A DNA stretch of 64,000 nucleotides from Arabidopsis thaliana (lineage: Eukaryota > Streptophyta > Magnoliopsida > Brassicales > Brassicaceae). The stretch's first letter is position 1, and each line of letters opens with the position of its first letter. This document shows positions 1 through 64,000 of the stretch, one piece after another. Below the pieces are notes generated by a model that was not told the origin of the DNA, did no database searches, and worked only from the letters and a program-made list of their open reading frames with translations. The position numbers were made by a program, and so were the translations under genes. Location of the stretch: positions 569,001-633,000 of the forward strand of contig NC_003071.7 in the NCBI RefSeq assembly GCF_000001735.4. The letters are read 5' to 3'.

Positions 1-2
1 AG

Positions 3-613
3 CTTCCCCTCAGACCTAAGCAGCTGATAGAAATATTTAGAAAAGATCATGGAGTTGGAATCAATTATTCGAAGGCTTGGAGAGTTCAAGAACATGCAGC
101 AGAACTTGCGAGGGGTTTACCTGATGATAGTTTTGAGGTTTTACCGAGGTGGTTCCACAGGGTACAAGTGACGAATCCAGGTTCTATCACTTTTTTCAAA
201 AAAGATTCTGCTAATAAGTTTAAGTATGCGTTTCTGGCTTTTGGTGCATCAATTAGAGGTTATAAGTTGATGAGAAAAGTCATATCTATTGATGGTGCCC
301 ATCTGACATCAAAGTTTAAAGGGACTTTGCTTGGTGCCTCAGCTCAGGATGGGAATTTTAATTTGTATCCTATTGCTTTTGCAATAGTTGACTCTGAAAA
401 TGACGCGTCATGGGACTGGTTTTTGAAGTGTTTGCTGAATATAATCCCTGATGAGAATGATTTAGTTTTTGTGTCTGACCGAGCATCCGGAAGAAAAAGA
501 GGATACCTTCTGTTTGGGAGCATGGACGGTCTCAGCCAAAACCAAAATTACACAAATGCAGTAGGTGTGGTCAGTCGGGTCACAACAAATCAACTTGTGT
601 TGCTGCAATTTAG
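3..613 (+). pseudogene. MULE transposase (MURA), partial, internally deleted
   Basis: The reading frame is open from base 3 to about 496 and gives a typical plant MULE transposase core: a helix-turn-helix-like stretch (YSKAWRVQEHA), then ISIDGAHLTSKFKGTLL, where the D is the first acidic residue of the DDE catalytic triad, then PIAFAIVDSEND and FVSDRASG around the second acidic residue. Immediately after SDRASG the frame changes. The new frame (497-613) encodes a C-terminal CCHC zinc knuckle, CSRCGQSGHNKSTC, followed by a TAG stop. In complete relatives a few hundred residues, including the third catalytic residue, lie between these two parts. I infer an internal deletion that joined the catalytic core to the tail out of frame. 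The 5' part lies outside the window. It is not functional as a transposase. Confidence 0.85.
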
Positions 614-1500
614 ATATATCTTTATCTCCAAAGAATTGAATATTGTTGGGTTTTTAATATTTTCTTCATTGTGTCGTGTCATTACTCTCGTTTGTTAAAA
701 TTACTATCAAACTTTTACAAATAATTTTGAAGGTTATTCCAATATTTTACCTTTTAAAATCTCTTGTAAAATCCTGTTTAAAACGTCTGTTTAAATCCTT
801 TTAAAATACCTTGTAAATCTTTCGTTATGCCACTTAGATATACTTTAAACGATTGTAAATCAAGTTAAACACTTTTACAAGCTTTTAACTTGAATCTTTT
901 AAAATGTCTTGTAAGTCGTTTACTAAAATTACTATCAAACTTTACAAGTAATTTTAATAGTAATTCCAATAATTTACCTTTTTAACATATTTTGTAAAAG
1001 CCTGTTTAAAACGTCTTTGAAAATCCTTTTAAAATACCTTGTAAATATTTCGTTATGCCACTTACATATACTTTTAACAATTGTGAATCAAGTTAAACAC
1101 TTTTACAAGCTTTTAAAATCCCTTATAAATCATTTTCTGACATTAACTTATTCTTCTTAAACGATTGTTAATCAAGTAAACCCCTTTTAAAAGCTTTTAA
1201 AATCCCTTGTAAATCATGTTTTACCACTTTATTATCCTTAAAAACCGATAGCAAACCATGTAAGCTGTTTATGCCTTTAAAATCACTTGTAAATCATGAC
1301 AATTCTTATAAAACCATAAACAGTTGACAATAGTAAAGCATTTTGATTAGATTTGACAGTCATAATTAAAATACAAGTACAATCATAGATTCCAAATAAC
1401 AAAAGTAAAATAAACATGTTTGAAATAAGTCAGTATAAAAAACTAAATCCATTTTTGCCTTAGTAGCTCTGTCCTTCTCTACCTGCAAATAAAATTCAAC
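614..1500. repeat. TTTTAAAA/TTGTAAA motif array, left block
   Basis: This non-coding stretch between the transposase and the 3' end of the DUF1985/J-domain gene is composed of loosely repeated units. Each has a TTTTAAAA-like core followed by CCTTGTAAATC or GATTGTAAATC, alternating with a segment resembling atgccacttayttatgct. The same units recur at 2900-3830, 5400-5600, 6350-6540, 7985-8160, 9110-9530, 11950-12690 and within most introns of the element. Copies vary in spacing and sequence, so the array is old or was amplified in a relaxed way. No coding potential was seen. Confidence 0.85.
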
Positions 1501-1581
1501 CTGTAAGTTATTTTTTGCATAACAATAATATTCAAGTTTTTAAAGATATATCGTTATACAAAAGAAGAGTTTAACACTAAC

Positions 1582-1944
1582 CATTATTATCTTGCAGATT
1601 TGTTCAGCTAGGTATTTCACTTCTGGATGAGCTCGAGGCAGTTTGTCAGGATGAATGAGTAACGTTGCTTTCTTTAATGCTAATTTGTATTTCTTCTCGT
1701 CCCACATTTTCCAAATTTCGACTTTTTGCCATTTACTGTCGGACCAAAGAATCTGAAATGTAAAAATTCCAAAATGATTAGAATTAAAATCTTTTGCAGC
1801 AAAACAATGATGTAATTTAACTTACTTCTTCAAGTGACGATAGTAGATCTCTTATTAATTTGTTTTTCGCCCATTTTTTAACTTTTAGGTCAATTTCTTC
1901 CATTACTTCATGACTCAACATGATCGGCGTCAAAGGAGTTTGAA
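1582..1944 (-). other. Auxilin-type J domain exons (HPD motif) inside the MULE gene
   Basis: Two exons, 1944-1826 and 1752-1582, are separated by a 73-nt intron with GTAAGT donor and TTTCAG acceptor. The first supplies the helix-rich stretch DLKVKKWAKNKLIRDLLSSL, the second ILWSDSKWQ followed by KYKLALKKATLLIHPDKLP and EVKYLAEQICKI. In host auxilin-like proteins the equivalent order is (K/R)xW..gKegNIRaLLstLqyiLWPgsGW....Y.rAtLc.HPDK....qKY.AEkvF. J domains stimulate Hsp70 ATPase, and auxilins do so to uncoat clathrin vesicles. The intron falls in the same place relative to the LLSTL/ILWP junction that I remember from host genes, which would point to capture of genomic DNA rather than a retrocopy. 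Confidence 0.8.
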
Positions 1945-2159
1945 CTGATACAAAAACAAAAACAAAAATATTTAGAAGTTGTTTATCAAGGCAAATCATC
2001 TGTGAATGTAAAAAGAACTTACGACTGCTCTGTCCCTGGGTGATTTCTTCTTCTTGCGTAGAGAGTGGTGTTTGATTAACATCTTCATCATCTTTCTTGG
2101 TCTCTCTTGGAACCTGTAACAAAAACATCAAAACAAATTTTTATTTTTTGACAATTTTA

Positions 2160-2815
2160 TCATGTCTTTTTAAACAATTAAGGAATGCAGACCTCTTTTA
2201 TTTCTTCTTTTTGAGGTTGTGATTCTTTCTCTGTGGGTGCAGTCCCATTATCTTCATCATCTGACAAAATTACATATGCTTCTTGATCTTCAGTCTCATC
2301 ATGTTCATCATGTTCTTCTACGTTTTCTTCTTTTGCAACCTGTAAACCAAAACATCAAAACAAATTTTTATTTTTTGACAATTTTATCATGTCTTTTTAA
2401 ACAATTAAGGAATGCAGACCTCTGTTGTTTCTTCTTTTTGAGATTCTGATTCTTTCTCTGTGGGTGCAGTCCCATTATCTTCATCATCTGACAAAATTAC
2501 ATATGCTTCTTGATCTTCAGTCTCATCATGTTCATCATGTTCTTCTACGTTTTCTTCTTTTAAAACCTGTAAACCAAAACATCAAAACAAAGTTTTTATT
2601 TTTTGACAATTTTATCATGTCTTTTTAAAAAGTTAAGGAAAGCAGACATTTGTTTCTTCTTTTTTTTTTGTGATTCTTTCTCTGTGGGTGCAGTAGCATT
2701 ATCTTCATCATCTGACAAATTTATATACGCTTCTTGATCTGCAGCATCATTATATTCATCATGTTCTTCTACTTTTTCTTCTTTTCCTTCTTCTCTTTCC
2801 ATTTCTTCATCGCCT
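2160..2815 (-). repeat. Three tandem copies of an acidic exon plus its intron
   Basis: A unit of about 215 bp containing an exon (antisense of tcttcatcatctgacaaaat and surrounding Ser/Asp/Glu codons) and its flanking intron starts near 2170, 2385 and 2610. The first two copies are nearly identical and the third is diverged. Each exon copy encodes a Glu/Asp-rich segment (for example LSDDEDNATAPTEKES in the third) and keeps splice-site-like borders. It is tandem exon amplification inside the DUF1985/J-domain gene. Confidence 0.8.
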
Positions 2816-3139
2816 TGTTTGGGATTCTCTTGTTTTTCTGTTTCTTCAACATTGCAAGTAGAATGATGATCTCTGTATTCAACCTGTATAAATAATTACA
2901 AGTTCCCAAATACAAGCCAGGACACACTTATTAGTCATTTAAATCACTTTAAAAAAGCTTTTAAAATCCGTTGTAAAATCTTATCGAGCACTGTCTACCC
3001 TTTAAAAACGAATTTCAATCTTTTAAAACCCCAATAAGAAGTCTTTAAAACCCCTTGTAAATACATATCTAACACTGCTTATCTTTTTAAAACGGCTAAA
3101 AATCTTTAAAACACGATTTATAAGCTTTTAAAATCCCTT

Positions 3140-3900
3140 GTAAAAACACATACCTTTTCTTCTTCCTCTTCTTTTCCTTCTTCCTTTTGCTTTTCTTCTT
3201 CCCCTTCCATTTCTTCATCGCCTTGTTTGGGGATTTCTTGTTTTTCTGTCCCTTCGTCGCCTCTGTATTCAACCTGTATATAAAATTACAAGTTTTATAA
3301 CTACAAGTTACTCATGTAAATCACTTATAAAGAGCTTTTAAAATCCGTTGTAAAATCTTATCGAACACTGCCTATCACTTAAAAACGAATTTCAATCTTT
3401 TAAAACCCCATTAAGAAGTCTTTAAAATCCCTTGTAAAAACACATACCTTTTCTTCTTCCTCTTCTTTTCCTTCTTCCTCTTGCTTTTCTTCTTCCCCTT
3501 CCATTTCTTCATCGCCTTGTTTGGGGATTTCTTGTTTTTCTGTCCCTTCGTCGCCTCTGTATTCAATCTGTATATAAAATTACAAGTTTTATAACTACAA
3601 GTTACTCATGTAAATCACTTTTTAAAAAGCTTTTAAAATCCGTTGTAAATACTTATCGAACACTGCCTATCCTTTAAAACGAATTTAAATCTTTAAAACC
3701 CCATTAAGATGTCTTTAAAATCCCTTGTAAATACATATCTAACACGGCCTATCTTTTAAAAACGGCTAAAAATCTTTAAAACACGATCTATAAGCTTTTA
3801 AAATCCCTTGTAAAAACACATACCTTTTCTAATTTCTCTTCTTTTCCTTCTTCCTCTTGCTTTTCTTCTTCCTGCTCCTTTTTTTCGTCCTCTTCTTTTT
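3140..3900 (-). repeat. Second amplified exon family (Glu/Lys-rich), two to three copies
   Basis: A unit of about 290 bp begins with the intron motif array and contains an exon encoding runs of E and K (antisense of cttcttcctcttcttttcc). Copies start near 3150 and 3445 and are almost identical, including the segment encoding QGDEEMEG and the following intron. A third, partial copy at about 3826-3900 runs into the exon at 4024-3830 that encodes ENCEVLKKKVGRLEGYLGIERV, a short heptad-like stretch. The exon duplications lengthen a low-complexity acidic linker between DUF1985 and the J domain. Confidence 0.75.
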
Positions 3901-6589
3901 GTTCTTCTCTAGTATAACTGGCAGGAACTCTTTCGATGCCTAAATAGCCCTCCAGCCTTCCAACTTTCTTCTTAAGAACCTCACAATTTTCATATACCAG
4001 TTTTACCTTCTCACCAAAGGACATTGATTTCCTTTTTCTGCTTTAATGCACAACTGTTTCAATTGCAGGTTTCAAGACATGATCAATTCTTCCTTGATGT
4101 CCTTGTTCCACTTGAATCCATCCCTGACACCAATCCTTCTTGCTCATTCTTTATCCTTTGATCACAAGATCAAAAACATCCAACAGATCCTTGTCTTCAG
4201 GATTCTTCTGTGAAACCAAGTGCTCGTATTCATGATTATGAACACCAACTATTGGTGTCACTTCAACCTGCAAAGATAAACAAAATTCCAAACTGTGTAA
4301 AAATAATGCACAATTCTTAATTAACCTTTTAAAATCCGTTGTAAATAGTTTAAATTGCTTTTAACCCTTTGTAAATCTTTAAAACTTGATTGTAAAAACT
4401 ATTGTAAAACATACTCTTTATTTATAAACAGTGTTTAAAACATAAAAAAAAAACCATAACTAAGAAAATGTACCTTGTCACCATCTGCTATCATTGTTAT
4501 AGCTTTTGCACTTGGAGACGATGTTGATCTCCATTGGAGAATTAATGGAATATTTCCACTAGATGATTCATCTCTAGTGCCAAACTTTTCTCCCAACTTC
4601 TGAACCGATGATAATGCCCATATCTGAATTGATTGAACAAATCCAAATAGACCATATTGTTTCCTTAACAAATAGTCATTACCGATTCTCTTCACTTCAG
4701 TTACCAAATATGAGTACACAATCTGCACCCATGGATACTTACAGAACTTTTCGAAATCAGTAGCTCTCTTCAGATTCTCAATTGGCAGCATGGTAGTCGA
4801 ATTTCGAGCTAGCAATATGCCCTCCACTAGTAACGAACCCGCCAATCTCAGTCTCTCCTCTGGCTGCATTTTTTTGGAACGCTTTTCCAAAACATATGTA
4901 AGATCTAAAAAAGTCATTTCCTTGTTAATCCACACATCTTTTTTCTGCTTTCCCTTCAAAGTCTGATTATCTTTTATCCACCGCTTTTCTTTCTTCTTTT
5001 CTCTTCACATTTGGACTGCTTCCTGATGCATCATCCATTGGAAGTCCTGTTGTTATGATAAACTCTCTCAGGGAGAATCGCATAGGTTGATCAGCAAATA
5101 CAAACCACAATTCGTCATTGTTGGTTAGTATTCTTCTCTGGAGTAAATGATGAACGATATGGCTTGAAAATGCTAAGTTCATTTCAGCGAATTCCACTAT
5201 AGGACCCAAGAATGTGTCCATTAATGTGTTGAACTCTATCGGCTCTAAAGCTTTCCTGACAGTCGAGACAATTTTGAAGGATGAATGCTTTGATACCCTT
5301 GTAATATTATCTACTTCGCTGCCTGGTTGGAACAGTCTTTTAGGGAAGAACAGTTTCTTTGTACTCATATTTCTCAAAACCTGATTAAATACATTAACAC
5401 AGTCATTAAATTAACACAGTTTTTTGAAATGGTTTTAAAAACCATTTTTGTAAATCTATTATGCATTTGTTGTTTTCGAAACATAAACATAGTCATTACA
5501 AGTCGTTTAAAGAACTTTAAAAACCCTTGTAAAACCATTTTTCAAAGTCATTAGAAGTCGTTTTAAGACTTTAAAAACCCTTGTAAAACACAGTCATTAC
5601 CCCATAATCCTTTTTAAAGACCGTTTTGAAACCATTCCAAAAACAAAATTTTAATCATTTTCAAAGAACACAACCGCTGAAAATAGAAACAAAAAGCCCT
5701 TTTCCAAACCAACTCCAATCAACTGGTAACCCATATATTAAGTGAGGATCTATAAATTAAAATACAAACCCAAACATCAATCTATTTACTGTTAAAGTTT
5801 CAAAACGAAAAAACTTTGAAATTGCTACAACAGAGAAGTTAATCGGCATTTGAAATCTTCTTTGAAGGTTTTTGAAACCCAAATATCAAACTTTAAAACA
5901 TAAATCTGTCAAAATTATATAACAATTTTCAACACTCCCTCAAAATCCCAAATATCAATTTATTTTACTTGTTTCGTTTTCAACCGAAAAACCTAGAAAT
6001 GCTAGAACAAAAAAGAGATTCGGCAAAAATCAAACAAACCCAAATGTTAAACTTCAGTTTCGTAAATTAGTTACCTTCAATTGCTTCCTTTTTGCTGGAT
6101 AATCAGATTTTCTTCAGATTGTTGAAAGGAAGAAGACGAAGACGACATTTATTCTTTTTTTTTTTTTTTTTTTGGTTACTTTTTTGTTGTCTTTTCACGG
6201 TTCCCTTCCTTTTTTGTTTTTGGGTTATAGTGAATTTTTGGGCTTTAGTGTTTTTTGGGCTTTTAGTGTTTTTTTACTAAAACAGTTTGTTTTTCTAAAT
6301 AACAGGCCTAGGCCCAATTAGTAACAGATACAGTGTTTAACATTACTGTAACTTTTTCAACGGTTGATATTCTCTTTTAAAAACGGTTGTAAATCATTTT
6401 AAAAATGGTTGTAAATCTTTTCATAATAACAGTTACTACAGCTTTTTCAACACTTTTAAAACGCTTTTAAAACAGCTTATAAATCGTTTGTAAATCTCTT
6501 TTAAAAACGGTTGTAAATCATTTTAAAAACGATGATTGAACACTATCGGGTTTAGGCAACCCAGCACAACCACAAGGACTTGCTGGATT

Positions 6590-6820
6590 AGCATCATGGT
6601 TTGAGTGTTCTTCTTAATGTTGTTAACACTATCGGGTTTTTTTTGTGTCAAAACTAAGGCATTATCACGGCTTGAGTGTTCCTCTTAATGTTGTTAACAC
6701 TATCGTTTTTTTTGGTGTCAAAACTAAGGCATTATCACGGCTTGAGTGTTCCTCTTAATGTTGTTAACACTATCGTTTTTTTTGGTGTCAAAACTAAGGC
6801 ATTATCACGGCTTTTTTGGT
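6590..6820. repeat. Tandem repeat, about 70 bp x 3
   Basis: The unit starts with cttgagtgttcctcttaatg and ends with aaggcattatcacgg. Copies begin near 6600, 6671 and 6741. The last two are identical over nearly the whole unit and the first has small changes, so the array expanded recently. No gene is seen here; the plus-strand frame that crosses it simply follows the repeat. Confidence 0.85.
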
Positions 6821-7058
6821 TGTATCAACTTAAGCTTGTTTCAGCTTTGACTTTGATAAAGAGCATGACATGTTTGCCTCTTGTATGACATTTTTTGATT
6901 TGCACTAAAAATTTGTCTTTCAAGACAACAACATAAAACAACATTTTGATTAATAAAGAGCCATCAAGACAATAACATGAACAGCATTTTGATTAATAAA
7001 GTACCATGTAGACAACAACATCAAAGATAGAAAAAAAAACATTTGGATACCAACACCA

Positions 7059-7590
7059 CTAGTAACCTAGAACAAGTTTCTGATTTTTGGTTTTACCGAA
7101 CATTATGAAACCAAAGACAATGACAATCAAACCAAGACTCACCAAACACACTTTGATCATCAATTTGCATTTCTTGATTTCCCTTGAGCTCCACATTCCT
7201 TCTTCCTTCAGTACTACGATCATAGCCTATAACTCATCAATTTCGGCTGCAACTTCAGATTTGGCAATGTTAATCTCATTGTCAATGTTGGACAACTTCG
7301 GTAAAGCATCAACAACCTCTTCGTACACACCATTTTCGACCCATTTAAACAGATGATCCTACATTTCAATCCAAAACAAATTATCAACCAAACCAAATTC
7401 AAAACACAAAATCAATTAAACTTACATCTTTCTTCGTTGGACAGCGGAAGAAGGGTCTTCCAGGGTTTGTCTGTGAACCCGATGTGTAGACAACGACGTC
7501 TAACCAACAAATACACTTGGAAGGTAACCCACGTCCCCAACGACCTCCGTCTTCAATACTCGAATTCGAATTCGCGGAATTTGAACTCAT
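7059..7590 (-). pseudogene. GRF-type zinc finger protein with C-terminal membrane segment, internal stop
   Basis: Exon 1 (7590-7426) encodes MSSNSANSNS and then a GRF zinc finger: GLPSKCICW, then TSGSQTNPGRPFFRCP, with C-x-C, the NPGR core and the final C before P. A 67-nt intron (GTAAGT...TGTAG) joins it in phase to exon 2 (7358-7059): [15 protein letters not shown], a coiled-coil-like acidic stretch, and a hydrophobic C-terminal anchor (CLVSLGLIVIVFGFIMFG). This is the layout of a large plant GRF-zinc-finger family, many members of which sit in or near transposons. An in-frame TAG after AAEIDEL (about 7230) truncates it before the membrane segment. GRF fingers bind single-stranded nucleic acid in other proteins; the role here is unknown. 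Confidence 0.75.
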
Positions 7591-9064
7591 TTCTTGAGCT
7601 CAGGATGGAGAATTCCGAAGATAAGAAGATTTGAAGCTCCAATCCCGTATAAACAATGTAGAAGAAGAAGAATAAACAAAATCTGGGAATTGGAATTGAA
7701 TTTCAAGTTTAGGGATTTCAAGTTCGATTTTGGGGATTTATCAGATATGGGATTTTCGATTAGGACCAAAACGTGGTCGTTTCGCCACTAACAGAGAAGT
7801 ATTAACGGATCTAAACGTCTGTTAGTGGGTCTGTTAACAGAGTTTACGAGATGTCTTAATGGGCCTGGTCAACGATATTCCATGTTTTAAAAGTTTGGTC
7901 AACGATAAGTTGATGTTTAATATGGCCTTAGACGAAGTTGACGTATTAAACGGCCACTTTTTGAAAGTTCGGCAATTATTTGACATTTTCTCCCTTTTAA
8001 AAACGGTTGTAAATTATTTTAAAAACGATTGTAATTTTTTTTCATAATAACCGCTATTGCAGCTTTTTCAACACTTTTAAAATCCTTATAAAGCAGCTTG
8101 TAAATCGTGTTTAAAAACCCTGTTTAAAAGCATGTTTTTAAAAACCCTGTTTAAAAGCATGTTTAAAGTCGTTTTCTATTCAAATCAAAGCACCTGTTAA
8201 CCCAAACAACCATTATACAGTAATTTTGTAAAACAGGAGTTGAACTAAATAAACTTCATAAATCTTGTTCCATACAGATGTTCATAAAATATTCAAATGA
8301 CAAAGTTTTATGAAATAAGAAACAAAAGCTGATAAATCTATCTTATACTCCACTACTTTTTGATTAGAAGTCTGCTACTTCTACAAAGTGACTGACCCTA
8401 ATTCGGTGAAGATGTCAGCAGCCAATTTATTCCTAACGTTTTGAATTATGTTCCCTTCAAGGTTTGAATGGCTGGTATACATTGAGTAGCATTCCATAAA
8501 CTTCAGCATATAGATACCAGACTCTTCATTTCTAGGAGCCTACAACCAAAAACCAAAAGAATTACTTAAGCAAAGAAGTTATAGAAGTCAGGACTTACGG
8601 AATATTCATTTCTAAGACTATGATATATTTAAAGAAGTTACGTGAGGAAAAGTGGTCAGGACTTTGATGCTAAATGGAGAGACATCCATGTCTTCTTTTT
8701 TGAGGATGTTCCGAACAATGTATGGCATAGCTATAGAGTAGGCAGTAACATATTTTTTCTTGACTTCTTCTGTTAAATAAGAAGCTGCACATTCCCATAT
8801 ACAAACTGTCTTCTGTTCCAAGTGGATGAGCAAGGCAACCCAGCATTTTCCTTTGATACAGAAAGGAGCCAATATGCACTTGGTTTCTTCCTCTATTATC
8901 AGCTTACTGATTTCTTCAGACTGAAACTGAAATCCCTCTTTGTTATCCAAAAACTTCATGTATGACTCATCAATCACATTTAAGAAAGACGATCCAACAA
9001 ATACAACTGATTTGTTTTTGAATAATTCTGGATTGCTTTCCTTCCTCGTTTTCATCAACTCCAA

Positions 9065-10950
9065 AGCTGCATCAACATGCTAAACACAACAAAAATAAAA
9101 ATTATCATATTAGAAAACCCCTTTAAAAACGATTGTAAAAAATGCAAACCCTTTTTAAAATACCTTGTAAATCATTCTACGCCACATACTTATGCTTTTT
9201 AACGATTGTAAATCAAGTTAAACACTTTTAAAAGCTTTTAAAATCCCTTGTAAATCATTCTATGCCACTAAGTTCTGCTTCTAAAACGATTGTTAATCAA
9301 TTAAACCCTTTTTAATAGCTTTTAAAATCCCTTGTAAATCAATCCTTACCACTTTCTAATCCGTTAAAAACGATTGCAAGTCATGTAAATCCTTTTTAAA
9401 ATACCTTGTAAATCATTCTTTACCACTTTCTAATCTTTAAAAATTGTTTATAAACCACGTAACCCTTTTTAAAATCCCTTTTGTAAATAACTTAATGATG
9501 CTTTAAAAACTATATGTAATTCATGGGTTACCAATTTTACAAGGATTTTTAGACATATCGTTGCTGTGATTGCTTTCCCTGGCGTCTCTAGGGTTGTAAA
9601 CCACTTTGTATCTACATTATTTCCCGCGATTGATAGTGGCCTACAACAACAAAACAGTCAACAATGATGCTTGTTCCATTATTAAAAAAAACTCACTATC
9701 TTACTAACAAAACTCACTTGTTTTTCCTTGACTTCTTCCATTCAGCCAATTTCTCAAGTCTTGTGCCATCAACTTTCGCAAATGGATGCAAAATTGGATG
9801 TTTCTTCTTCTCAGCTGTGAAAGGTGCTTGGGTATGAATGGAAGGAACCGTACCCCACTTACTCTTTCTTTGCGGAGCGGGCTGAAAATCATCATTGTCG
9901 CCATCATTATCAGCGTTATCACCATCATTGCCAATAATTTTCCTTTTCTTACTCTGTGCCTATCAAAAATAATAAAAAAAATAGATGTTTAAAATACCTT
10001 GTAAACAAAATTTTCAAAATCATAATAAATTAGATACTAACCTCTTTCCTTGTTGGAACATCAACATCAGCACTATCAACTTGTTTCTGCCTCTTTCTCG
10101 GCACTTAGAATAGTAAAAAACACCAATTAAAAGTACTCTTAAAATCCGTTGTAAATATCATAACAAGACAATTGACAAATTTTAAAAACAGTACTGTTGC
10201 AAATACTAACCTGTTTTCTTGTTTTAAGATTATCCTCAGCATGAACACTTGCTTTAACTCTCTTGTTCTGAAGTTGCATGAAAGATAAACTTTTAAAGAT
10301 TTGAAAAAAAATTTATAAACACTTGGTTAGATAATACAAATTTTTTTAAATGCTAACCTCATTTCTTCCTCTGCTAACTCTCTTCTTATCCTTTTGAACA
10401 TCCAGACTTTCTTCAGACAAAATATTGAAATTTGGTGTAGAGGATCGTGGAGTAGGAGACTTATCCTTGAAAAGATAACAGAATGTAAAAATATAAAAAA
10501 GATACTAATAATTTTTGTAAGACTTTTAGAGATATAAATTACTGTACTTTTGATGATTCTTCAGCTACTTCATCACCAACATCACGTTGGGTGTTTTCAT
10601 CATCACCCGGATAGCTCCCATACTGTGTGTTTGGCTCTCGGATTGAATCTTCAAATGATTCATTGTCATTCTGCAACAAAATAAAAACAATAAGTCAATC
10701 ATTAATATAATTAGTATACCTTTAAAATAGCTTGTAAAGATTTTCAATTACCTCTGCTTTTCTTTCTAGTCCTCCTTCTTCTTCAGCCTGCGAAAAAAAA
10801 GAGTATATTGTAAAGGTTTACTACGTATTTAACCTTTAAAATACATTGTAAAACCTTTCCTTTCAAATAGCTTTTAAAGAAACATTTACAATTACCTCTG
10901 GTTGTCTTTCTACTCCTTCATCTTCTTGTTTTCTTTCTTCATCTTCCTCA
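9065..10950 (-). other. Small Lys/Glu-rich exons and motif-repeat introns of the ULP1-like gene
   Basis: Between the coiled-coil exon and the peptidase exons lie several short open stretches on the minus strand, rich in Lys, Arg, Glu and Ser (around 9934-9720, 10060-10100, 10230-10270, 10360-10465, 10540-10675). They are separated by introns containing TTTTAAAA and TTGTAAA motifs. A basic stretch (KKRKIIG-like) near 9940 could be a nuclear localisation signal. I can place these as linker exons but cannot assign each splice site. Confidence 0.5.
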
Positions 10951-11949
10951 GATCTCTAATTATTCTTTTCCTCCATTCTAATGTCCAAAATCCTCTCAAT
11001 CAGCTCGACTCTCTTGTTAAGATCTTCAAGGATTGTCAAAATCCTGTCAAGCTTCTCGCTATCAGATATTTTGTTATTGATTTTGTTTTGACCTACTTCT
11101 TCAAGGGCAGCACAAACATCAACGCATCTTGTATTCCATTCAGTTTTCTTCAATCTGTAGCCCATATTAACAAGTCCCAAAATATGTTGGAATTCTGTGT
11201 CGTCTGTGTGGAAATCAGGAACTAAAGACTTGAAGTCTTCTGGGTTTCCAATAATTGTATTCACCTCCATCTGCGAAGATACAATAACATTACAAATTTT
11301 GAGAAAGCAGAACTTCAAATCTAAAAACCATTTAAAGAATTCTGTAAATAGACAAAAGCTTACCTCAGAAACATCATTTACAAGGTTTACGATCTTGAAA
11401 AACTCTGGAGTAGTAGTGCTTTTTCACTTCAATATCAATGGATATTCAGATTGGAATTCCTTATCTTTAACTCCATATGCTGCACCAAATGCTGGAACTG
11501 CGCTCAACACCCATATTGTTAGCGCTAGTCCAAATCCTCTCAAATCATATTTCTCTTTTGCCCAAGTTTTCTCGTCCATTCTCAGAATTGAATTTGATAG
11601 AACACTGAATGCTTCTTTACCCCACGGTTGGGCTGTGTACATCTCAAAATCAGAAGCATGTTGCAATCTTGGCAAAGGTATCTTCTCTTTTCCATATGGT
11701 GTCAAAAGAATTCCTTCAGTCAACACTACTGCAGCAAGACACAACTTTTCTTCATCTTCAACAGCAGGTTCACCTTCCTTAGGTTTTAAAAACAATCGAT
11801 CTTCGAGATCACCAAGAGTATAGGATCCTTTACTAGCCCAAAAGTATGGTTCTTTTACAGGATCTTTCCCCTTTCGTCGAAGTTCCCTATGAACAGGTTC
11901 ACATTGAATTCCTGTATGAACAAAAGACAGTGTAGAGACTATTATTACA

Positions 11950-12707
11950 GGTTTTATAGTAAATACTTTAAAAACGATTGTAAATCATGTTTAACACTTT
12001 TAAAAGCTTTTAAAATCCCTTATAAATCATTCAATGCCACTAACTTATGGTTTTAAAAACGATTGTAAACCATGCAGACACTTTTAAAATCCCTTGTAAA
12101 TCATTATATGACACTTACTTATGCTTTAAAAACGATTGTAAATCATATTTAACCCTTCTAAAAGCTTTTAAAATCTCTTGTAAATAATTCTATTCAACTT
12201 ACTTATGCTTAAAAAACGATTGCTAATCATGTTTAACCCTTAGAAAAGATTTTAAAATCCCTTGTAAATATTCTATGCCACTTACTTATGTTTTTAAAAT
12301 CGATTGTAAACTATGCAAACACTTCTAAAATCCCTTGTAAATCGTTTTAAGACACTTACTTATGCTTTTAAAATCCCTTGTAAACGTGTTTAACACTTCT
12401 TTAAGCTTTTAAAATCCCTTGTAAATTATTCTATGCTAGTTACTTATGCCTAAAAACGGTTGTAAACCATGCATACCTTTTTTAAAATCCCGTGTAAATC
12501 ATTATCTGCCACTAACTTATGCTTCTTAAACGATTGTTAATGAAGTAAACCCCTTTTAAAAGCTTTTAAAATCCCTTGTAAATTATCTATGACACTTACT
12601 TATGTTTTAAAAACGATTGTAAACTACGCAAACAGTTATGCAAATGCCTTGTAAATCATTCTACGACAGTTAATTAAGCTTTAAAAACGATTGTAAAACT
12701 TTATTAC
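11950..12707. repeat. Motif array filling intron 1 of the ULP1-like gene
   Basis: This is the cleanest copy of the element's motif array. Units of roughly 80-90 bp alternate a TTTTAAAATCCCTTGTAAATC-like part with a TTTAAAAACGATTGTAAATC-like part, linked by variants of atgccacttacttatgc. It lies wholly between the two DUF1985 coding exons. The array therefore has to be transcribed and spliced out if the gene is expressed. Confidence 0.85.
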
Positions 12708-13204
12708 CTGTTGTGAGATAGAACTCTCTCAAGGAGAAACGGATAGGTTGAGAATCAACTCTAAACCAAAGAGTTGATCCTTTTGTTTTCACTCTCTGCT
12801 GCATGAGATAGTGAAAGATTTTTCCAGAAAATCTAATTCCCTTCTTAGCCTTCATTTTTAGTCCCAATTCAACTAGAGGACCAAGAAACGAACTTCTAAT
12901 CTTCTGAAATTAACACTCGCCTAAAGCTTCCTCTACTTTACTAACTAAATTCCAATCCGAGTATTGTTGAACGGTTCCCAGTGCAATAGATTCCTCACCT
13001 TCTTTGTAGATTTGTTCAGGCAATATAAGGATTTCGCTCTCTGAATCCATCTGCAAAACATGTTATGAAACAGCGTCAGATCTACTATAAAATTGACTAT
13101 AAAATCGATTATAAAAACGGTTACCGGCGGATCTATCGATATCTCTGGGGATTGTTTGCGTCGTAGAGAAATGATCTGAATCCTTCAGCGAAGAACAGGT
13201 TTAT

Positions 13205-13395
13205 CGGAGAGGAAATTCATCGGCGATTTTGGGGTTTCTCAGAAAGAAAATTCGTCGGCGATTTTGAGTGAAATCGGAGAGGAAATTCGTTGGCGATTTT
13301 GAGTGAAATCGGAGAGGGAATTCGTCGGCGATTTTGAGTGAAATCGGAGAGGAAATTCGCCGGCGAGATTGAGTGAAATCGGAGATGAAAATCGG
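13205..13395. repeat. 35-bp tandem repeat, four to five copies
   Basis: The unit contains ggagaggaaattcgtcggcg followed by attttgagtgaaatc. Copies are spaced by exactly 35 bp (aaatcgg at 13271, 13306, 13341 and 13376), with a diverged first copy near 13201-13260. The tract lies just upstream of the ULP1-like gene start on the minus strand, so it falls in the promoter or 5' UTR. Because 35 is not a multiple of three, the open frames across it on the minus strand shift frame at each repeat; they are unlikely to be genes. Confidence 0.85.
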
Positions 13396-13616
13396 AGAGG
13401 AAAACGAAGAAGTTTGTGCCGAAGAAGTTTGTGAAACCAACGTGAAACCTAATCATTCAGAGGGTAAGACAGTCATTTGGCATATTAGAAGGGGTAGTTT
13501 TAAAAATGGACTTCAGGAAAGGGCACTTTTACAAAAGGTTATTAGAATAATGGCAGTTTTGCAAATCTCCCTTAAGACAAAGATGCTCATGTACCAATAC
13601 TCTAAGGGGGAAACGT

Positions 13617-14275
13617 AAAAAAATGTGTAAACTTTCAAATTTAGAACAAAAAAAAAGTGTAAAATATTATTTAAATCACAAAGTTTAGTTTAATTTTTTG
13701 CTAAAATGGTTAAGTTTCTTTGACTTGGCCATTTTTTCTTCTATAATTTAGGAAAGAATAATTTCCAAATATAAAAAAAAACTTTATTTATTAAATTAAA
13801 TATCTGAAATTTCAAAATCTATATTATGGTAAATATATTTAATAGTATATATTTGTAATTTTATTATTTTTAATTTATTGTATTTTTTATTAGTTGTATA
13901 TTGTTATTTTTTAGTATATATATATATATATATATTGTTTGTAATATATTAAATTGTTGACATATCTCAGCGATGGGGTATCTCTTATGAGTACAAAAGG
14001 CCAACAGTACGATTATCCTAGGAAGCATTTTCCATTTATTTTCTATTAAAACTACGTTGTTTGGTAAACTCCAAAACAAAATCGTTTTAATTTAACGGAG
14101 AATTGTAAAGGAAAGTTATCCCCGTTAACGGAAATTTAACGACTTGCCGAAAATGGCAAAGTTGATAAAACTTCACTTTTTTTGCAAAAAGTCAAACTAA
14201 ACCGTATGATTTAAATGACATTTTGAAAAGTTCATGCTTTTTTGTCTCAAATTTAAAAGTTTATGCATTTTTCGA
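13617..14275. mobile_element. Non-autonomous DNA transposon with ~125-bp terminal inverted repeats
   Basis: The left arm (about 13617-13740) and the reverse complement of the right arm (about 14150-14275) align over some 125 bp with modest divergence. Shared blocks include cgtaaaaaaatgygtaaact, caaatttagaaca/caaatttgagaca, atttaaatca, gtttagttt, and ggccatttt/tgccatttt at the inner end. The interior of about 400 bp is AT-rich, has a (TA)n run at 13917-13934 and shows no coding capacity. Long inverted ends with no transposase suggest a MULE-derived or foldback-type element. Target duplications could not be recognised. It abuts the right end of the large MULE. Confidence 0.75.
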
Positions 14276-15097
14276 TATTTTTTTTTATATTTATCATCAT
14301 ACATAAGTTTTAAACTTTTAATGCTCTTTTTCTTTTTCCTTGTATTTTATTTGTTATATTTTTGGCTGTTTTCATGTAGTGTGGAAGAAAAGCCAGAAGT
14401 GAACATCTTCACTATCGAATCTGTAGTCAATCTTTGAAAATTTTTAAGGAACCATTATAGGAAGCGTACTAATCTATAAATTTGTGGTCTTTGGGGACTG
14501 AGAAATCGATATATAGAAAACCTTTCTAATGAAGCAAATATTATATTTTGACCTTACAAAGTCATAATCTTTGAATTCTTTTGGTCAAATGAGTTGAACA
14601 ATATTTTCACACCCATAAAAAATAAGTTAATGTAATGGATTCTTAACAAAAAATTGACTATAGTTGGCCAAAAGGAATTCTTTTGTTGAAGACCAAAAGG
14701 AATTTAGCTACCAAATATATATATTTTTTAATTAAACCAAAAATCTCTAAAAGGTATAACATAATCAACAGAGTATCCACAAAGCAAATCACAGAATAAA
14801 GATGTAACACAAATTATTAATCTATGTTGCTCATTTAAATTGCTTGAGACATGTTTTTTCAAGAACTCATTATTTCTGAAACACTACAAAAAGATTTTTC
14901 ATTTTTCTGAGACAGTATATGTTCTGTCTAGTATCTTTAATGTCTGAATCTGAATCATAAACTGAGATAAAAAAAATGGAAGAAGAAAACGAAGAAACAA
15001 ATTATTATCTGAAAACTATTTACATTGTATCTCAAAAGTATGAAAATCACTCCCTACAAAATGTATCATAGTGTCTCTGATATTGTTCCTCTTTCTT
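14276..15097. other. Intergenic, 3' side of PSKR1
   Basis: This AT-rich spacer contains homopolymer runs and no convincing coding frame. The part next to 15098 is expected to include the PSKR1 3' UTR. A short open frame at 14234-14437 is hydrophobic low-complexity sequence starting inside the neighbouring transposon arm and is not treated as a gene. Confidence 0.6.
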
Positions 15098-18000
15098 CTA
15101 GACATCATCAAGCCAAGAGACTAACTGTTGAGTCGTTGGCCTCTGTTTCGGGTTTTCGCTTAAACATAAACAAGCAATCTCGAGAACCCGAAACATCTCT
15201 TTATCATTCTCTTTACTGTATATTAACGGATCGAAAACCTCGCTTGCTCGACTCTCATGCTTCATCTTGACGACCCACGAGATCAGATCCCTACACCCTT
15301 TCGGTTTACACATATCCACCGGTCTTTTATCGGTTAAAAGCTCGAGAAGCACAACTCCGAAACTATACACATCGCCTTTGTAAGTAGCAACCGAAGCTTG
15401 CCCGTATTCCGGAGGAATGTAACCTAAAGTTCCAACCAAATCAGTACTTACATGCGTCTCGTAAGGACTCATCAGCCTTGCGAGTCCGAAATCCGCTAAA
15501 TGAGAGTTGAAATTCTCGTCGAGAAGAATATTACTCGATTTAATATCGCGGTGTAAGATATGAGGATCACACCCTTCATGCAAGTAAAGTAACCCTTTTG
15601 CAGCACCTTGAGCGATTCTAAGACGTGTTTTCCACTTCAACAACGCTGGACCGTCGTTACGCTCGTGTAGCCAATAGTCTAAGCTTCCGTTTTCCATATA
15701 CGAGTAGATTAAAAGCCGGTCGTTTTTGTAGAAACAGAATCCTCGGAGAAGAACAAGATTTGGATGCTGTGCTCTTGAGAGTGTTTCAACTTCTGCTTCG
15801 AATTCTCTTTCGATTTGACCGCAATCACCGGATAACTTCTTGATCGCAACTTTCTTACCGTCTGGTAACGTTGCTTTGTAAACCATACCAAACCCGCCAC
15901 AGCCAATGATGTTAGCTTGATCAAAACTATTTGTTGAGTCCAAAAGGTCATCATAAGAGAGCTCTTTATCATTGCTCTGAAACAAAACCACAAGCTTAGA
16001 TCCAATCTCTCCGAGTTCTTTACGATTCATGCTCTCGGATTCTTCTATCTCCGGATCAACTTCTCCTGACCGTCTACGAGCACGCAACACAATCAACGAG
16101 AGAAGAGTCAAAAGAAAAACCGAACCAAACGCTATCCCAATCGCCATTCCAATGTCACCTCCTCTGCTTCTTCTTGACCGTTTGATCAATGCACTCTCAG
16201 TACCTTCAGAACAGGGGAATCTGTGTTCCCCGCAGAGATGGTTACTCTCAAAGCTCGAGTTTGGAAACGTCTGAAACTGACCACCGGAAGGTATTACTCC
16301 CGAGAGATTGTTATAAGCAACACTGAACTTCGACAGAAACGAGAGCTGTTGCAGAGAAACCGGGATCGAACCCGAAAGACGGTTATTAGAGAGATCAAGA
16401 GCTTCCAAGCTCGTCATACCAGAAAGCGAGCTAGGTATTGATCCAGATAATGCATTCCATTTCAAATCAAACACATGAAGCTTCTTCAGATTACCAAACT
16501 CCTCCCAAATAGGTCCAGAGAGATTGTTATGACCAAGCTCAATCGTTGGCGGGAACCCGAAAATCTGATTGTATTGCAACGCTCTCGCGCTCTCGTTTCT
16601 TTTCATAAAGAACGGGAAATCAGGAGATGGCTCATTGACTGAGATATTACGGCTAGTGAGACTCTCTAACTTAGTTAAGCTCTTAGGGATCTCTCCTGTA
16701 AACGAGTTGTTAGATAAATCCAAGTAGAACAGAGCCTTGAAGTCACCAATCCAGCTCGGGATAGCGCCGGTTAAACGGTTCCAAGAAAGATCCAACAACT
16801 GAAGTTCATTACTCGAGCTTAACCACCTCGGCATCGAACCAGTAAGCCTACAATTCGCCACTACAAGCACCTTAAGCTTCTCGAAATGAAGACTTGAATC
16901 ATCGGGTAAAGCCTCTCCATGGAAATTCAATGTAAGAACCAAAGTCGTCAAGTTCTTGCAATGCTGAAGTATCCCAAGCGCTGAAGAGATATTAGCCAAA
17001 CTCGAATTCGATAACGAGAAGTAAGATAAGCTCTCGAAGTTCTTGAAACTCTCTGGTACTTGTCCATGGAAGGTGTTCCTCGCGAGGTTAACGTTCTTTA
17101 ACCGCTTGCAATCCGGTAGATTCTCAGGTAACCTCCCATTGAATCTATTGGTACCTAAATCAAGAGAGTTCAAAGCAATCATCGCCGTACAATTCAACAT
17201 CAAACGACCCGATAAAGAATTGTTCCTCAAGTTAAGCAGATTCAAACTCGGTGAATTCGCCAACGATTTAGGTATTCCTCCAATGAATCCATTGGTCTGA
17301 CCTAAGAAAAACTTTAACTGAGGCAATTCGTCGAACACATCAGGGATTTCACCGGAAAACAAATTCCAAGAAACATCAAGACGAACAAGACTTGAGAGAT
17401 TCCTAATCTCACGACTCAACGAACCAGAGAGACGATTCTCTTGAATCCCTAAAAGATTCAATCTTTTGAGATGAAACAAATCCTCAGGGATGTTACCAGT
17501 AAGATCGTTCATACCAAGACAGAGATGCTCAAGCAAGACACATTTCCCAAACCCGGAAGTGAAGTTTCCGGCGAAGTAGTTCACCGCAAGTTTCACAACC
17601 CTAATTTGAGTAGAGTTATGGCAGATATGAGACGGAAGCGACCCATTGAATTTATTTGAAGAAAGATCAAAACTTTGCAGAGCTGGGAGATTTATACTTG
17701 TTGGGATTCCGCCGGAGAGATCATTAGAGCTCAAATCAAGAGTTTGTAGATTCTTCAAGTTGAAAATCGAAAGAGGGATCGAATCTTTGATGAAGTTTCG
17801 AGAGAGATTAAGAACCCTAATCTCATCTAGCTTCCCGAGAGATTCAGACAACTTCCCCGACAGCTTTTTGTTCCCAAGCTCCAATCTAATAACTCTTCCG
17901 GTGTTGTTTGAATTGCAGGTGATTCCGGTCCAGTTGCAGCAGTCTGTAGAAGAAGAAGAATTGATCCAACCATCTGGTTTTGGTTCGAGATGTGCTATGA

Positions 18001-18124
18001 AGTCACGTAAGGCTTCGAGGTCATGTGGATGGCACCTGGAGGTGGTCTGAGATTCCGAGGAATAGAAGAAACATAGTAACTCTGTGAGGAAGATGACGAT
18101 CACACAAAAACGATGAACACGCAT
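15098..18124 (-). CDS. PSKR1: Phytosulfokine receptor 1, LRR receptor kinase
   Basis: This single uninterrupted frame of 1008 codons encodes a complete LRR receptor-like kinase. Residues 1-25 form a signal peptide (FCVIVIFLTELLCFFYSSES). An N-terminal cysteine pair (DCCNWTGITC) precedes about 21 leucine-rich repeats, interrupted near residues 500-540 by a non-LRR island (SVNEPSPDFPFFMKRNESAR) that in this family binds the sulfated peptide phytosulfokine. A transmembrane helix (MAIGIAFGSVFLLTLLSLIV) lies near 660-680. The kinase has the glycine loop IIGCGGFGMVYK, the lysine in VAIKKL, the catalytic loop HRDIKSSNILLDE, DFGLARL and GYIPPEYGQ, so it should be active. It acts at the plasma membrane with SERK/BAK1-type co-receptors to promote growth and damp immunity. 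Length and sequence match the Arabidopsis protein as I remember it (At2g02220). Confidence 0.97.
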   Translation of the reverse strand: MRVHRFCVIVIFLTELLCFFYSSESQTTSRCHPHDLEALRDFIAHLEPKPDGWINSSSSTDCCNWTGITCNSNNTGRVIRLELGNKKLSGKLSESLGKLDEIRVLNLSRNFIKDSIPLSIFNLKNLQTLDLSSNDLSGGIPTSINLPALQSFDLSSNKFNGSLPSHICHNSTQIRVVKLAVNYFAGNFTSGFGKCVLLEHLCLGMNDLTGNIPEDLFHLKRLNLLGIQENRLSGSLSREIRNLSSLVRLDVSWNLFSGEIPDVFDELPQLKFFLGQTNGFIGGIPKSLANSPSLNLLNLRNNSLSGRLMLNCTAMIALNSLDLGTNRFNGRLPENLPDCKRLKNVNLARNTFHGQVPESFKNFESLSYFSLSNSSLANISSALGILQHCKNLTTLVLTLNFHGEALPDDSSLHFEKLKVLVVANCRLTGSMPRWLSSSNELQLLDLSWNRLTGAIPSWIGDFKALFYLDLSNNSFTGEIPKSLTKLESLTSRNISVNEPSPDFPFFMKRNESARALQYNQIFGFPPTIELGHNNLSGPIWEEFGNLKKLHVFDLKWNALSGSIPSSLSGMTSLEALDLSNNRLSGSIPVSLQQLSFLSKFSVAYNNLSGVIPSGGQFQTFPNSSFESNHLCGEHRFPCSEGTESALIKRSRRSRGGDIGMAIGIAFGSVFLLTLLSLIVLRARRRSGEVDPEIEESESMNRKELGEIGSKLVVLFQSNDKELSYDDLLDSTNSFDQANIIGCGGFGMVYKATLPDGKKVAIKKLSGDCGQIEREFEAEVETLSRAQHPNLVLLRGFCFYKNDRLLIYSYMENGSLDYWLHERNDGPALLKWKTRLRIAQGAAKGLLYLHEGCDPHILHRDIKSSNILLDENFNSHLADFGLARLMSPYETHVSTDLVGTLGYIPPEYGQASVATYKGDVYSFGVVLLELLTDKRPVDMCKPKGCRDLISWVVKMKHESRASEVFDPLIYSKENDKEMFRVLEIACLCLSENPKQRPTTQQLVSWLDDV

Positions 18125-21100
18125 TTCAAGAACAGAGGAAGAAGAAGAAGAATATAAAGGAAGAAACTTTGAGAGAAGAATTAAGATTCAACAAAAACCC
18201 TTGAGAAATCTGAGAGTATACGAAACGGGTTTTCTGATTATTGCCATTTTAGATGATGATCAATGAAGATGAAGAAGCAAGAGAGAGAAAAATGGCGACT
18301 TTTGACTTCAACACGCAACAGCAAGTAGTGGGTGTTGTTTTAATGCAAGCAAAATTCTAGAGAGAGATAGAAAGTGGAAGAGTTGTGTTTGGTCTTTTTT
18401 CTGATACAGAGCAAACAGTAAAAATCTTTAAATAAAGAAGAAGAAGAAATAAGAAGCTTTGAATAAATATTATTTTTCCAAATATTTTGTGAATTAATTT
18501 GTGTTTTTGGAAAATTTGTTATAGACAAATCTTTTCCGTGTTTTGTCAATTATAATTGAGTGTGTTTAGTCATATATGAAGTCTTAATCAATAACATTGA
18601 CTTAGGAAAGTCTTTCTCTAAATATTTTTTTTATTTTTTTGTCTAAATCTTTTACTTTGAATAGTTTGTCGTTCAACGGATAGGCAGAAGAAAATTTGGA
18701 ACGATTAATGAATAATGAATGATGAAAGTGATCGAATTTAGAAAAATATATGCAAAATTATGTGACTATAAATGTTTCTTTATGGTTTTTTGCCGATTAT
18801 TCTGCAAATGGTAGATTTATATTTTAGTAGTTTCTATGCAATAAAAAGGTAAAGGAGTAGCTTTTATTAATTATATTGATTTTATTTTGCAAATGGTTAA
18901 TTTTTATATTAAAATTTGATTATGGGTTAATTGAATAATAATTAAAGATGACCGGAGAAGAAGGGAGTGACCGGTTAGGTCAGCTTTGAGGATTTAAGAT
19001 GAGGACAAGAGAAAAGATAGAAGTCAAAGCACGGACGTTGACACCTTTGCATCTCTCTCTCTTCTCAACTACAATTTTTTTTTTTTTCTATTTACATTAA
19101 TTATTGACATTGTTTCTCTTTTTTCGCAAGTTGATAATGAATGAAAATAGACCTACTAGATATTCTTTAGTTTCCGATAAAAGCTTCGGAAAAAAATCTT
19201 GAGTTTTTTCCATAAAATCTTGAAATACTTCAAAGAGGAAGGTTATCAACTTAATTGTTGTATTTGTTGGTTAAAAGAATCTAATATAGGAGCTATTTTT
19301 TTTTAGCTATTTACATGTCCAAATCAATACGTTATAATTCCAATCAAATTACTAATATTAATTTCATATGACCGGACTTGTATAACTTGAAGTTTATAAT
19401 ATCACTATACAATAACTTGACTTCTAATTTAGAAGTATAACTATAAAAGTGTAACGTATGTGAGTTGTAGACGATAAAAAAATAAAAGAACGGTTATATA
19501 TAAACTATTTTATATTTTATATAAAAGAAACTAAAAAATAGTCGGTATAGGAACATAAATTTCATTGCTTTTTTCTTCAGTTTTTTTATCACCAATTTTC
19601 ATTGCTAAAGGATTATTTTTTGTCGTTAATACTTTTTTCTTTTAAAAACGACAAATTTAGGATGCGTTAATATTACTTTTATATGTAACGCTATCCTAAA
19701 TTTTGTCGATAGAATCCGTTATTAATTAATTGGAAAGAATCGAAAAAAAAAAATTAATCTTGGCAGTTAAAAAATGGATTCTCTTATACCTTTGTAGTAA
19801 TATACACGTTATAGATTGTTCGAAAAAAAGAAAAGGATAATAGATTGTCATTTTAACAAAATAAAACCAAAAAGTCTCACATTTTCTTGCCATGATTTAT
19901 TTCTTAAAGAAAAATAGGCTGTTTACACAACTTTCTTTGATGGTTTACTTGATTTATAAGTAAATGAGGACAATATGGGTGAATGGTGAATTGAACATAG
20001 ACATAAAAGACTATATTGCTTAATAAACTAATTAGCCTACATTCAAAGTTGGTTTACCATATAAGAAATCACTTATATAGTTTTCCTAGTGTGTGCATGA
20101 TCTTTCATAAAGAGATTAAATATTGTTTTACGTGGAAAAGTTAAGATACGATTCCATGTTAATAATAAAATATTAATGTCGATATCTATAATGAAGGAGA
20201 CAGTCAAAGCATGTGACATCGACTATTCAACTCTATAATTAATCTTCAATACCATGTGGCTCGTAATGGCTTCGATATAATCGGCTTTCGTTAGTCTTTT
20301 ATAGGTTCTTTTTTTCTTCTGAAAATTGACTTACTAAGTTTTATAGTTTATTATAGCTAATTTTGATATATATGATATTACAAATAGTGTGACTTTGATT
20401 GGTAATAAACTAATAATACTCTTGCTGGTTGTTGCTAACATACAACGATTTTTTTTGGTAAAAAAGTATAAATTAGAATGTAAATAAAGATGACTGATAT
20501 TTACCCTTTCTAATATTTTCCTACCTTTCCCGTATGTCTCTAAAACTCCTAAAATATACTACGATCCTAACTACTAAATTTATAGGAAAAATACCCAAAA
20601 TAGAAAAAAACTTTGTAGTTTGACCCAAAAAAACATTGCAGTTTAAATAGAAAAACGAAACAAATGTGAAAGATAATATTTGAAAATGAAATAAAAAAAT
20701 GCTCTTGCTTTGTTACACAACACAATTCACAATCTTTCAGAGTTTAAAAGCTCAACTATTTCTATTCACTAAAAACCCAAGGTTGTTGTTTTCGTAATGT
20801 GTGCAACAAAGCCCATAGTATAGTTTTTCTTAAAAGCCTTCGAAGTTAGATTAGAACTGACCCAGTTTTACTTGCTTGGGTTTGTTGTATTCACATCACA
20901 AAAAGCCTTGATCTTTTCTGTTTTCTCAACAAATCAAAATAACCATATACACTTTGTTCACAAATCACAAGAGATCATTCAGCTACACGATGTCTTCTTT
21001 TTCCAGGCGTGATCTAGAAGATGGTAGTTACTAGGTAGGAATATAAACGTTTTAGACATTTAACTGAGCGAATGTGTGAATCATGGACAAATGGTTTCAG

Positions 21101-21392
21101 CTACAGGGCATGACTAAGCAAAAGAGTGTTGAACCAAGACTCAAGATGACATGTATGGATGTGGAAACAGGAAACAGAAGAAAGATAGTCACAATGGTGA
21201 AATGAATGGGAAACATAAGAATCATGAACCATCTTTCTTCTTGCTATTCAGACATTAGTACACAAGATAGAGAATTATCAACTTCTCTGCTATTTCATAT
21301 CAAGAACTCCAAACTGTAAGTAAACTCGAGACATTAGAAGACATGTTTTTAAAACTGTGTTTCATACTTCAAAATACACAATTTGATCAAAA
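18125..21392. other. Intergenic region between PSKR1 5' side and PP2-B1
   Basis: About 3.2 kb of AT-rich DNA without a convincing gene. The first 200-400 bp, with GAA/CTT-rich tracts, is the likely PSKR1 5' UTR and promoter on the minus strand. A short hairpin lies at 19649-19708 (separate entry). The 20700-21390 part has no long frame on either strand; its end may hold the PP2-B1 3' UTR. Confidence 0.6.
19649..19708. repeat. Short near-perfect hairpin
   Basis: The left arm cgacaaatttaggatgcgtta (19649-19669) pairs with taacgctatcctaaattttg plus tcg (19686-19708), leaving a 16-nt loop. Two one-base bulges are the only irregularities. It could be a tiny MITE remnant, a transcribed hairpin or chance. 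No flanking target duplication was recognised. Confidence 0.7.
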
Positions 21393-22595
21393 TCAGTTGC
21401 TTCTTTCAGGCCTGATCTCAATTCCCTGAATAATCAAACCACTCTTCCAATTTCCATTCTGAGTCTCCATTATACTAATCTCAATCTCATCACTACCATC
21501 ATCACCACAACCTCCATTGTTAATGTAAAACTTTCCAAGCTCCACTTCACTCCACCCATCTACTCTCTCCTTTGGCCCCACCACATTCATACCACGCTCC
21601 CTTTCTCCTTCAACTTCTTCTTCTTCTTCTCTCTGAACCTGCATCCACGGACGCCTCATCCTAAACGCTCTAGAAACCATCGCATACGAAATCCCCGAGT
21701 AATGGGAAGTAGCGCTCCGTGAATCCGCATTACCGGATTCAAAATACACTGACTTCTTGGTAGCTACTTTCCCCACAAAACCAACTCCAGCTTCCACAGG
21801 TACGAGATCAAACCCATATGATCTACCATTTGCTGTCTTGAACACTACGTAAACCGAGTAATGAGTCCCTTTTGATAACATTCCACAACTTATCTTTCCC
21901 CGAACCTCAAACCAACACACATTACGCAACTCCGCTACTTTCTCAAACCTGAATTCACATATAGACAAGATTAAGTAAACAAACTCCAATTGCACAAAAT
22001 CAGAAACAGAGTAGTAAGAACAAAAAAGATGAGATCTTTACTTAGATTCAGGAACTGTAATCCATTTCCAATAAGCAGGAGAATCTCCCCAAATGATCGT
22101 CAATTCCATCGCTGATAACATATAACACTTCTTCCCACTAGCTTTCTCCACCCAAAAGCTCTGATTTTTTCACAAAAATCAACACACAAAATCAGATAAT
22201 TATACGATTATAAACAAAACCCTAGTTTCACATTCTCGAATCAGATTCAAATTCGTTACCTTTTTGCCATTTTCAACCAAAACAGAGTTATCAGCGAGAG
22301 ATAAAAAGATCTCCTTTTTCGATAAATGATTCGCTGATTGAAGAACAAGAGACGAGTACTCCGACGGAAGAAACATCTCCCAAACCAAATCCGATTGCGC
22401 CGCAGATTTCACCGATTTCGAAACCGAAGCCACAACACAAGCGTCCCGAGGACTCGTATGTGAAATCACCTTCGAGATACAATCTTCCGGCAATGCATCG
22501 AAACGCGACGCTCTCGTCACAGAAATCTCATCGTTCCGGCTACTTCCTCCTCCTCCGCCGCCGGAATTCGAATCGCCGCCGTGAATTTGTTCCAT
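21393..22595 (-). CDS. PP2-B1: F-box/Nictaba-type lectin protein PP2-B1
   Basis: Three exons, 22595-22260, 22160-22042 and 21948-21393, with GT-AG borders in phase, give 336 aa. Exon 1 carries a Gly/Ser-rich leader and the F-box (FDALPEDCISKVISHTSPRDACVVASVSK ... VWEMFLPSEY, residues about 30-80) that docks on SKP1/ASK in an SCF ubiquitin ligase. Exons 2 and 3 encode the PP2/Nictaba domain: SFWVEKASGKKCYMLSAMEL, W-rich WKWITVPES, VCWFEVRGKI, THYSVYVVFK, the conserved W near GWSEVELGKFY, and LIIQGIEIRPE at the end. An acidic insertion (REEEEEVEGERER) in the domain is peculiar to this copy. Nictaba domains bind N-acetylglucosamine oligomers or high-mannose glycans, so the protein may recruit glycoproteins for degradation. 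It probably corresponds to At2g02230. Confidence 0.93.
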
Positions 22596-22675
22596 TGTTT
22601 TCGAATCTGAATTTTGGAATCGTATCTTATGAAACGGTGTGTTTTGTTATGTAGTGAGCGTGGCAATGAAGTGGA

Positions 22676-22683
22676 TATTTATA
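22676..22683 (-). promoter_or_regulatory. Probable TATA box of PP2-B1
   Basis: On the minus strand TATAAATA lies about 80 bp upstream of the PP2-B1 start codon, inside the near-palindrome ggatatttatatcc. The position suits transcription starting in the short AT-rich leader ahead of 22595. This is inferred from position and sequence only. Confidence 0.55.
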
Positions 22684-23358
22684 TCCTTCGTGATTCGCGA
22701 AAGACTTAGAGGTTAAGATTTTAATGTGATATATCGATAATACCCTTATAAGTGTTAACGTTTTTTGATGATAGAATCTCAAAAGTTTTGCCTTTATCTA
22801 ATCAGGCAAAGCAAGTGACTTTTGTTACGTGTTTAACTTACCTATGAAGTCTTTGTTACGCGACTTGTGACGAGATATTCTTCTATAAATTATATATAGA
22901 ATTATATTCCAAAGTCAATAACAATTCTATGTCTTTATCAAGACCAAGTACATGTAAATAGATTTAGACTTTTAGTCATGTAACATTCTATTTCTATAGA
23001 TTTTTCTCAACACTCCTAAGTAAAGTCATACAAAAGCATTTTTAGATGATAAGAAGAATATAAAACACAAGGATCCAAAAAAACTACTTCTATATTACTT
23101 CTTCTTTCTAAGTAAAAGTCTACAAAAGCATTGTAGATGATAATATAAGAAAATTTGTTGGAGTTTTCTCATTTGAGAATGATGACAATAACACTACAAT
23201 CCAAAAAAAACCGATCAAATAACCCAAGTTCACAAAACATTACAATCCAAAACATAAAACAATTCATGTTACAATACAACAAAGTTTCTCACTTGCTTAG
23301 ATATAGAAGTGATGAAGCACAACATATACCAAAATCATCGAAACCGGGTAGTACTACT

Positions 23359-24602
23359 TTACTGGCTTTTCGTAGGGCGGAATTCGATTCCTTGAATGAT
23401 CAAACCACTCTTCCAAGAAGGGGACTTAATCTCAATAACACTAAACTCAATTTCATCACACCTTTCTTCATTGAAGAATTCACCAAGCTCAGCTTCCATC
23501 CACCCATCTTCTCTTTGATCTGGTTTTGTTACATCTCTCGTTTCCCTCCTTCCCCTTCGATCCCTAGGCCCTATGAAATATATGAATCTTTTAGAAGATT
23601 CTTGTCCCACTAAACCAAGTCCAACTTCTACCGGCAAATGCCCTAATCCAGGACATCGATCTTTCGTCTTGAACACAATGTAAGCCGAGTAACGAGTTCC
23701 AGGAGATAGCACACGAGCGCTTGTCTTGCCACGAATCTCAAACCAACACACATCAAGAAGCTCTGCTATTTTGTTGAATCTTTATAACAACAATGTGTGC
23801 AAATCATCATATTGCCAATTCCAAGGATTTAAAGAGGGGGAAAAAAGAGTTACCTAGATTCAGGAATTGAAATCCATTGCCAATATTCAGGACTACTTCC
23901 CCATGTGATCCAAAGTTCCTTTGAAGATAACATGATACACCTTTTTCCACTCGCTTTTTCTAACCAAAAGCTCTTTGATTTTTCGGAAAATAAAATAAAA
24001 CATCAAAATAATCAGAATTACAACTACACCAAAAATGTTCTATCGTAGCAAGAATCAATTTTCTTAAATTAGGTTTTTAACAAATCTATGCGAAAACTCG
24101 TTGATTTAACACATGATTTTCAATTTGATCATTGTTCTCCAACGTATAAACCAAAGAATAGATAGAATCATATAAATACCTTTTTGCCATCTTCGATTAG
24201 AACAGGATTGTGGCAGAGAGCGAAATAAAGTTCCTTCTTCGATGCAAAAACTCGAGATCGAGAAACCAAAGATTCATACTCCGGTGGAAGAAACTTGTCC
24301 CATACGCAATCGGAACTAACAGCTGATTCAAAGGTTTTGGAAACCGATGCAGCAACGCACGCATCTCGTGGACTTGTGAAAGAGATTATGTTGGAGATGC
24401 AATCCTCCGGCAAGACATCAAAAGGTGACGTCCCCGGAGAAACGATCTCTCCACCGCTATGATATTGCCCCATCATCGATCGGTGCCTTTGATCAAATCG
24501 TTTGTGTTTCGAAAACTTGATAAACTCGTGAGTTCTGACTCTTTCAAAACTCGCTTCTGTTGTAATAGAGGAAATAATAGACGTGTAATGTTGTCCACAC
24601 AT
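23359..24602 (-). CDS. MEE66: F-box/PP2-type lectin protein (MEE66)
   Basis: Exons 24602-24180, 23972-23854 and 23779-23359 join in phase to 320 aa, the size I recall for MEE66 (At2g02240), named from a maternal-effect embryo-arrest screen. The F-box (FDVLPEDCISNIISFTSPRDACVAASVSK ... CVWDKFLPPEY) is at residues about 60-110, after a basic leader of about 45 residues not found in the neighbours. A second ATG at MMGQYHS would give a start equivalent to those of the other copies. The PP2 domain follows (SFWLEKASGKRCIMLSSKEL, WQWISIPES, VCWFEIRGKT, TRYSAYIVFKTKD, EDGWMEAELGEFFNEE, LIIQGIEFRP). It is a likely SCF adaptor with lectin-type substrate recognition. Confidence 0.92.
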
Positions 24603-24702
24603 ATTTACAAGACTACCTTACATTACACGCTTCATGTTTTCAGTGTTGGTTGGTTTTTGCACTTTTTTGGTTATGAAAATTTCCAAAATAACCGACTACG
24701 AT

Positions 24703-25380
24703 AAATTTATTATTTCAGCAAAAATAGAACATGTAAATGATTTTATGATGAAAATGTCAATGTGATAATACAAGAGAGAATAACTAAAGTTGTTACATAC
24801 AATTGAAATATAAGTCCATTCATTACGAATATGATTTTTGTTAAGTAATGGAGCATGATCTAAGAAACGGTGAATAAAGCGTGGAAACTAGGCAGATATT
24901 TTATATCCGTCAGTGATCGTTACAGGATATAATGTAATTTTCCGATCCTAGCCTTGTAAAATGAATCGTCTTCAGAGAATCTCAAAAGGTTTTTTCAAAA
25001 AAAAGTTTTGCCTTTATTTAATCACCCAAATCAAATAATTGTTTCGTGTTTAACTTACCTCTGAAGTCTTTGTTACATAATAATAAATTATATTAGTCAG
25101 AAAAAGTCAATAATTTATAAATTTAGTGAGTCTTTGTTTAAAATCAGATCATGTAAATAACAGCTCACCAAAAAAAAGATTATGGAAGTAACAAATATAT
25201 TCATTGTTTTTTTTGAACAAATTTAATTTGTTATTCTATCTCTATTGTTTTTGGCTAAATGGTAACCGAACCGCACAGTGCAGTGCGTTTCAAATAATAA
25301 CGAAATTCTTTGCATATATATGTATGTATATATTTTTGTTACTATTTGAACTGTACCGCACTTTATTCGCAGTTGAACCG
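24703..25380. other. Intergenic with PP2-B promoter block and small palindromic element
   Basis: The spacer between MEE66 and PP2-B2 begins with the MEE66 promoter, including a minus-strand TATAAAA near 24902. It contains the block atctcaaaaggttttt followed by gttttgcctttatttaatca that recurs upstream of several cluster members. At 25260-25385 a short inverted-repeat element lies, with arms around gtttcaaataataacgaaa and ttttgttactatttgaac and with accgcac sequences outside; it is probably a MITE. No gene was seen. Confidence 0.55.
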
Positions 25381-25481
25381 CACGTCTCCATTCGGAGTCT
25401 AAGTAATCTGTGCAAAAGCATTGTAGATGATATGAAAACAAAAAAAGACAATTCCTTTATTGAAATATGTTCATGTGAGAA

Positions 25482-25654
25482 TGATGAACATCCAAATCAA
25501 ACAGTGCAATATCCAAAAATTAAAAACAGGTAGTGTTACCCATACAACAAAGTTTTTCACTTGCTTATATAATGAACATCCAAATCAAACACAGTGCAAT
25601 ATCCAAAAACTAAAAACAGGTAGTGTTACCCATACAACAAAGTTTTTCACTTGA
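25482..25654. repeat. Direct duplication (~88 bp x 2) in the PP2-B2 3' flank
   Basis: Two adjacent copies start at aatgaacatccaaatcaaac and end at cacttgcttatat or cacttgattatat. They differ at only a few positions. The second copy abuts the PP2-B2 stop codon, so the duplicated part lies in its 3' UTR or polyadenylation region. Other family members have a single copy of this block. Confidence 0.85.
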
Positions 25655-26825
25655 TTATATATAGAACAGGCTTTTGGTGGGACGGAATTCGATTCCTTGA
25701 ATGATCAAACCGCGCTTCCAATAAGGAGTCTTAATCTCAAGAATACTTGTGTCAACAACATCACAACCTGACTCATTGAAGAATTGACCAAGCTCAGCTT
25801 CCATCCAACCATCTTTTCTTTTAGTTGGTCTCGTTACATCTCTCGTTTCTCTGTCTCTCCTTTGATCCGAAGGCCCAACAAAGTATATGTGTCTTTGAGA
25901 AGATTCTTGTCCCACCAATCCAACAGTAGCTTCTACTGGCACATCCCCCAAATTAGGACATCCATTCTTTGTCTTGAACACAATGTAAGCCGAGTAACGG
26001 GTTCCAGGAGATAGTTCTTTAGTATTCATTCCCCCTCGGACCTCAAACCAACACACATTGAGCAGCTCTGGTACTTCTTCAAACCTGCATGAGTGCATCA
26101 TCATAATCATCACCATGAGAATGAGTGATTATGCAATCGAAATGAATGACCAAAAAAGAAGTTCTACCTAGCTTCAGGAATCGAAATCCATCGCCAATAC
26201 TGAGGAGTACTAACCCATGTGATCCACATAGATTTCTTCGGAGATAACATGAAACACTTTTTCCCATTCTCTTTCTCTAACCAGAAGCTCTTTTATTTTT
26301 GGAAAATAAAAGAAATAATTCAAAAAATAAAAAATCAAAACAATCATAAATATTTCAATAGATGCATGAAATGTATAACTTGACAACTACACCAAAATTG
26401 TATCAATAAAGCAATATGTATAAAAACCGATGTAATATATATACCTTTCCGCCATCTTCGACTAGAACAGGATTGTCGCATATAGCGAAATAGAGCTCCT
26501 TCTTCGATGAGAAAACTCGAGATGGAGGAACTAGAGATGAATAATCCGATGGAAGAAACTTGTCCCATACGCTATCGGAATTAACAGCCGATTCAAAGGT
26601 TTTCGAAACCGAAGCTGCAACGCAAGCGTCACGAGGACTCGTGAAAGAGATGATGTTGGAGATGCAATCCTCCGGTAAGTTATCGAACAGTGACGGTCCG
26701 GAGATGATAGCTCCTCCGCTAGATTCAACTCTATGTTTTTGCACCATCGACGAAGAACCGGGAACTTTTCGGCCTTTGCCTCTAGAGTCAACGCTTTGTT
26801 TGTGTCCCATTGTTGATTGTATCAT
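25655..26825 (-). CDS. PP2-B2: F-box/PP2-type lectin protein PP2-B2
   Basis: Exons 26825-26445, 26289-26168 and 26084-25655 give 310 aa. The leader carries a Met at residue 6 (MGHKQSVDSRGKGRK), which is the start equivalent of PP2-B5 and PP2-B6, so translation may begin there instead. The F-box is FDNLPEDCISNIISFTSPRDACVAASVSK ... SVWDKFLPSDY. The lectin domain reads SFWLEKENGKKCFMLSPK, WRWISIPEA, VCWFEVRGGMN, TRYSAYIVFKTKNGC, EDGWMEAELGQFFNE-like (here KDGWMEAELGQFFNE), and LIIQGIEFRPTK. Exon 2 is 122 nt, one codon longer than in most copies. The C-terminus extends to LFYI before TAA. It probably corresponds to At2g02250. Confidence 0.92.
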
Positions 26826-27189
26826 CTTTCTTCATTTGGAAACTCAGAATTTAAAGAAATCTTCTAAAGTCGGCCTATGTTGTTAAAAAATAGAAAATGA
26901 CTCGTTTATAGTCGTCCACACATATTTACGAAACTACCCTTATTCGCATCATTGCCCTGCCGCGTGCGTCCTTACACGTTCACGCAACGCTGCCTGTTTT
27001 TTAACTGACTATTGGTTTATTTTTTCAGAAAGCAAATTTTACTCTTGGGTTTGGTTTTTTCTTATTAACAATGGTCTACAAAATCTGAGAACTTTACTAA
27101 GACCAGTTGATGTACAGACACGTTCATGTACATAAATTTATTCATATGTTATCCTGTCTCTATAGTTTTTGCTAAGTAAAGTGTACAAA

Positions 27190-27330
27190 AGCATTGTAGA
27201 TGATTAAAACACGTTTTGATTTATTTATTGTAATGTGTTCATGTGTGTGAATGATTTGCATAAAAATCATACATTAAAAATATCTTAAGAACTAAAATAA
27301 GTTAGTGTTAGTTTTTCACTTGCTTAACGT
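27190..27330 (-). pseudogene. Orphan 3'-flank block of a lost PP2-B gene
   Basis: The sequence from caaaagcattgtagatgatt to gtttttcacttgctta matches the block that lies directly 3' of MEE66, PP2-B2 and the pseudogene at 29112. Here it is followed not by a PP2 exon but by a LINE. A matching promoter block appears on the other side of the LINE (28765-28830). One gene body therefore seems to be missing between the two blocks. Confidence 0.65.
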
Positions 27331-27348
27331 GATTTTCCGATAATTGCA

Positions 27349-28750
27349 TTTTTTTTTTTTTTTGAATAGAATGTTAAATTATACTCAAAAGAAAAAAATA
27401 ACGTTGTTACAACTCGTGCATCGGGTAATTTATAAAGAGAAGGTTAAAAACAGTTTGAAAAATTGATCTAAATATCAAGAGCGGCTGTGGAGCCACGCTT
27501 GGAAACATGCTTCGTATCTATTATCCTTTTGCCTTTGAATTGTGGTGATTTGGTTCCTGACTTGTATGTCGATCCATTGAATTATTTAGCCTGCAGTATT
27601 CGGTGTTTCGCCATGTCTCCTTCTGTTTCTCTCCCTCCAAATGGTGTATGCAGTGGCTTGAAGGATGTATTTGGTGAGGAAGCTCTCGATTCGACAACGC
27701 TTGTGCTGCGTAGCATAGGTGATGATTTGGGACCAGTTGTTTGAGTGGTTTGTGTTGAAGACGCCTTTGGCAAGAGCTGTCCAGACTTCCGATGTGTAGC
27801 TGCATGAAAAAAAAAGGTGGTCTCGAGTTTCAATGCCTTGGCGACAAAAGGTGCAGTCACCTGTTTCTCCTCGGTTCCACTTGATCATGCGGGCTCCAGT
27901 GGCGAGGCGGTCGTGTGCTGCAAGCCATAAGCAGAAAGAGTACTTTGGTGTAGCATGTGGGAACCAAACTCCCTTGTGCCAGGCTACCTCGTTTGATGTT
28001 GTCCGGAGATAAAGTCTTTGGTGGAGAATTTATCTTTGTAGATGTCATTCTTCCCTTTCCATAAGACACGATCCTGCTGCTGCGTTCTCTTTTGATGTTG
28101 AGTGGACAACACTTCTTCAATCGTGTTTAAGATCTCTTGCCGATGATGTCGTCTTCGACGAGAAGTCCATGCATCCGCTACAGACATTGTGCGACTAATC
28201 CACATGTCAATGGTGCCTCTTATCCCTGCAACATCAATAAGTCGACCCAAAAGCGACCAGTCATCAAACCAAAAGGAAGTACTTTCACCATTTCCCACCT
28301 CAGCCTTACAAAAACGTTTTGCAACCCCTCTGTATTTGAGAATTTTCTTCCATATCCAAGATCCTAGATTTGCATTCTCTTTGACAGTCCAAAAAATCTC
28401 GCGCTTTAACAAGTTGTGTTCTACCCATTTGACCCATAACGAATCACCATGAGATATAATTCTCCAGATCAGTTTCAAACAACAAACATCATTTGCTTCT
28501 TTCAAACTCCGGAGGCCAAGACCTCCCTCTGTTTTTGGCTTGCAAACTTGGTTCCAAGAAATTTTTGCCTTTTTTGAATTCAAATTTGTTCCTGACCAAA
28601 GGAAACTTGAGCAGAGCTTCTCTATTTCTTGGATACACGCACGCGGAAGTCGGAAAGCACTTAACCAGAAATTACAAGTACTCCAGATGATTGAACTGAT
28701 CAAGTTAAAGCGTCCTGCAAAAGAGAGAAATCGAGATGACCATGACCCTA
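27349..28750 (-). mobile_element. 5'-truncated LINE (non-LTR retrotransposon) fragment with poly(A) end
   Basis: On the minus strand 28703-27990 encodes the C-terminal part of a plant LINE reverse transcriptase (FWLSAFRLPRACIQEIEKLC, FLWSGTNLNSKKAKISWN, CKPKTEGGLGLRSLKEAN, STSFWFDDW). After a frame change near 27985, 27888-27586 encodes the zf-RVT region (IKWNRGETGDCTFCRQGIET, then RDHLFFSCSYTSEVW and IWRERNRRRHG). A 15-nt poly(T) on the plus strand at 27349-27363 is the genomic trace of its poly(A) tail. The endonuclease and the catalytic YADD part are missing, so it is dead on arrival through 5' truncation. At least two frame changes mark its age. No clear target-site duplication was found. 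Confidence 0.88.
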
Positions 28751-29111
28751 AGTGTAACGTCTTGAAAAAATATCAAAAGGTTTTCAATTTCACATAGAAA
28801 GGTTTTTGCCTTTTAGTAATCAACTAAACTGAATTGCAAAGACCAGACCAATAAAACATAATTTTATTCATTGTTATTCTAGTTCTATTGTTTTTGGCCA
28901 AGTAAAGTGAACGAAAGCATTTTAGACATATGATAAGAAAATCAAACACAATTTCTTTATTAAAATATTTTCATGTGAGAATGATGAAAATCAAAATCAA
29001 ACATTACAATAAAAAAACCTTAAGATATTTACAATACAATTTTTTTTTTTCACTTGCTTATACATTAAACTGAAGCAACCAAACATATACCAGAATCATC
29101 GAAACCAAGTA

Positions 29112-30525
29112 TCAGTTTACATGCTTTTTCGTAGGGCGGAATTCGATACCTTGAATGACCAAACCACTTTTCCAATAAGAATTCTCATCAATAACACTTA
29201 CTTCAACATCACCACAACTTGTTTCATTGAAGAACTCACCAAGCTCAGCTTCCATCCATTTATCTTCTCTTTTCTCTGGTCTCGTTACATATTCTCTCTC
29301 ATACTTAAGATCCGTAGGCCCAACAAAGCGTACGAATCTTGGAAAAGGTTCTAGTGTCACTCCGGGATATAGATCATTTGTCTTGAACACAATGTAAACT
29401 GAGTAACGAGTTCTAGGAGATAGGTATTTAGTACTCAATCTACCACAAACCTCAAACCAAGAGTCGTAGAGAAGCTCTGGTACTTCTTCAAACCTGCATG
29501 CAACATTTTTTCCCATCTTCATCGTCATCATCAACAGAACGAGTGAATACAACACAATCTAGCTAGCTAATGGATAAAGGGAGTACCTAGCTTCAGAAAT
29601 CGAAGTCCATCGTCAAAACTGAGGACTATTAACCCATGAGATCACCATTCCCTTTGGTGATAACATGATACACTTTTCTCCACTCGTTTTGTCTAACCAG
29701 AAGCTCTTTGATTTTCGGAAAAAGGAAGATATATAACTCAACATACTTACAAAATATTGAATTGATGCATGAAATTAGAACTTCACAATCACACCATTGC
29801 TTGATGAAGCCAATTTGATGACGTGGAGATGAAATGAAGTATAAACATATGAATTGAAACAATCCGTTGCTATCCAATCATATATCAAGGAACCCATTAG
29901 ACTTTTTCCTTAGAGATAGGACTATAGGAGTAACTTCCACGTTTACCATTTTTCGTTTAATTTGTCAATTTAAGAAAGTGAAATAACAAGGAATAAAACA
30001 TAGCTAATTATCTACAAAATTGATGTTGTCTTAAGATTTTTGATTGGGACCTAATATTGCTCCATTGTATCAAGAATTATAGAATATTGTAAAATAAGGT
30101 TTTGCATTAGATCCTTGTAATTGCCATAATTATCTAACAAAACTCGATGATCCAACCCAAAAAATTAAATTGAACCTAAGATTAATCAATATTCTCCAAT
30201 AGTATTAACACATGGAACTTTTTTCTTATGATACATATATACATACCTTTTTGCCACCTTCAATTAGAAGAGGAACACGGCAGAGAGAGAAACAGAGCTC
30301 CTTCTTCGACAAGAAAACTCGCGACTCGGGAACCAGAGAGGAATAATCCAGCGGAAGAAACTTCTCCCATACGCTATCGGATTGGACTGCCGATTCAAAG
30401 GCTTTCGAAACCGAAGCAGCAAAACACGCATCCCGTGGAGTAGTAAAAGAGATTATATTGGAGATGCAATTCTCCGGCAAGCCATCAAACGGTGACGGCC
30501 TGGGAACGATCTCTCCTTGCGCCAT
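29112..30525 (-). pseudogene. PP2-B-type F-box lectin gene with stop in exon 2 (probably PP2-B3)
   Basis: Exon 1 (30525-30247, MAQGEIVPRPSPFDGLPENC ... VWEKFLPLDYSSL), exon 2 (29705-29587) and exon 3 (29493-29112) keep good splice sites. In exon 2 the codon that is TGG in all relatives (Y-W-R/Q-W) is TGA (29615-29613), ending translation just before W-I-S-I-P-E. Exon 3 has also lost about 17 residues compared with PP2-B2, where GDVPVEATVGLVGQ would lie. If translated, the product would be an F-box with a stub of lectin domain. Intron 1 (541 bp) shows nothing recognisable. By order it is likely At2g02270. Confidence 0.8.
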
Positions 30526-30577
30526 TGGTGCCTTTTTCAAATTGTGACCTAATAGTCTCTTTCTAGTTTCTAAGGTG

Positions 30578-30587
30578 GCCTATATAT
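30578..30587 (-). promoter_or_regulatory. Probable TATA box of the PP2-B3-like pseudogene
   Basis: TATATATA lies on the minus strand about 55 bp upstream of the ATG at 30525. It is placed like the TATA elements of sibling genes, so the pseudogene may still be transcribed. Assigned by position only. Confidence 0.45.
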
Positions 30588-30599
30588 ACATTCAAGGGT

Positions 30600-31490
30600 C
30601 TTTTCTTTTATGTGTTCAACGTTCACGCGGCAAGTGTTTTAACTAAATTACTTGTTGTTTTAAGTTTTAAAAAACCCTAGTATATTACTCTTGGCTTTGG
30701 TTTGCAAATTGAACATATGTTAAATAAATGGTCAATCATATAAAAAAGGTCTATAAAATAGACAATTGGCTCTCTTTTTATTTTTTAAAATAGTCACATG
30801 ATAAGATTATAGTTTTGGATGGACATGTGCATCATCTCCTCCAGCACAGGTATAGAGCAGGACGTGTCTATGATGAATGACATATATATAATTTAATCAG
30901 TTGTATCACCACCAACAGTATTCAACGGTTTGTTTTAACCATATTGTTATTAAGAATAATTGGATTTGAAAACTATACTAGGATATATAATTTCTTTCAG
31001 GAAAATGGTCAATCATATTTAAAAAAAGTAGGTTTATAAAATAGGCAATTGGCTCTCTTTTAAAAGTAGTTATAATAAGATTTTATTTCTAGAATTCTAA
31101 TGAATGAATGACATTTATATAGTTTAATCAGTTTTATCACCACCAACAGAAACCATTATTCAACGGCCTGTTTTAACCATATTATTATTCCCTAATTAAC
31201 CATTTACAGCATCGCAATGCGAAACCTAAAAATCATCAAAACTATTGTAGGTTCTCCCTCTCTTTTTAGTTTTTTTTTTTGAAATTGTCCATATGTGGAA
31301 ATAGAATAGTCCTTATTCTCTCTTTTAATTGATTTTTCTCATGAGAGAATCTTAAAACCTCAAAATCTAAAATCTAAAATCACAAAAGTTACAATAAAAC
31401 AAAAATTATATTCATGTTTTTAGTACTTGCTTAAGATGGAAGATTGATACAAACAACAGAACAATCAAAGCTCCCTTCCATGGTACTACA
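30600..31490. other. Intergenic with internal duplication
   Basis: No gene is seen. The segment around 30720-30960 (gtcaatcatataaaaaaggt, caattggctctcttttta, aatcagttgtatcaccacca) is partly repeated at 31005-31190 with moderate divergence, a direct duplication of roughly 200 bp. The rest is AT-rich sequence belonging to the 3' flank of the next pseudogene. Confidence 0.6.
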
Positions 31491-31675
31491 TTATGGGCTT
31501 TTCGTAGGGCGGATATCAATTCCTTGAATGATCAAACCACACTTCCAATAAGCATAATCAATATCGATAACACTCAACACAATTTCATCACAATCCAATA
31601 ATCCTCCTCCTTCAGCGAAGAATTCCCCAAACTCTGTCGCCATCCACCCATCTTCCCCCTCCTCAAGTTTTATTA

Positions 31676-32290
31676 AGTGGGTGATTGGTTTGTCTGTAAA
31701 TGTAGATTTATTGCTGTAGAATTTTTGCTATAAGTGTGATGATTGTAGTTGTAGGTTTTATTACTGTAGAAATTAGGTTGTAGATTTTATTAATATAATA
31801 TTATTATTTAAAGAAAATGGTTGTAGAAATAATATTTCAGTTGTATGTATTTTTAAACAAAAAACAATATTGGTAAATTATACTTATGTATTATATAATA
31901 GAATTCACAAATATCAATTTAATTTATATATATATATATATATTAAAAAAACAATATGAGTTATATATATGTCATAAAGTAGATATTTACCTACTAATTT
32001 TATCCATAAAACTAAATTTAATATATATATATATATATATATGAAAATTATAGTAATGTTTTTTAAAAAAATGAAAAAATAAAATGAAAAGAAAAAGAGA
32101 AAAAGGTAAAGACCTTCTTAAGACCATAAAATTGTGTTTTGTAAAAACTTGTACTTACTAACAAAATAATTTATAAAATATTATTTGGGATGTGGAAAAA
32201 AAAAAGTTACAGCATGATTGTTTCAATTTTGGGGCTGTAACTTTTTTAGAAGCTTTAAATTTTTTTTTACAACCCAACCAATCATTCCCT
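31676..32290. mobile_element. MITE-like insertion in exon 3 of the PP2-B pseudogene
   Basis: The ends agtgggtgattggtt and the reverse complement of aaccaatcattccct (agggaatgattggtt) form imperfect terminal inverted repeats of about 20-25 bp. The interior of about 615 bp is extremely AT-rich, with (TA)n tracts near 31930 and 32025 and no coding frame. The ends resemble hAT or PIF/Harbinger-type MITEs. The exact target duplication is unclear. Confidence 0.65.
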
Positions 32291-32609
32291 AGATCCTTTC
32301 TTTCCCACCTTTTGGCTTTGGGAGTTCCATGTCCAATAAATCCAACTCCAATGTGTTTAAAGCCATGAAATCTATATATTGTCTTGTACACAATGTAAGC
32401 CGAGTAACGAGTTTTTTGAGATAGGATTTGAGTATTCATCACACCACATATTTTGAATGGAACTTCAACGAGAAGCTCTCGTACTTGATCAAACCTTCAC
32501 AATCCATTGAATGCATTATTATCAGAATGATTCCATATCAATCAAATGTAACGAAAAAAGGAAGTACCTAGATTCATGAATTGAGATCCATTGACAAAAA
32601 TAAGGACTA

Positions 32610-33070
32610 AGAGCAGGTCCAATGGAGGGTTTTAAAGGGCTCTAGAACAAAAGACTCTTCCCATTTAAGTCCAAAATTAAATCAAAATTATATTAAATTA
32701 GAAGAAACGTTCCTAAATTTAGAGATTTTTGTGAAGCTAAAGTAACTTGACGTGTCACGGCCTGATTGGTCGTGAGTTTGAGAAAACAATTGTTTTTCTG
32801 ATATCTGTGAAATCAATTGATCTTCAACACCCATCGATTGATCATCAAATCCGAAGAGAACGACTAATTGGGTCTCTTATTTCATCCACCGTGATCATCA
32901 AATCGGTTAACAATTGATTTTTTTTTTAAGAGACCCAATTTAAGATTCCACCATTGGAAACCCAAAAATACAAGGACCCATCATAATCTCTAAACTATAC
33001 AAATTCTCAAAATTTATTACTATAAAATTTTAAAAAGACTCTTTCAAAGGCTTACCATTGAAGATGCTCT
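32610..33070. mobile_element. MITE-like insertion in exon 2 of the PP2-B pseudogene
   Basis: Left end agagcaggtccaatgg and right end ccattgaagatgctct are inverted repeats of about 17 bp (agagcatcttcaatgg as reverse complement). This is a common plant MITE terminus. The interior of about 460 bp has no coding capacity but includes two complementary stretches near 32870 (gagacccaa region versus ggtctctta). It interrupts the otherwise recognisable 119-nt exon 2. Confidence 0.7.
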
Positions 33071-33143
33071 TAAATGTGATCTCTAGTTGCGTCGCTGATA
33101 ACATGACACATCTCTTCCCGCTCTCTTCATCTAAGCAGACACT

Positions 33144-35300
33144 CTTTGATTTTCTTTTTTTAAATGCAAAGCTTCAATAACCATATTTAATTCAATAACA
33201 ACATTAATTTTAAAACTCAATAAGTCAATAATTTTTAAATTAAAGTAAAATTTTCATTTCAAATACACTATATTAAAAATTATAAAAATCAATAGTGTTT
33301 AAGAATTAAATTTAATCAAAAGAATCATAAATCCGTTTTATTTTCTCATATTTAATTGGCTGTCAACACCTATGTCTTCGTGTTTTGTTTCATACTTTTC
33401 ATATTTCTTCTTGTCATCTTAATTATCAATTTTCTTTTGATCATTATCATCATTACTTTCACCATTCGCTCTTTTTCGTTATAGTCTTCATCTTCATCTT
33501 CATCTTCCTCTTTATCTTTTTTCACTTTCTTCCTCATCCTCTCCATATTATTATATGTAAAATATTCGTTATTATGTTGTTAAAAATAGAGGAAGAAATT
33601 TAAATTTACTAACCTTAACCAAAAATAGTTCAATAAGCATGTGAATTAACTATCAAAACAACTTAATTCATTTCACCCTCTGAACTCGAAATTTGAACCC
33701 TTAGTTCTCACATCTCCCAAATACTCTACCAAATTTTAGAATATTCCGAGTACGTTGGATGTTTATTTGTTGTCTTCACATATTTATTCAGATATGAAAC
33801 TTTAAAAGAAATCTTCTCAAATCTGTTGAAGAAATTGTTTAAATCTATATCCAACCATAAAAACCTAGTTAGAAAAAAAAAAGATGAGATCGTGCGCTAA
33901 ATAATCAAAGGATGTTATGTGAAACTATAAGGCTTATAGTTTCAAGGCCTCATTGCATTTAATAAGTACTAGATTGATAACCCGTGTTTTACCCGAGGTC
34001 CTATGTTTCGATATATTTTTTTTCTAAATTTTTAAACTATATTATTAATTTAGAATGAAGATTTTATTTTAGTATTGAGTATAATGTTTTGGATTGTTAG
34101 TTTAGTGTTTGAGTTGAATGTTGTATATTAATTTTGAATAGTAATATGTGTGTTAAGTTTTGAGTAAGTATTTTAATTAAATGGATAAATTTTATTCTTA
34201 AACATTTGAATTTCTATTTAAAATTATGTGTAAATTTTAATTCTAGATTTTTTTTCTTATGATACCCAAAAAATCACTCTTGTTTTTCTTTTGGTAATAG
34301 AAATAGTTAAGGCACTGAGGGAAGTCGGAGTATAACGTCTTCTTTCCAAAATTGTATTCGAAGATCTTCTCAAGAGTGAACCGCCACCAACGTCGTATCA
34401 ATTAGAGGCCTTCTCAAGAGTGAACCGCCACCAATGCTGGATTGGGTAACCGAAAGCTGAAAACTCACAAGTAGTCACAACATGTGACAGCCCTAAGAAC
34501 CTTACTACATGTTGTGGTTTCGGGCTTGGGGATTATGAGTTTTGGCCTACAATCTTCTGATATTCAAAAAAAAAAAAAAAAAAAACATAATAATGGGCTC
34601 TTAGATAAAAGATAGCATAAAGACGAAAAAAGGCAAAATAGAGGTATTCTCTATGGTCTTAGCAGAAATCTTACCTGAAGACGCTAAACCCAACATCAAG
34701 TTTGCCTTCAAGCTGATCCATTTCTCATCCAAAATATTTCGTTCGCTTAAATACGTAACTTTTCAAAGATCCTTCACCTCCACAACACACAGATATGTCT
34801 CTAAAACCTGTGGACAATTTAGAAAATGTCACTTGTGGTAGAATACGCAGAGGCTTCAAACCAAACCTGCAGCTTATAAACCAAAACATGCAATTTCTCA
34901 ACCAAAATCTGTGCCATAGTTCACCAAAACCTGCAATATATAACTTAGAAAGCCAAAATCTGAAATTTCTCAAACCAAAACACTTTACACAAAATAGTAC
35001 AAAAAGGAAGGGTAGTCAAAGACAAAACAGCAAGGAAACTAAACATATGGACTTACAATCATATATACAGAACTTGGAGCCAAGGTAAGAGGAATAGCAA
35101 CAGAGGTGATCTTGTCCATTGGTCTTTGTAGACTCATAAAACAAACAGAGATCCTTGTCATATGCAGAAACTCAAACAACCGATAAAGATAGGAAACTGA
35201 GGGTATATTGATCGTTTCCAATGACGAGGATGGGCCTTTTGGCCCGTCGAGAGCGACGGTGCTTTCGCAGAAAAAAGGAAATTTCTATTGATTCGCCACT
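33144..35300. other. Intergenic, AT-rich, with a poly(A)-tailed segment
   Basis: No gene was seen in 33144-34300. From about 34317 to 34585 lies a more GC-rich segment ending in a 20-nt A run (34566-34585), containing a 25-bp direct repeat (34366-34390 and 34410-34434, cttctcaagagtgaaccgcc...). This looks like a retroposed sequence, possibly SINE-like. From 34840 to 35000 short imperfect repeats of an aaccaaaacctgcaatttctc type occur. None of the short frames resembles a known protein. Confidence 0.5.
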
Positions 35301-35309
35301 CTCTTCTCC

Positions 35310-35317
35310 TATATAAA
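35310..35317 (+). promoter_or_regulatory. TATA box of the FCP1-like phosphatase gene
   Basis: TATATAAA lies 136 bp upstream of the ATG at 35453 and is followed by a plausible 5' UTR that includes ctctagggtttgcaactc, a sequence typical of Arabidopsis leaders. The ordinary promoter argues that the intronless gene is expressed. Confidence 0.6.
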
Positions 35318-35452
35318 CCTCAATTACCAAAGCCAGATTTCAAAAAAATTCGCAGCTTTCTAATTTCACTCTTTGCTCTCTAGGGTTTGCAACTCAAAAA
35401 AAAGTCTAGGTTTTTGACTCGATTTCATAAGCTTTTCAGGTGATTCGAAAAC

Positions 35453-36361
35453 ATGTCTCTAGTTGAAAACCTTTCTCTTGAGCCACAACCCAAAAGACGT
35501 AAGATCGATCCAGAGGTCAAAGAGTCTCCGTCTCGTAACTGCAGTCACTGGTTCGTCCGCAATAAAGTCTGTGCCTCTTGCAATACAATAGTGGACAATT
35601 ACCAAGGCAGATCTTTCGATTACCTCTACACAGGGATTCAGATGAGTAATGAAGCTTTAGGTTTTACAAAACGGCTCATCTCTCAAACCTCTTGGCTTGA
35701 AGACAAGAAGCTTCACTTAGTACTTGACTTGGACCACACGCTTGTTCACACCATTAAAGTTTCACAGCTTTCTGAATCTGAAAAGTATATAACAGAAGAA
35801 GTGGAATCGAGGAAAGATCTACGGAGATTCAACACTGGGTTTCCTGAAGAATCTTTGATAAAGCTGAGATCTTTTGTTCACCAGTTTCTGAAAGAATGTA
35901 ACGAGATGTTCTCTTTGTATGTTTACACAAAGGGTGGTTATGACTATGCTCAGCTCGTGTTGGAGATGATTGATCCGGATAAGATTTACTTTGGCAATCG
36001 GGTTATAACGAGAAGAGAGAGTCCTGGTTTTAAGACGCTTGATCTTGTGTTGGCTGATGAGCGTGGAATTGTGGTTGTTGATGATAAGAGTAGTGTTTGG
36101 CCTCATGACAAGAAAAACTTGCTACAGATTGCTAGGTACAAGTATTTTGGAGATCAGTCTTGTTTGTTGTCAGAATGTAAGAAGAAGATAGATGAGAGTG
36201 ATGAGAAAGGACCATTGAACACTGCTTTGAGATTCCTCATGGATGTTCACGAAGAATTCTTCTGTGACTGGTCGAGAAAAGACTTGGATTCTGTGGATGT
36301 CAGGCCTTTGCTAAAGGAGATTTCTTTGAGATGGAAGCGTAAAGCAGACGGTGTGGTTTGA
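35453..36361 (+). CDS. FCP1/CPL-like HAD phosphatase, intronless
   Basis: One frame of 302 aa. Near residue 93-105 it has VLDLDHTLVHT, the D-x-D-x-T motif of FCP1/SCP phosphatases, which use the first Asp as nucleophile. The next conserved blocks are FHQFLKE/SLYVYTKGGYDYAQLVLEMIDP and the D-D-K stretch VVVDDKSSVWP. A cysteine cluster upstream (CSHWFVRNKVCASCNTIVD) resembles that of plant CPL3/CPL4, which dephosphorylate the C-terminal domain of RNA polymerase II. It has no BRCT domain and is much shorter than CPL3. An N-terminal basic run (PKRRK) could be a nuclear signal. It is the only plus-strand gene inside the PP2-B array, and lack of introns suggests a retrocopy origin. Likely At2g02290; substrate unknown. 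Confidence 0.9.
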   Translation: MSLVENLSLEPQPKRRKIDPEVKESPSRNCSHWFVRNKVCASCNTIVDNYQGRSFDYLYTGIQMSNEALGFTKRLISQTSWLEDKKLHLVLDLDHTLVHTIKVSQLSESEKYITEEVESRKDLRRFNTGFPEESLIKLRSFVHQFLKECNEMFSLYVYTKGGYDYAQLVLEMIDPDKIYFGNRVITRRESPGFKTLDLVLADERGIVVVDDKSSVWPHDKKNLLQIARYKYFGDQSCLLSECKKKIDESDEKGPLNTALRFLMDVHEEFFCDWSRKDLDSVDVRPLLKEISLRWKRKADGVV

Positions 36362-37560
36362 AATCAAAGTGATGATTCATTGTTTATGTTTCTATGTGTT
36401 TGTTTATTATTTTAGATATTGATTTGCAGCTATTGTAATGTGATGAGACTTTTGATTCAGATTCAATCTATAATGTTTTATTGATGATGTATTAAGGTTC
36501 TTCTGGATGGTACTTACAGAAACTTACTCACAATAAGGATGTTGTTAGTTCTAACAATATTTAGTGAGACAAGAAACATGTAATGAGATAAGAACTTGAA
36601 ATTGAAAGGTGACTCCACTCTAGACTCTCACTCAACTTCCCAAAAGGCCAAAAGAGAAAGAGCACCTTTGTGTTTCATCCTTGATACAATCATTAATGAT
36701 GTTTGTGTTTAATTCCCTCAATGTATGTGACATGAAACATCTCTAATTTGGAAACAGTCCTTGTCCTGTAACAGTGACAGACGAGTGAACAACAAACATG
36801 GATAGTCTTATAGACATGAAACAGCCTTAGCAACAACTTTCTGTTGGAGGTTATTTCTTTCCATAAGGATCTCAATTATCAGCAAAACCTTTGTACATGC
36901 ATGATTCAATCACTTATTCAATTCAGTAGGTTTTAAATTGCTTATGTTGTAACCATGTTGTCTTAATTGAGTGAACAATATATTCATCTATTGTTATATG
37001 GTATCGAACCTTTCATGTATGAAAAAAGGGATTGTGTCACTGTAGCAGTCGTTTTGTAACAAACAAGAATAAGAAACATAAACTAGATACCTTATCCCAC
37101 TAATTACTGTTGGATTAGTGAAGGACTTTTGATAAATATGAAACAGAGAGACTTGACGAGAGAGACAGAAACAGAGTTATGAAATTACACTGAAACTTCT
37201 TATTATTGAAAAACTGAAAATGTGTTACAAACAAAGACAACGTGTTTTTATAGTATTCAATAGACACGACCAAACAACACTAAGAACAAGAGTTGCAACT
37301 CTTCTCTTCTAACTATTAACATAACTACCCTTAAGGCAAGACACAATTCTTAATCTATAAACTTTTACTAACCTTTCTAAATAAAACAAGCGACCAAACT
37401 CAATTACTCTAAATCACATAAACCTTTACCCTATAACAAAATTAGTCCAGTTGTTGTAATGTAACAAAAACAGTTCAGTTGTTTTTCTCAAAAAGATTAC
37501 AACAAAAACATAACCGAAAATCATAATAGCGTTCTTCCACTACAGTAAACTGGTATCAGT
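36362..37560. other. Intergenic, convergent 3' flanks of the phosphatase gene and PP2-B5
   Basis: This contains the presumed 3' UTR of the phosphatase gene (to about 36500) and the 3' flank of PP2-B5. No coding frame, RNA gene or clear transposon terminus was recognised in the 1.2 kb. Confidence 0.6.
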
Positions 37561-38825
37561 TTACCGACTATCCTTTGGCCGGAATTCAATGCCTTCAATA
37601 ATCAAACCACTCTTCATATTCATATGAGGGTAGCGAGCAACGTCTACAACACTCACCTCAATTAGATTGAAACCTATTAATCCTCCTTCATTGTAAAAAT
37701 CCCCAATCTTTGCCTCCATCCACCCATCTTGCCTCTTCTTCGAATCAAAACGTATGAATGTCTTAGACATTCCATGTCTCTGAAATCCAACTCCAGCTTG
37801 TATGGGAGAAGTTTGAAAGCCATTAAAATGAGATGTTTTTGTGTACACAATGTAAGCTGAGTAATGAGTTCCTGGAGATATGATTCGAGTATTCAACACA
37901 CCACGTATATCGAAAGAATCTATATTGAGAAGTTCTGGTACTTCATCAAACCTGCATTACACAATTCGTGCAGCATATTAGTAAAGCTTCATAATTCATC
38001 TTACACAGTTCGTGCAACATACCTTTTTTTTGCACCCATAATCAAAATAAGTCATTAAGAAGAAGGAGTTACCTAGATTCTGGAATTGAGATCCATTTCC
38101 AATACTTAGGATTTACTACCCGACTGATCAAGAGTTTCTTTGCAGATAACATTACACACTTCTTTCCACTCGCTTTATCTAATCTGAAACTCTATAATTT
38201 TAACGGAGAGAACAAAAAAAAAACTCAAAAGTAAGAAATGTTAAACAATGCATGAATTAGAACTGAAATCATACATTTTAAACAAACAAGATAACATTAA
38301 AAATAATATAAGAGATTAAGACCCAATACAACTAGTTTTAGTAGAATGAAATAGACTTAGTACAATTACACCAAAATTGCTCCATCATTAAATAAGTTTA
38401 TTCAAATCCCTGTTGCCATAATTCTCTAACAGAATCCATACATAAATTCCAATTACTGTATAAGGATATATAAAATATACCATTTTGCCATTGTGGTTTG
38501 GAAACGGATCGCAAAGAGCGAAATAGAGTTCCTTCTTTGAAGAGAAAACTCGCGATTTTGGAAGCAGAGATACATAATCCGGCGGTGGTAGAAACTTCTC
38601 CCATACGCTATCGGAATTGAACTGCAAGCCAAAGCTTTTCGAAACCAAAGCAGCAAGGAACGCGTCCCGTGGAGTACTTGTAAAAGAGCTTATGATAGCT
38701 AAGCAATCGTCTGGCAAGTCATCGAAAGATGCCGAAGAACCATTGATAAATTCAGTGAGAATCTCCCAACAACCACAAAATTCTGCGCCTTTCCCTCTTG
38801 TGTCAACGCCATGTTTTTGGCCCAT
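37561..38825 (-). CDS. PP2-B5: F-box/PP2-type lectin protein PP2-B5
   Basis: Exons 38825-38481, 38191-38073 and 37951-37561 give 284 aa. The F-box is FDDLPDDCLAIISSFTSTPRDAFLAALVSK ... SVWEKFLPPPDY, with one extra residue in each of the TSTP and PPPD segments and Phe where siblings have Cys in PRDAC. The lectin part has SFRLDKASGKKCVMLSAKKL (Arg in place of the usual Trp at position 3), WKWISIPES, FDIRGVLN, THYSAYIVYTKTS, QDGWMEAKIGDFYNEGG and LIIEGIEFRPKD. The domain is shortened between IRFD and SKKRQDGWM. A likely SCF adaptor; it probably corresponds to At2g02300. Confidence 0.91.
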
Positions 38826-39758
38826 TCGATAGTTTTCTTCCTCTGCAAGCTGAGACTTTCAAGAAATAGTCTCAGCTGCTAAATGTTTTAAAAAGAAAGA
38901 CTCGTTGTAATGTCGTCCACTCGTTAACGAAACTATCATTCTTTGCGTCAGTGTGCACGTTTGATGTTCGTTTTGGTATTTGGAAATATTCTAACTAACA
39001 AATCATGTTATATAATTTAGTCAGATTAGTATATAATTAAGATCATCGTGATATAAATTAATTATCTATATAGCCGACTTCTCATGTCTATCTAATAAAT
39101 TCGATCTATAATAAAGTCCATAAATGATATATGAACGTACAAACTTTGACTTTTTTACGAATTTTGTTCACTTGAACATTAACTTTTAACAAAATAAAGA
39201 AAAAAGAGAGAATCATGATGAACAATTGAACATCATAATCAAAAACCCAAATCCAGTATTGTTACAAGGTTTCCACGATATACAACAAATTTATAACTTA
39301 CGTAGACATTATAGTCATACAAAAACATAACCAGAATTTACAATCCAAAAACTTGATTACAAAATGTTTTTCCAAGATATACAACAGTATTTTTAACTTA
39401 GTCATGTAACTCATACCAAAACAACGTAAGCTGCGTAATGAGTTCCATTTACAAGAAGGGAAGACAAGCTGGTCTGGCTACAGGTAAGTCATTGCTTCTC
39501 CCTAAACTAAACCTATTGTTGAAACTCAACAATATCTACCTCTTACACCGTTAAAATTTGATGGTTTCTATTTTAACGTCATTCTGCTTTTCAGTGCAAA
39601 TATTTAGGTCCAGTTTTAAAGGACATAAATAGTATTTACTTGAGCTGATTCACTTTCTGATTCACAAAGTATATTTCATTTTTTTCAAATAGACAACATA
39701 AACATAACCTGAATTCACCAAACCGTTTTTCCACTATAGTAAACCGAGAACACTTAAT
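38826..39758. other. Intergenic with a scrap of PP2 exon 3
   Basis: The PP2-B5 promoter region is followed by AT-rich spacer. At about 39418-39452 the sequence caacgtaagctgcgtaatga matches the conserved exon 3 segment encoding T-H-Y-S-A-Y-(I/V)-V on the minus strand, but it is isolated. It is probably the last trace of another PP2-B copy. No intact gene was seen. Confidence 0.55.
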
Positions 39759-41130
39759 TTACTGACAATCCTTTGGCCGGAATTCAATTCCTTCAATCAT
39801 CACACCACACTTCAAATTAGGTGAAGTAACGTCTACAATACTCACTTCAACTTCATCAAAACCCATTAATCCTCCATCATTGAAGAAATCCCCAATCTCT
39901 GCCTCCATCCACCCATCTCCCCTCTTCTTTGATTTCATTAGCTTCTTCTTTGGCCACTCTTTGGTTTTATCGGTAGACTCGTCAAAGCATATGAATTGTT
40001 TAGGCATTTCTTGGCCTTTAAATCCTACACCAACTTGTATAGGCAAATCTCGTAAGCCATGACGTTCATCTTTTATCTTGTACACAATGTAAACTGAATA
40101 ATGAGTTCCTAGGGATAAGATTTGGGTACTCATACTACCACCCATCTGGAAAGAACGATTATTGAGAAGCTCTGGTACCTTTTCAAAACTGCATAACACA
40201 TTTGAGCAACATTTTTTCAATCATATGTTCATGAATTGGAAATATAAATCCGAAATACGCAATATAATGACATCTATATACATATTTTTATTATGTACTA
40301 AATGATTGATCGTCAATTCGTCATTATAGTAATGTATTGTCTTAAAATTTTATTTATATTTTGAAACAATAAAGCCAATTGATTTACAACTAAATTTCGG
40401 TTCGTTTCAAGTTCAAGCATTTCGATTTAGTTATGCTCAGTGTTTTTTTATATAATAAAAAGGAGTCATTACAATCGAATTTAAGTAATAAATACCTAGA
40501 TTCACAAAGTTCAATCCATTGCCAATACTCAGGATTATTCCCTCCTGTGATCCACAGTTCCTTTGCAGCTAACAGTACACACTTTTTCCCACTTGCCGTC
40601 TCTAACCAAAAGCTCTTTTATTTTCAAAAAGAAAGAAAAAAATCTCAAACGATCAATCTGAATAGATAGTTTCCCACTTGAAGGCAAGAGACAGGTCATT
40701 ATTCTCAAAATGTAGAAACAAAGTGTAAAACTGATAAATGGACAAATATAAATACCTTTTTGCCATCCTCAACTAGAACAGGATCGTAGCAAAGAGTGAA
40801 ATAGAGGTCCTTCTTCGATGAGAAAACTCGCCACGGAGGAATCAGGGATTCATACTCCGACGGAAGAAACTTCTCCCATATACTATCACACTGGACCGCA
40901 TGTGCGAAGGATTTTGAAACTGAAGCGGAGACACACACGTCCCGTGGACTTGTAAAAGAGATTATGTTGGAGATGCAATCCTCCGGCAAGTCATCAAACG
41001 GCGAATGACCGGGTACGATCTCTCCCCCGCCTCCACCGATAGATTCCACGTCGTGTTTTTGCACCTTGGATGAGGAACCGAGAACTTGTCTGATTTTTTG
41101 TCTAGAGTCAACGCCGAGTTTTTGTCCCAT
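39759..41130 (-). CDS. PP2-B6: F-box/PP2-type lectin protein PP2-B6
   Basis: Exons 41130-40756, 40614-40496 and 40188-39759 give 307 aa. The leader MGQKLGVDSRQKIRQVLGSS and a Gly run precede the F-box FDDLPEDCISNIISFTSPRDVCVSASVSK ... SIWEKFLPSEY. The lectin domain has SFWLETASGKKCVLLAAKEL, WQWIELCES, RSFQMGGSM (the usual WFE-R-G is altered to SFQMGG), THYSVYIVYKIKD, GDGWMEAEIGDFFNDGG and MIEGIEFRPKD. Exon 3 begins with TTTTGAAAAG after CAG, changing the junction residue from Arg to Ser. It probably corresponds to At2g02310. Confidence 0.91.
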
Positions 41131-41559
41131 TGTTGCTTCTACCTGTAATGTTTTTCTTCGTTTAGATTCGAAGATAAGAATTTAAAGACTCGTCGAAAGT
41201 CGTCTCCGACGCTAAATACCTATAAGAAAAAGCCGTGCACACGTATTGAAACTGCCCTTCTTTGGCCATTAAGTCAACGCCCGTGTTTTCGTTTTCCTCA
41301 CAAGTCACGTTCCATGTGTTTCATGCGTTTTTCTTTGTTTGTAAACATTTGTTTAATGTGTTTAATGTCGGTTCAATATTTTTTGACAACATCTTCTACT
41401 CTTATAGCAAAGGTAAAACTTAATTTTCGCAAAACAATTTATTTATTATACCACACTCAACCGAAAACACTCTTTCATAAATTGGAGTTTAACTCTTTAC
41501 TTCGTTGTAAAACTAATTGACAATAATACCGGTTCATCAGGTAAAAGGGAGTTTAATTT

Positions 41560-42820
41560 CTAGGGCATTTCATTACCGGGTTTTTTCGTAGGACGGATTT
41601 CAATTCCTTGAATAATCAAGCCACGTTTCGTATTGCGCTGAGTAGTCTCTGAAACACTCATCTCAATTTCATCATTATTCCTAAATGCTCCTTCATTAAA
41701 GAATTCCCCAATCTCTATCTCCATCCACCCATCTTCTCTCCTCTCGGGATTCACTAGGTTCTTCCTTGTAAGAAACTGCCACTCCATAGCCTCATGAAAG
41801 CATACATATCTTCTACAAGATTCACTTAATTCATGTCCCACCATTCTAACTACAGCTTCCATGGCCACATACGCAAAGCCATAACATATATCCGCTTTCA
41901 AGAACACAATGTAAACCGAGTAACGAGTTCTTGGTGATAGAAAACGAGTATTCGTTCTGCATCGAATCTCGAACCAACGTGTTGTGAGAAGCTCTGGTAC
42001 TGTTTCCAACCTACACATGAGCAACATATTTTTATCATTACCATCATCTTTTGAACCAAGTCATTACAACCGAACTAAAAAAAAATCATGAAAAATTGGT
42101 ACCAAGCTGATACAGGGTTTGTAATCCATTTCCAAGTGTGATGAGTGGAAAGGTTCAAAGCTGAAGCTGATAACATCATACACCTCTTCCCAGTCGCCTT
42201 TTCTATCCACAAGTCCTAATTTGGAATAAACCAAAATAATCATTTATTTATTATTTCAATGATTTGATTAAAGTCATTAAAATTTTTGTAAATTAGATAC
42301 CCATAACACTCCCTAGAATTCAAATAGCAGCACGAATTTGAACTTAAATCCTTCATCAAATTGCTCCAAATTAGCATAAATTTTTTGAGTTAAGCTCGAA
42401 TCTCATTCTCGTTGCCATAATTCAATACAAAATTTTCATTTTATAATTAGATAGATATACCTTTTTGCTAACGTTGATTAAAACAGATTCGTCGCAAAGA
42501 GCGAAAAAGAGCTCCTTCTTCGATGAAAAATGTTGCGATCGAGATAACAAAGATTCATACTCTGGTGGAATAAACTTCTCCCACACTATATCGGATTGGA
42601 CAGCAGATTCAAAGGTTTTTGAAACCAAAGCGAAAACACATGCGTCTCGAGGACTTGTGAAAGAGATTATGAGGGAGATACATTCTTCCGGTAAATCACC
42701 CAAAGACAACGGCTCAGTAACGCCTTGGCTTTGTTGGTCGGAAGCTGAGAGTCTAAGAGTCTTCTTAACTCGTTGTAGAATTTTACGAAAATGCACATGC
42801 ATGCACCTTGTTTTGGTCAT
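41560..42820 (-). CDS. PP2-B7: F-box/PP2-type lectin protein PP2-B7
   Basis: Exons 42820-42461, 42215-42103 and 42010-41560 give 307 aa. The leader is basic (MTKTRCMHVHFRKILQRVKK) and shared with PP2-B8. The F-box is LGDLPEECISLIISFTSPRDACVFALVSK ... IVWEKFIPPEY. Exon 2 is 113 nt, two codons shorter than in siblings, and starts DLWIEKATGKRCMMLSASAL; its W-G-x-x-P-x-Y-W block is replaced by STHHTWKW. Exon 3 encodes TRWFEIRCRTN, TRYSVYIVFLKAD, EDGWMEIEIGEFFNEG and LIIQGIEIRPTKK. It probably corresponds to At2g02320. Confidence 0.91.
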
Positions 42821-43417
42821 TATCGTCTCTCACAGGAGTCGTTGGTTTCGGACTTTTTTGGTTTGGAAACATTGTTACACACAACCCCAAATTATAAAGA
42901 GTCAAGTAAGATAGGCGTTTTGGATGAACCGTGTTGCGGTTGGCAATAATAGTCCCTTTTTTATATAATATAGTCTTGACTCGTTATGCTAACAAATAGA
43001 AGAATGAAAAATGAAAAGGTGAAAGCAACTCTTCTTTTCTATTTGAACTTTCCGAGGAAAAAACACAACACGCAAAAAAAATAAAAATTAAAACCTTTTG
43101 AACAACCAAAATGTTCCAAGATAGTGGAAACCTTTTGAGTTAATAAGTTTAAATCACATCATTTGAAGCCATAATTCTCTAGCAGAAGCTGATTATTTAT
43201 AGATTGCAGTTAGAACTTAGAATACGAGACATTTCATCACTAAGGAATTCCACATCAGAAATAATTAAGATGAGTCATAAAGATATTATATAAATAACAT
43301 GTACTAATCTACCCACCATCCATTGTTTGTTTTGAAGCTATTAGCCTAACAACTATTCTATAAACCTTACTAACAAAGTTCAAAGCTTATGGACAGACAA
43401 ATATATATATACGTAAC

Positions 43418-43472
43418 TTTTTGCCACTTTCGATTAGGAAATTATCACAGAGAGAGCTCCTTCTTTTAATGA
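43418..43472 (-). pseudogene. Scrap of PP2-B exon 1 (3' end)
   Basis: On the minus strand, read 43472 to 43418, the sequence matches the last codons of exon 1 in siblings (K-E-L ... L-C-D-N ... L-I-E-S-G-K-K), followed by intron-1-like sequence. The F-box itself is missing; the next sequence on its 5' side is a cluster 3'-flank block. It marks a deleted gene copy. Confidence 0.6.
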
Positions 43473-43660
43473 GTGTCAGTATATGCACGAACAATAGAGT
43501 TTTAGATCATCGAAACACATTTTTTATTTGTCGAATTTGTTCGTGTGAGAATCATGAACATTACATTCGAGAACATTATGGTCCAACAAGTTGATTCTAT
43601 TACAAGATGTTTTTTCAAGATATAAAACAATGTTTTCACTTATATCAGCATTAGCCATTT

Positions 43661-43936
43661 TTTTTTTTTTTTTGATATACCCTATCGGCTGATCCGGTTA
43701 GCTTTGGTAGGAACGCACCGAAGTGATACAGAGTGGACTTCTCCCGATCCAGGTAGAATTGGACCACCACACTGCCTGGTCCGAGTTTGGAATGCCTTCC
43801 GACTAATGTCAGAGGGTAGTCAGGCCACCTGCATTTCTGACTACCAGGTAAACCAATTGGGCCAAAGCCCAACTGACAGACTTTCCAAACAAATGTGATT
43901 TTGTTTCCAGGAAGAATCGAAACAAAATGTGATTTT
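43661..43936 (-). mobile_element. SINE-like retroposon with 11-bp target duplication
   Basis: The insertion is flanked by identical copies of attagccattt at 43650-43660 and 43937-43947. The plus-strand T run at 43658-43673 is the complement of a poly(A) tail, so the element reads on the minus strand. Near its 5' part it has tggcccaattgg, resembling a tRNA-type A box, and ggcctgactaccc, a weak B-box match, consistent with a tRNA-derived SINE; a 5'-truncated LINE tail is the alternative. It is GC-richer than its surroundings and has no coding role. Confidence 0.75.
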
Positions 43937-44162
43937 ATTAGCCATTTATACTAATAGCAAAACATAACAGGAATCATACACCAATATGGCAACATCCTTT
44001 ATATACTAGAAGAACAAAGTTATAACTTATCTTATAACACACAGTTGAACAAACTTTTAGCAGTTGGAATTTACCTCTTCATTCCACGGCATAAGCAGTT
44101 GACAATAATACCAATAGATGAGTGGTTACTCTGGTAAAAACCAGCGTTAAGTTCTCGGTATT

Positions 44163-45739
44163 TCAGTACTGGATTTTTGTAGGACGGATTTCAATTCCTT
44201 GAATGATCAAGCCACATTTCCAATAAGGCTGCTCAGGACACTCTAAAGCACTCATCTCAATTTCATCACTATTGCCTAATCCTCCTTCATTGAAGAATTC
44301 TCCAAGCTCTATCTCCATCCACACATCTTTTCTTCTCCTCCTTCCCCTACCTTTTCTTGGAAACTCATCAAAGCATATAGATCTTCTAGAAGGTTCATGT
44401 CCCACCACTCCAACTACAACCTCTATGGCCAGATCTCCAAAGCCAAAATAATTTTCCGTAATCTTGAACACAATGTAGACTAAGTAACAAGTTCTTGGAG
44501 ATAGGTCACGAGTATTCATTCTGCCATGGATCCCAAACTCACGTACTTTTAGAAGCTCTACTATATTTTCAAACCTGCTTAAACCACTAGGAAAAATATA
44601 TTTAACATCACTTATTTTGCATATTTGTATCAGTTATAATTGATGCAAATGACTTCACTTATATAATGACCCTGAAAGTGGTACATATTTTGCATTGGTT
44701 CAAATAATTATTTGCATCGTTTATTATAATTTTAATGTTAATTTTGCAATTAGTCAGTATAAATAATAACGGTTATAATAAGTGATGTTAAGTGTTTGCA
44801 TAAATTATAAATAATTAATGTTAAATTTAATAAACCTATATTTAATTATTTTTAAAAATAAGTAAAAATTTAATTTCATTAATTAATATGAAAAAACAAC
44901 AATTAAAATTTGTTTTGGATAATAGTTGCTTATTAAATTTTATAATTTTTTAATTTACCACAAAAAAGTCAGTATATATTAAAAAATTATGAAATTTGGT
45001 ATGAGCGTGCCAAAACAGGATATCACGCGGCTGGATTACTAAAGAACAACCAATACTAAAGAACAGCCGAACAAACTAGCACAAATATAATGGAAAAGGG
45101 TACCTAGATTCATGATATGGTCTCCACTCACAATAGCGAGGAGAAACTCCCTTCAAATTGAGAGGCTCATCACTGATAACATGATACACCTCTTACCACT
45201 TGCTCTCTCTATCCAAAAGCTCTTTCATTTTTGAAAAAATGTTAAACAAAATTAGTTAAGAAAATCATAGATATTCAAAAGTAGCACGAGTTAGAACATT
45301 TTCTTGTCGCCATAATTCTGTAAACAAATTGCAAAACTGATGGATATATATATACCTTTTCGCCATCGTCAATTAGAAGAGAGTTGTGGCATAAATCGAA
45401 AAAGAGCTCCTTCTTGGATGTATAATACTGCGATCCACGAACCATAGATGGATACTCCGGTGGAATAAACTTCTCCCATGCAATATTTGAGTTGGCTGCC
45501 GATTCAAAGGTTTTAGAAACCAAAGCAACAACGCATGCGTCTCGAGGACTTGTGAACGAGATTATGAGAGAGATGCAGACCTCCGGTAATGAATCGAACG
45601 GCGAAAACTCCGAAACGCCGTGACTTTTTTCGGAAGCTAAGAAAAGTTTGAGAGTCTTAAGTCGTTCTACAAATTTATGAAAATGACCTTTGATTGCCAA
45701 CAATGCGCGCGTCTCTTGCACGTTCCTTGTTTTGTTCAT
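44163..45739 (-). pseudogene. PP2-B-type F-box lectin gene with frameshift in exon 2
   Basis: Exon 1 (45739-45356) is intact with F-box FDSLPEVCISLIISFTSPRDACVVALVSK ... AWEKFIPPEYPSM. Exon 3 (44574-44163) is open (FENIVELLKVREFGIHGRMN, LIIQGIEIRPTK). Exon 2 (45221-45104) is 118 nt instead of 119: after S-L-S-I the frame meets TGA, while the shifted frame continues K-G-V-S-P-R-Y-C-E-W to E-S-R. A single-base deletion therefore breaks the lectin domain. Intron 2 is enlarged by a MITE (44602-44791) and other AT-rich DNA. By order it lies where At2g02330 would be. Confidence 0.8.
44602..44791. mobile_element. MITE with 15-bp perfect inverted ends in intron 2
   Basis: Left end ttaacatcacttatt (44602-44616) and right end aataagtgatgttaa (44777-44791) are perfect reverse complements. 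The total length is 190 bp, with an AT-rich non-coding interior. If TTAA is the duplicated target, the transposed unit is 44606-44787. It lies inside the enlarged intron 2 of the PP2-B pseudogene. Confidence 0.8.
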
Positions 45740-47087
45740 TGTAGTCTTTCAGTTTCAGGATACGTTTGGTTTTGGATTTGGTTTAGAAAAATTCTGACTA
45801 ACGTACAAACTCAATTTATATAGGGTCAATTCACGTAGGTCTTAAGACGTTAAAATTATATAGTCTCACACGTTAACATGAACACTTTTTGGTCTTAGTC
45901 ATGTGTTAGTAGTCATTTAGTCTTCGTTAGTTTTTTTTTTTCTCTTCGCTAGGTTTTTGTTTTTATATCGTCAGTGAGGCTTAGATAATAAGATATTCAA
46001 ATTATTATCGGAACAATATATTCAAACAAGATTGTACGTCCTTTAAAGAAACATCGTTGTGGTTGTATAATGGCCAACTACAGTGGCGGATCGAGAACAT
46101 CTTTTAACCTAGGGTATAATTATATAAACTAAATTTAATTAAAAATATATAGTACTACTTAAACAAAACAATTTACAATACAAAAAAAAATTCTACAAAT
46201 GCATCATATGTTCTTCCTTATTTCTGAACTTTTTCATCACTTTGTTAAACAATTTTGTTTCACTAAGACTTACTAAACAATGGTTTAGAAATTGATCACA
46301 AATTCGGTTATTTAAAGTAGTTTTCACATTTTTTATTACATAGAAGCATTTTTAACATATTAGAAATCAATAATACAGTAATCGAAAAACTGTTTTTCCA
46401 CATTTAATAAAAAAAATTGAAAAGAAAGAGCTAACAAATACAAAAGGAAAAGCAAACTCTTTAGTTGACTCTGGAATTTTCTACAAACAAAAACAGAAAA
46501 CACGTTTGGACATTTTTGAACCATATCACCAACATTACCGACTTATATTATTGTAATAAATGTGATTTAAATTAAAGTCGACATTAGAGTTTTAGATGAT
46601 CAAAACACTATGTTTTTAGTATCGAATTTTGTTCATCAAAGAATCATGTACATTATAATCACAAACATTACAACCACAAATATCTCTGCCTTTGCCTCTA
46701 GAGTCTTGCTTGAGTCAAAGAAAAGACTCAAAACCGTGTTTTGTCTCTACAAGCGTCTTTGCCGCTAAAATATTCAAAAGAAAAAGACTCGTTTTTTGAG
46801 TCACCCACACATATTTACGAAAATACCCTTATATGCATTAATGTCCTTTAATCAGAACCATCAAATCATTCTTTGAACTGCAAGACACTGGTTTACATAT
46901 AACAATAGGGCAACATCCTCCACTACAAGGACAAAGTTGGAACTTAGCTAACTTAGCTTATCACACACACAACGGAATACACTTTTATCATTTAGAATGA
47001 CCTTTTCACTCCATTGCATAACCAGTTTAACAACAATACCAATTGATGAGCGGTTGATTGATAAAAACCAGCATTCTCGGCACTTAA
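45740..47087. other. Intergenic with hAT-type end and a collapsed PP2-B copy
   Basis: Starts with the promoter of the preceding pseudogene. At 46083-46100 cagtggcggatcgagaac matches the terminal sequence common to plant hAT elements, but no partner end was found, so a fragment running to roughly 46560 is likely. At 46585-46680 a cluster 3'-flank block is followed directly by a piece of PP2-B 5' end and promoter (46680-46870), with the gene body missing. No intact gene. Confidence 0.55.
46680..46870 (-). pseudogene. 5' end and promoter scrap of a lost PP2-B gene
   Basis: The stretch around 46681-46700 (ctgcctttgcctctagagtc) and 46799-46830 (cacccacacatatttacgaa) matches the start-codon-proximal exon 1 and promoter of PP2-B2 (26770-26945). 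No F-box, exon 2 or exon 3 follows; a family 3'-flank block abuts it instead. A deletion between the two ends of a gene copy explains this. Confidence 0.6.
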
Positions 47088-48274
47088 TTACCGGATATTC
47101 GTAGGACGGATTTCAATTCCTTGAATGATCAAGCCACGTTTCCAATGACGCTGCTTAGCCTCTAAAGCAACCATCTCAATTTCATCATCGTTCAATAATC
47201 CTCCTTCATTGAAGAATTCCCCAATCTTTATCTCCATCCACCCATCTTTTCTCCTCTCTGGTTTTACTAGGTTCTTTCCCCTATCTCTCCTTCGAAACTG
47301 CTCATCCATAGTCTCATCAAAGCATATATATCTTCGACAAGATTCTTCTAAATCCTGCCCCACCACTCCAACTACAACTTCTACGGCTACATTCTCAAAG
47401 CCATAACATATATTCAATTTCTTGTACACAATGTAAGCCGAGTAACGAGTTTTTGGAGATATCACACGACTATTTATTCTGCCACGAATCTCAAACAAAC
47501 ATACTTCAAGTAGCTCCGCTACTGTTTCAAACCTGTATAAGGCATGGTAACATTTTTCAGCAAGAAAATCATCTAAACGAGTCATTAAAACCAAATTAAT
47601 TACGTAAAGACGATGAAAAAAGATACCTAGCTTGAGGATCTGGAATCCATCGCCAACTCTGAGGAGAATTCCCCCACGCGATTGCAAGGTTCATCGCTGA
47701 TATCATGATACATCTCTTCGCGTTCGCTTTTTCTATCCATAAGCTCTTCGATTTTCAAAAAGAAAAAAAAAAAACAAATGATCATAAAATTCACCAAATT
47801 GCTAAAAACTATAGCACAAAATTTCTTATTTAAACTTAAATCACATCATTATTGTCAAAGTTCTCTAACTAAATTTGATGATTCAAAAAAAAAAAAATCC
47901 CATATTAAAGATAGATATACCTTTTTGCCATCGTCAATTAGAACAGATTTGTCGCAAAGAGCGAAATAGAGCTCCTTCTTCGATAAGAATTTGAAAGCTC
48001 GGGATTGAGAAATCAAAGATTCATACTCTGGCGGAATAAACTTCTCCCATACAATATCTGACTTGACCGCCGAAGCAAAGGTTTTCGAAACCGAAGCAAG
48101 GACGCACGCATCTTGAGGGCTTGTGAAAGAGACTATGATTGAGACACATTCTTCCGGTAAGTCATCCAACTCAGCAACGCCGTGACTTTTGTCGGAAGCT
48201 GAGAGTCTAAGAGTCTTCTTAACTCGTTGTACAATTTTACGAAAATGCTCATGCATGCACCTTGTTTTGGTCAT
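47088..48274 (-). CDS. PP2-B8: F-box/PP2-type lectin protein PP2-B8
   Basis: Exons 48274-47921, 47745-47627 and 47532-47088 give 305 aa. The leader (MTKTRCMHEHFRKIVQRVKK) and about 100 bp of upstream DNA are nearly identical to PP2-B7. The F-box is LDDLPEECVSIIVSFTSPQDACVLASVSK ... IVWEKFIPPEY. The lectin part has SLWIEKANAKRCIMISAMNL, WRWIPDPQA, VCLFEIRGRIN, TRYSAYIVYKKLN, KDGWMEIKIGEFFNEGG and LIIQGIEIRPTN. It probably corresponds to At2g02340. Confidence 0.91.
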
Positions 48275-48519
48275 TATCGTCTCTCACAGGAGTCGTTGGT
48301 TTCGGACTTTTTTGGTTTGGAAAAATTCTAACGAACAAACCCAAATTATAAAGAGTCAAGTAAGGTCGACTTTGTGGAATTAAACCGTGTTAGAGTGGAA
48401 TAATATGTCATTCCCGTCATTCTTATTATAATATAGTCTTGACTCGTTACGCTAACAATTACTAGAAAAATAAGACTTAAAAAGGATATCATCACATAAA
48501 CAATTTAGAATGATACATC

Positions 48520-48905
48520 CATTCACCTATCTTACCTTTCTTCGGGTTTCCTCCTTAGAAACTACTCATCGGAAGCCGGATCAAAGCATACGGCGGCCCT
48601 GGCTAAGACCATACGGATCCACCACTCTACCTTCAGCTTATAAGGGGACATCCCAAATCCAAAAATATAATCCAATTTCCTAAGCACTAAGTAAGTTTGA
48701 GTGACGATTTTTGGGGACAGAAGACGAGGATTCAACTTGTCGTGAATCTGAAGCCAATTTGTACATCAACCTCTCCTACTCTTTCGAATCTACGAAAAAC
48801 ATGGGCAACATTTTTCGGTGTTGATCATCAAATGATTACAAAATAGATTTGTACACCAACTTTTTCCCGCTTGCTTTGTCTAACCAGAAGCTCTTACACT
48901 TTCAA
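48520..48905 (-). pseudogene. Degraded PP2-B exon 3/exon 2 remnant
   Basis: On the minus strand pieces of exon 3 are recognisable (a segment like L-I-W-x-Q-I ... around 48740, then the region equivalent to V-L-R-K-L ... F-G-M at 48640-48690). They are followed by the intron 2 border (48790-48800) and the start of exon 2 (S-F-W-L-D-K-A-S-G-K at 48862-48893) with an intron 1 border. The F-box exon is absent and exon 3 is full of changes. It abuts the 3' end of SKIP3. Confidence 0.65.
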
Positions 48906-48971
48906 AATAAGAAAGAGCTAAAAGACTATCAGAGTATTTCAATCTCTAGAACTAAACGCTTTGTTTTGGCC

Positions 48972-50118
48972 TCACAAACGACAAACCGAAAACTCCTCGA
49001 GGATTTTCGCAGGACGGATTTCAATTCCTAGAATGACCAAACCACGCTTCTGCTGGGCGTATTTACCCTCTACAGTACTTATCTCAACCTCATCACTACT
49101 CATTAATCCTCCTTCATTATAGAATTCCCCAATCTCTGTCTCCATCCACCCATCTTCTCTCAACTCTGGTTTCGCCACCACTTTCCTCTTTCGAGCCTGC
49201 CCCTTCCCATGCGTATCAAAGCATATGAAACTTCTAAAAGACTCCTCTCCCACTATCCCAACTACAGCCTCTATAGACACACCCTTAAAGCCACACCAAT
49301 TATCCGCTTTCTTGAACACAATGTAGACCGAGTAACGAGTTCTTAGAGAAAGGACACGAGTATTCATTCTGCAATTAAACTCAAACCTATATGCTTCGCG
49401 AAGCGCCGCTACTGTTTCAAACCTGCATATCAGTATATCACTTGGCAACATAATTATATGATCGGATTGAGTTGAAATAACACAAAGATAATGAAAAAGG
49501 AGTACATACCTAGATTCTGGACATGGAATCCATAGGAAACGCTGAGACATATCTGCCATGCTTGATAGATTCATCGCAGTTGCAGATAACATTATGCATC
49601 TCTTCCCACTCGCTTTCTCTAACCATAAGCTCTTCGGTTTTCGACAAATAATCAGAGATATTTAGTATCATCAGCACAAGATAGAACTTCAACGTTAATT
49701 CAATGACTCTAACATACCAATTGTAATTTCCCATAACTTCTACATTGCTAATTTGTAGTACATGATTCTCAGATCGTGTAAACATAAATAGGTTAAGATT
49801 TTTTACCATTTTGCCATCTTCGATTAGAAGAGGATCGTTGCAGAGAGAGAAATAGAGTTCCTTCTTCGATGAGAAAACTCGCGACGGAGTAATCAGAGAT
49901 TCGTAATCCGTCGGAAGAAACTTCTCCCATACGATATCTGATTTCACCGCCGATTCGAAGATCTTCGAAACCGCAGCAGCGACGCAAGCGTCTTCAGGAC
50001 TTGTGAAAGAGATTATGTTTGAAATGCATCCCTCAGGCAACGAATCGAGAGTAGAAGAGACGATCTTTTTTCTGCTTTCGCTTCGATTTTTCTCAATCAG
50101 TGTCCGTAGCCGTATCAT
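48972..50118 (-). CDS. SKIP3: SKP1-interacting F-box/PP2 lectin protein SKIP3 (PP2-B9)
   Basis: Exons 50118-49807, 49631-49510 and 49422-48972 give 294 aa, the length I recall for SKIP3/PP2-B9 (At2g02350), identified as an interactor of ASK1. The F-box is LDSLPEGCISNIISFTSPEDACVAAAVSK ... IVWEKFLPTDY, with Glu in place of Arg in SPRDAC. The lectin part reads SLWLEKASGKRCIMLSATAM, a divergent RFLWIPCPES, YRFEFNCRMN (WFE-R-G changed), TRYSVYIVFKKAD, EDGWMETEIGEFYNEGG and LVILGIEIRPAK. As an SCF subunit it would present glycosylated or other targets for ubiquitination. Confidence 0.92.
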
Positions 50119-50698
50119 CGTCTCCGTCGATGCCCCTGATTTGTGAACAATGAGCGCGTCTACTTCCCGCTCCTTTGTATTTTGGGGTCATATGGGCCTT
50201 TTACAATAGAGAAGCCCATAAAAGAGAGCCGTTGATTTGGGCTTTCCGGCAAACACTCGTAAGAACCTTGTGAGTGATCAAAACACTATCTTTCTTCTCA
50301 ATATACTGAAATCGTTCATGTGAGAATTATGAACATTATAACATCAAAAATCCAAATTCAGAAACATTACTATCCACAAATTAGAGGCCAAGATATACAA
50401 CACAGTTATTTAACTTGGTTTGACATCTATACTGAAACCAAAACATAACCCGAATCATCCAACCGTTCTTCCACGGGAAGCCGGTTTACATAAACATACC
50501 ATGATACCAACATCCTCCACTTGAAAGAACACGGTTGGAACTTAACTTTTGTTGTTCACCACATAAAACCTAACATAACCAATCAATACAATAAACAACC
50601 GAATATACTTTTATGAATTTGAATTTACCTCTTCGGTCTTCACTCCACCAATAATACCAATAGATGAGCCGATAATCGGGTTGTTCCGCCGCATTACT

Positions 50699-51736
50699 TC
50701 AGAGGATTTTAGCAGGTCGGATTTCAATTCCTTGAATGATCAAGCCACACTTCCGATTGAGCTGCTTAGTCTCTAAAGCACTCATCTCAATTTCATCATT
50801 ATCCATTATTCCTCCATCATTGAAGAACTCCCCAAGCTCAATCTCCATCCACCCATCTTCTCTCTGCTTAGGTTTCACAACGTTCCTCCTTCCCCTCCTT
50901 ATAGCTTCACTAAAGCATATTAATCTTCTAGAAGGCTCCTGTCCCACCACTCCTACCGCAGCTTCTATGGCCACATTCTGAAAGCCATAACATTTATCCA
51001 CTCCCTTGAACACAATATAAGCCGAGTAACGAGTTCTTGGAGATAATACACGAGTATTCGTTCTGCCACGAATCTCGAACCAACATACATCGCGAAGTTT
51101 CGCTACTTTTTCAAACCTTCATAACACAGGGCAACAATTGTCCATCATCATCCCAACGAGTCATTACAACCAAACTAACGCAAAGATAATGAAAATTAGA
51201 GTACCTAGATTCAGGAATTGGAATCCATTGCCAATACTGAGGATTATCTCCCCATATGATTGAGAGGTTCATCGCAGATAACATCAGACACCTCTTCCCA
51301 CTCGCTTTCTCTAACCATACGCTCTTTGATTTCCAAAATAATCAAAATGATTCAATAGCAGCAAACTTCAAAATTACACCAAAATAGAGATACAAATTGC
51401 AACTTTAAGGCGATGAGATGAGACAGATCATTCATTATTCATAAATTTTGCTACCTTTTTGTCATCGTCGAATAGAACAGGATCGTTACAGAGAGAGAAA
51501 TAGAGCTCCTTCTTCGATGAGAAAACTCGCGATGGAGGAATCAGAGATTCATAATCCGCCGGAAGAAACTTCTCCCATATAATATCTGACTTCACCGTCG
51601 ATTCAAACGTTTTCGAAACCGTAGCAGCGACGCACGCATCGCGTGGATTTGTAAAAGAGATTATGTAGGAGATGCAATCTTCCGGAAATGAATCGAACGG
51701 AGACGACTCCGATTTAACTCTGCGTTTTCTCCCCAT
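50699..51736 (-). CDS. PP2-B10: F-box/PP2-type lectin protein PP2-B10
   Basis: Exons 51736-51455, 51323-51205 and 51116-50699 give 272 aa. The start is chosen at MGRKRRVKSESS because it gives the known length; an in-frame upstream Met at 51793 would add 19 very basic residues (RGRRRRRYKRR). The F-box is FDSFPEDCISYIISFTNPRDACVAATVSK ... IIWEKFLPADY. The lectin domain has SVWLEKASGKRCLMLSAMNL, WQWIPIPES, VCWFEIRGRTN, TRYSAYIVFKGVD, EDGWMEIELGEFFNDGG and LIIQGIEIRPAK, the most canonical in the cluster. It probably corresponds to At2g02360 and is the right-hand end of the array. Confidence 0.93.
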
Positions 51737-51793
51737 CGATCGACGCTTGTATCTTCGTCTTCGTCTTCCACGGAAGCTAGTGTAAAATCTCAA

Positions 51794-52840
51794 GTCGTTC
51801 TATTAATTTACGAAAGTACCCCTAAGGATTACGAAAATTTCAAGTCGTTCTACATATTGACGAAAATAGCCCTGATTTGTGAACAATCCACGCGTCTACT
51901 TCACGCTCCATTGTTTTTTTTTGGTCATTATTGTGGATTCGTTGGTTAAGGATTTGGTTTTGAAAATATCCAAATTCCAAACTAACAAACCAATTAAAAA
52001 AAGGTCAAGTCAGGTATGCATTATGGATCAACGGTGGGAATATTATTTGTTTTGAATTTTTATAATATAGTCTGACTCGTTATTCCAGAAAAGTAAAGCT
52101 TAAGCTAACGAATACGAAAGAAAAAATTGATAAAAAATGAAATTAAGTAAAAGCAAACAATCTATTTTTCATTTGAATTAAAGAAAAAAAACAAACACAA
52201 AACACGCTTCTCTTGTTGAGAAGCTAGCAAAACAACACTAAACCTGAAACAAACGTAAATCCGCCGCAACAACCCAGTTTTTTCCGACGGCGTACAAGCT
52301 TCCTCCGCCGTAACGCCGTCGTTTAATACCAAGAAGCTTGATTAGGTTTCCGTAGTGTGTGATTTGTGAGATTCGTTAAACCCTAGCTCTACTACTTTAT
52401 AATTCCTGTGATGATCTTTAGCTAGATTGAGAGATCGAAGTGATTTGATTACTCTAGTGATGTATTTGATCGTTTGATTTTGGGTTTGAATTTTCCCCTT
52501 TTTAGACGTAATCGGAAATTTCTATGTTCGGAGAGTTTTGATTCTTTCTGTAATTAACTTTACTTTTTCGTTATCGTTTACTTGTATGTAATCTCTTTGT
52601 GTGTCTTTCAAGTTGCTGAAGTTTTTTCAATACTTTGATTTTTAAGCTAAGCATCTTTATCATCTCTCTGTTTATCTATTGATATAGCTATGTTCTAGGG
52701 TTTGTTTCCATTATCCTTGATCGGTTTTGGTTGGTTTAATGTATAGAACAGTGATTTTTTCCTGTTTTGATGGCTTACAAATAGTGATTTTATGTCTCTG
52801 ATATTGAATTTTGGCTTCAGTTTTAAGGTTCTGAACACTG
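51794..52840. other. Divergent promoter region and 5' leader of the VTT-family gene
   Basis: The left part holds the PP2-B10 promoter; the block at 51950-52085 resembles the upstream regions of PP2-B7 and PP2-B8. From about 52210 the sequence becomes a leader for the plus-strand gene at 52841: leader-like tracts at 52260-52390, then T-rich DNA up to ttttggcttcag at about 52820, which looks like an acceptor of an intron in the 5' UTR. No additional gene was seen. Confidence 0.55.
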
Positions 52841-54084
52841 ATGTCAAACCCATTGAAAGAGTCAAGAGAGGATATTGCAAATTCTACTCCTCACATGAGG
52901 GATAATGAGTATGTTCGGCTAGTTGTGGCTCATGAAGCCTCCCCAGCTGAAACCGTGTTGTCTCTATCGCAATCAGAGGTGCAGAGTAAGAAATTTATGT
53001 GGTGGTTAAAAGCTTTGGGAATATGTGCAGTTGCTCTCTTGCTTACGCTTGTTTTCGGAAAATGGGGAGTTCCGTTTGTGTTTCAAAAGGTAATTTCTTT
53101 ACTCAAATCTCAAGTTTCTGATGATTATTTCCTTGTGATGATCCATGTCACATACTCTGCTCTTTGGATTGTAATAGTTTGTTTCTATTGAAGGTTCTTA
53201 TTCCAATTTTGCAATGGGAAGCAACTGCGTTTGGCCGTCCTATGCTCGCGATTGTCCTTGTTGTTTCCTTGGCTTTGTTTCCTGTGTTCTTGATACCTTC
53301 TGGTCCTTCCATGTGGTTAGCTGGGATGATTTTTGGTTATGGTCTCGGTTTTGTTATTATCATGGTTGGAACCACCATTGGCATGGTTCTCCCTTACTTA
53401 ATCGGGCTTATGTTCCGTGATCGCCTCCATGTAAGAACCCTTCACTTCTCTTTTTCTCATGTCATATGATCATTTTTTACAAGCTCACTGACTTGTAGAT
53501 ATGATTTGTTTTTTAACAAAATGCAGCAATGGTTAAAAAGATGGCCTCGTCAAGCTGCTGTTCTAAGACTAGCTGCAGAAGGAAGCTGGTTCCATCAATT
53601 CAGAGTCGTGGCAATCTTTCGGGTTTCCCCATTTCCTTACACGATTTTTAACTACGCAATCGTCGTGACAAGCATGAGATTCTGGCCTTACTTCTTCGGA
53701 TCCATAGCAGGAATGATACCAGAAGCTTTCATCTACATTTACAGGTCAGTCTTACTCTCCTCGTATCAAAACAGTTAAAATCAGAAGAATCGAAAACCTA
53801 ATTCTAAATTCCGATTCATATGCAGCGGTCGGTTAATCAGAACATTCGCAGATGTGCAATACGGACATCAACGTTTGACAACAGTGGAGATTGTGTACAA
53901 TGTAATCTCCTTAGTCATTGCGGTTGTGACCACTGTTGCTTTCACTGTGTACGCGAAAAGAGCTTTGAGAGAGCTTCAAAACGCAGAAGCTAATGAAGAT
54001 GAAGAAGTTCAAGTAAGAAAAGTGAGATTCGAGATGAAGAACGTAGTTCAGCACGAAGAAGATAATCATCAGCGTTTGCCTTAG
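52841..54084 (+). CDS. DedA/VTT-domain membrane protein (SNARE-associated Golgi protein family)
   Basis: Four exons, 52841-53089, 53194-53430, 53527-53744 and 53826-54084, join in phase to 320 aa. Membrane segments are seen at [35 protein letters not shown], a glycine-rich helix ([21 protein letters not shown]) and a C-terminal helix ([20 protein letters not shown]). The central block contains the VTT/DedA hallmarks: the F/Y-GxxxG stretch above and the reentrant-type sequence [19 protein letters not shown] followed by [18 protein letters not shown]. Relatives (TVP38/TMEM64, TMEM41, VMP1, bacterial DedA) act in lipid scrambling or membrane transport at ER/Golgi. The acidic-basic tail faces the cytosol. 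I match it to At2g02370. Confidence 0.93.
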
Positions 54085-54458
54085 CCGAAAGTTGACACAA
54101 AGCTAAGATAGGTTTGTATAAAGCTTTGAACGTTGACATGTTCTTCAGCAGGATTTAGAGTAAATAACAAAAGGGGTAAAAAAAGTCTGATATAGTAGGA
54201 AGACTAAGACTAGTCAAGATTGGATTTATATTAGTGTGACTGATTCCAATTATTGAAACAAATAAAAGAAGCATTTAGGCTAAAATAGTGTATGAAAATA
54301 TGGATGCTCATGCTCTCTTTGATCTAGTAGTGTATATTTTAATCTACGGTTGTCCAGGAGTTTTTAGATTTGCTTTTTAGGCATTACTTAAACCACATTT
54401 GTACAATTCATTAGACAATTGATTATTCATTTCACTTCTTAGCCATGAAACAATGTTA

Positions 54459-55144
54459 AGAGCAACCCCAATGGTTGGGTCGTTAATAGTGTTCTTCCGA
54501 TTTTTTTAATCTTAAATTTTGTGAATTTTAAGTTTAAGAGTTTTTATTGGTCCATTATTTTTTTCTTGCTTAGTTAATTTTTTCGTAGTCGAGTTTTTAA
54601 GTGGATTTTTTACAAAAATTATTATTATTAAAATAAAATTATAAATATTTTATTTCATAAAATTGAATAATTAATACAAATACTAAAAATTTAAATATAC
54701 AAGACAAATAATGAAAACTGGAACAACAATTAGTAGTTGGCTTGATTCTCGCCAAATTTGTGTCATATATTCTCAATTAAATCACCTTTCAATTGTTGAT
54801 GCATATTCCGATCATGAACTCGGGCTCGAGACACCATACTATTACCGATTTGATGATTACGCAGGATGATAAGGAGCTCAACAGAGATCATCTGTCATCG
54901 CCATCGCTGGAGACTACACGAAAGAAAATGTTCAATCGAAATAAAATATCAAGGGACATATTTTTTCTTCTCTTTCCTCTCAACTAATAGCAACTTGCCA
55001 CGTAGGGGTCCTTAGTTGTCGACAAAATCCCTAAACATAGAAACGTCCCTCTCTAATAAACTGATTAATGATTTAATTTTTTGCTATATTACTCAAGAGA
55101 TCAACCCTCAAGAGCCCATTAGGAACTGCCGTTGAGCTTGGTCT
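54459..55144. mobile_element. MITE-like element, diverged ~38-bp inverted ends
   Basis: The left end agagcaaccccaatggttgg and the reverse complement of the right end (agaccaagctcaacggcagt) align over about 38 bp, including the following ttaatagtgttctt versus ctaatgggctctt. The interior of about 600 bp is AT-rich and non-coding. The terminus type is the same as in the insertion at 32610. Short flanking tta/taa sequences are compatible with a 3-bp target duplication, but this is not certain. Confidence 0.55.
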
Positions 55145-56460
55145 AAGATTTCCGGTTCAGTTTGATAGTATTAAAATTAAACCGAGTGTATTTGGATTAC
55201 CAAAATAACATTTAACGTTCACATTTTTAAAATTTTACATTAGCATTGTACTATTGGGTTTTAATATATGGATTTTTGTTTTCAACATATTATTACATAA
55301 AAAGCATTCTAAACTCAAATCAAAAGCTAAAACAAAAACAATTGAAAGACCCAAATCTGTCATGGCCATTAGGCATGACTCGACGAAGAGAACTACAAGC
55401 TTTGTCTAGAACATCGTTGATAGCCTAAAGAGTTTTACCATAAATAAAAGGTTGAATTGCCTTCATAAATGAAGGGGAAAAAAACACTTTTCTAAAGAAA
55501 CTTCAACATATTTGAGCGTTCGACCAAAGTTGGTCACAACTTAATCCTTCTGAGTCATCAGAGAGAAGCTACGCTAATGTATTGATCAATCCCACCTTCT
55601 CATGACTAAGCTTCACGCATTCAAACAAATTTTAATCAGCTTATCAAGACATCGTATTGTTGCTCGGATCTCATCTTTAGAGGTATTACAAGAAAAAAAA
55701 TATCATATCACACTATTTCTATAACAAGTTGTTAATAATACATGTCGAAGTTTAACATACAGTGTTTCAGATAGAATCTCTAGTCTCCTTTAGTTCCTTT
55801 CAAAATATGTTCATACATGGAGAAATATATGTCTTCAAAGCGTTTGCATCTTGACTATCATGAACAAATGATGAACCGGACAATGCTACATCCTGATCAA
55901 AACTAGATGAATCATGAGTTTCTATGATCACCTCCATGTCCATAACCAAAAGAATCATGGGCGTCAAAGAAAAGAAAAAAAAAAACACTTTATTTCATAT
56001 GATTTGTAGATTTGGTTCTTATAATATACTCTTTAACCAAATTACAGCGGCAAAATTTATATTTTTGTAGAATTTACACTCTAAAAAAATACAATTTTCT
56101 AACATTGATAGAACATTTAGTTTTAGTATAATGAATATTCAAACAAATTTGGAACATGGAGCAAAGCGTAGAATGCATGTTCCAAATATTTTAAAATTTT
56201 GATATTCAGACTTCTAAAAACTTTAGAAACGAAAACTTGTATAAAATTCGTAGAACATGTACAAAAATATAAAATACATACTCTATTTTTCGTAGAACTC
56301 TAGAAAATGTGTTCTGATAAAATTAGACGAAACATTTTCTATCAAAAAATCAATTGCATCTAATCTTCAATGATTTCAAAAACTTTTCCATTCAAATTCT
56401 CTATGTAAATCAATCATATTTTTCTGATTATTGTTTTAAAAGTCTGATTAAAATTAGAAC
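55145..56460. other. Intergenic, no gene recognised
   Basis: AT-rich sequence with only short, low-complexity frames on either strand. Between 56090 and 56350 several short stretches around gtagaac and ctagaa recur loosely. I see no promoter, RNA gene or clear transposon end that can be defended here. Confidence 0.5.
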
Positions 56461-56562
56461 AATTCTTGGGTTTACCCCCTAAAGGGTGAATCCATTCATT
56501 CACCCCCTTTTAATTGATCAATTAGAATTTTACATGTAATCTATTTAAAGAATAAATAAATT

Positions 56563-56935
56563 AAATCACAAAATCTAAATCTTAACTACAATTTTATCAA
56601 CCCAAACCAAAATATATTTCGTTTAATCACAAAATTTAAACTTTAACCACTATTTTATCAACCCAAACCGAAATATAATTTCGTTTTAATCACAAAATCT
56701 AAACCCTAACCACTATTTTGTCAACCCAAACCGAAATATAATTTTTTTTTAATCACAAAATCTAAACCCTAACCACTATTTTATCAACCAAAACCGAAAT
56801 ATAATTTTGTTTAATCACAAAATCTAAACCCTAACTACTATTTTATCAACCCAAACCAAAATATAATTTCGTTTAATCACAAAATATAAACCCTAACCAC
56901 TATTTTATAAACCCAAACCAATAATTTTCTTAATA
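56563..56935. repeat. ~60-bp tandem repeat x 6 carrying AAACCCTAA (telobox-like) motifs
   Basis: The unit reads roughly ttaatcacaaaatctaaacc, then ctaaccactattttatcaac, then ccaaaccgaaatataatttc. Six copies occur with small differences, at a spacing of 60-66 bp. Most copies contain AAACCCTAAC, matching the plant telobox and interstitial telomere sequence, while copies one and two have decayed versions. The array lies inside the inverted-repeat element. Confidence 0.85.
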
Positions 56936-57036
56936 AAAATTCTACAGAATTTGTTTCCTTAATTTGTTTTGTTTTACTAATTTTAATTTTTATTTATTCT
57001 TTAAATAGATGACATGTTGATTTCTAATCAGTCATC

Positions 57037-57634
57037 AGGCTATCAACAATGGTTTTTTCATTCAACACCCTCCACGTCATCTTCTTTTTTCCACATCATT
57101 TCTTCTCTCTTCCACATAATAATTCAATACCCACTTAAATTTTATACTCTACTATGGTTTGCTTAATAAAATTCAACACTCTACCCACTATTTTTATTTC
57201 ATTTTTCTTTCTTTTATGTTTTAAATGGATAATTAGTAAAAATAGATGTATTTTTTTGTATCCAAATCAAATAAAACAAGTCTTTATTTATAGAGTTTGA
57301 AATATGGTGAATTTTAATATAAAAAAAAATTAAAACAAATATATATTTTATAAGATAATTGATCTATAATAACTCAGAGGAAAAGTAAATATCAGAAATT
57401 TCAGTAACAAATAAAAGAATAACACATGTCCTATCTATATTTAACTCTTCTCTCACAATTTCTGTCTCCAATTATTTAATGACAAATAGCAGTAAGGGGT
57501 TCATTTTTAACAATTCAAAATTGTTGAATCCGTTCAACACCGTTGAATCCACATAAGATTCATTTCTTTATTTAATATTCCACTGTAAGCATTCAATTAT
57601 TGAATTAATTTTTTCAATAGCCCATTGTATATAG
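57037..57634. mobile_element. MITE nested in the right arm of the inverted-repeat element
   Basis: The left end ggctatcaacaatggttttt and the reverse complement of the right end (gactatatacaatgggctat) are imperfect inverted repeats of about 15-25 bp. The interior of about 600 bp is AT-rich and non-coding. Internal copies of attcaac and gttgaat occur near both ends. Its position splits the right arm of the surrounding element, so it inserted later. Confidence 0.65.
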
Positions 57635-57877
57635 TCTTAAAAAGGGGTGAGTGAATGTGAATGAATGGATTGTATTTTCTTAAAATAATGTGTAAGTCAT
57701 ACGTGACAATTTCACAACAAAAATATTTATATGGACAAAAGAAATTTGGTAGACATATTTGATATTCCCATTAAAAAATTGCATGAGAAAAAGAATATAT
57801 ATGAAATGGTTTGGTTTCCTTTCTAAACAAGAAAAAAAAAAGTAATCTCCGAAGAAGAACAAATTCCTTGCTGAATC

Positions 57878-59569
57878 ATGGTTAATTTCGAATCTCTTTC
57901 TATCTAATTTTATAAATGTGATGATAACAGATCATCGTCTCCACTCAGTTTCCGTTTGATAGTCTTATGTTACCGATTTTTATCAGGCGAAGTTGAAGCT
58001 CTACTCTTACTGGAGAAGCTCATGTGCTCATCGCGTCCGTATCGCCCTCACTTTAAAAGGTACCAGCCAATGATTTTATTCTTTTCTTGTGAGCAATTCT
58101 TTGATCTGAATTTGGTTCTTGTTCGATTTTCATTAGGGCTTGATTATGAATATATACCGGTTAATTTGCTCAAAGGGGATCAATCCGATTCAGGTGCGTA
58201 GTTTCTAGGTTATATTGAACTTTATTTGAAGTAACATTGTAAAGATAAGAATGGTAAGTAACTGAGATTTCTTATGTTAGACTTAGAAGTTTATTCGTTT
58301 TGGTTCTCTAGATTTCAAGAAGATCAATCCAATGGGCACTGTACCAGCGCTTGTTGATGGTGATGTTGTGATTAATGACTCTTTCGCAATAATAATGGTC
58401 AGTAGTAACACATCCATTTAGTTTGTTTGGTTTTGTTGATGAAAAGGAACATTCGTTTATTCGTCTTGTTGTTTTTCAAATGGACAGTACCTGGATGATA
58501 AGTATCCGGAGCCACCGCTGTTACCAAGTGACTACCATAAACGGGCGGTAAATTACCAGGTATCTTCGATCCTTTGTCTTCAGATGATGATGTGTTGCCA
58601 TCATCTGCAAAACCATGTAGTTAAGTCCAAATGTAGTGAACATTATCAGCTTTAGATTGCGAGTGTGATCGTTGTTCTTATTTTGTATATTTCAGGCGAC
58701 GAGTATTGTCATGTCTGGTATACAGCCTCATCAAAATATGGCTCTTTTTGTGAGAAGATGAGATTAATGTAATGGATTCTACTAATGGAGGTTCTATAAC
58801 AAAGCAAACATAGTTACATTTTGTCATTTTTTTTAACAGAGGTATCTCGAGGACAAGATAAATGCTGAGGAGAAAACTGCTTGGATTACTAATGCTATCA
58901 CAAAAGGATTCACAGGTATGATATCTCTAATCTACCTATACGTAATCAAGAACCAAGACATATGTTCAAAATGTGATTTTGTTGATATTGTGGTTGTACA
59001 GGTTTATAACGACCTGTCTGATAATGTCTCATATGTCCTTCAGCTCTCGAGAAACTGTTGGTGAGTTGCGCTGGAAAATACGCGACTGGTGATGAAGTTT
59101 ACTTGGTATGTCTCTAAATCTCCCTGGATAATCTCTATGGTACTACTCTCTTCTTTATTACAATGAAGCATTGTTTTGCAGGCTGATCTTTTCCTAGCAC
59201 CACAGATCCACGCAGCATTCAACAGATTCCATATTAACATGGTACTTTTCCTCAGCTAATCTCTTCTCCTGGTACCTAGATATTGCATTGTATATCCCCC
59301 CAAATTCCATGGAATCCTTGATCAGAGTTTTAAGGTAGCATGAACCAAATGTTATCTCTGTCTCACACTTTCACATTCACAGAGTAACATAGACGTAATA
59401 CTCAGTTTCATAACTTTTTTTCCTCGCATCACTTGGTTTTCATCTCTACAATTTTGTTGTATAGGAACCATTCCCGACTCTTGCAAGGTTTTACGAGTCA
59501 TACAACGAACTGCCTGCATTTCAAAATGCAGTCCCGGAGAAGCAACCAGATACTCCTTCCACCATCTGA
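57878..59569 (+). CDS. GSTZ2: Glutathione S-transferase zeta class 2
   Basis: Ten exons: 57878-57880 (the ATG alone), 57987-58059, 58137-58193, 58312-58397, 58488-58559, 58696-58749, 58840-58915, 59044-59105, 59182-59241 and 59465-59569. All are GT-AG and in phase, giving 215 aa; the database protein may use a slightly different N-terminus. The zeta signature [11 protein letters not shown] contains the catalytic Ser and Cys. The N-terminal thioredoxin-like domain ends with [22 protein letters not shown], whose cis-Pro binds glutathione; the rest is the helical C-domain. Zeta GSTs isomerise maleylacetoacetate to fumarylacetoacetate in tyrosine breakdown. It is a tandem duplicate of GSTZ1 with the same exon layout, and likely At2g02380. 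Confidence 0.92.
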
Positions 59570-60014
59570 TTCTGTGAACCGTAAGCTTCTCTCAGTCTCA
59601 GCTCAATAAAATCTCTTAGGAAACAACAACAACACCTTGAACTTAAATGTATCATATGAACCAGTTTACAAATAATATTTCATTCCAAACATAAACATGT
59701 TGTATTCATCAGAGAGATTCAGTGAAAGCTTACATAAACCGAAAATCTCGGTTTGATCGGGTCGGTTTGATCGGTTTCCACCGAAATCAACAGGGCTCTC
59801 AGATAGACTCTTTTGACTGAAAAGAAAACAAAAATATTTGCATCTGATTTACGTTGACCGTAAAAGACAAAAAATAAAAATAAAAAAAGTCTAGTGTCGT
59901 CGTCGTCGTCTTCGAATTCGCCACTTCTTGTATATACAAAACAAAGTAATCGCGAAAACACACAACAATCGCTGGACTCTGCTACTGCGAAGAACAACAA
60001 ATTCCTTGTTTATC
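59570..60014. other. Spacer between GSTZ2 and GSTZ1: 3' UTR, promoter and 5' leader
   Basis: The GSTZ2 3' UTR (to about 59680) and the GSTZ1 promoter share 445 bp. The tract gtgtcgtcgtcgtcgtcttc at 59895-59914 and tcttgtatatacaaaac near 59926-59942 are promoter or leader features; tatataca at 59931-59938 is a possible TATA element about 80 bp before the start codon. No extra gene was seen. Confidence 0.5.
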
Positions 60015-61955
60015 ATGGTTGGTTACAACATCTCTTTCTATGGTGGATAATAGATCATCGTCTCTCCACTCAATTTCCTCGTAATTTTTGGTTTTTTTTT
60101 TCGATTTGATCAGGCGAATTCCGGCGAAGAGAAGTTGAAGCTCTACTCTTACTGGAGAAGCTCGTGTGCTCATCGTGTCCGTATCGCCCTCGCTTTGAAA
60201 GGTCTCAGCTAATGATCTTAGTTTCGGTTCTAGTCATTTTGTGAGCAAAGAGTGTTGTTCTTGGTCTGAATCTGGATCTTGTTGACTTTGTTTTAGGGCT
60301 TGATTATGAGTATATACCAGTGAATTTGCTCAAGGGTGATCAATTCGATTCAGGTTCGTAGTTTCTTGTTTTTGATTCGGATTCAAAGGTTATATTGAAT
60401 TTGATTTGAAAAAAGTGTAGAAGCTATTATAGTAAGTAAGTAAGTAATCATGTGGATGAGAATGTTGAAATGTGCTTATGAATCATTTACTGATGGTTTG
60501 GGTTCTTGTGTTGAAAGTTTATCGTTTTGATCTTCAAGATTTCAAGAAGATCAATCCAATGGGAACTGTACCAGCTCTGGTGGATGGAGATGTTGTGATT
60601 AATGATTCTTTTGCGATAATAATGGTCAGTAGTAACACATCCATTTAAGTTTTTTTTGGTATTGTTGATTAAAAAGAACATTTCATCGATCTTCGGTTTT
60701 GTGGTGATTGGGTTGACAGTATCTGGATGAGAAGTACCCTGAGCCACCTTTGTTACCTCGTGACCTCCATAAACGAGCTGTGAATTACCAGGTATTTCAA
60801 GCTTTCTGTCTTTTGGTATTTCGGGTCAACTCTTGGTTTCTCGGTTTCTTTCTTTGAATCATACTTTGTTACATGTGTTTCCATGAACAATATCACCTTA
60901 GATTGTCCTGCTTCCCACTCTGATGCATTTTTTATTTTGTATATTGCAGGCAATGAGTATTGTCTTGTCTGGCATACAGCCTCATCAAAATCTGGCTGTT
61001 ATTGTGAGGACATGAGATTGATGTCAGTTTCTTAGATTCTACTGTTCTAGATAGAGTAAACTTAGCTACATTTTTCGATTTTTTTACAGAGGTATATCGA
61101 GGAAAAGATAAATGTGGAGGAGAAGACTGCCTGGGTTAATAATGCTATCACAAAAGGATTTACAGGTATGCGATCTCTAATCTACCCTAATCTGCAACAC
61201 TCTGTCATTGGCATGAGTAGTAAGATACAGAGACGTGATCAAGAAAAAGACATATGTTAGTGTTTTTAGTTTTATAGTGACCTATCTAATTATGTCTCCT
61301 TTCTCTTTCAGCTCTCGAGAAACTGTTGGTGAATTGCGCTGGGAAACATGCGACTGGTGATGAAATTTACCTGGTACTACTCTAAACCTCTCTGGATTTT
61401 CTTTATGGTGCTATCTTCGTAACATTTAAGATTCAAGTCAGTGATTCTTTGGTAACTTTAGCATAGTACCCTTTATTATACAAACCAGCAAGTAGACAAT
61501 TGTTAAAGCCATGAAGCATTGTTTTGCAGGCTGATCTCTTTCTAGCACCACAGATCCACGGAGCAATCAACAGATTCCAGATTAACATGGTACTTTTCCT
61601 TCTCTGAATTTTTCTTTTGCTACCCAACACTATTTCAGGCTTAGATTTTTGCGTACTATATTCCCCCGGAATCCTAGATCAGTTCTATGGTAGCATAAAT
61701 TATATGTTGTCTCTGTCTCACACTCTCACTCACAAAGATATTCATATTGTAGTAACATAGACGAATTCCTCAGTTTATTAACTTCTCATTTGCATCATTC
61801 GGTTTCTGTTTCTACAATGTTGTAAAACATGTATTTCTCTTTTATAGGAACCGTACCCAACTCTTGCAAAATGTTACGAATCATACAACGAACTGCCTGC
61901 GTTTCAAAATGCACTACCGGAAAAGCAGCCAGATGCTCCTTCTTCCACCATCTGA
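60015..61955 (+). CDS. GSTZ1: Glutathione S-transferase zeta class 1 (maleylacetoacetate isomerase)
   Basis: Ten exons: 60015-60017 (ATG only), 60114-60201, 60297-60353, 60539-60624, 60720-60791, 60950-61003, 61090-61165, 61312-61373, 61530-61589 and 61848-61955. They sum to 666 nt, 221 aa, the known length. [20 protein letters not shown] contains the zeta SSC motif whose Cys and Ser act on glutathione and substrate. [22 protein letters not shown] and the C-domain ([57 protein letters not shown]) are complete. The enzyme converts maleylacetoacetate to fumarylacetoacetate in the cytosol and can dechlorinate dichloroacetate. Exon boundaries coincide exactly with GSTZ2. Likely At2g02390. Confidence 0.95.
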
Positions 61956-62074
61956 TTCTGTGAACCCATAAGCTACTCTCACTTTAATAAAACCTCAGAC
62001 AACAACAACAACAACAATGATAATAATAATACCTTGTACTCATACATGTATCATATAAACCAGTTACGTATATT

Positions 62075-62343
62075 ATACCATCTCAATTGGAGGTATCTCA
62101 TAAGAGTTTCTCACAATTAAAAAAATAAAAATAATGAAAATGAAGGAGAGAGAGTGTAGAAAGTTTCTCACTTGAGAAACTCTAAGATACTCTCAACAAC
62201 CTATCATGACAATTCTCATCTCACTATTGGTTCAATTTTTTAATAAAAATATTTTTTTAATCAAATAATCAAATTATAATATAATATTAATATTTTTTTT
62301 GTTTGAGAAACTTTATGGGTTTCTCATGAATGGAGATGCCCTT
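62075..62343. mobile_element. MITE-like element between GSTZ1 and the SDR gene
   Basis: The left part ataccatctcaattggaggt and the reverse complement of the right part (agggcatctccattcatgag) are imperfect inverted ends. Internal copies of gagtttctcac and gagaaactt add further complementarity. About 270 bp, AT-rich, non-coding. It sits between the 3' ends of two convergent genes. Confidence 0.55.
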
Positions 62344-62412
62344 AGTTTCTCTACTTGTATCATACAATAAAGGTCACAGATTTTGAAATTTGCAAAGATA
62401 TATCATACATTC

Positions 62413-63449
62413 TCAGAGGAAGCCTTTGTCTCTAAGACTCTGGACCGTCTCCTTAACCGCATCTTCAACCGCAGTAAAAACCAGCCCGAGCTCAATCAAT
62501 CGCTTAGCCGCATCATTACACGACGTAAGCCCAGGTTGAGTCTCTTTATCAAACTTGTGAACAGCAAACTCAGGGAAGAGCTTAGACACAAGAGCAGCAA
62601 ACTCACTGAACTGATAAATCCCATTAGTGCATAAAAACCGTCCAGAAGCGTCAGGTGTTTCGAATAGCATCACATGACCTTTAGCCACATCTTTCACGTG
62701 AACCACACCGAGCCAGTGATGCTCTTGCGTCTCGGTCGAGCCTTGTAAAAGCTGTAGCAGAACAGCACAGCTTGCGTTTAGGTTCGGTTGCAGAAGCGGT
62801 CCGAGACATGTTGATGGATGAATCGTCACAATGTTGGTTCCATGCTTCTCCGAAAATTCCCAAGCTGCTTTCTCAGCTAATGTCTTCGAAATTGGATACC
62901 ATTTCTAAAATCAAAATTATATACCAATCGTTACAAATATCATATAAATCATCACTAACCATTTTAAACCGAAATTTAACGAACCTGCCTCGACTTGCAA
63001 AAATCAAGATCGGACCACGACGACTCATCGACGGGAACTTTTTCCGGCCAATTAGGGTTAGGAACCAATGCGGAGATAGATGACGTGATCACCACGCGTC
63101 TCACATTAAACCTCTTAGCAGCTTCCAACACATTGATCGTTCCCTTAACCGCCGGTTCGACCAGCTCCTTCTCTGGATCTACCGGTGGATCCAACGTACA
63201 AGGTGACGCCACGTGGAACACTCCCGCACATCCATCAATAGCTCTGGAGATTGCATCAGAGTCTAAGAGATCCGCTTCAAAGATCTTGATCTTAGAATCG
63301 GATCCGGGTAGTTGCAGAAGATGAGTCGGGTCGGATCCTGGGTAAATCGAAGCGTGGATTTTAGTATATCCTTTCTCAATTAACGTTCGGATTATCCAAG
63401 ATCCGATGAAACCATTAGCTCCGGTTACACACACTGTCTCTTTCGCCAT
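62413..63449 (-). CDS. Cinnamoyl-CoA reductase-like SDR (NAD(P)-binding Rossmann) protein
   Basis: Two exons, 63449-62985 and 62904-62413, give 318 aa. The N-terminus has the extended-SDR dinucleotide motif TGANGFIGSW, followed by ASIYPGSDPTHLLQLPGSDS, GVFHVASPC and RRVVITSSISALV, where the Ser belongs to the catalytic set. The active-site Tyr-x3-Lys is in KWYPISKTLAEKAAWEF, just after the intron. True lignin CCRs have NWYCYGK there, so this is a CCR/DFR/anthocyanidin-reductase relative of unknown substrate rather than a monolignol enzyme. The substrate side contains HPSTCLGPLLQPNLNAS and LGVVHVKDVAKGHVMLFETP, typical of the family. It is convergent with GSTZ1. Likely At2g02400. Confidence 0.92.
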
Positions 63450-63712
63450 TGTTGATCAATAAGCGCTCACTGAGAATTTTTTTGTTCTCTCTCTCTATCG
63501 CAATTTATCTCAGAAGATAAGAAAAAAAAAACATCTTTCCAGTAAAAAAGGATCCTTTGTTTTTTTCTTACACGTAAAAAATGGATTTTTTTTTCTCTCT
63601 TAAAGATATAATGCGTTGATACAAAAGCGTAACGTTGACATGATATTATCCACTAGTTTTATAGACTTTTCAAAAAAAGGAGAGAATTTTCAATTCTTCA
63701 GTAGTCAAATAG
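63450..63712. promoter_or_regulatory. Bidirectional promoter region
   Basis: Only 263 bp separate the start codons of the minus-strand SDR gene and the plus-strand gene at 63713. The interval contains ctctctctctat (63489-63500) and poly(A/T) tracts but no clear consensus TATA box for either side. It presumably holds both promoters and 5' leaders. Confidence 0.5.
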
Positions 63713-63874
63713 ATGAAGACCGCCGGAGCGCCGCCGCAGAGAGGTGGTTCCTCTTCCTCCTCCGCCGTATACTTTAACTGGTCTTCATCATCTTGTTCTT
63801 ACGATAGCTGTAGAGTTTTGGTGGTGAAGATGGGAGGAAAAAGCAAGAAGCCTCATCAATCTTCTTCTTTTAAG
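63713..63874 (+). CDS. First exon of an unidentified Ser/Lys-rich protein, continues beyond window
   Basis: From the ATG at 63713 an open frame of 54 codons runs to a donor (TTTAAG|GT at 63874): MKTAGAPPQRGGSSSSSAVY, then FNWSSSSCSYDSC, VLVVKMGGKSKKPHQSSSFK. The composition resembles a low-complexity or transit-peptide-like N-terminus. A second Met (MGGKSKK) is possible. Intron sequence follows to the window end, so the domain content is unseen. By position it would be At2g02410, which I recall only as a YacP/NYN-type protein; the visible exon cannot confirm that. Confidence 0.6.
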
Positions 63875-64000
63875 GTCCACACATAGATGCACATTTATGT
63901 AAAGGTTTCTTCTTTGAGAACTAAAAGTCTCTTTTTAATCCAAAATAGTTGAGAATTCGAAGCGGGGGTTTGTGATCAACTAATCCATCATAACATTCAT

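What the first reader, a model, noticed from the sequence alone, without database searches (positions are those of the whole stretch)
1582..1944. Auxilin-type J domain captured inside a MULE accessory gene
The 3' end of the DUF1985 gene encodes DLKVKKWAKNKLIRDLLSSL, then ILWSDSKWQ, then ATLLIHPDKLP and EVKYLAEQI. This follows the order of the C-terminal J domain of plant auxilin-like proteins, HPD motif included. I know of no role for a J domain in a transposon protein. Two explanations compete: neutral capture of a host fragment (transduplication), or a protein that recruits Hsp70 for the element. The conserved HPD and clean exon borders, next to a decaying N-terminal half, suggest the J-domain portion was under constraint at some time.
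Basis: partly seen in the sequence, partly recalled or inferred. Interest (0 to 1): 0.8.

Follow-up and report, generated by a model that had tools for sequence, protein, structure and literature searches.

The report
Transposon gene carrying stolen chaperone domain
A family of Arabidopsis jumping genes carries, fused to one of its own accessory proteins, the part of a plant auxilin that calls in the chaperone Hsp70; it may help the element undo its own silencing, but that function is not shown.

Summary
On the minus strand, window 1826-1944 and 1582-1752 encode an auxilin-type J domain with HPD; a third exon (from 1482) was missed. It matches a solved Arabidopsis J domain (3ag7, E 2.4e-13) and bovine auxilin (3.8e-7). 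It is not a one-off: 13 copies of one MULE family carry it, then identity drops to 30-37% at 8 host auxilin-type places. Both exon-B borders sit where they do in 7 of 7 host genes with a full exon B, so intron-containing DNA was captured. The element family encodes a mudrA transposase, a KIU-type DUF1985-Ulp1 gene and this DUF1985-J gene, a paralogue of the KIU gene.

Constraint is only partly supported. Intact frame plus HPD after the divergence seen is unlikely under neutral evolution (0.4-2% of simulations), but the branch test is not significant (p = 0.08), and changes among the 13 copies look neutral (ratio 1.16), as decay after a burst would. Best reading: a second captured host domain in a KI/VANDAL MULE, perhaps the Hsp70-recruiting arm of an anti-silencing-type protein. 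Capture well supported; function inferred.

The parts
1366..1482 (-). J-domain exon C (VEKDRATKAKMDLV...), last exon; in this copy the stop codon seen in L043 is changed and the frame runs on (end counted by hand, approximate)
   Evidence: translation; alignment of 13 copies; counterpart of the host last exon (EAW...)
1582..1752 (-). J-domain exon B, 57 codons with the HPD motif
1826..1944 (-). J-domain exon A (QTPLTPIMLSHEVMEEIDLKVKKWAKNKLIRDLLSSLEE)
2040..3820 (-). repeated acidic exons of the same gene (outer limits approximate), three motif places of the SUMO-interaction-like kind YVILSDDED / YINLSDDED
   Evidence: ORFs; motif listing; shuffle control
3824..4267 (-). second exon of the DUF1985-J gene (limits counted by hand; 2 in-frame stops in this copy)
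   Evidence: ORFs
4474..5368 (-). DUF1985 exon of the J gene, broken into two overlapping frames in this copy
   Evidence: Pfam PF09331 E 7.7e-9 and 6.1e-8, the second under its cut-off
6534..7990 (.). stretch absent from the related chromosome-1 copy; holds a GRF zinc-ribbon-like ORF (7399-7599, -); not taken as part of the family
8621..9079 (-). Ulp1 (Peptidase_C48) exon of the KIU-type gene of the same element
   Evidence: Pfam PF02902 E 4e-27
11427..11984 (-). DUF1985 part of the KIU-type gene
   Evidence: PF09331 E 5.9e-8, 33.2 bits against a cut-off of 35.1
1..606 (+). fragment of the mudrA transposase gene, tail to tail with the J gene; about 0.9 kb missing at 484-488 relative to the chromosome-1 copy
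   Evidence: Pfam MULE domains shown in copy L048
13572..13580 (+). right copy of the 9-bp target-site duplication TTAAGACAA; left copy at C2:566748-566756, outside the window
   Evidence: left end GAATAATTC also seen in two other fetched copies

Best explanation
The region is the 3' end of an accessory gene of a Kaonashi/VANDAL-type MULE. Shown: the element family carries mudrA, a KIU-type DUF1985-Ulp1 gene and a paralogous DUF1985 gene whose C-terminus is an auxilin-type J domain, with splice sites and frame kept; the J part corresponds to the last three exons of a host auxilin-type gene, taken as intron-containing DNA. Inferred: the DUF1985 part, like its VANC relatives, takes the protein to element chromatin; repeated SIM-like acidic motifs may hold SUMOylated partners; the J domain recruits and triggers Hsp70 there, as auxilins do at clathrin coats (recalled), to take apart silencing complexes or help transcription. 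The window copy is a decayed member.
For: Homology to 3ag7 and bovine auxilin. 13 copies with matches to both exon A and exon B. Exon-B borders the same in 7 of 7 host genes with full exon B, exon-A donor in 6 of 6 read. Five splice dinucleotides around the J exons intact in 13 of 13 copies. In-frame join from the last acidic exon through A, B and C in one copy, L043. No stop among majority J codons before the terminal one; HPD kept in 11 of 13 copies. J near 13 of 18 close KIU-end termini, and near 2 more the DUF1985 of the J gene with J deleted. DUF1985 of J gene and KIU-type genes 31-39% identical in two blocks. A 553-aa open transposase in one J-bearing copy. Neutral simulation keeps frame plus HPD in 0.4-2%. 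VANC proteins with DUF1985 bind element DNA and cause loss of methylation (PMC5735166, passages read).
Against: Among the 13 copies the J exons change as if neutral, (N+stop)/S 1.16 times neutral, while DUF1985 exon 1 (11 copies) shows 0.66, p = 0.023. Branch test on the stem not significant, p = 0.081, with a saturated stem. Host-invariant positions only weakly better kept (p = 0.06; 0.04 with one exception allowed). Two copies have lost HPD (HPN in L048, HRD in L051), and 4 of 13 have a stop in exon B. The 13 copies are one young burst, not independent witnesses. No expression, Hsp70 or DNA-binding data. The SIM-like motif was picked after being seen.
Confidence: 0.5

Rival explanations
1. 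Neutral transduplication: the J exons were swept into the element, happened to be in frame, and ride along without function, as most captured fragments in MULEs are thought to do (recalled).
For: Neutral-like change among copies; stem omega = 1 not rejected; HPD lost in 2 of 13.
Against: Frame, five splice dinucleotides and HPD were preserved up to the burst while amino-acid identity to the closest host fell to 32 of 80; only 0.4% (all change on the element side) to 2.0% (half of it) of 2000 neutral runs each keep frame and HPD, indels not simulated. But the 13 copies descend from one recent ancestor, so this is one witness, not 13.
Confidence: 0.35
2. Folding helper: the J domain calls Hsp70 to fold or assemble the element's own proteins (transposase, KIU) rather than acting at chromatin.
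For: J domains in general recruit Hsp70 (recalled); J gene and mudrA lie in the same element.
Against: The fusion partner is DUF1985, whose studied relatives (VANC) act in sequence-specific anti-silencing (PMC5735166, passages), not in transposase folding; no contact evidence either way.
Confidence: 0.12
3. Not a J domain: chance similarity of a short lysine-rich stretch with HPD.
For: Pfam DnaJ does not match; AlphaFold2 of exon B alone is low confidence, pLDDT 62.
Against: E 2.4e-13 to 3ag7 over query residues 2-83 and two conserved intron positions. No host auxilin exon is among the PF00226 matches either.
Confidence: 0.01

Closest known systems
Kaonashi (KI/KIU) MULEs: VANC-type DUF1985 gene with a transduplicated Ulp1 domain
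   Same: Same element type (mudrA plus a KIU-type gene in this very family), a DUF1985 protein with a captured host domain at the C-terminus, no terminal inverted repeats found, 9-bp duplication
   Different: Here a second DUF1985 gene carries an auxilin-type J domain instead of Ulp1. The review PMC13317346 (passages and section 11 read) says KIU is one of three coding genes in such MULEs; the third may be this gene or a relative of it, so the gene as such may already be known. I could not read Hoen 2006 or Sasaki 2022 to see whether a J domain was noted
VANC anti-silencing proteins of VANDAL21/VANDAL6
   Same: DUF1985, variable regions made of tandem repeats, accessory gene of a MULE beside a transposase (PMC5735166, passages)
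   Different: A J domain at the C-terminus; the J gene's DUF1985 is only about 23-39% identical to the rows outside its own family (KIU and other DUF1985 genes not sorted there); activity untested
Plant auxilin-type J proteins (JAC1, auxilin-like; names recalled)
   Same: J domain with HPD, both intron positions
   Different: Sits behind DUF1985; 30-40% identical to the seven host exon Bs; other auxilin parts were not searched for

Membership tests
Auxilin-type J domain | significant sequence match to auxilin J domains | tested here: met
   3ag7 E 2.4e-13; 1nz6 3.8e-7
Auxilin-type J domain | HPD motif | tested here: met
   HPD in the window and in 11 of 13 copies, window included
Auxilin-type J domain | exon structure of plant auxilin J domains | tested here: met
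   exon-B borders same in 7 of 7 host genes with full exon B; exon-A donor in 6 of 6 read
Auxilin-type J domain | stimulates Hsc70 ATPase | not testable with these tools
   needs a bench assay
Pfam DnaJ (PF00226) | score above the curated cut-off | tested here: not met
   no match at E up to 1; the 8 host auxilin-type places are not among its matches either
KI/VANDAL-type MULE | mudrA-type transposase in the element | tested here: met
   PF10551, PF03108, PF04434 in copy L048; the window copy holds a deleted mudrA
KI/VANDAL-type MULE | 9-bp target duplication and no long terminal inverted repeats | tested here: met
   TTAAGACAA on both sides of the window copy; right terminus inverted, 15 bases with up to 3 mismatches, not found on the left side. 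Left end seen at the same base in L050 and L058. Duplication found for the window copy only; an earlier search with wrong boundaries found none for it or for the C1 copy
KI/VANDAL-type MULE | KIU gene (DUF1985 + Ulp1) | tested here: met
   its DUF1985 is just under the cut-off in the window copy
VANC anti-silencing protein | DUF1985 | tested here: met
   68.8 bits in copy L043
VANC anti-silencing protein | binds element motifs and causes sequence-specific hypomethylation | not testable with these tools
   needs transgene and bisulfite data

The most novel reading that the evidence does not exclude
A DNA transposon encodes its own targeted Hsp70 co-chaperone: DUF1985 guides the protein to the element's chromatin, SIM-like repeats hold SUMOylated silencing factors, and a captured auxilin J domain sets Hsp70 to take the silencing assembly apart, as auxilin takes apart clathrin coats.
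Probability: 0.25. Interest if true: 0.88.

Novelty: new variant of a known kind. Interest (0 to 1): 0.6.

Why it matters
How VANC proteins strip methylation from their own elements is, as far as I know, not understood. If a relative in the same element group has an Hsp70-recruiting arm, chaperone-driven disassembly becomes a concrete hypothesis for that step and can be tested by one point change in HPD. It would also be a second host domain captured by DUF1985 genes, one element holding both (Ulp1 and J), which points to DUF1985 as a platform that takes on host effector domains.

Tried and rejected
Pfam domain calling: PF00226 misses the domain; set aside as a test because no host auxilin-type place is among its matches either.

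dN/dS across copies: about neutral and uninformative for older constraint, because 62 of 66 J-exon changes are singletons. It is still a result against the constraint claim and is reported as such.

Search for an element state from before the J capture: four diverged DUF1985-J relatives were fetched downstream of DUF1985. L057 and L058 have internal deletions that remove J, L059 is cut off inside exon A by a repeat with many copies in the genome, L060 has no matching downstream sequence. None shows a pre-capture end.

Donor gene: the tree puts the element on a long branch near JAC1/L038 with support 49; donor not resolved.

AlphaFold2 on exon B alone: pLDDT 62, pTM 0.27; no fold search was run on it.

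Ulp1 catalytic residues by PDB match: no Ulp1 structure matched.

GRF ORF at 7399-7599 as a VANB-like gene of this family: rejected, it lies in a stretch missing from the chromosome-1 copy.

Literature: 10 of 10 searches used, of which held J-domain, DnaJ, auxilin or heat-shock terms. In the rows listed I saw no paper on an auxilin or J domain in a transposon; the library is open-access only, listings were cut (20 of 51, 15 of 202), and only passages of PMC5735166, PMC10398659 and PMC13317346 and section 11 of the last were read. Hoen 2006 was not looked up (citation seen in PMC13317346, content recalled); PMC9016345 (Sasaki 2022) is not held.

The Ulp1 statement was mended (copy L050 had been missed by a too narrow pattern).

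Full report
The window is C2:569001-633000 of an unnamed 119.66-Mb genome with 7 contigs; by size and content I take it for Arabidopsis thaliana (recalled, not from a call).

Observation. Exon A is 1944-1826, exon B 1752-1582, and an unreported exon C begins at 1482. The spliced peptide matches PDB 3ag7 (deposited as F9E10.5; that this is JAC1 of Arabidopsis is recalled) with E 2.4e-13 over query residues 2-83, and bovine auxilin 1nz6 (species recalled) with 3.8e-7. A profile of one element exon B and seven host exon Bs also reaches human and yeast Hsp40 J domains (with one element sequence among eight this mainly reflects the hosts).

Family. In the own genome (E up to 10) there are 35 matches: 13 exon-B and 13 exon-A matches of one family (exon B 85-97% identical to the query), eight at host auxilin-type places (30-37%), and one weak match to another J protein. 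Nothing lies in between, though the tool scores only its best candidates. Ten-kb regions of all 13 copies were fetched.

Origin. In 7 of 7 host genes where exon B could be read whole, exon B starts at the same residue ([IV]L[WG]) after an AG and ends at the same place before a GT and the last exon; in 6 of 6 host genes where exon A was read, its donor is at the same place (the eighth host place, L056, has a cut-off exon B, and exon A of L055 was not found). The element keeps these positions, so intron-containing DNA was captured, not a processed copy. Exon B is 57 codons against 59-60 in hosts. Identity to the closest host is 32 of 80 aligned residues. The tree leaves the donor open (support 49).

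Element. A perfect 9-bp duplication TTAAGACAA flanks C2:566757-582571, that is up to window position 13571; one exact 9-mer in the 5.5 kb searched has roughly a 2% chance, but the left end GAATAATTCAC begins at the same base in two other fetched copies, L050 and L058, and the right end is shared by many copies. In most other copies the left-end match starts at base 29 or nearby, not at base 1, so the first bases differ between copies. Ends show no matching inverted repeats by the test. The family holds mudrA (Pfam MULE, DBD_Tnp_Mut and SWIM domains in copy L048, 553 aa open; about 0.9 kb missing in the window copy), a KIU-type gene (DUF1985 at 11427-11984, 33.2 bits, just under the cut-off; Peptidase_C48 at 8621-9079, E 4e-27), and the DUF1985-J gene. 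The J gene's DUF1985 exon matches KIU-type exons at 31-39% in two blocks, so I take the two genes for paralogues with different captured C-termini. Of 18 KIU-end termini at 85% identity or more, 13 have a J match within about 17 kb, 2 have the DUF1985 of the J gene with the J part deleted, and 3 have no close J-gene match.

Gene model. In copy L043 the last acidic exon, A, B and C join in frame and end at a stop. All five splice dinucleotides around the J exons are intact in 13 of 13 copies. DUF1985 exons 1 and 2 were found for 11 of 13 copies; 3 copies (L040, L041, L043) have no stop or gap in any of the five blocks checked, but insertions are not seen by that projection (the window copy's frameshift is hidden by it), and the acidic repeat exons were not checked. 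HPD is intact in 11 of 13; L048 has HPN and L051 HRD. Four of 13 have a stop in exon B.

Constraint. For: simulated neutral change from the host sequence to the observed identity keeps both frame and HPD in 0.4% of 2000 runs if all change is on the element side, 2.0% of 2000 if half is (no indels simulated). Against or neutral: the three-class branch model gives omega 0.05 on the stem but does not reject 1 (p = 0.081); the stem length ran to its upper bound, so that estimate is saturated. Host-invariant positions are kept more often than variable ones only at p = 0.06 (0.04 with one exception allowed). Among copies, J exons show 46 N, 7 stop, 13 S changes, 1.16 times the neutral ratio (13 copies); DUF1985 exon 1 shows 79 N, 5 stop, 39 S, ratio 0.66, p = 0.023 (11 copies). 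As 62 of the 66 J changes are singletons, this measures decay after the burst and says little about the time before it; still, DUF1985 shows a trace of constraint there and J does not.

Mechanism. DUF1985 is a domain of VANC proteins, which bind short motifs in their own element family and remove methylation (PMC5735166, passages read). Some VANC genes carry a captured Ulp1 domain, the KIU genes; what Ulp1 does there is unknown (PMC13317346, section 11 read). I infer that DUF1985-J is a VANC-like protein whose J domain recruits Hsp70. The acidic repeats hold YVILSDDED/YINLSDDED, which fit a SUMO-interaction pattern (recalled) found in 185 and 104 of 20000 shuffles of the two units and in none of three other exons scanned; the motif was chosen after seeing it, and the repeats are copies of each other. 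That J proteins already work at methylated DNA in Arabidopsis (SUVH1/3 with DNAJ1/2/3) is recalled; one search gave listings only.

Verdict. Real and family-wide. In the papers listed by my searches I saw no mention of a J domain in a transposon, but the review says these MULEs have three coding genes, so the gene itself may have been seen before; the J domain and its exon-by-exon host origin are what I add. A new variant of the known KI/VANDAL habit of capturing host domains. Whether it works is open.

Noticed in passing
window 8385-9079 (-) and the same region in other copies: The Ulp1 domain of this KIU group has Cys where the catalytic His before Trp is usual (KCW, 7 of 7 places read) and no Cys at the usual catalytic Cys-Gly place (Ser in 8, Phe in 1 of 9 read); canonical residues are recalled. 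It may be a dead protease that still binds SUMO.
   Followed up: partly
window 6534-7990: Stretch absent from the chromosome-1 copy, containing a weak GRF zinc-ribbon ORF (7399-7599, -; Pfam below cut-off); a similar-looking ORF, judged by eye, lies beside the VANC21-type region in L052.
   Followed up: partly
window 2040-3820 (-): Acidic exons repeated with their introns, number varying between copies; carry SIM-like motifs.
   Followed up: partly
window 15101-18187 (-): Open 1029-aa leucine-rich-repeat receptor-like ORF just beyond the element end (by eye; recalled as PSKR1).
   Followed up: no
G000 C3:11703678-11711253: Eleven places matching the KIU-end terminus at 78-83%, spaced about 0.7 kb apart: a satellite-like array made from an element end.
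   Followed up: no
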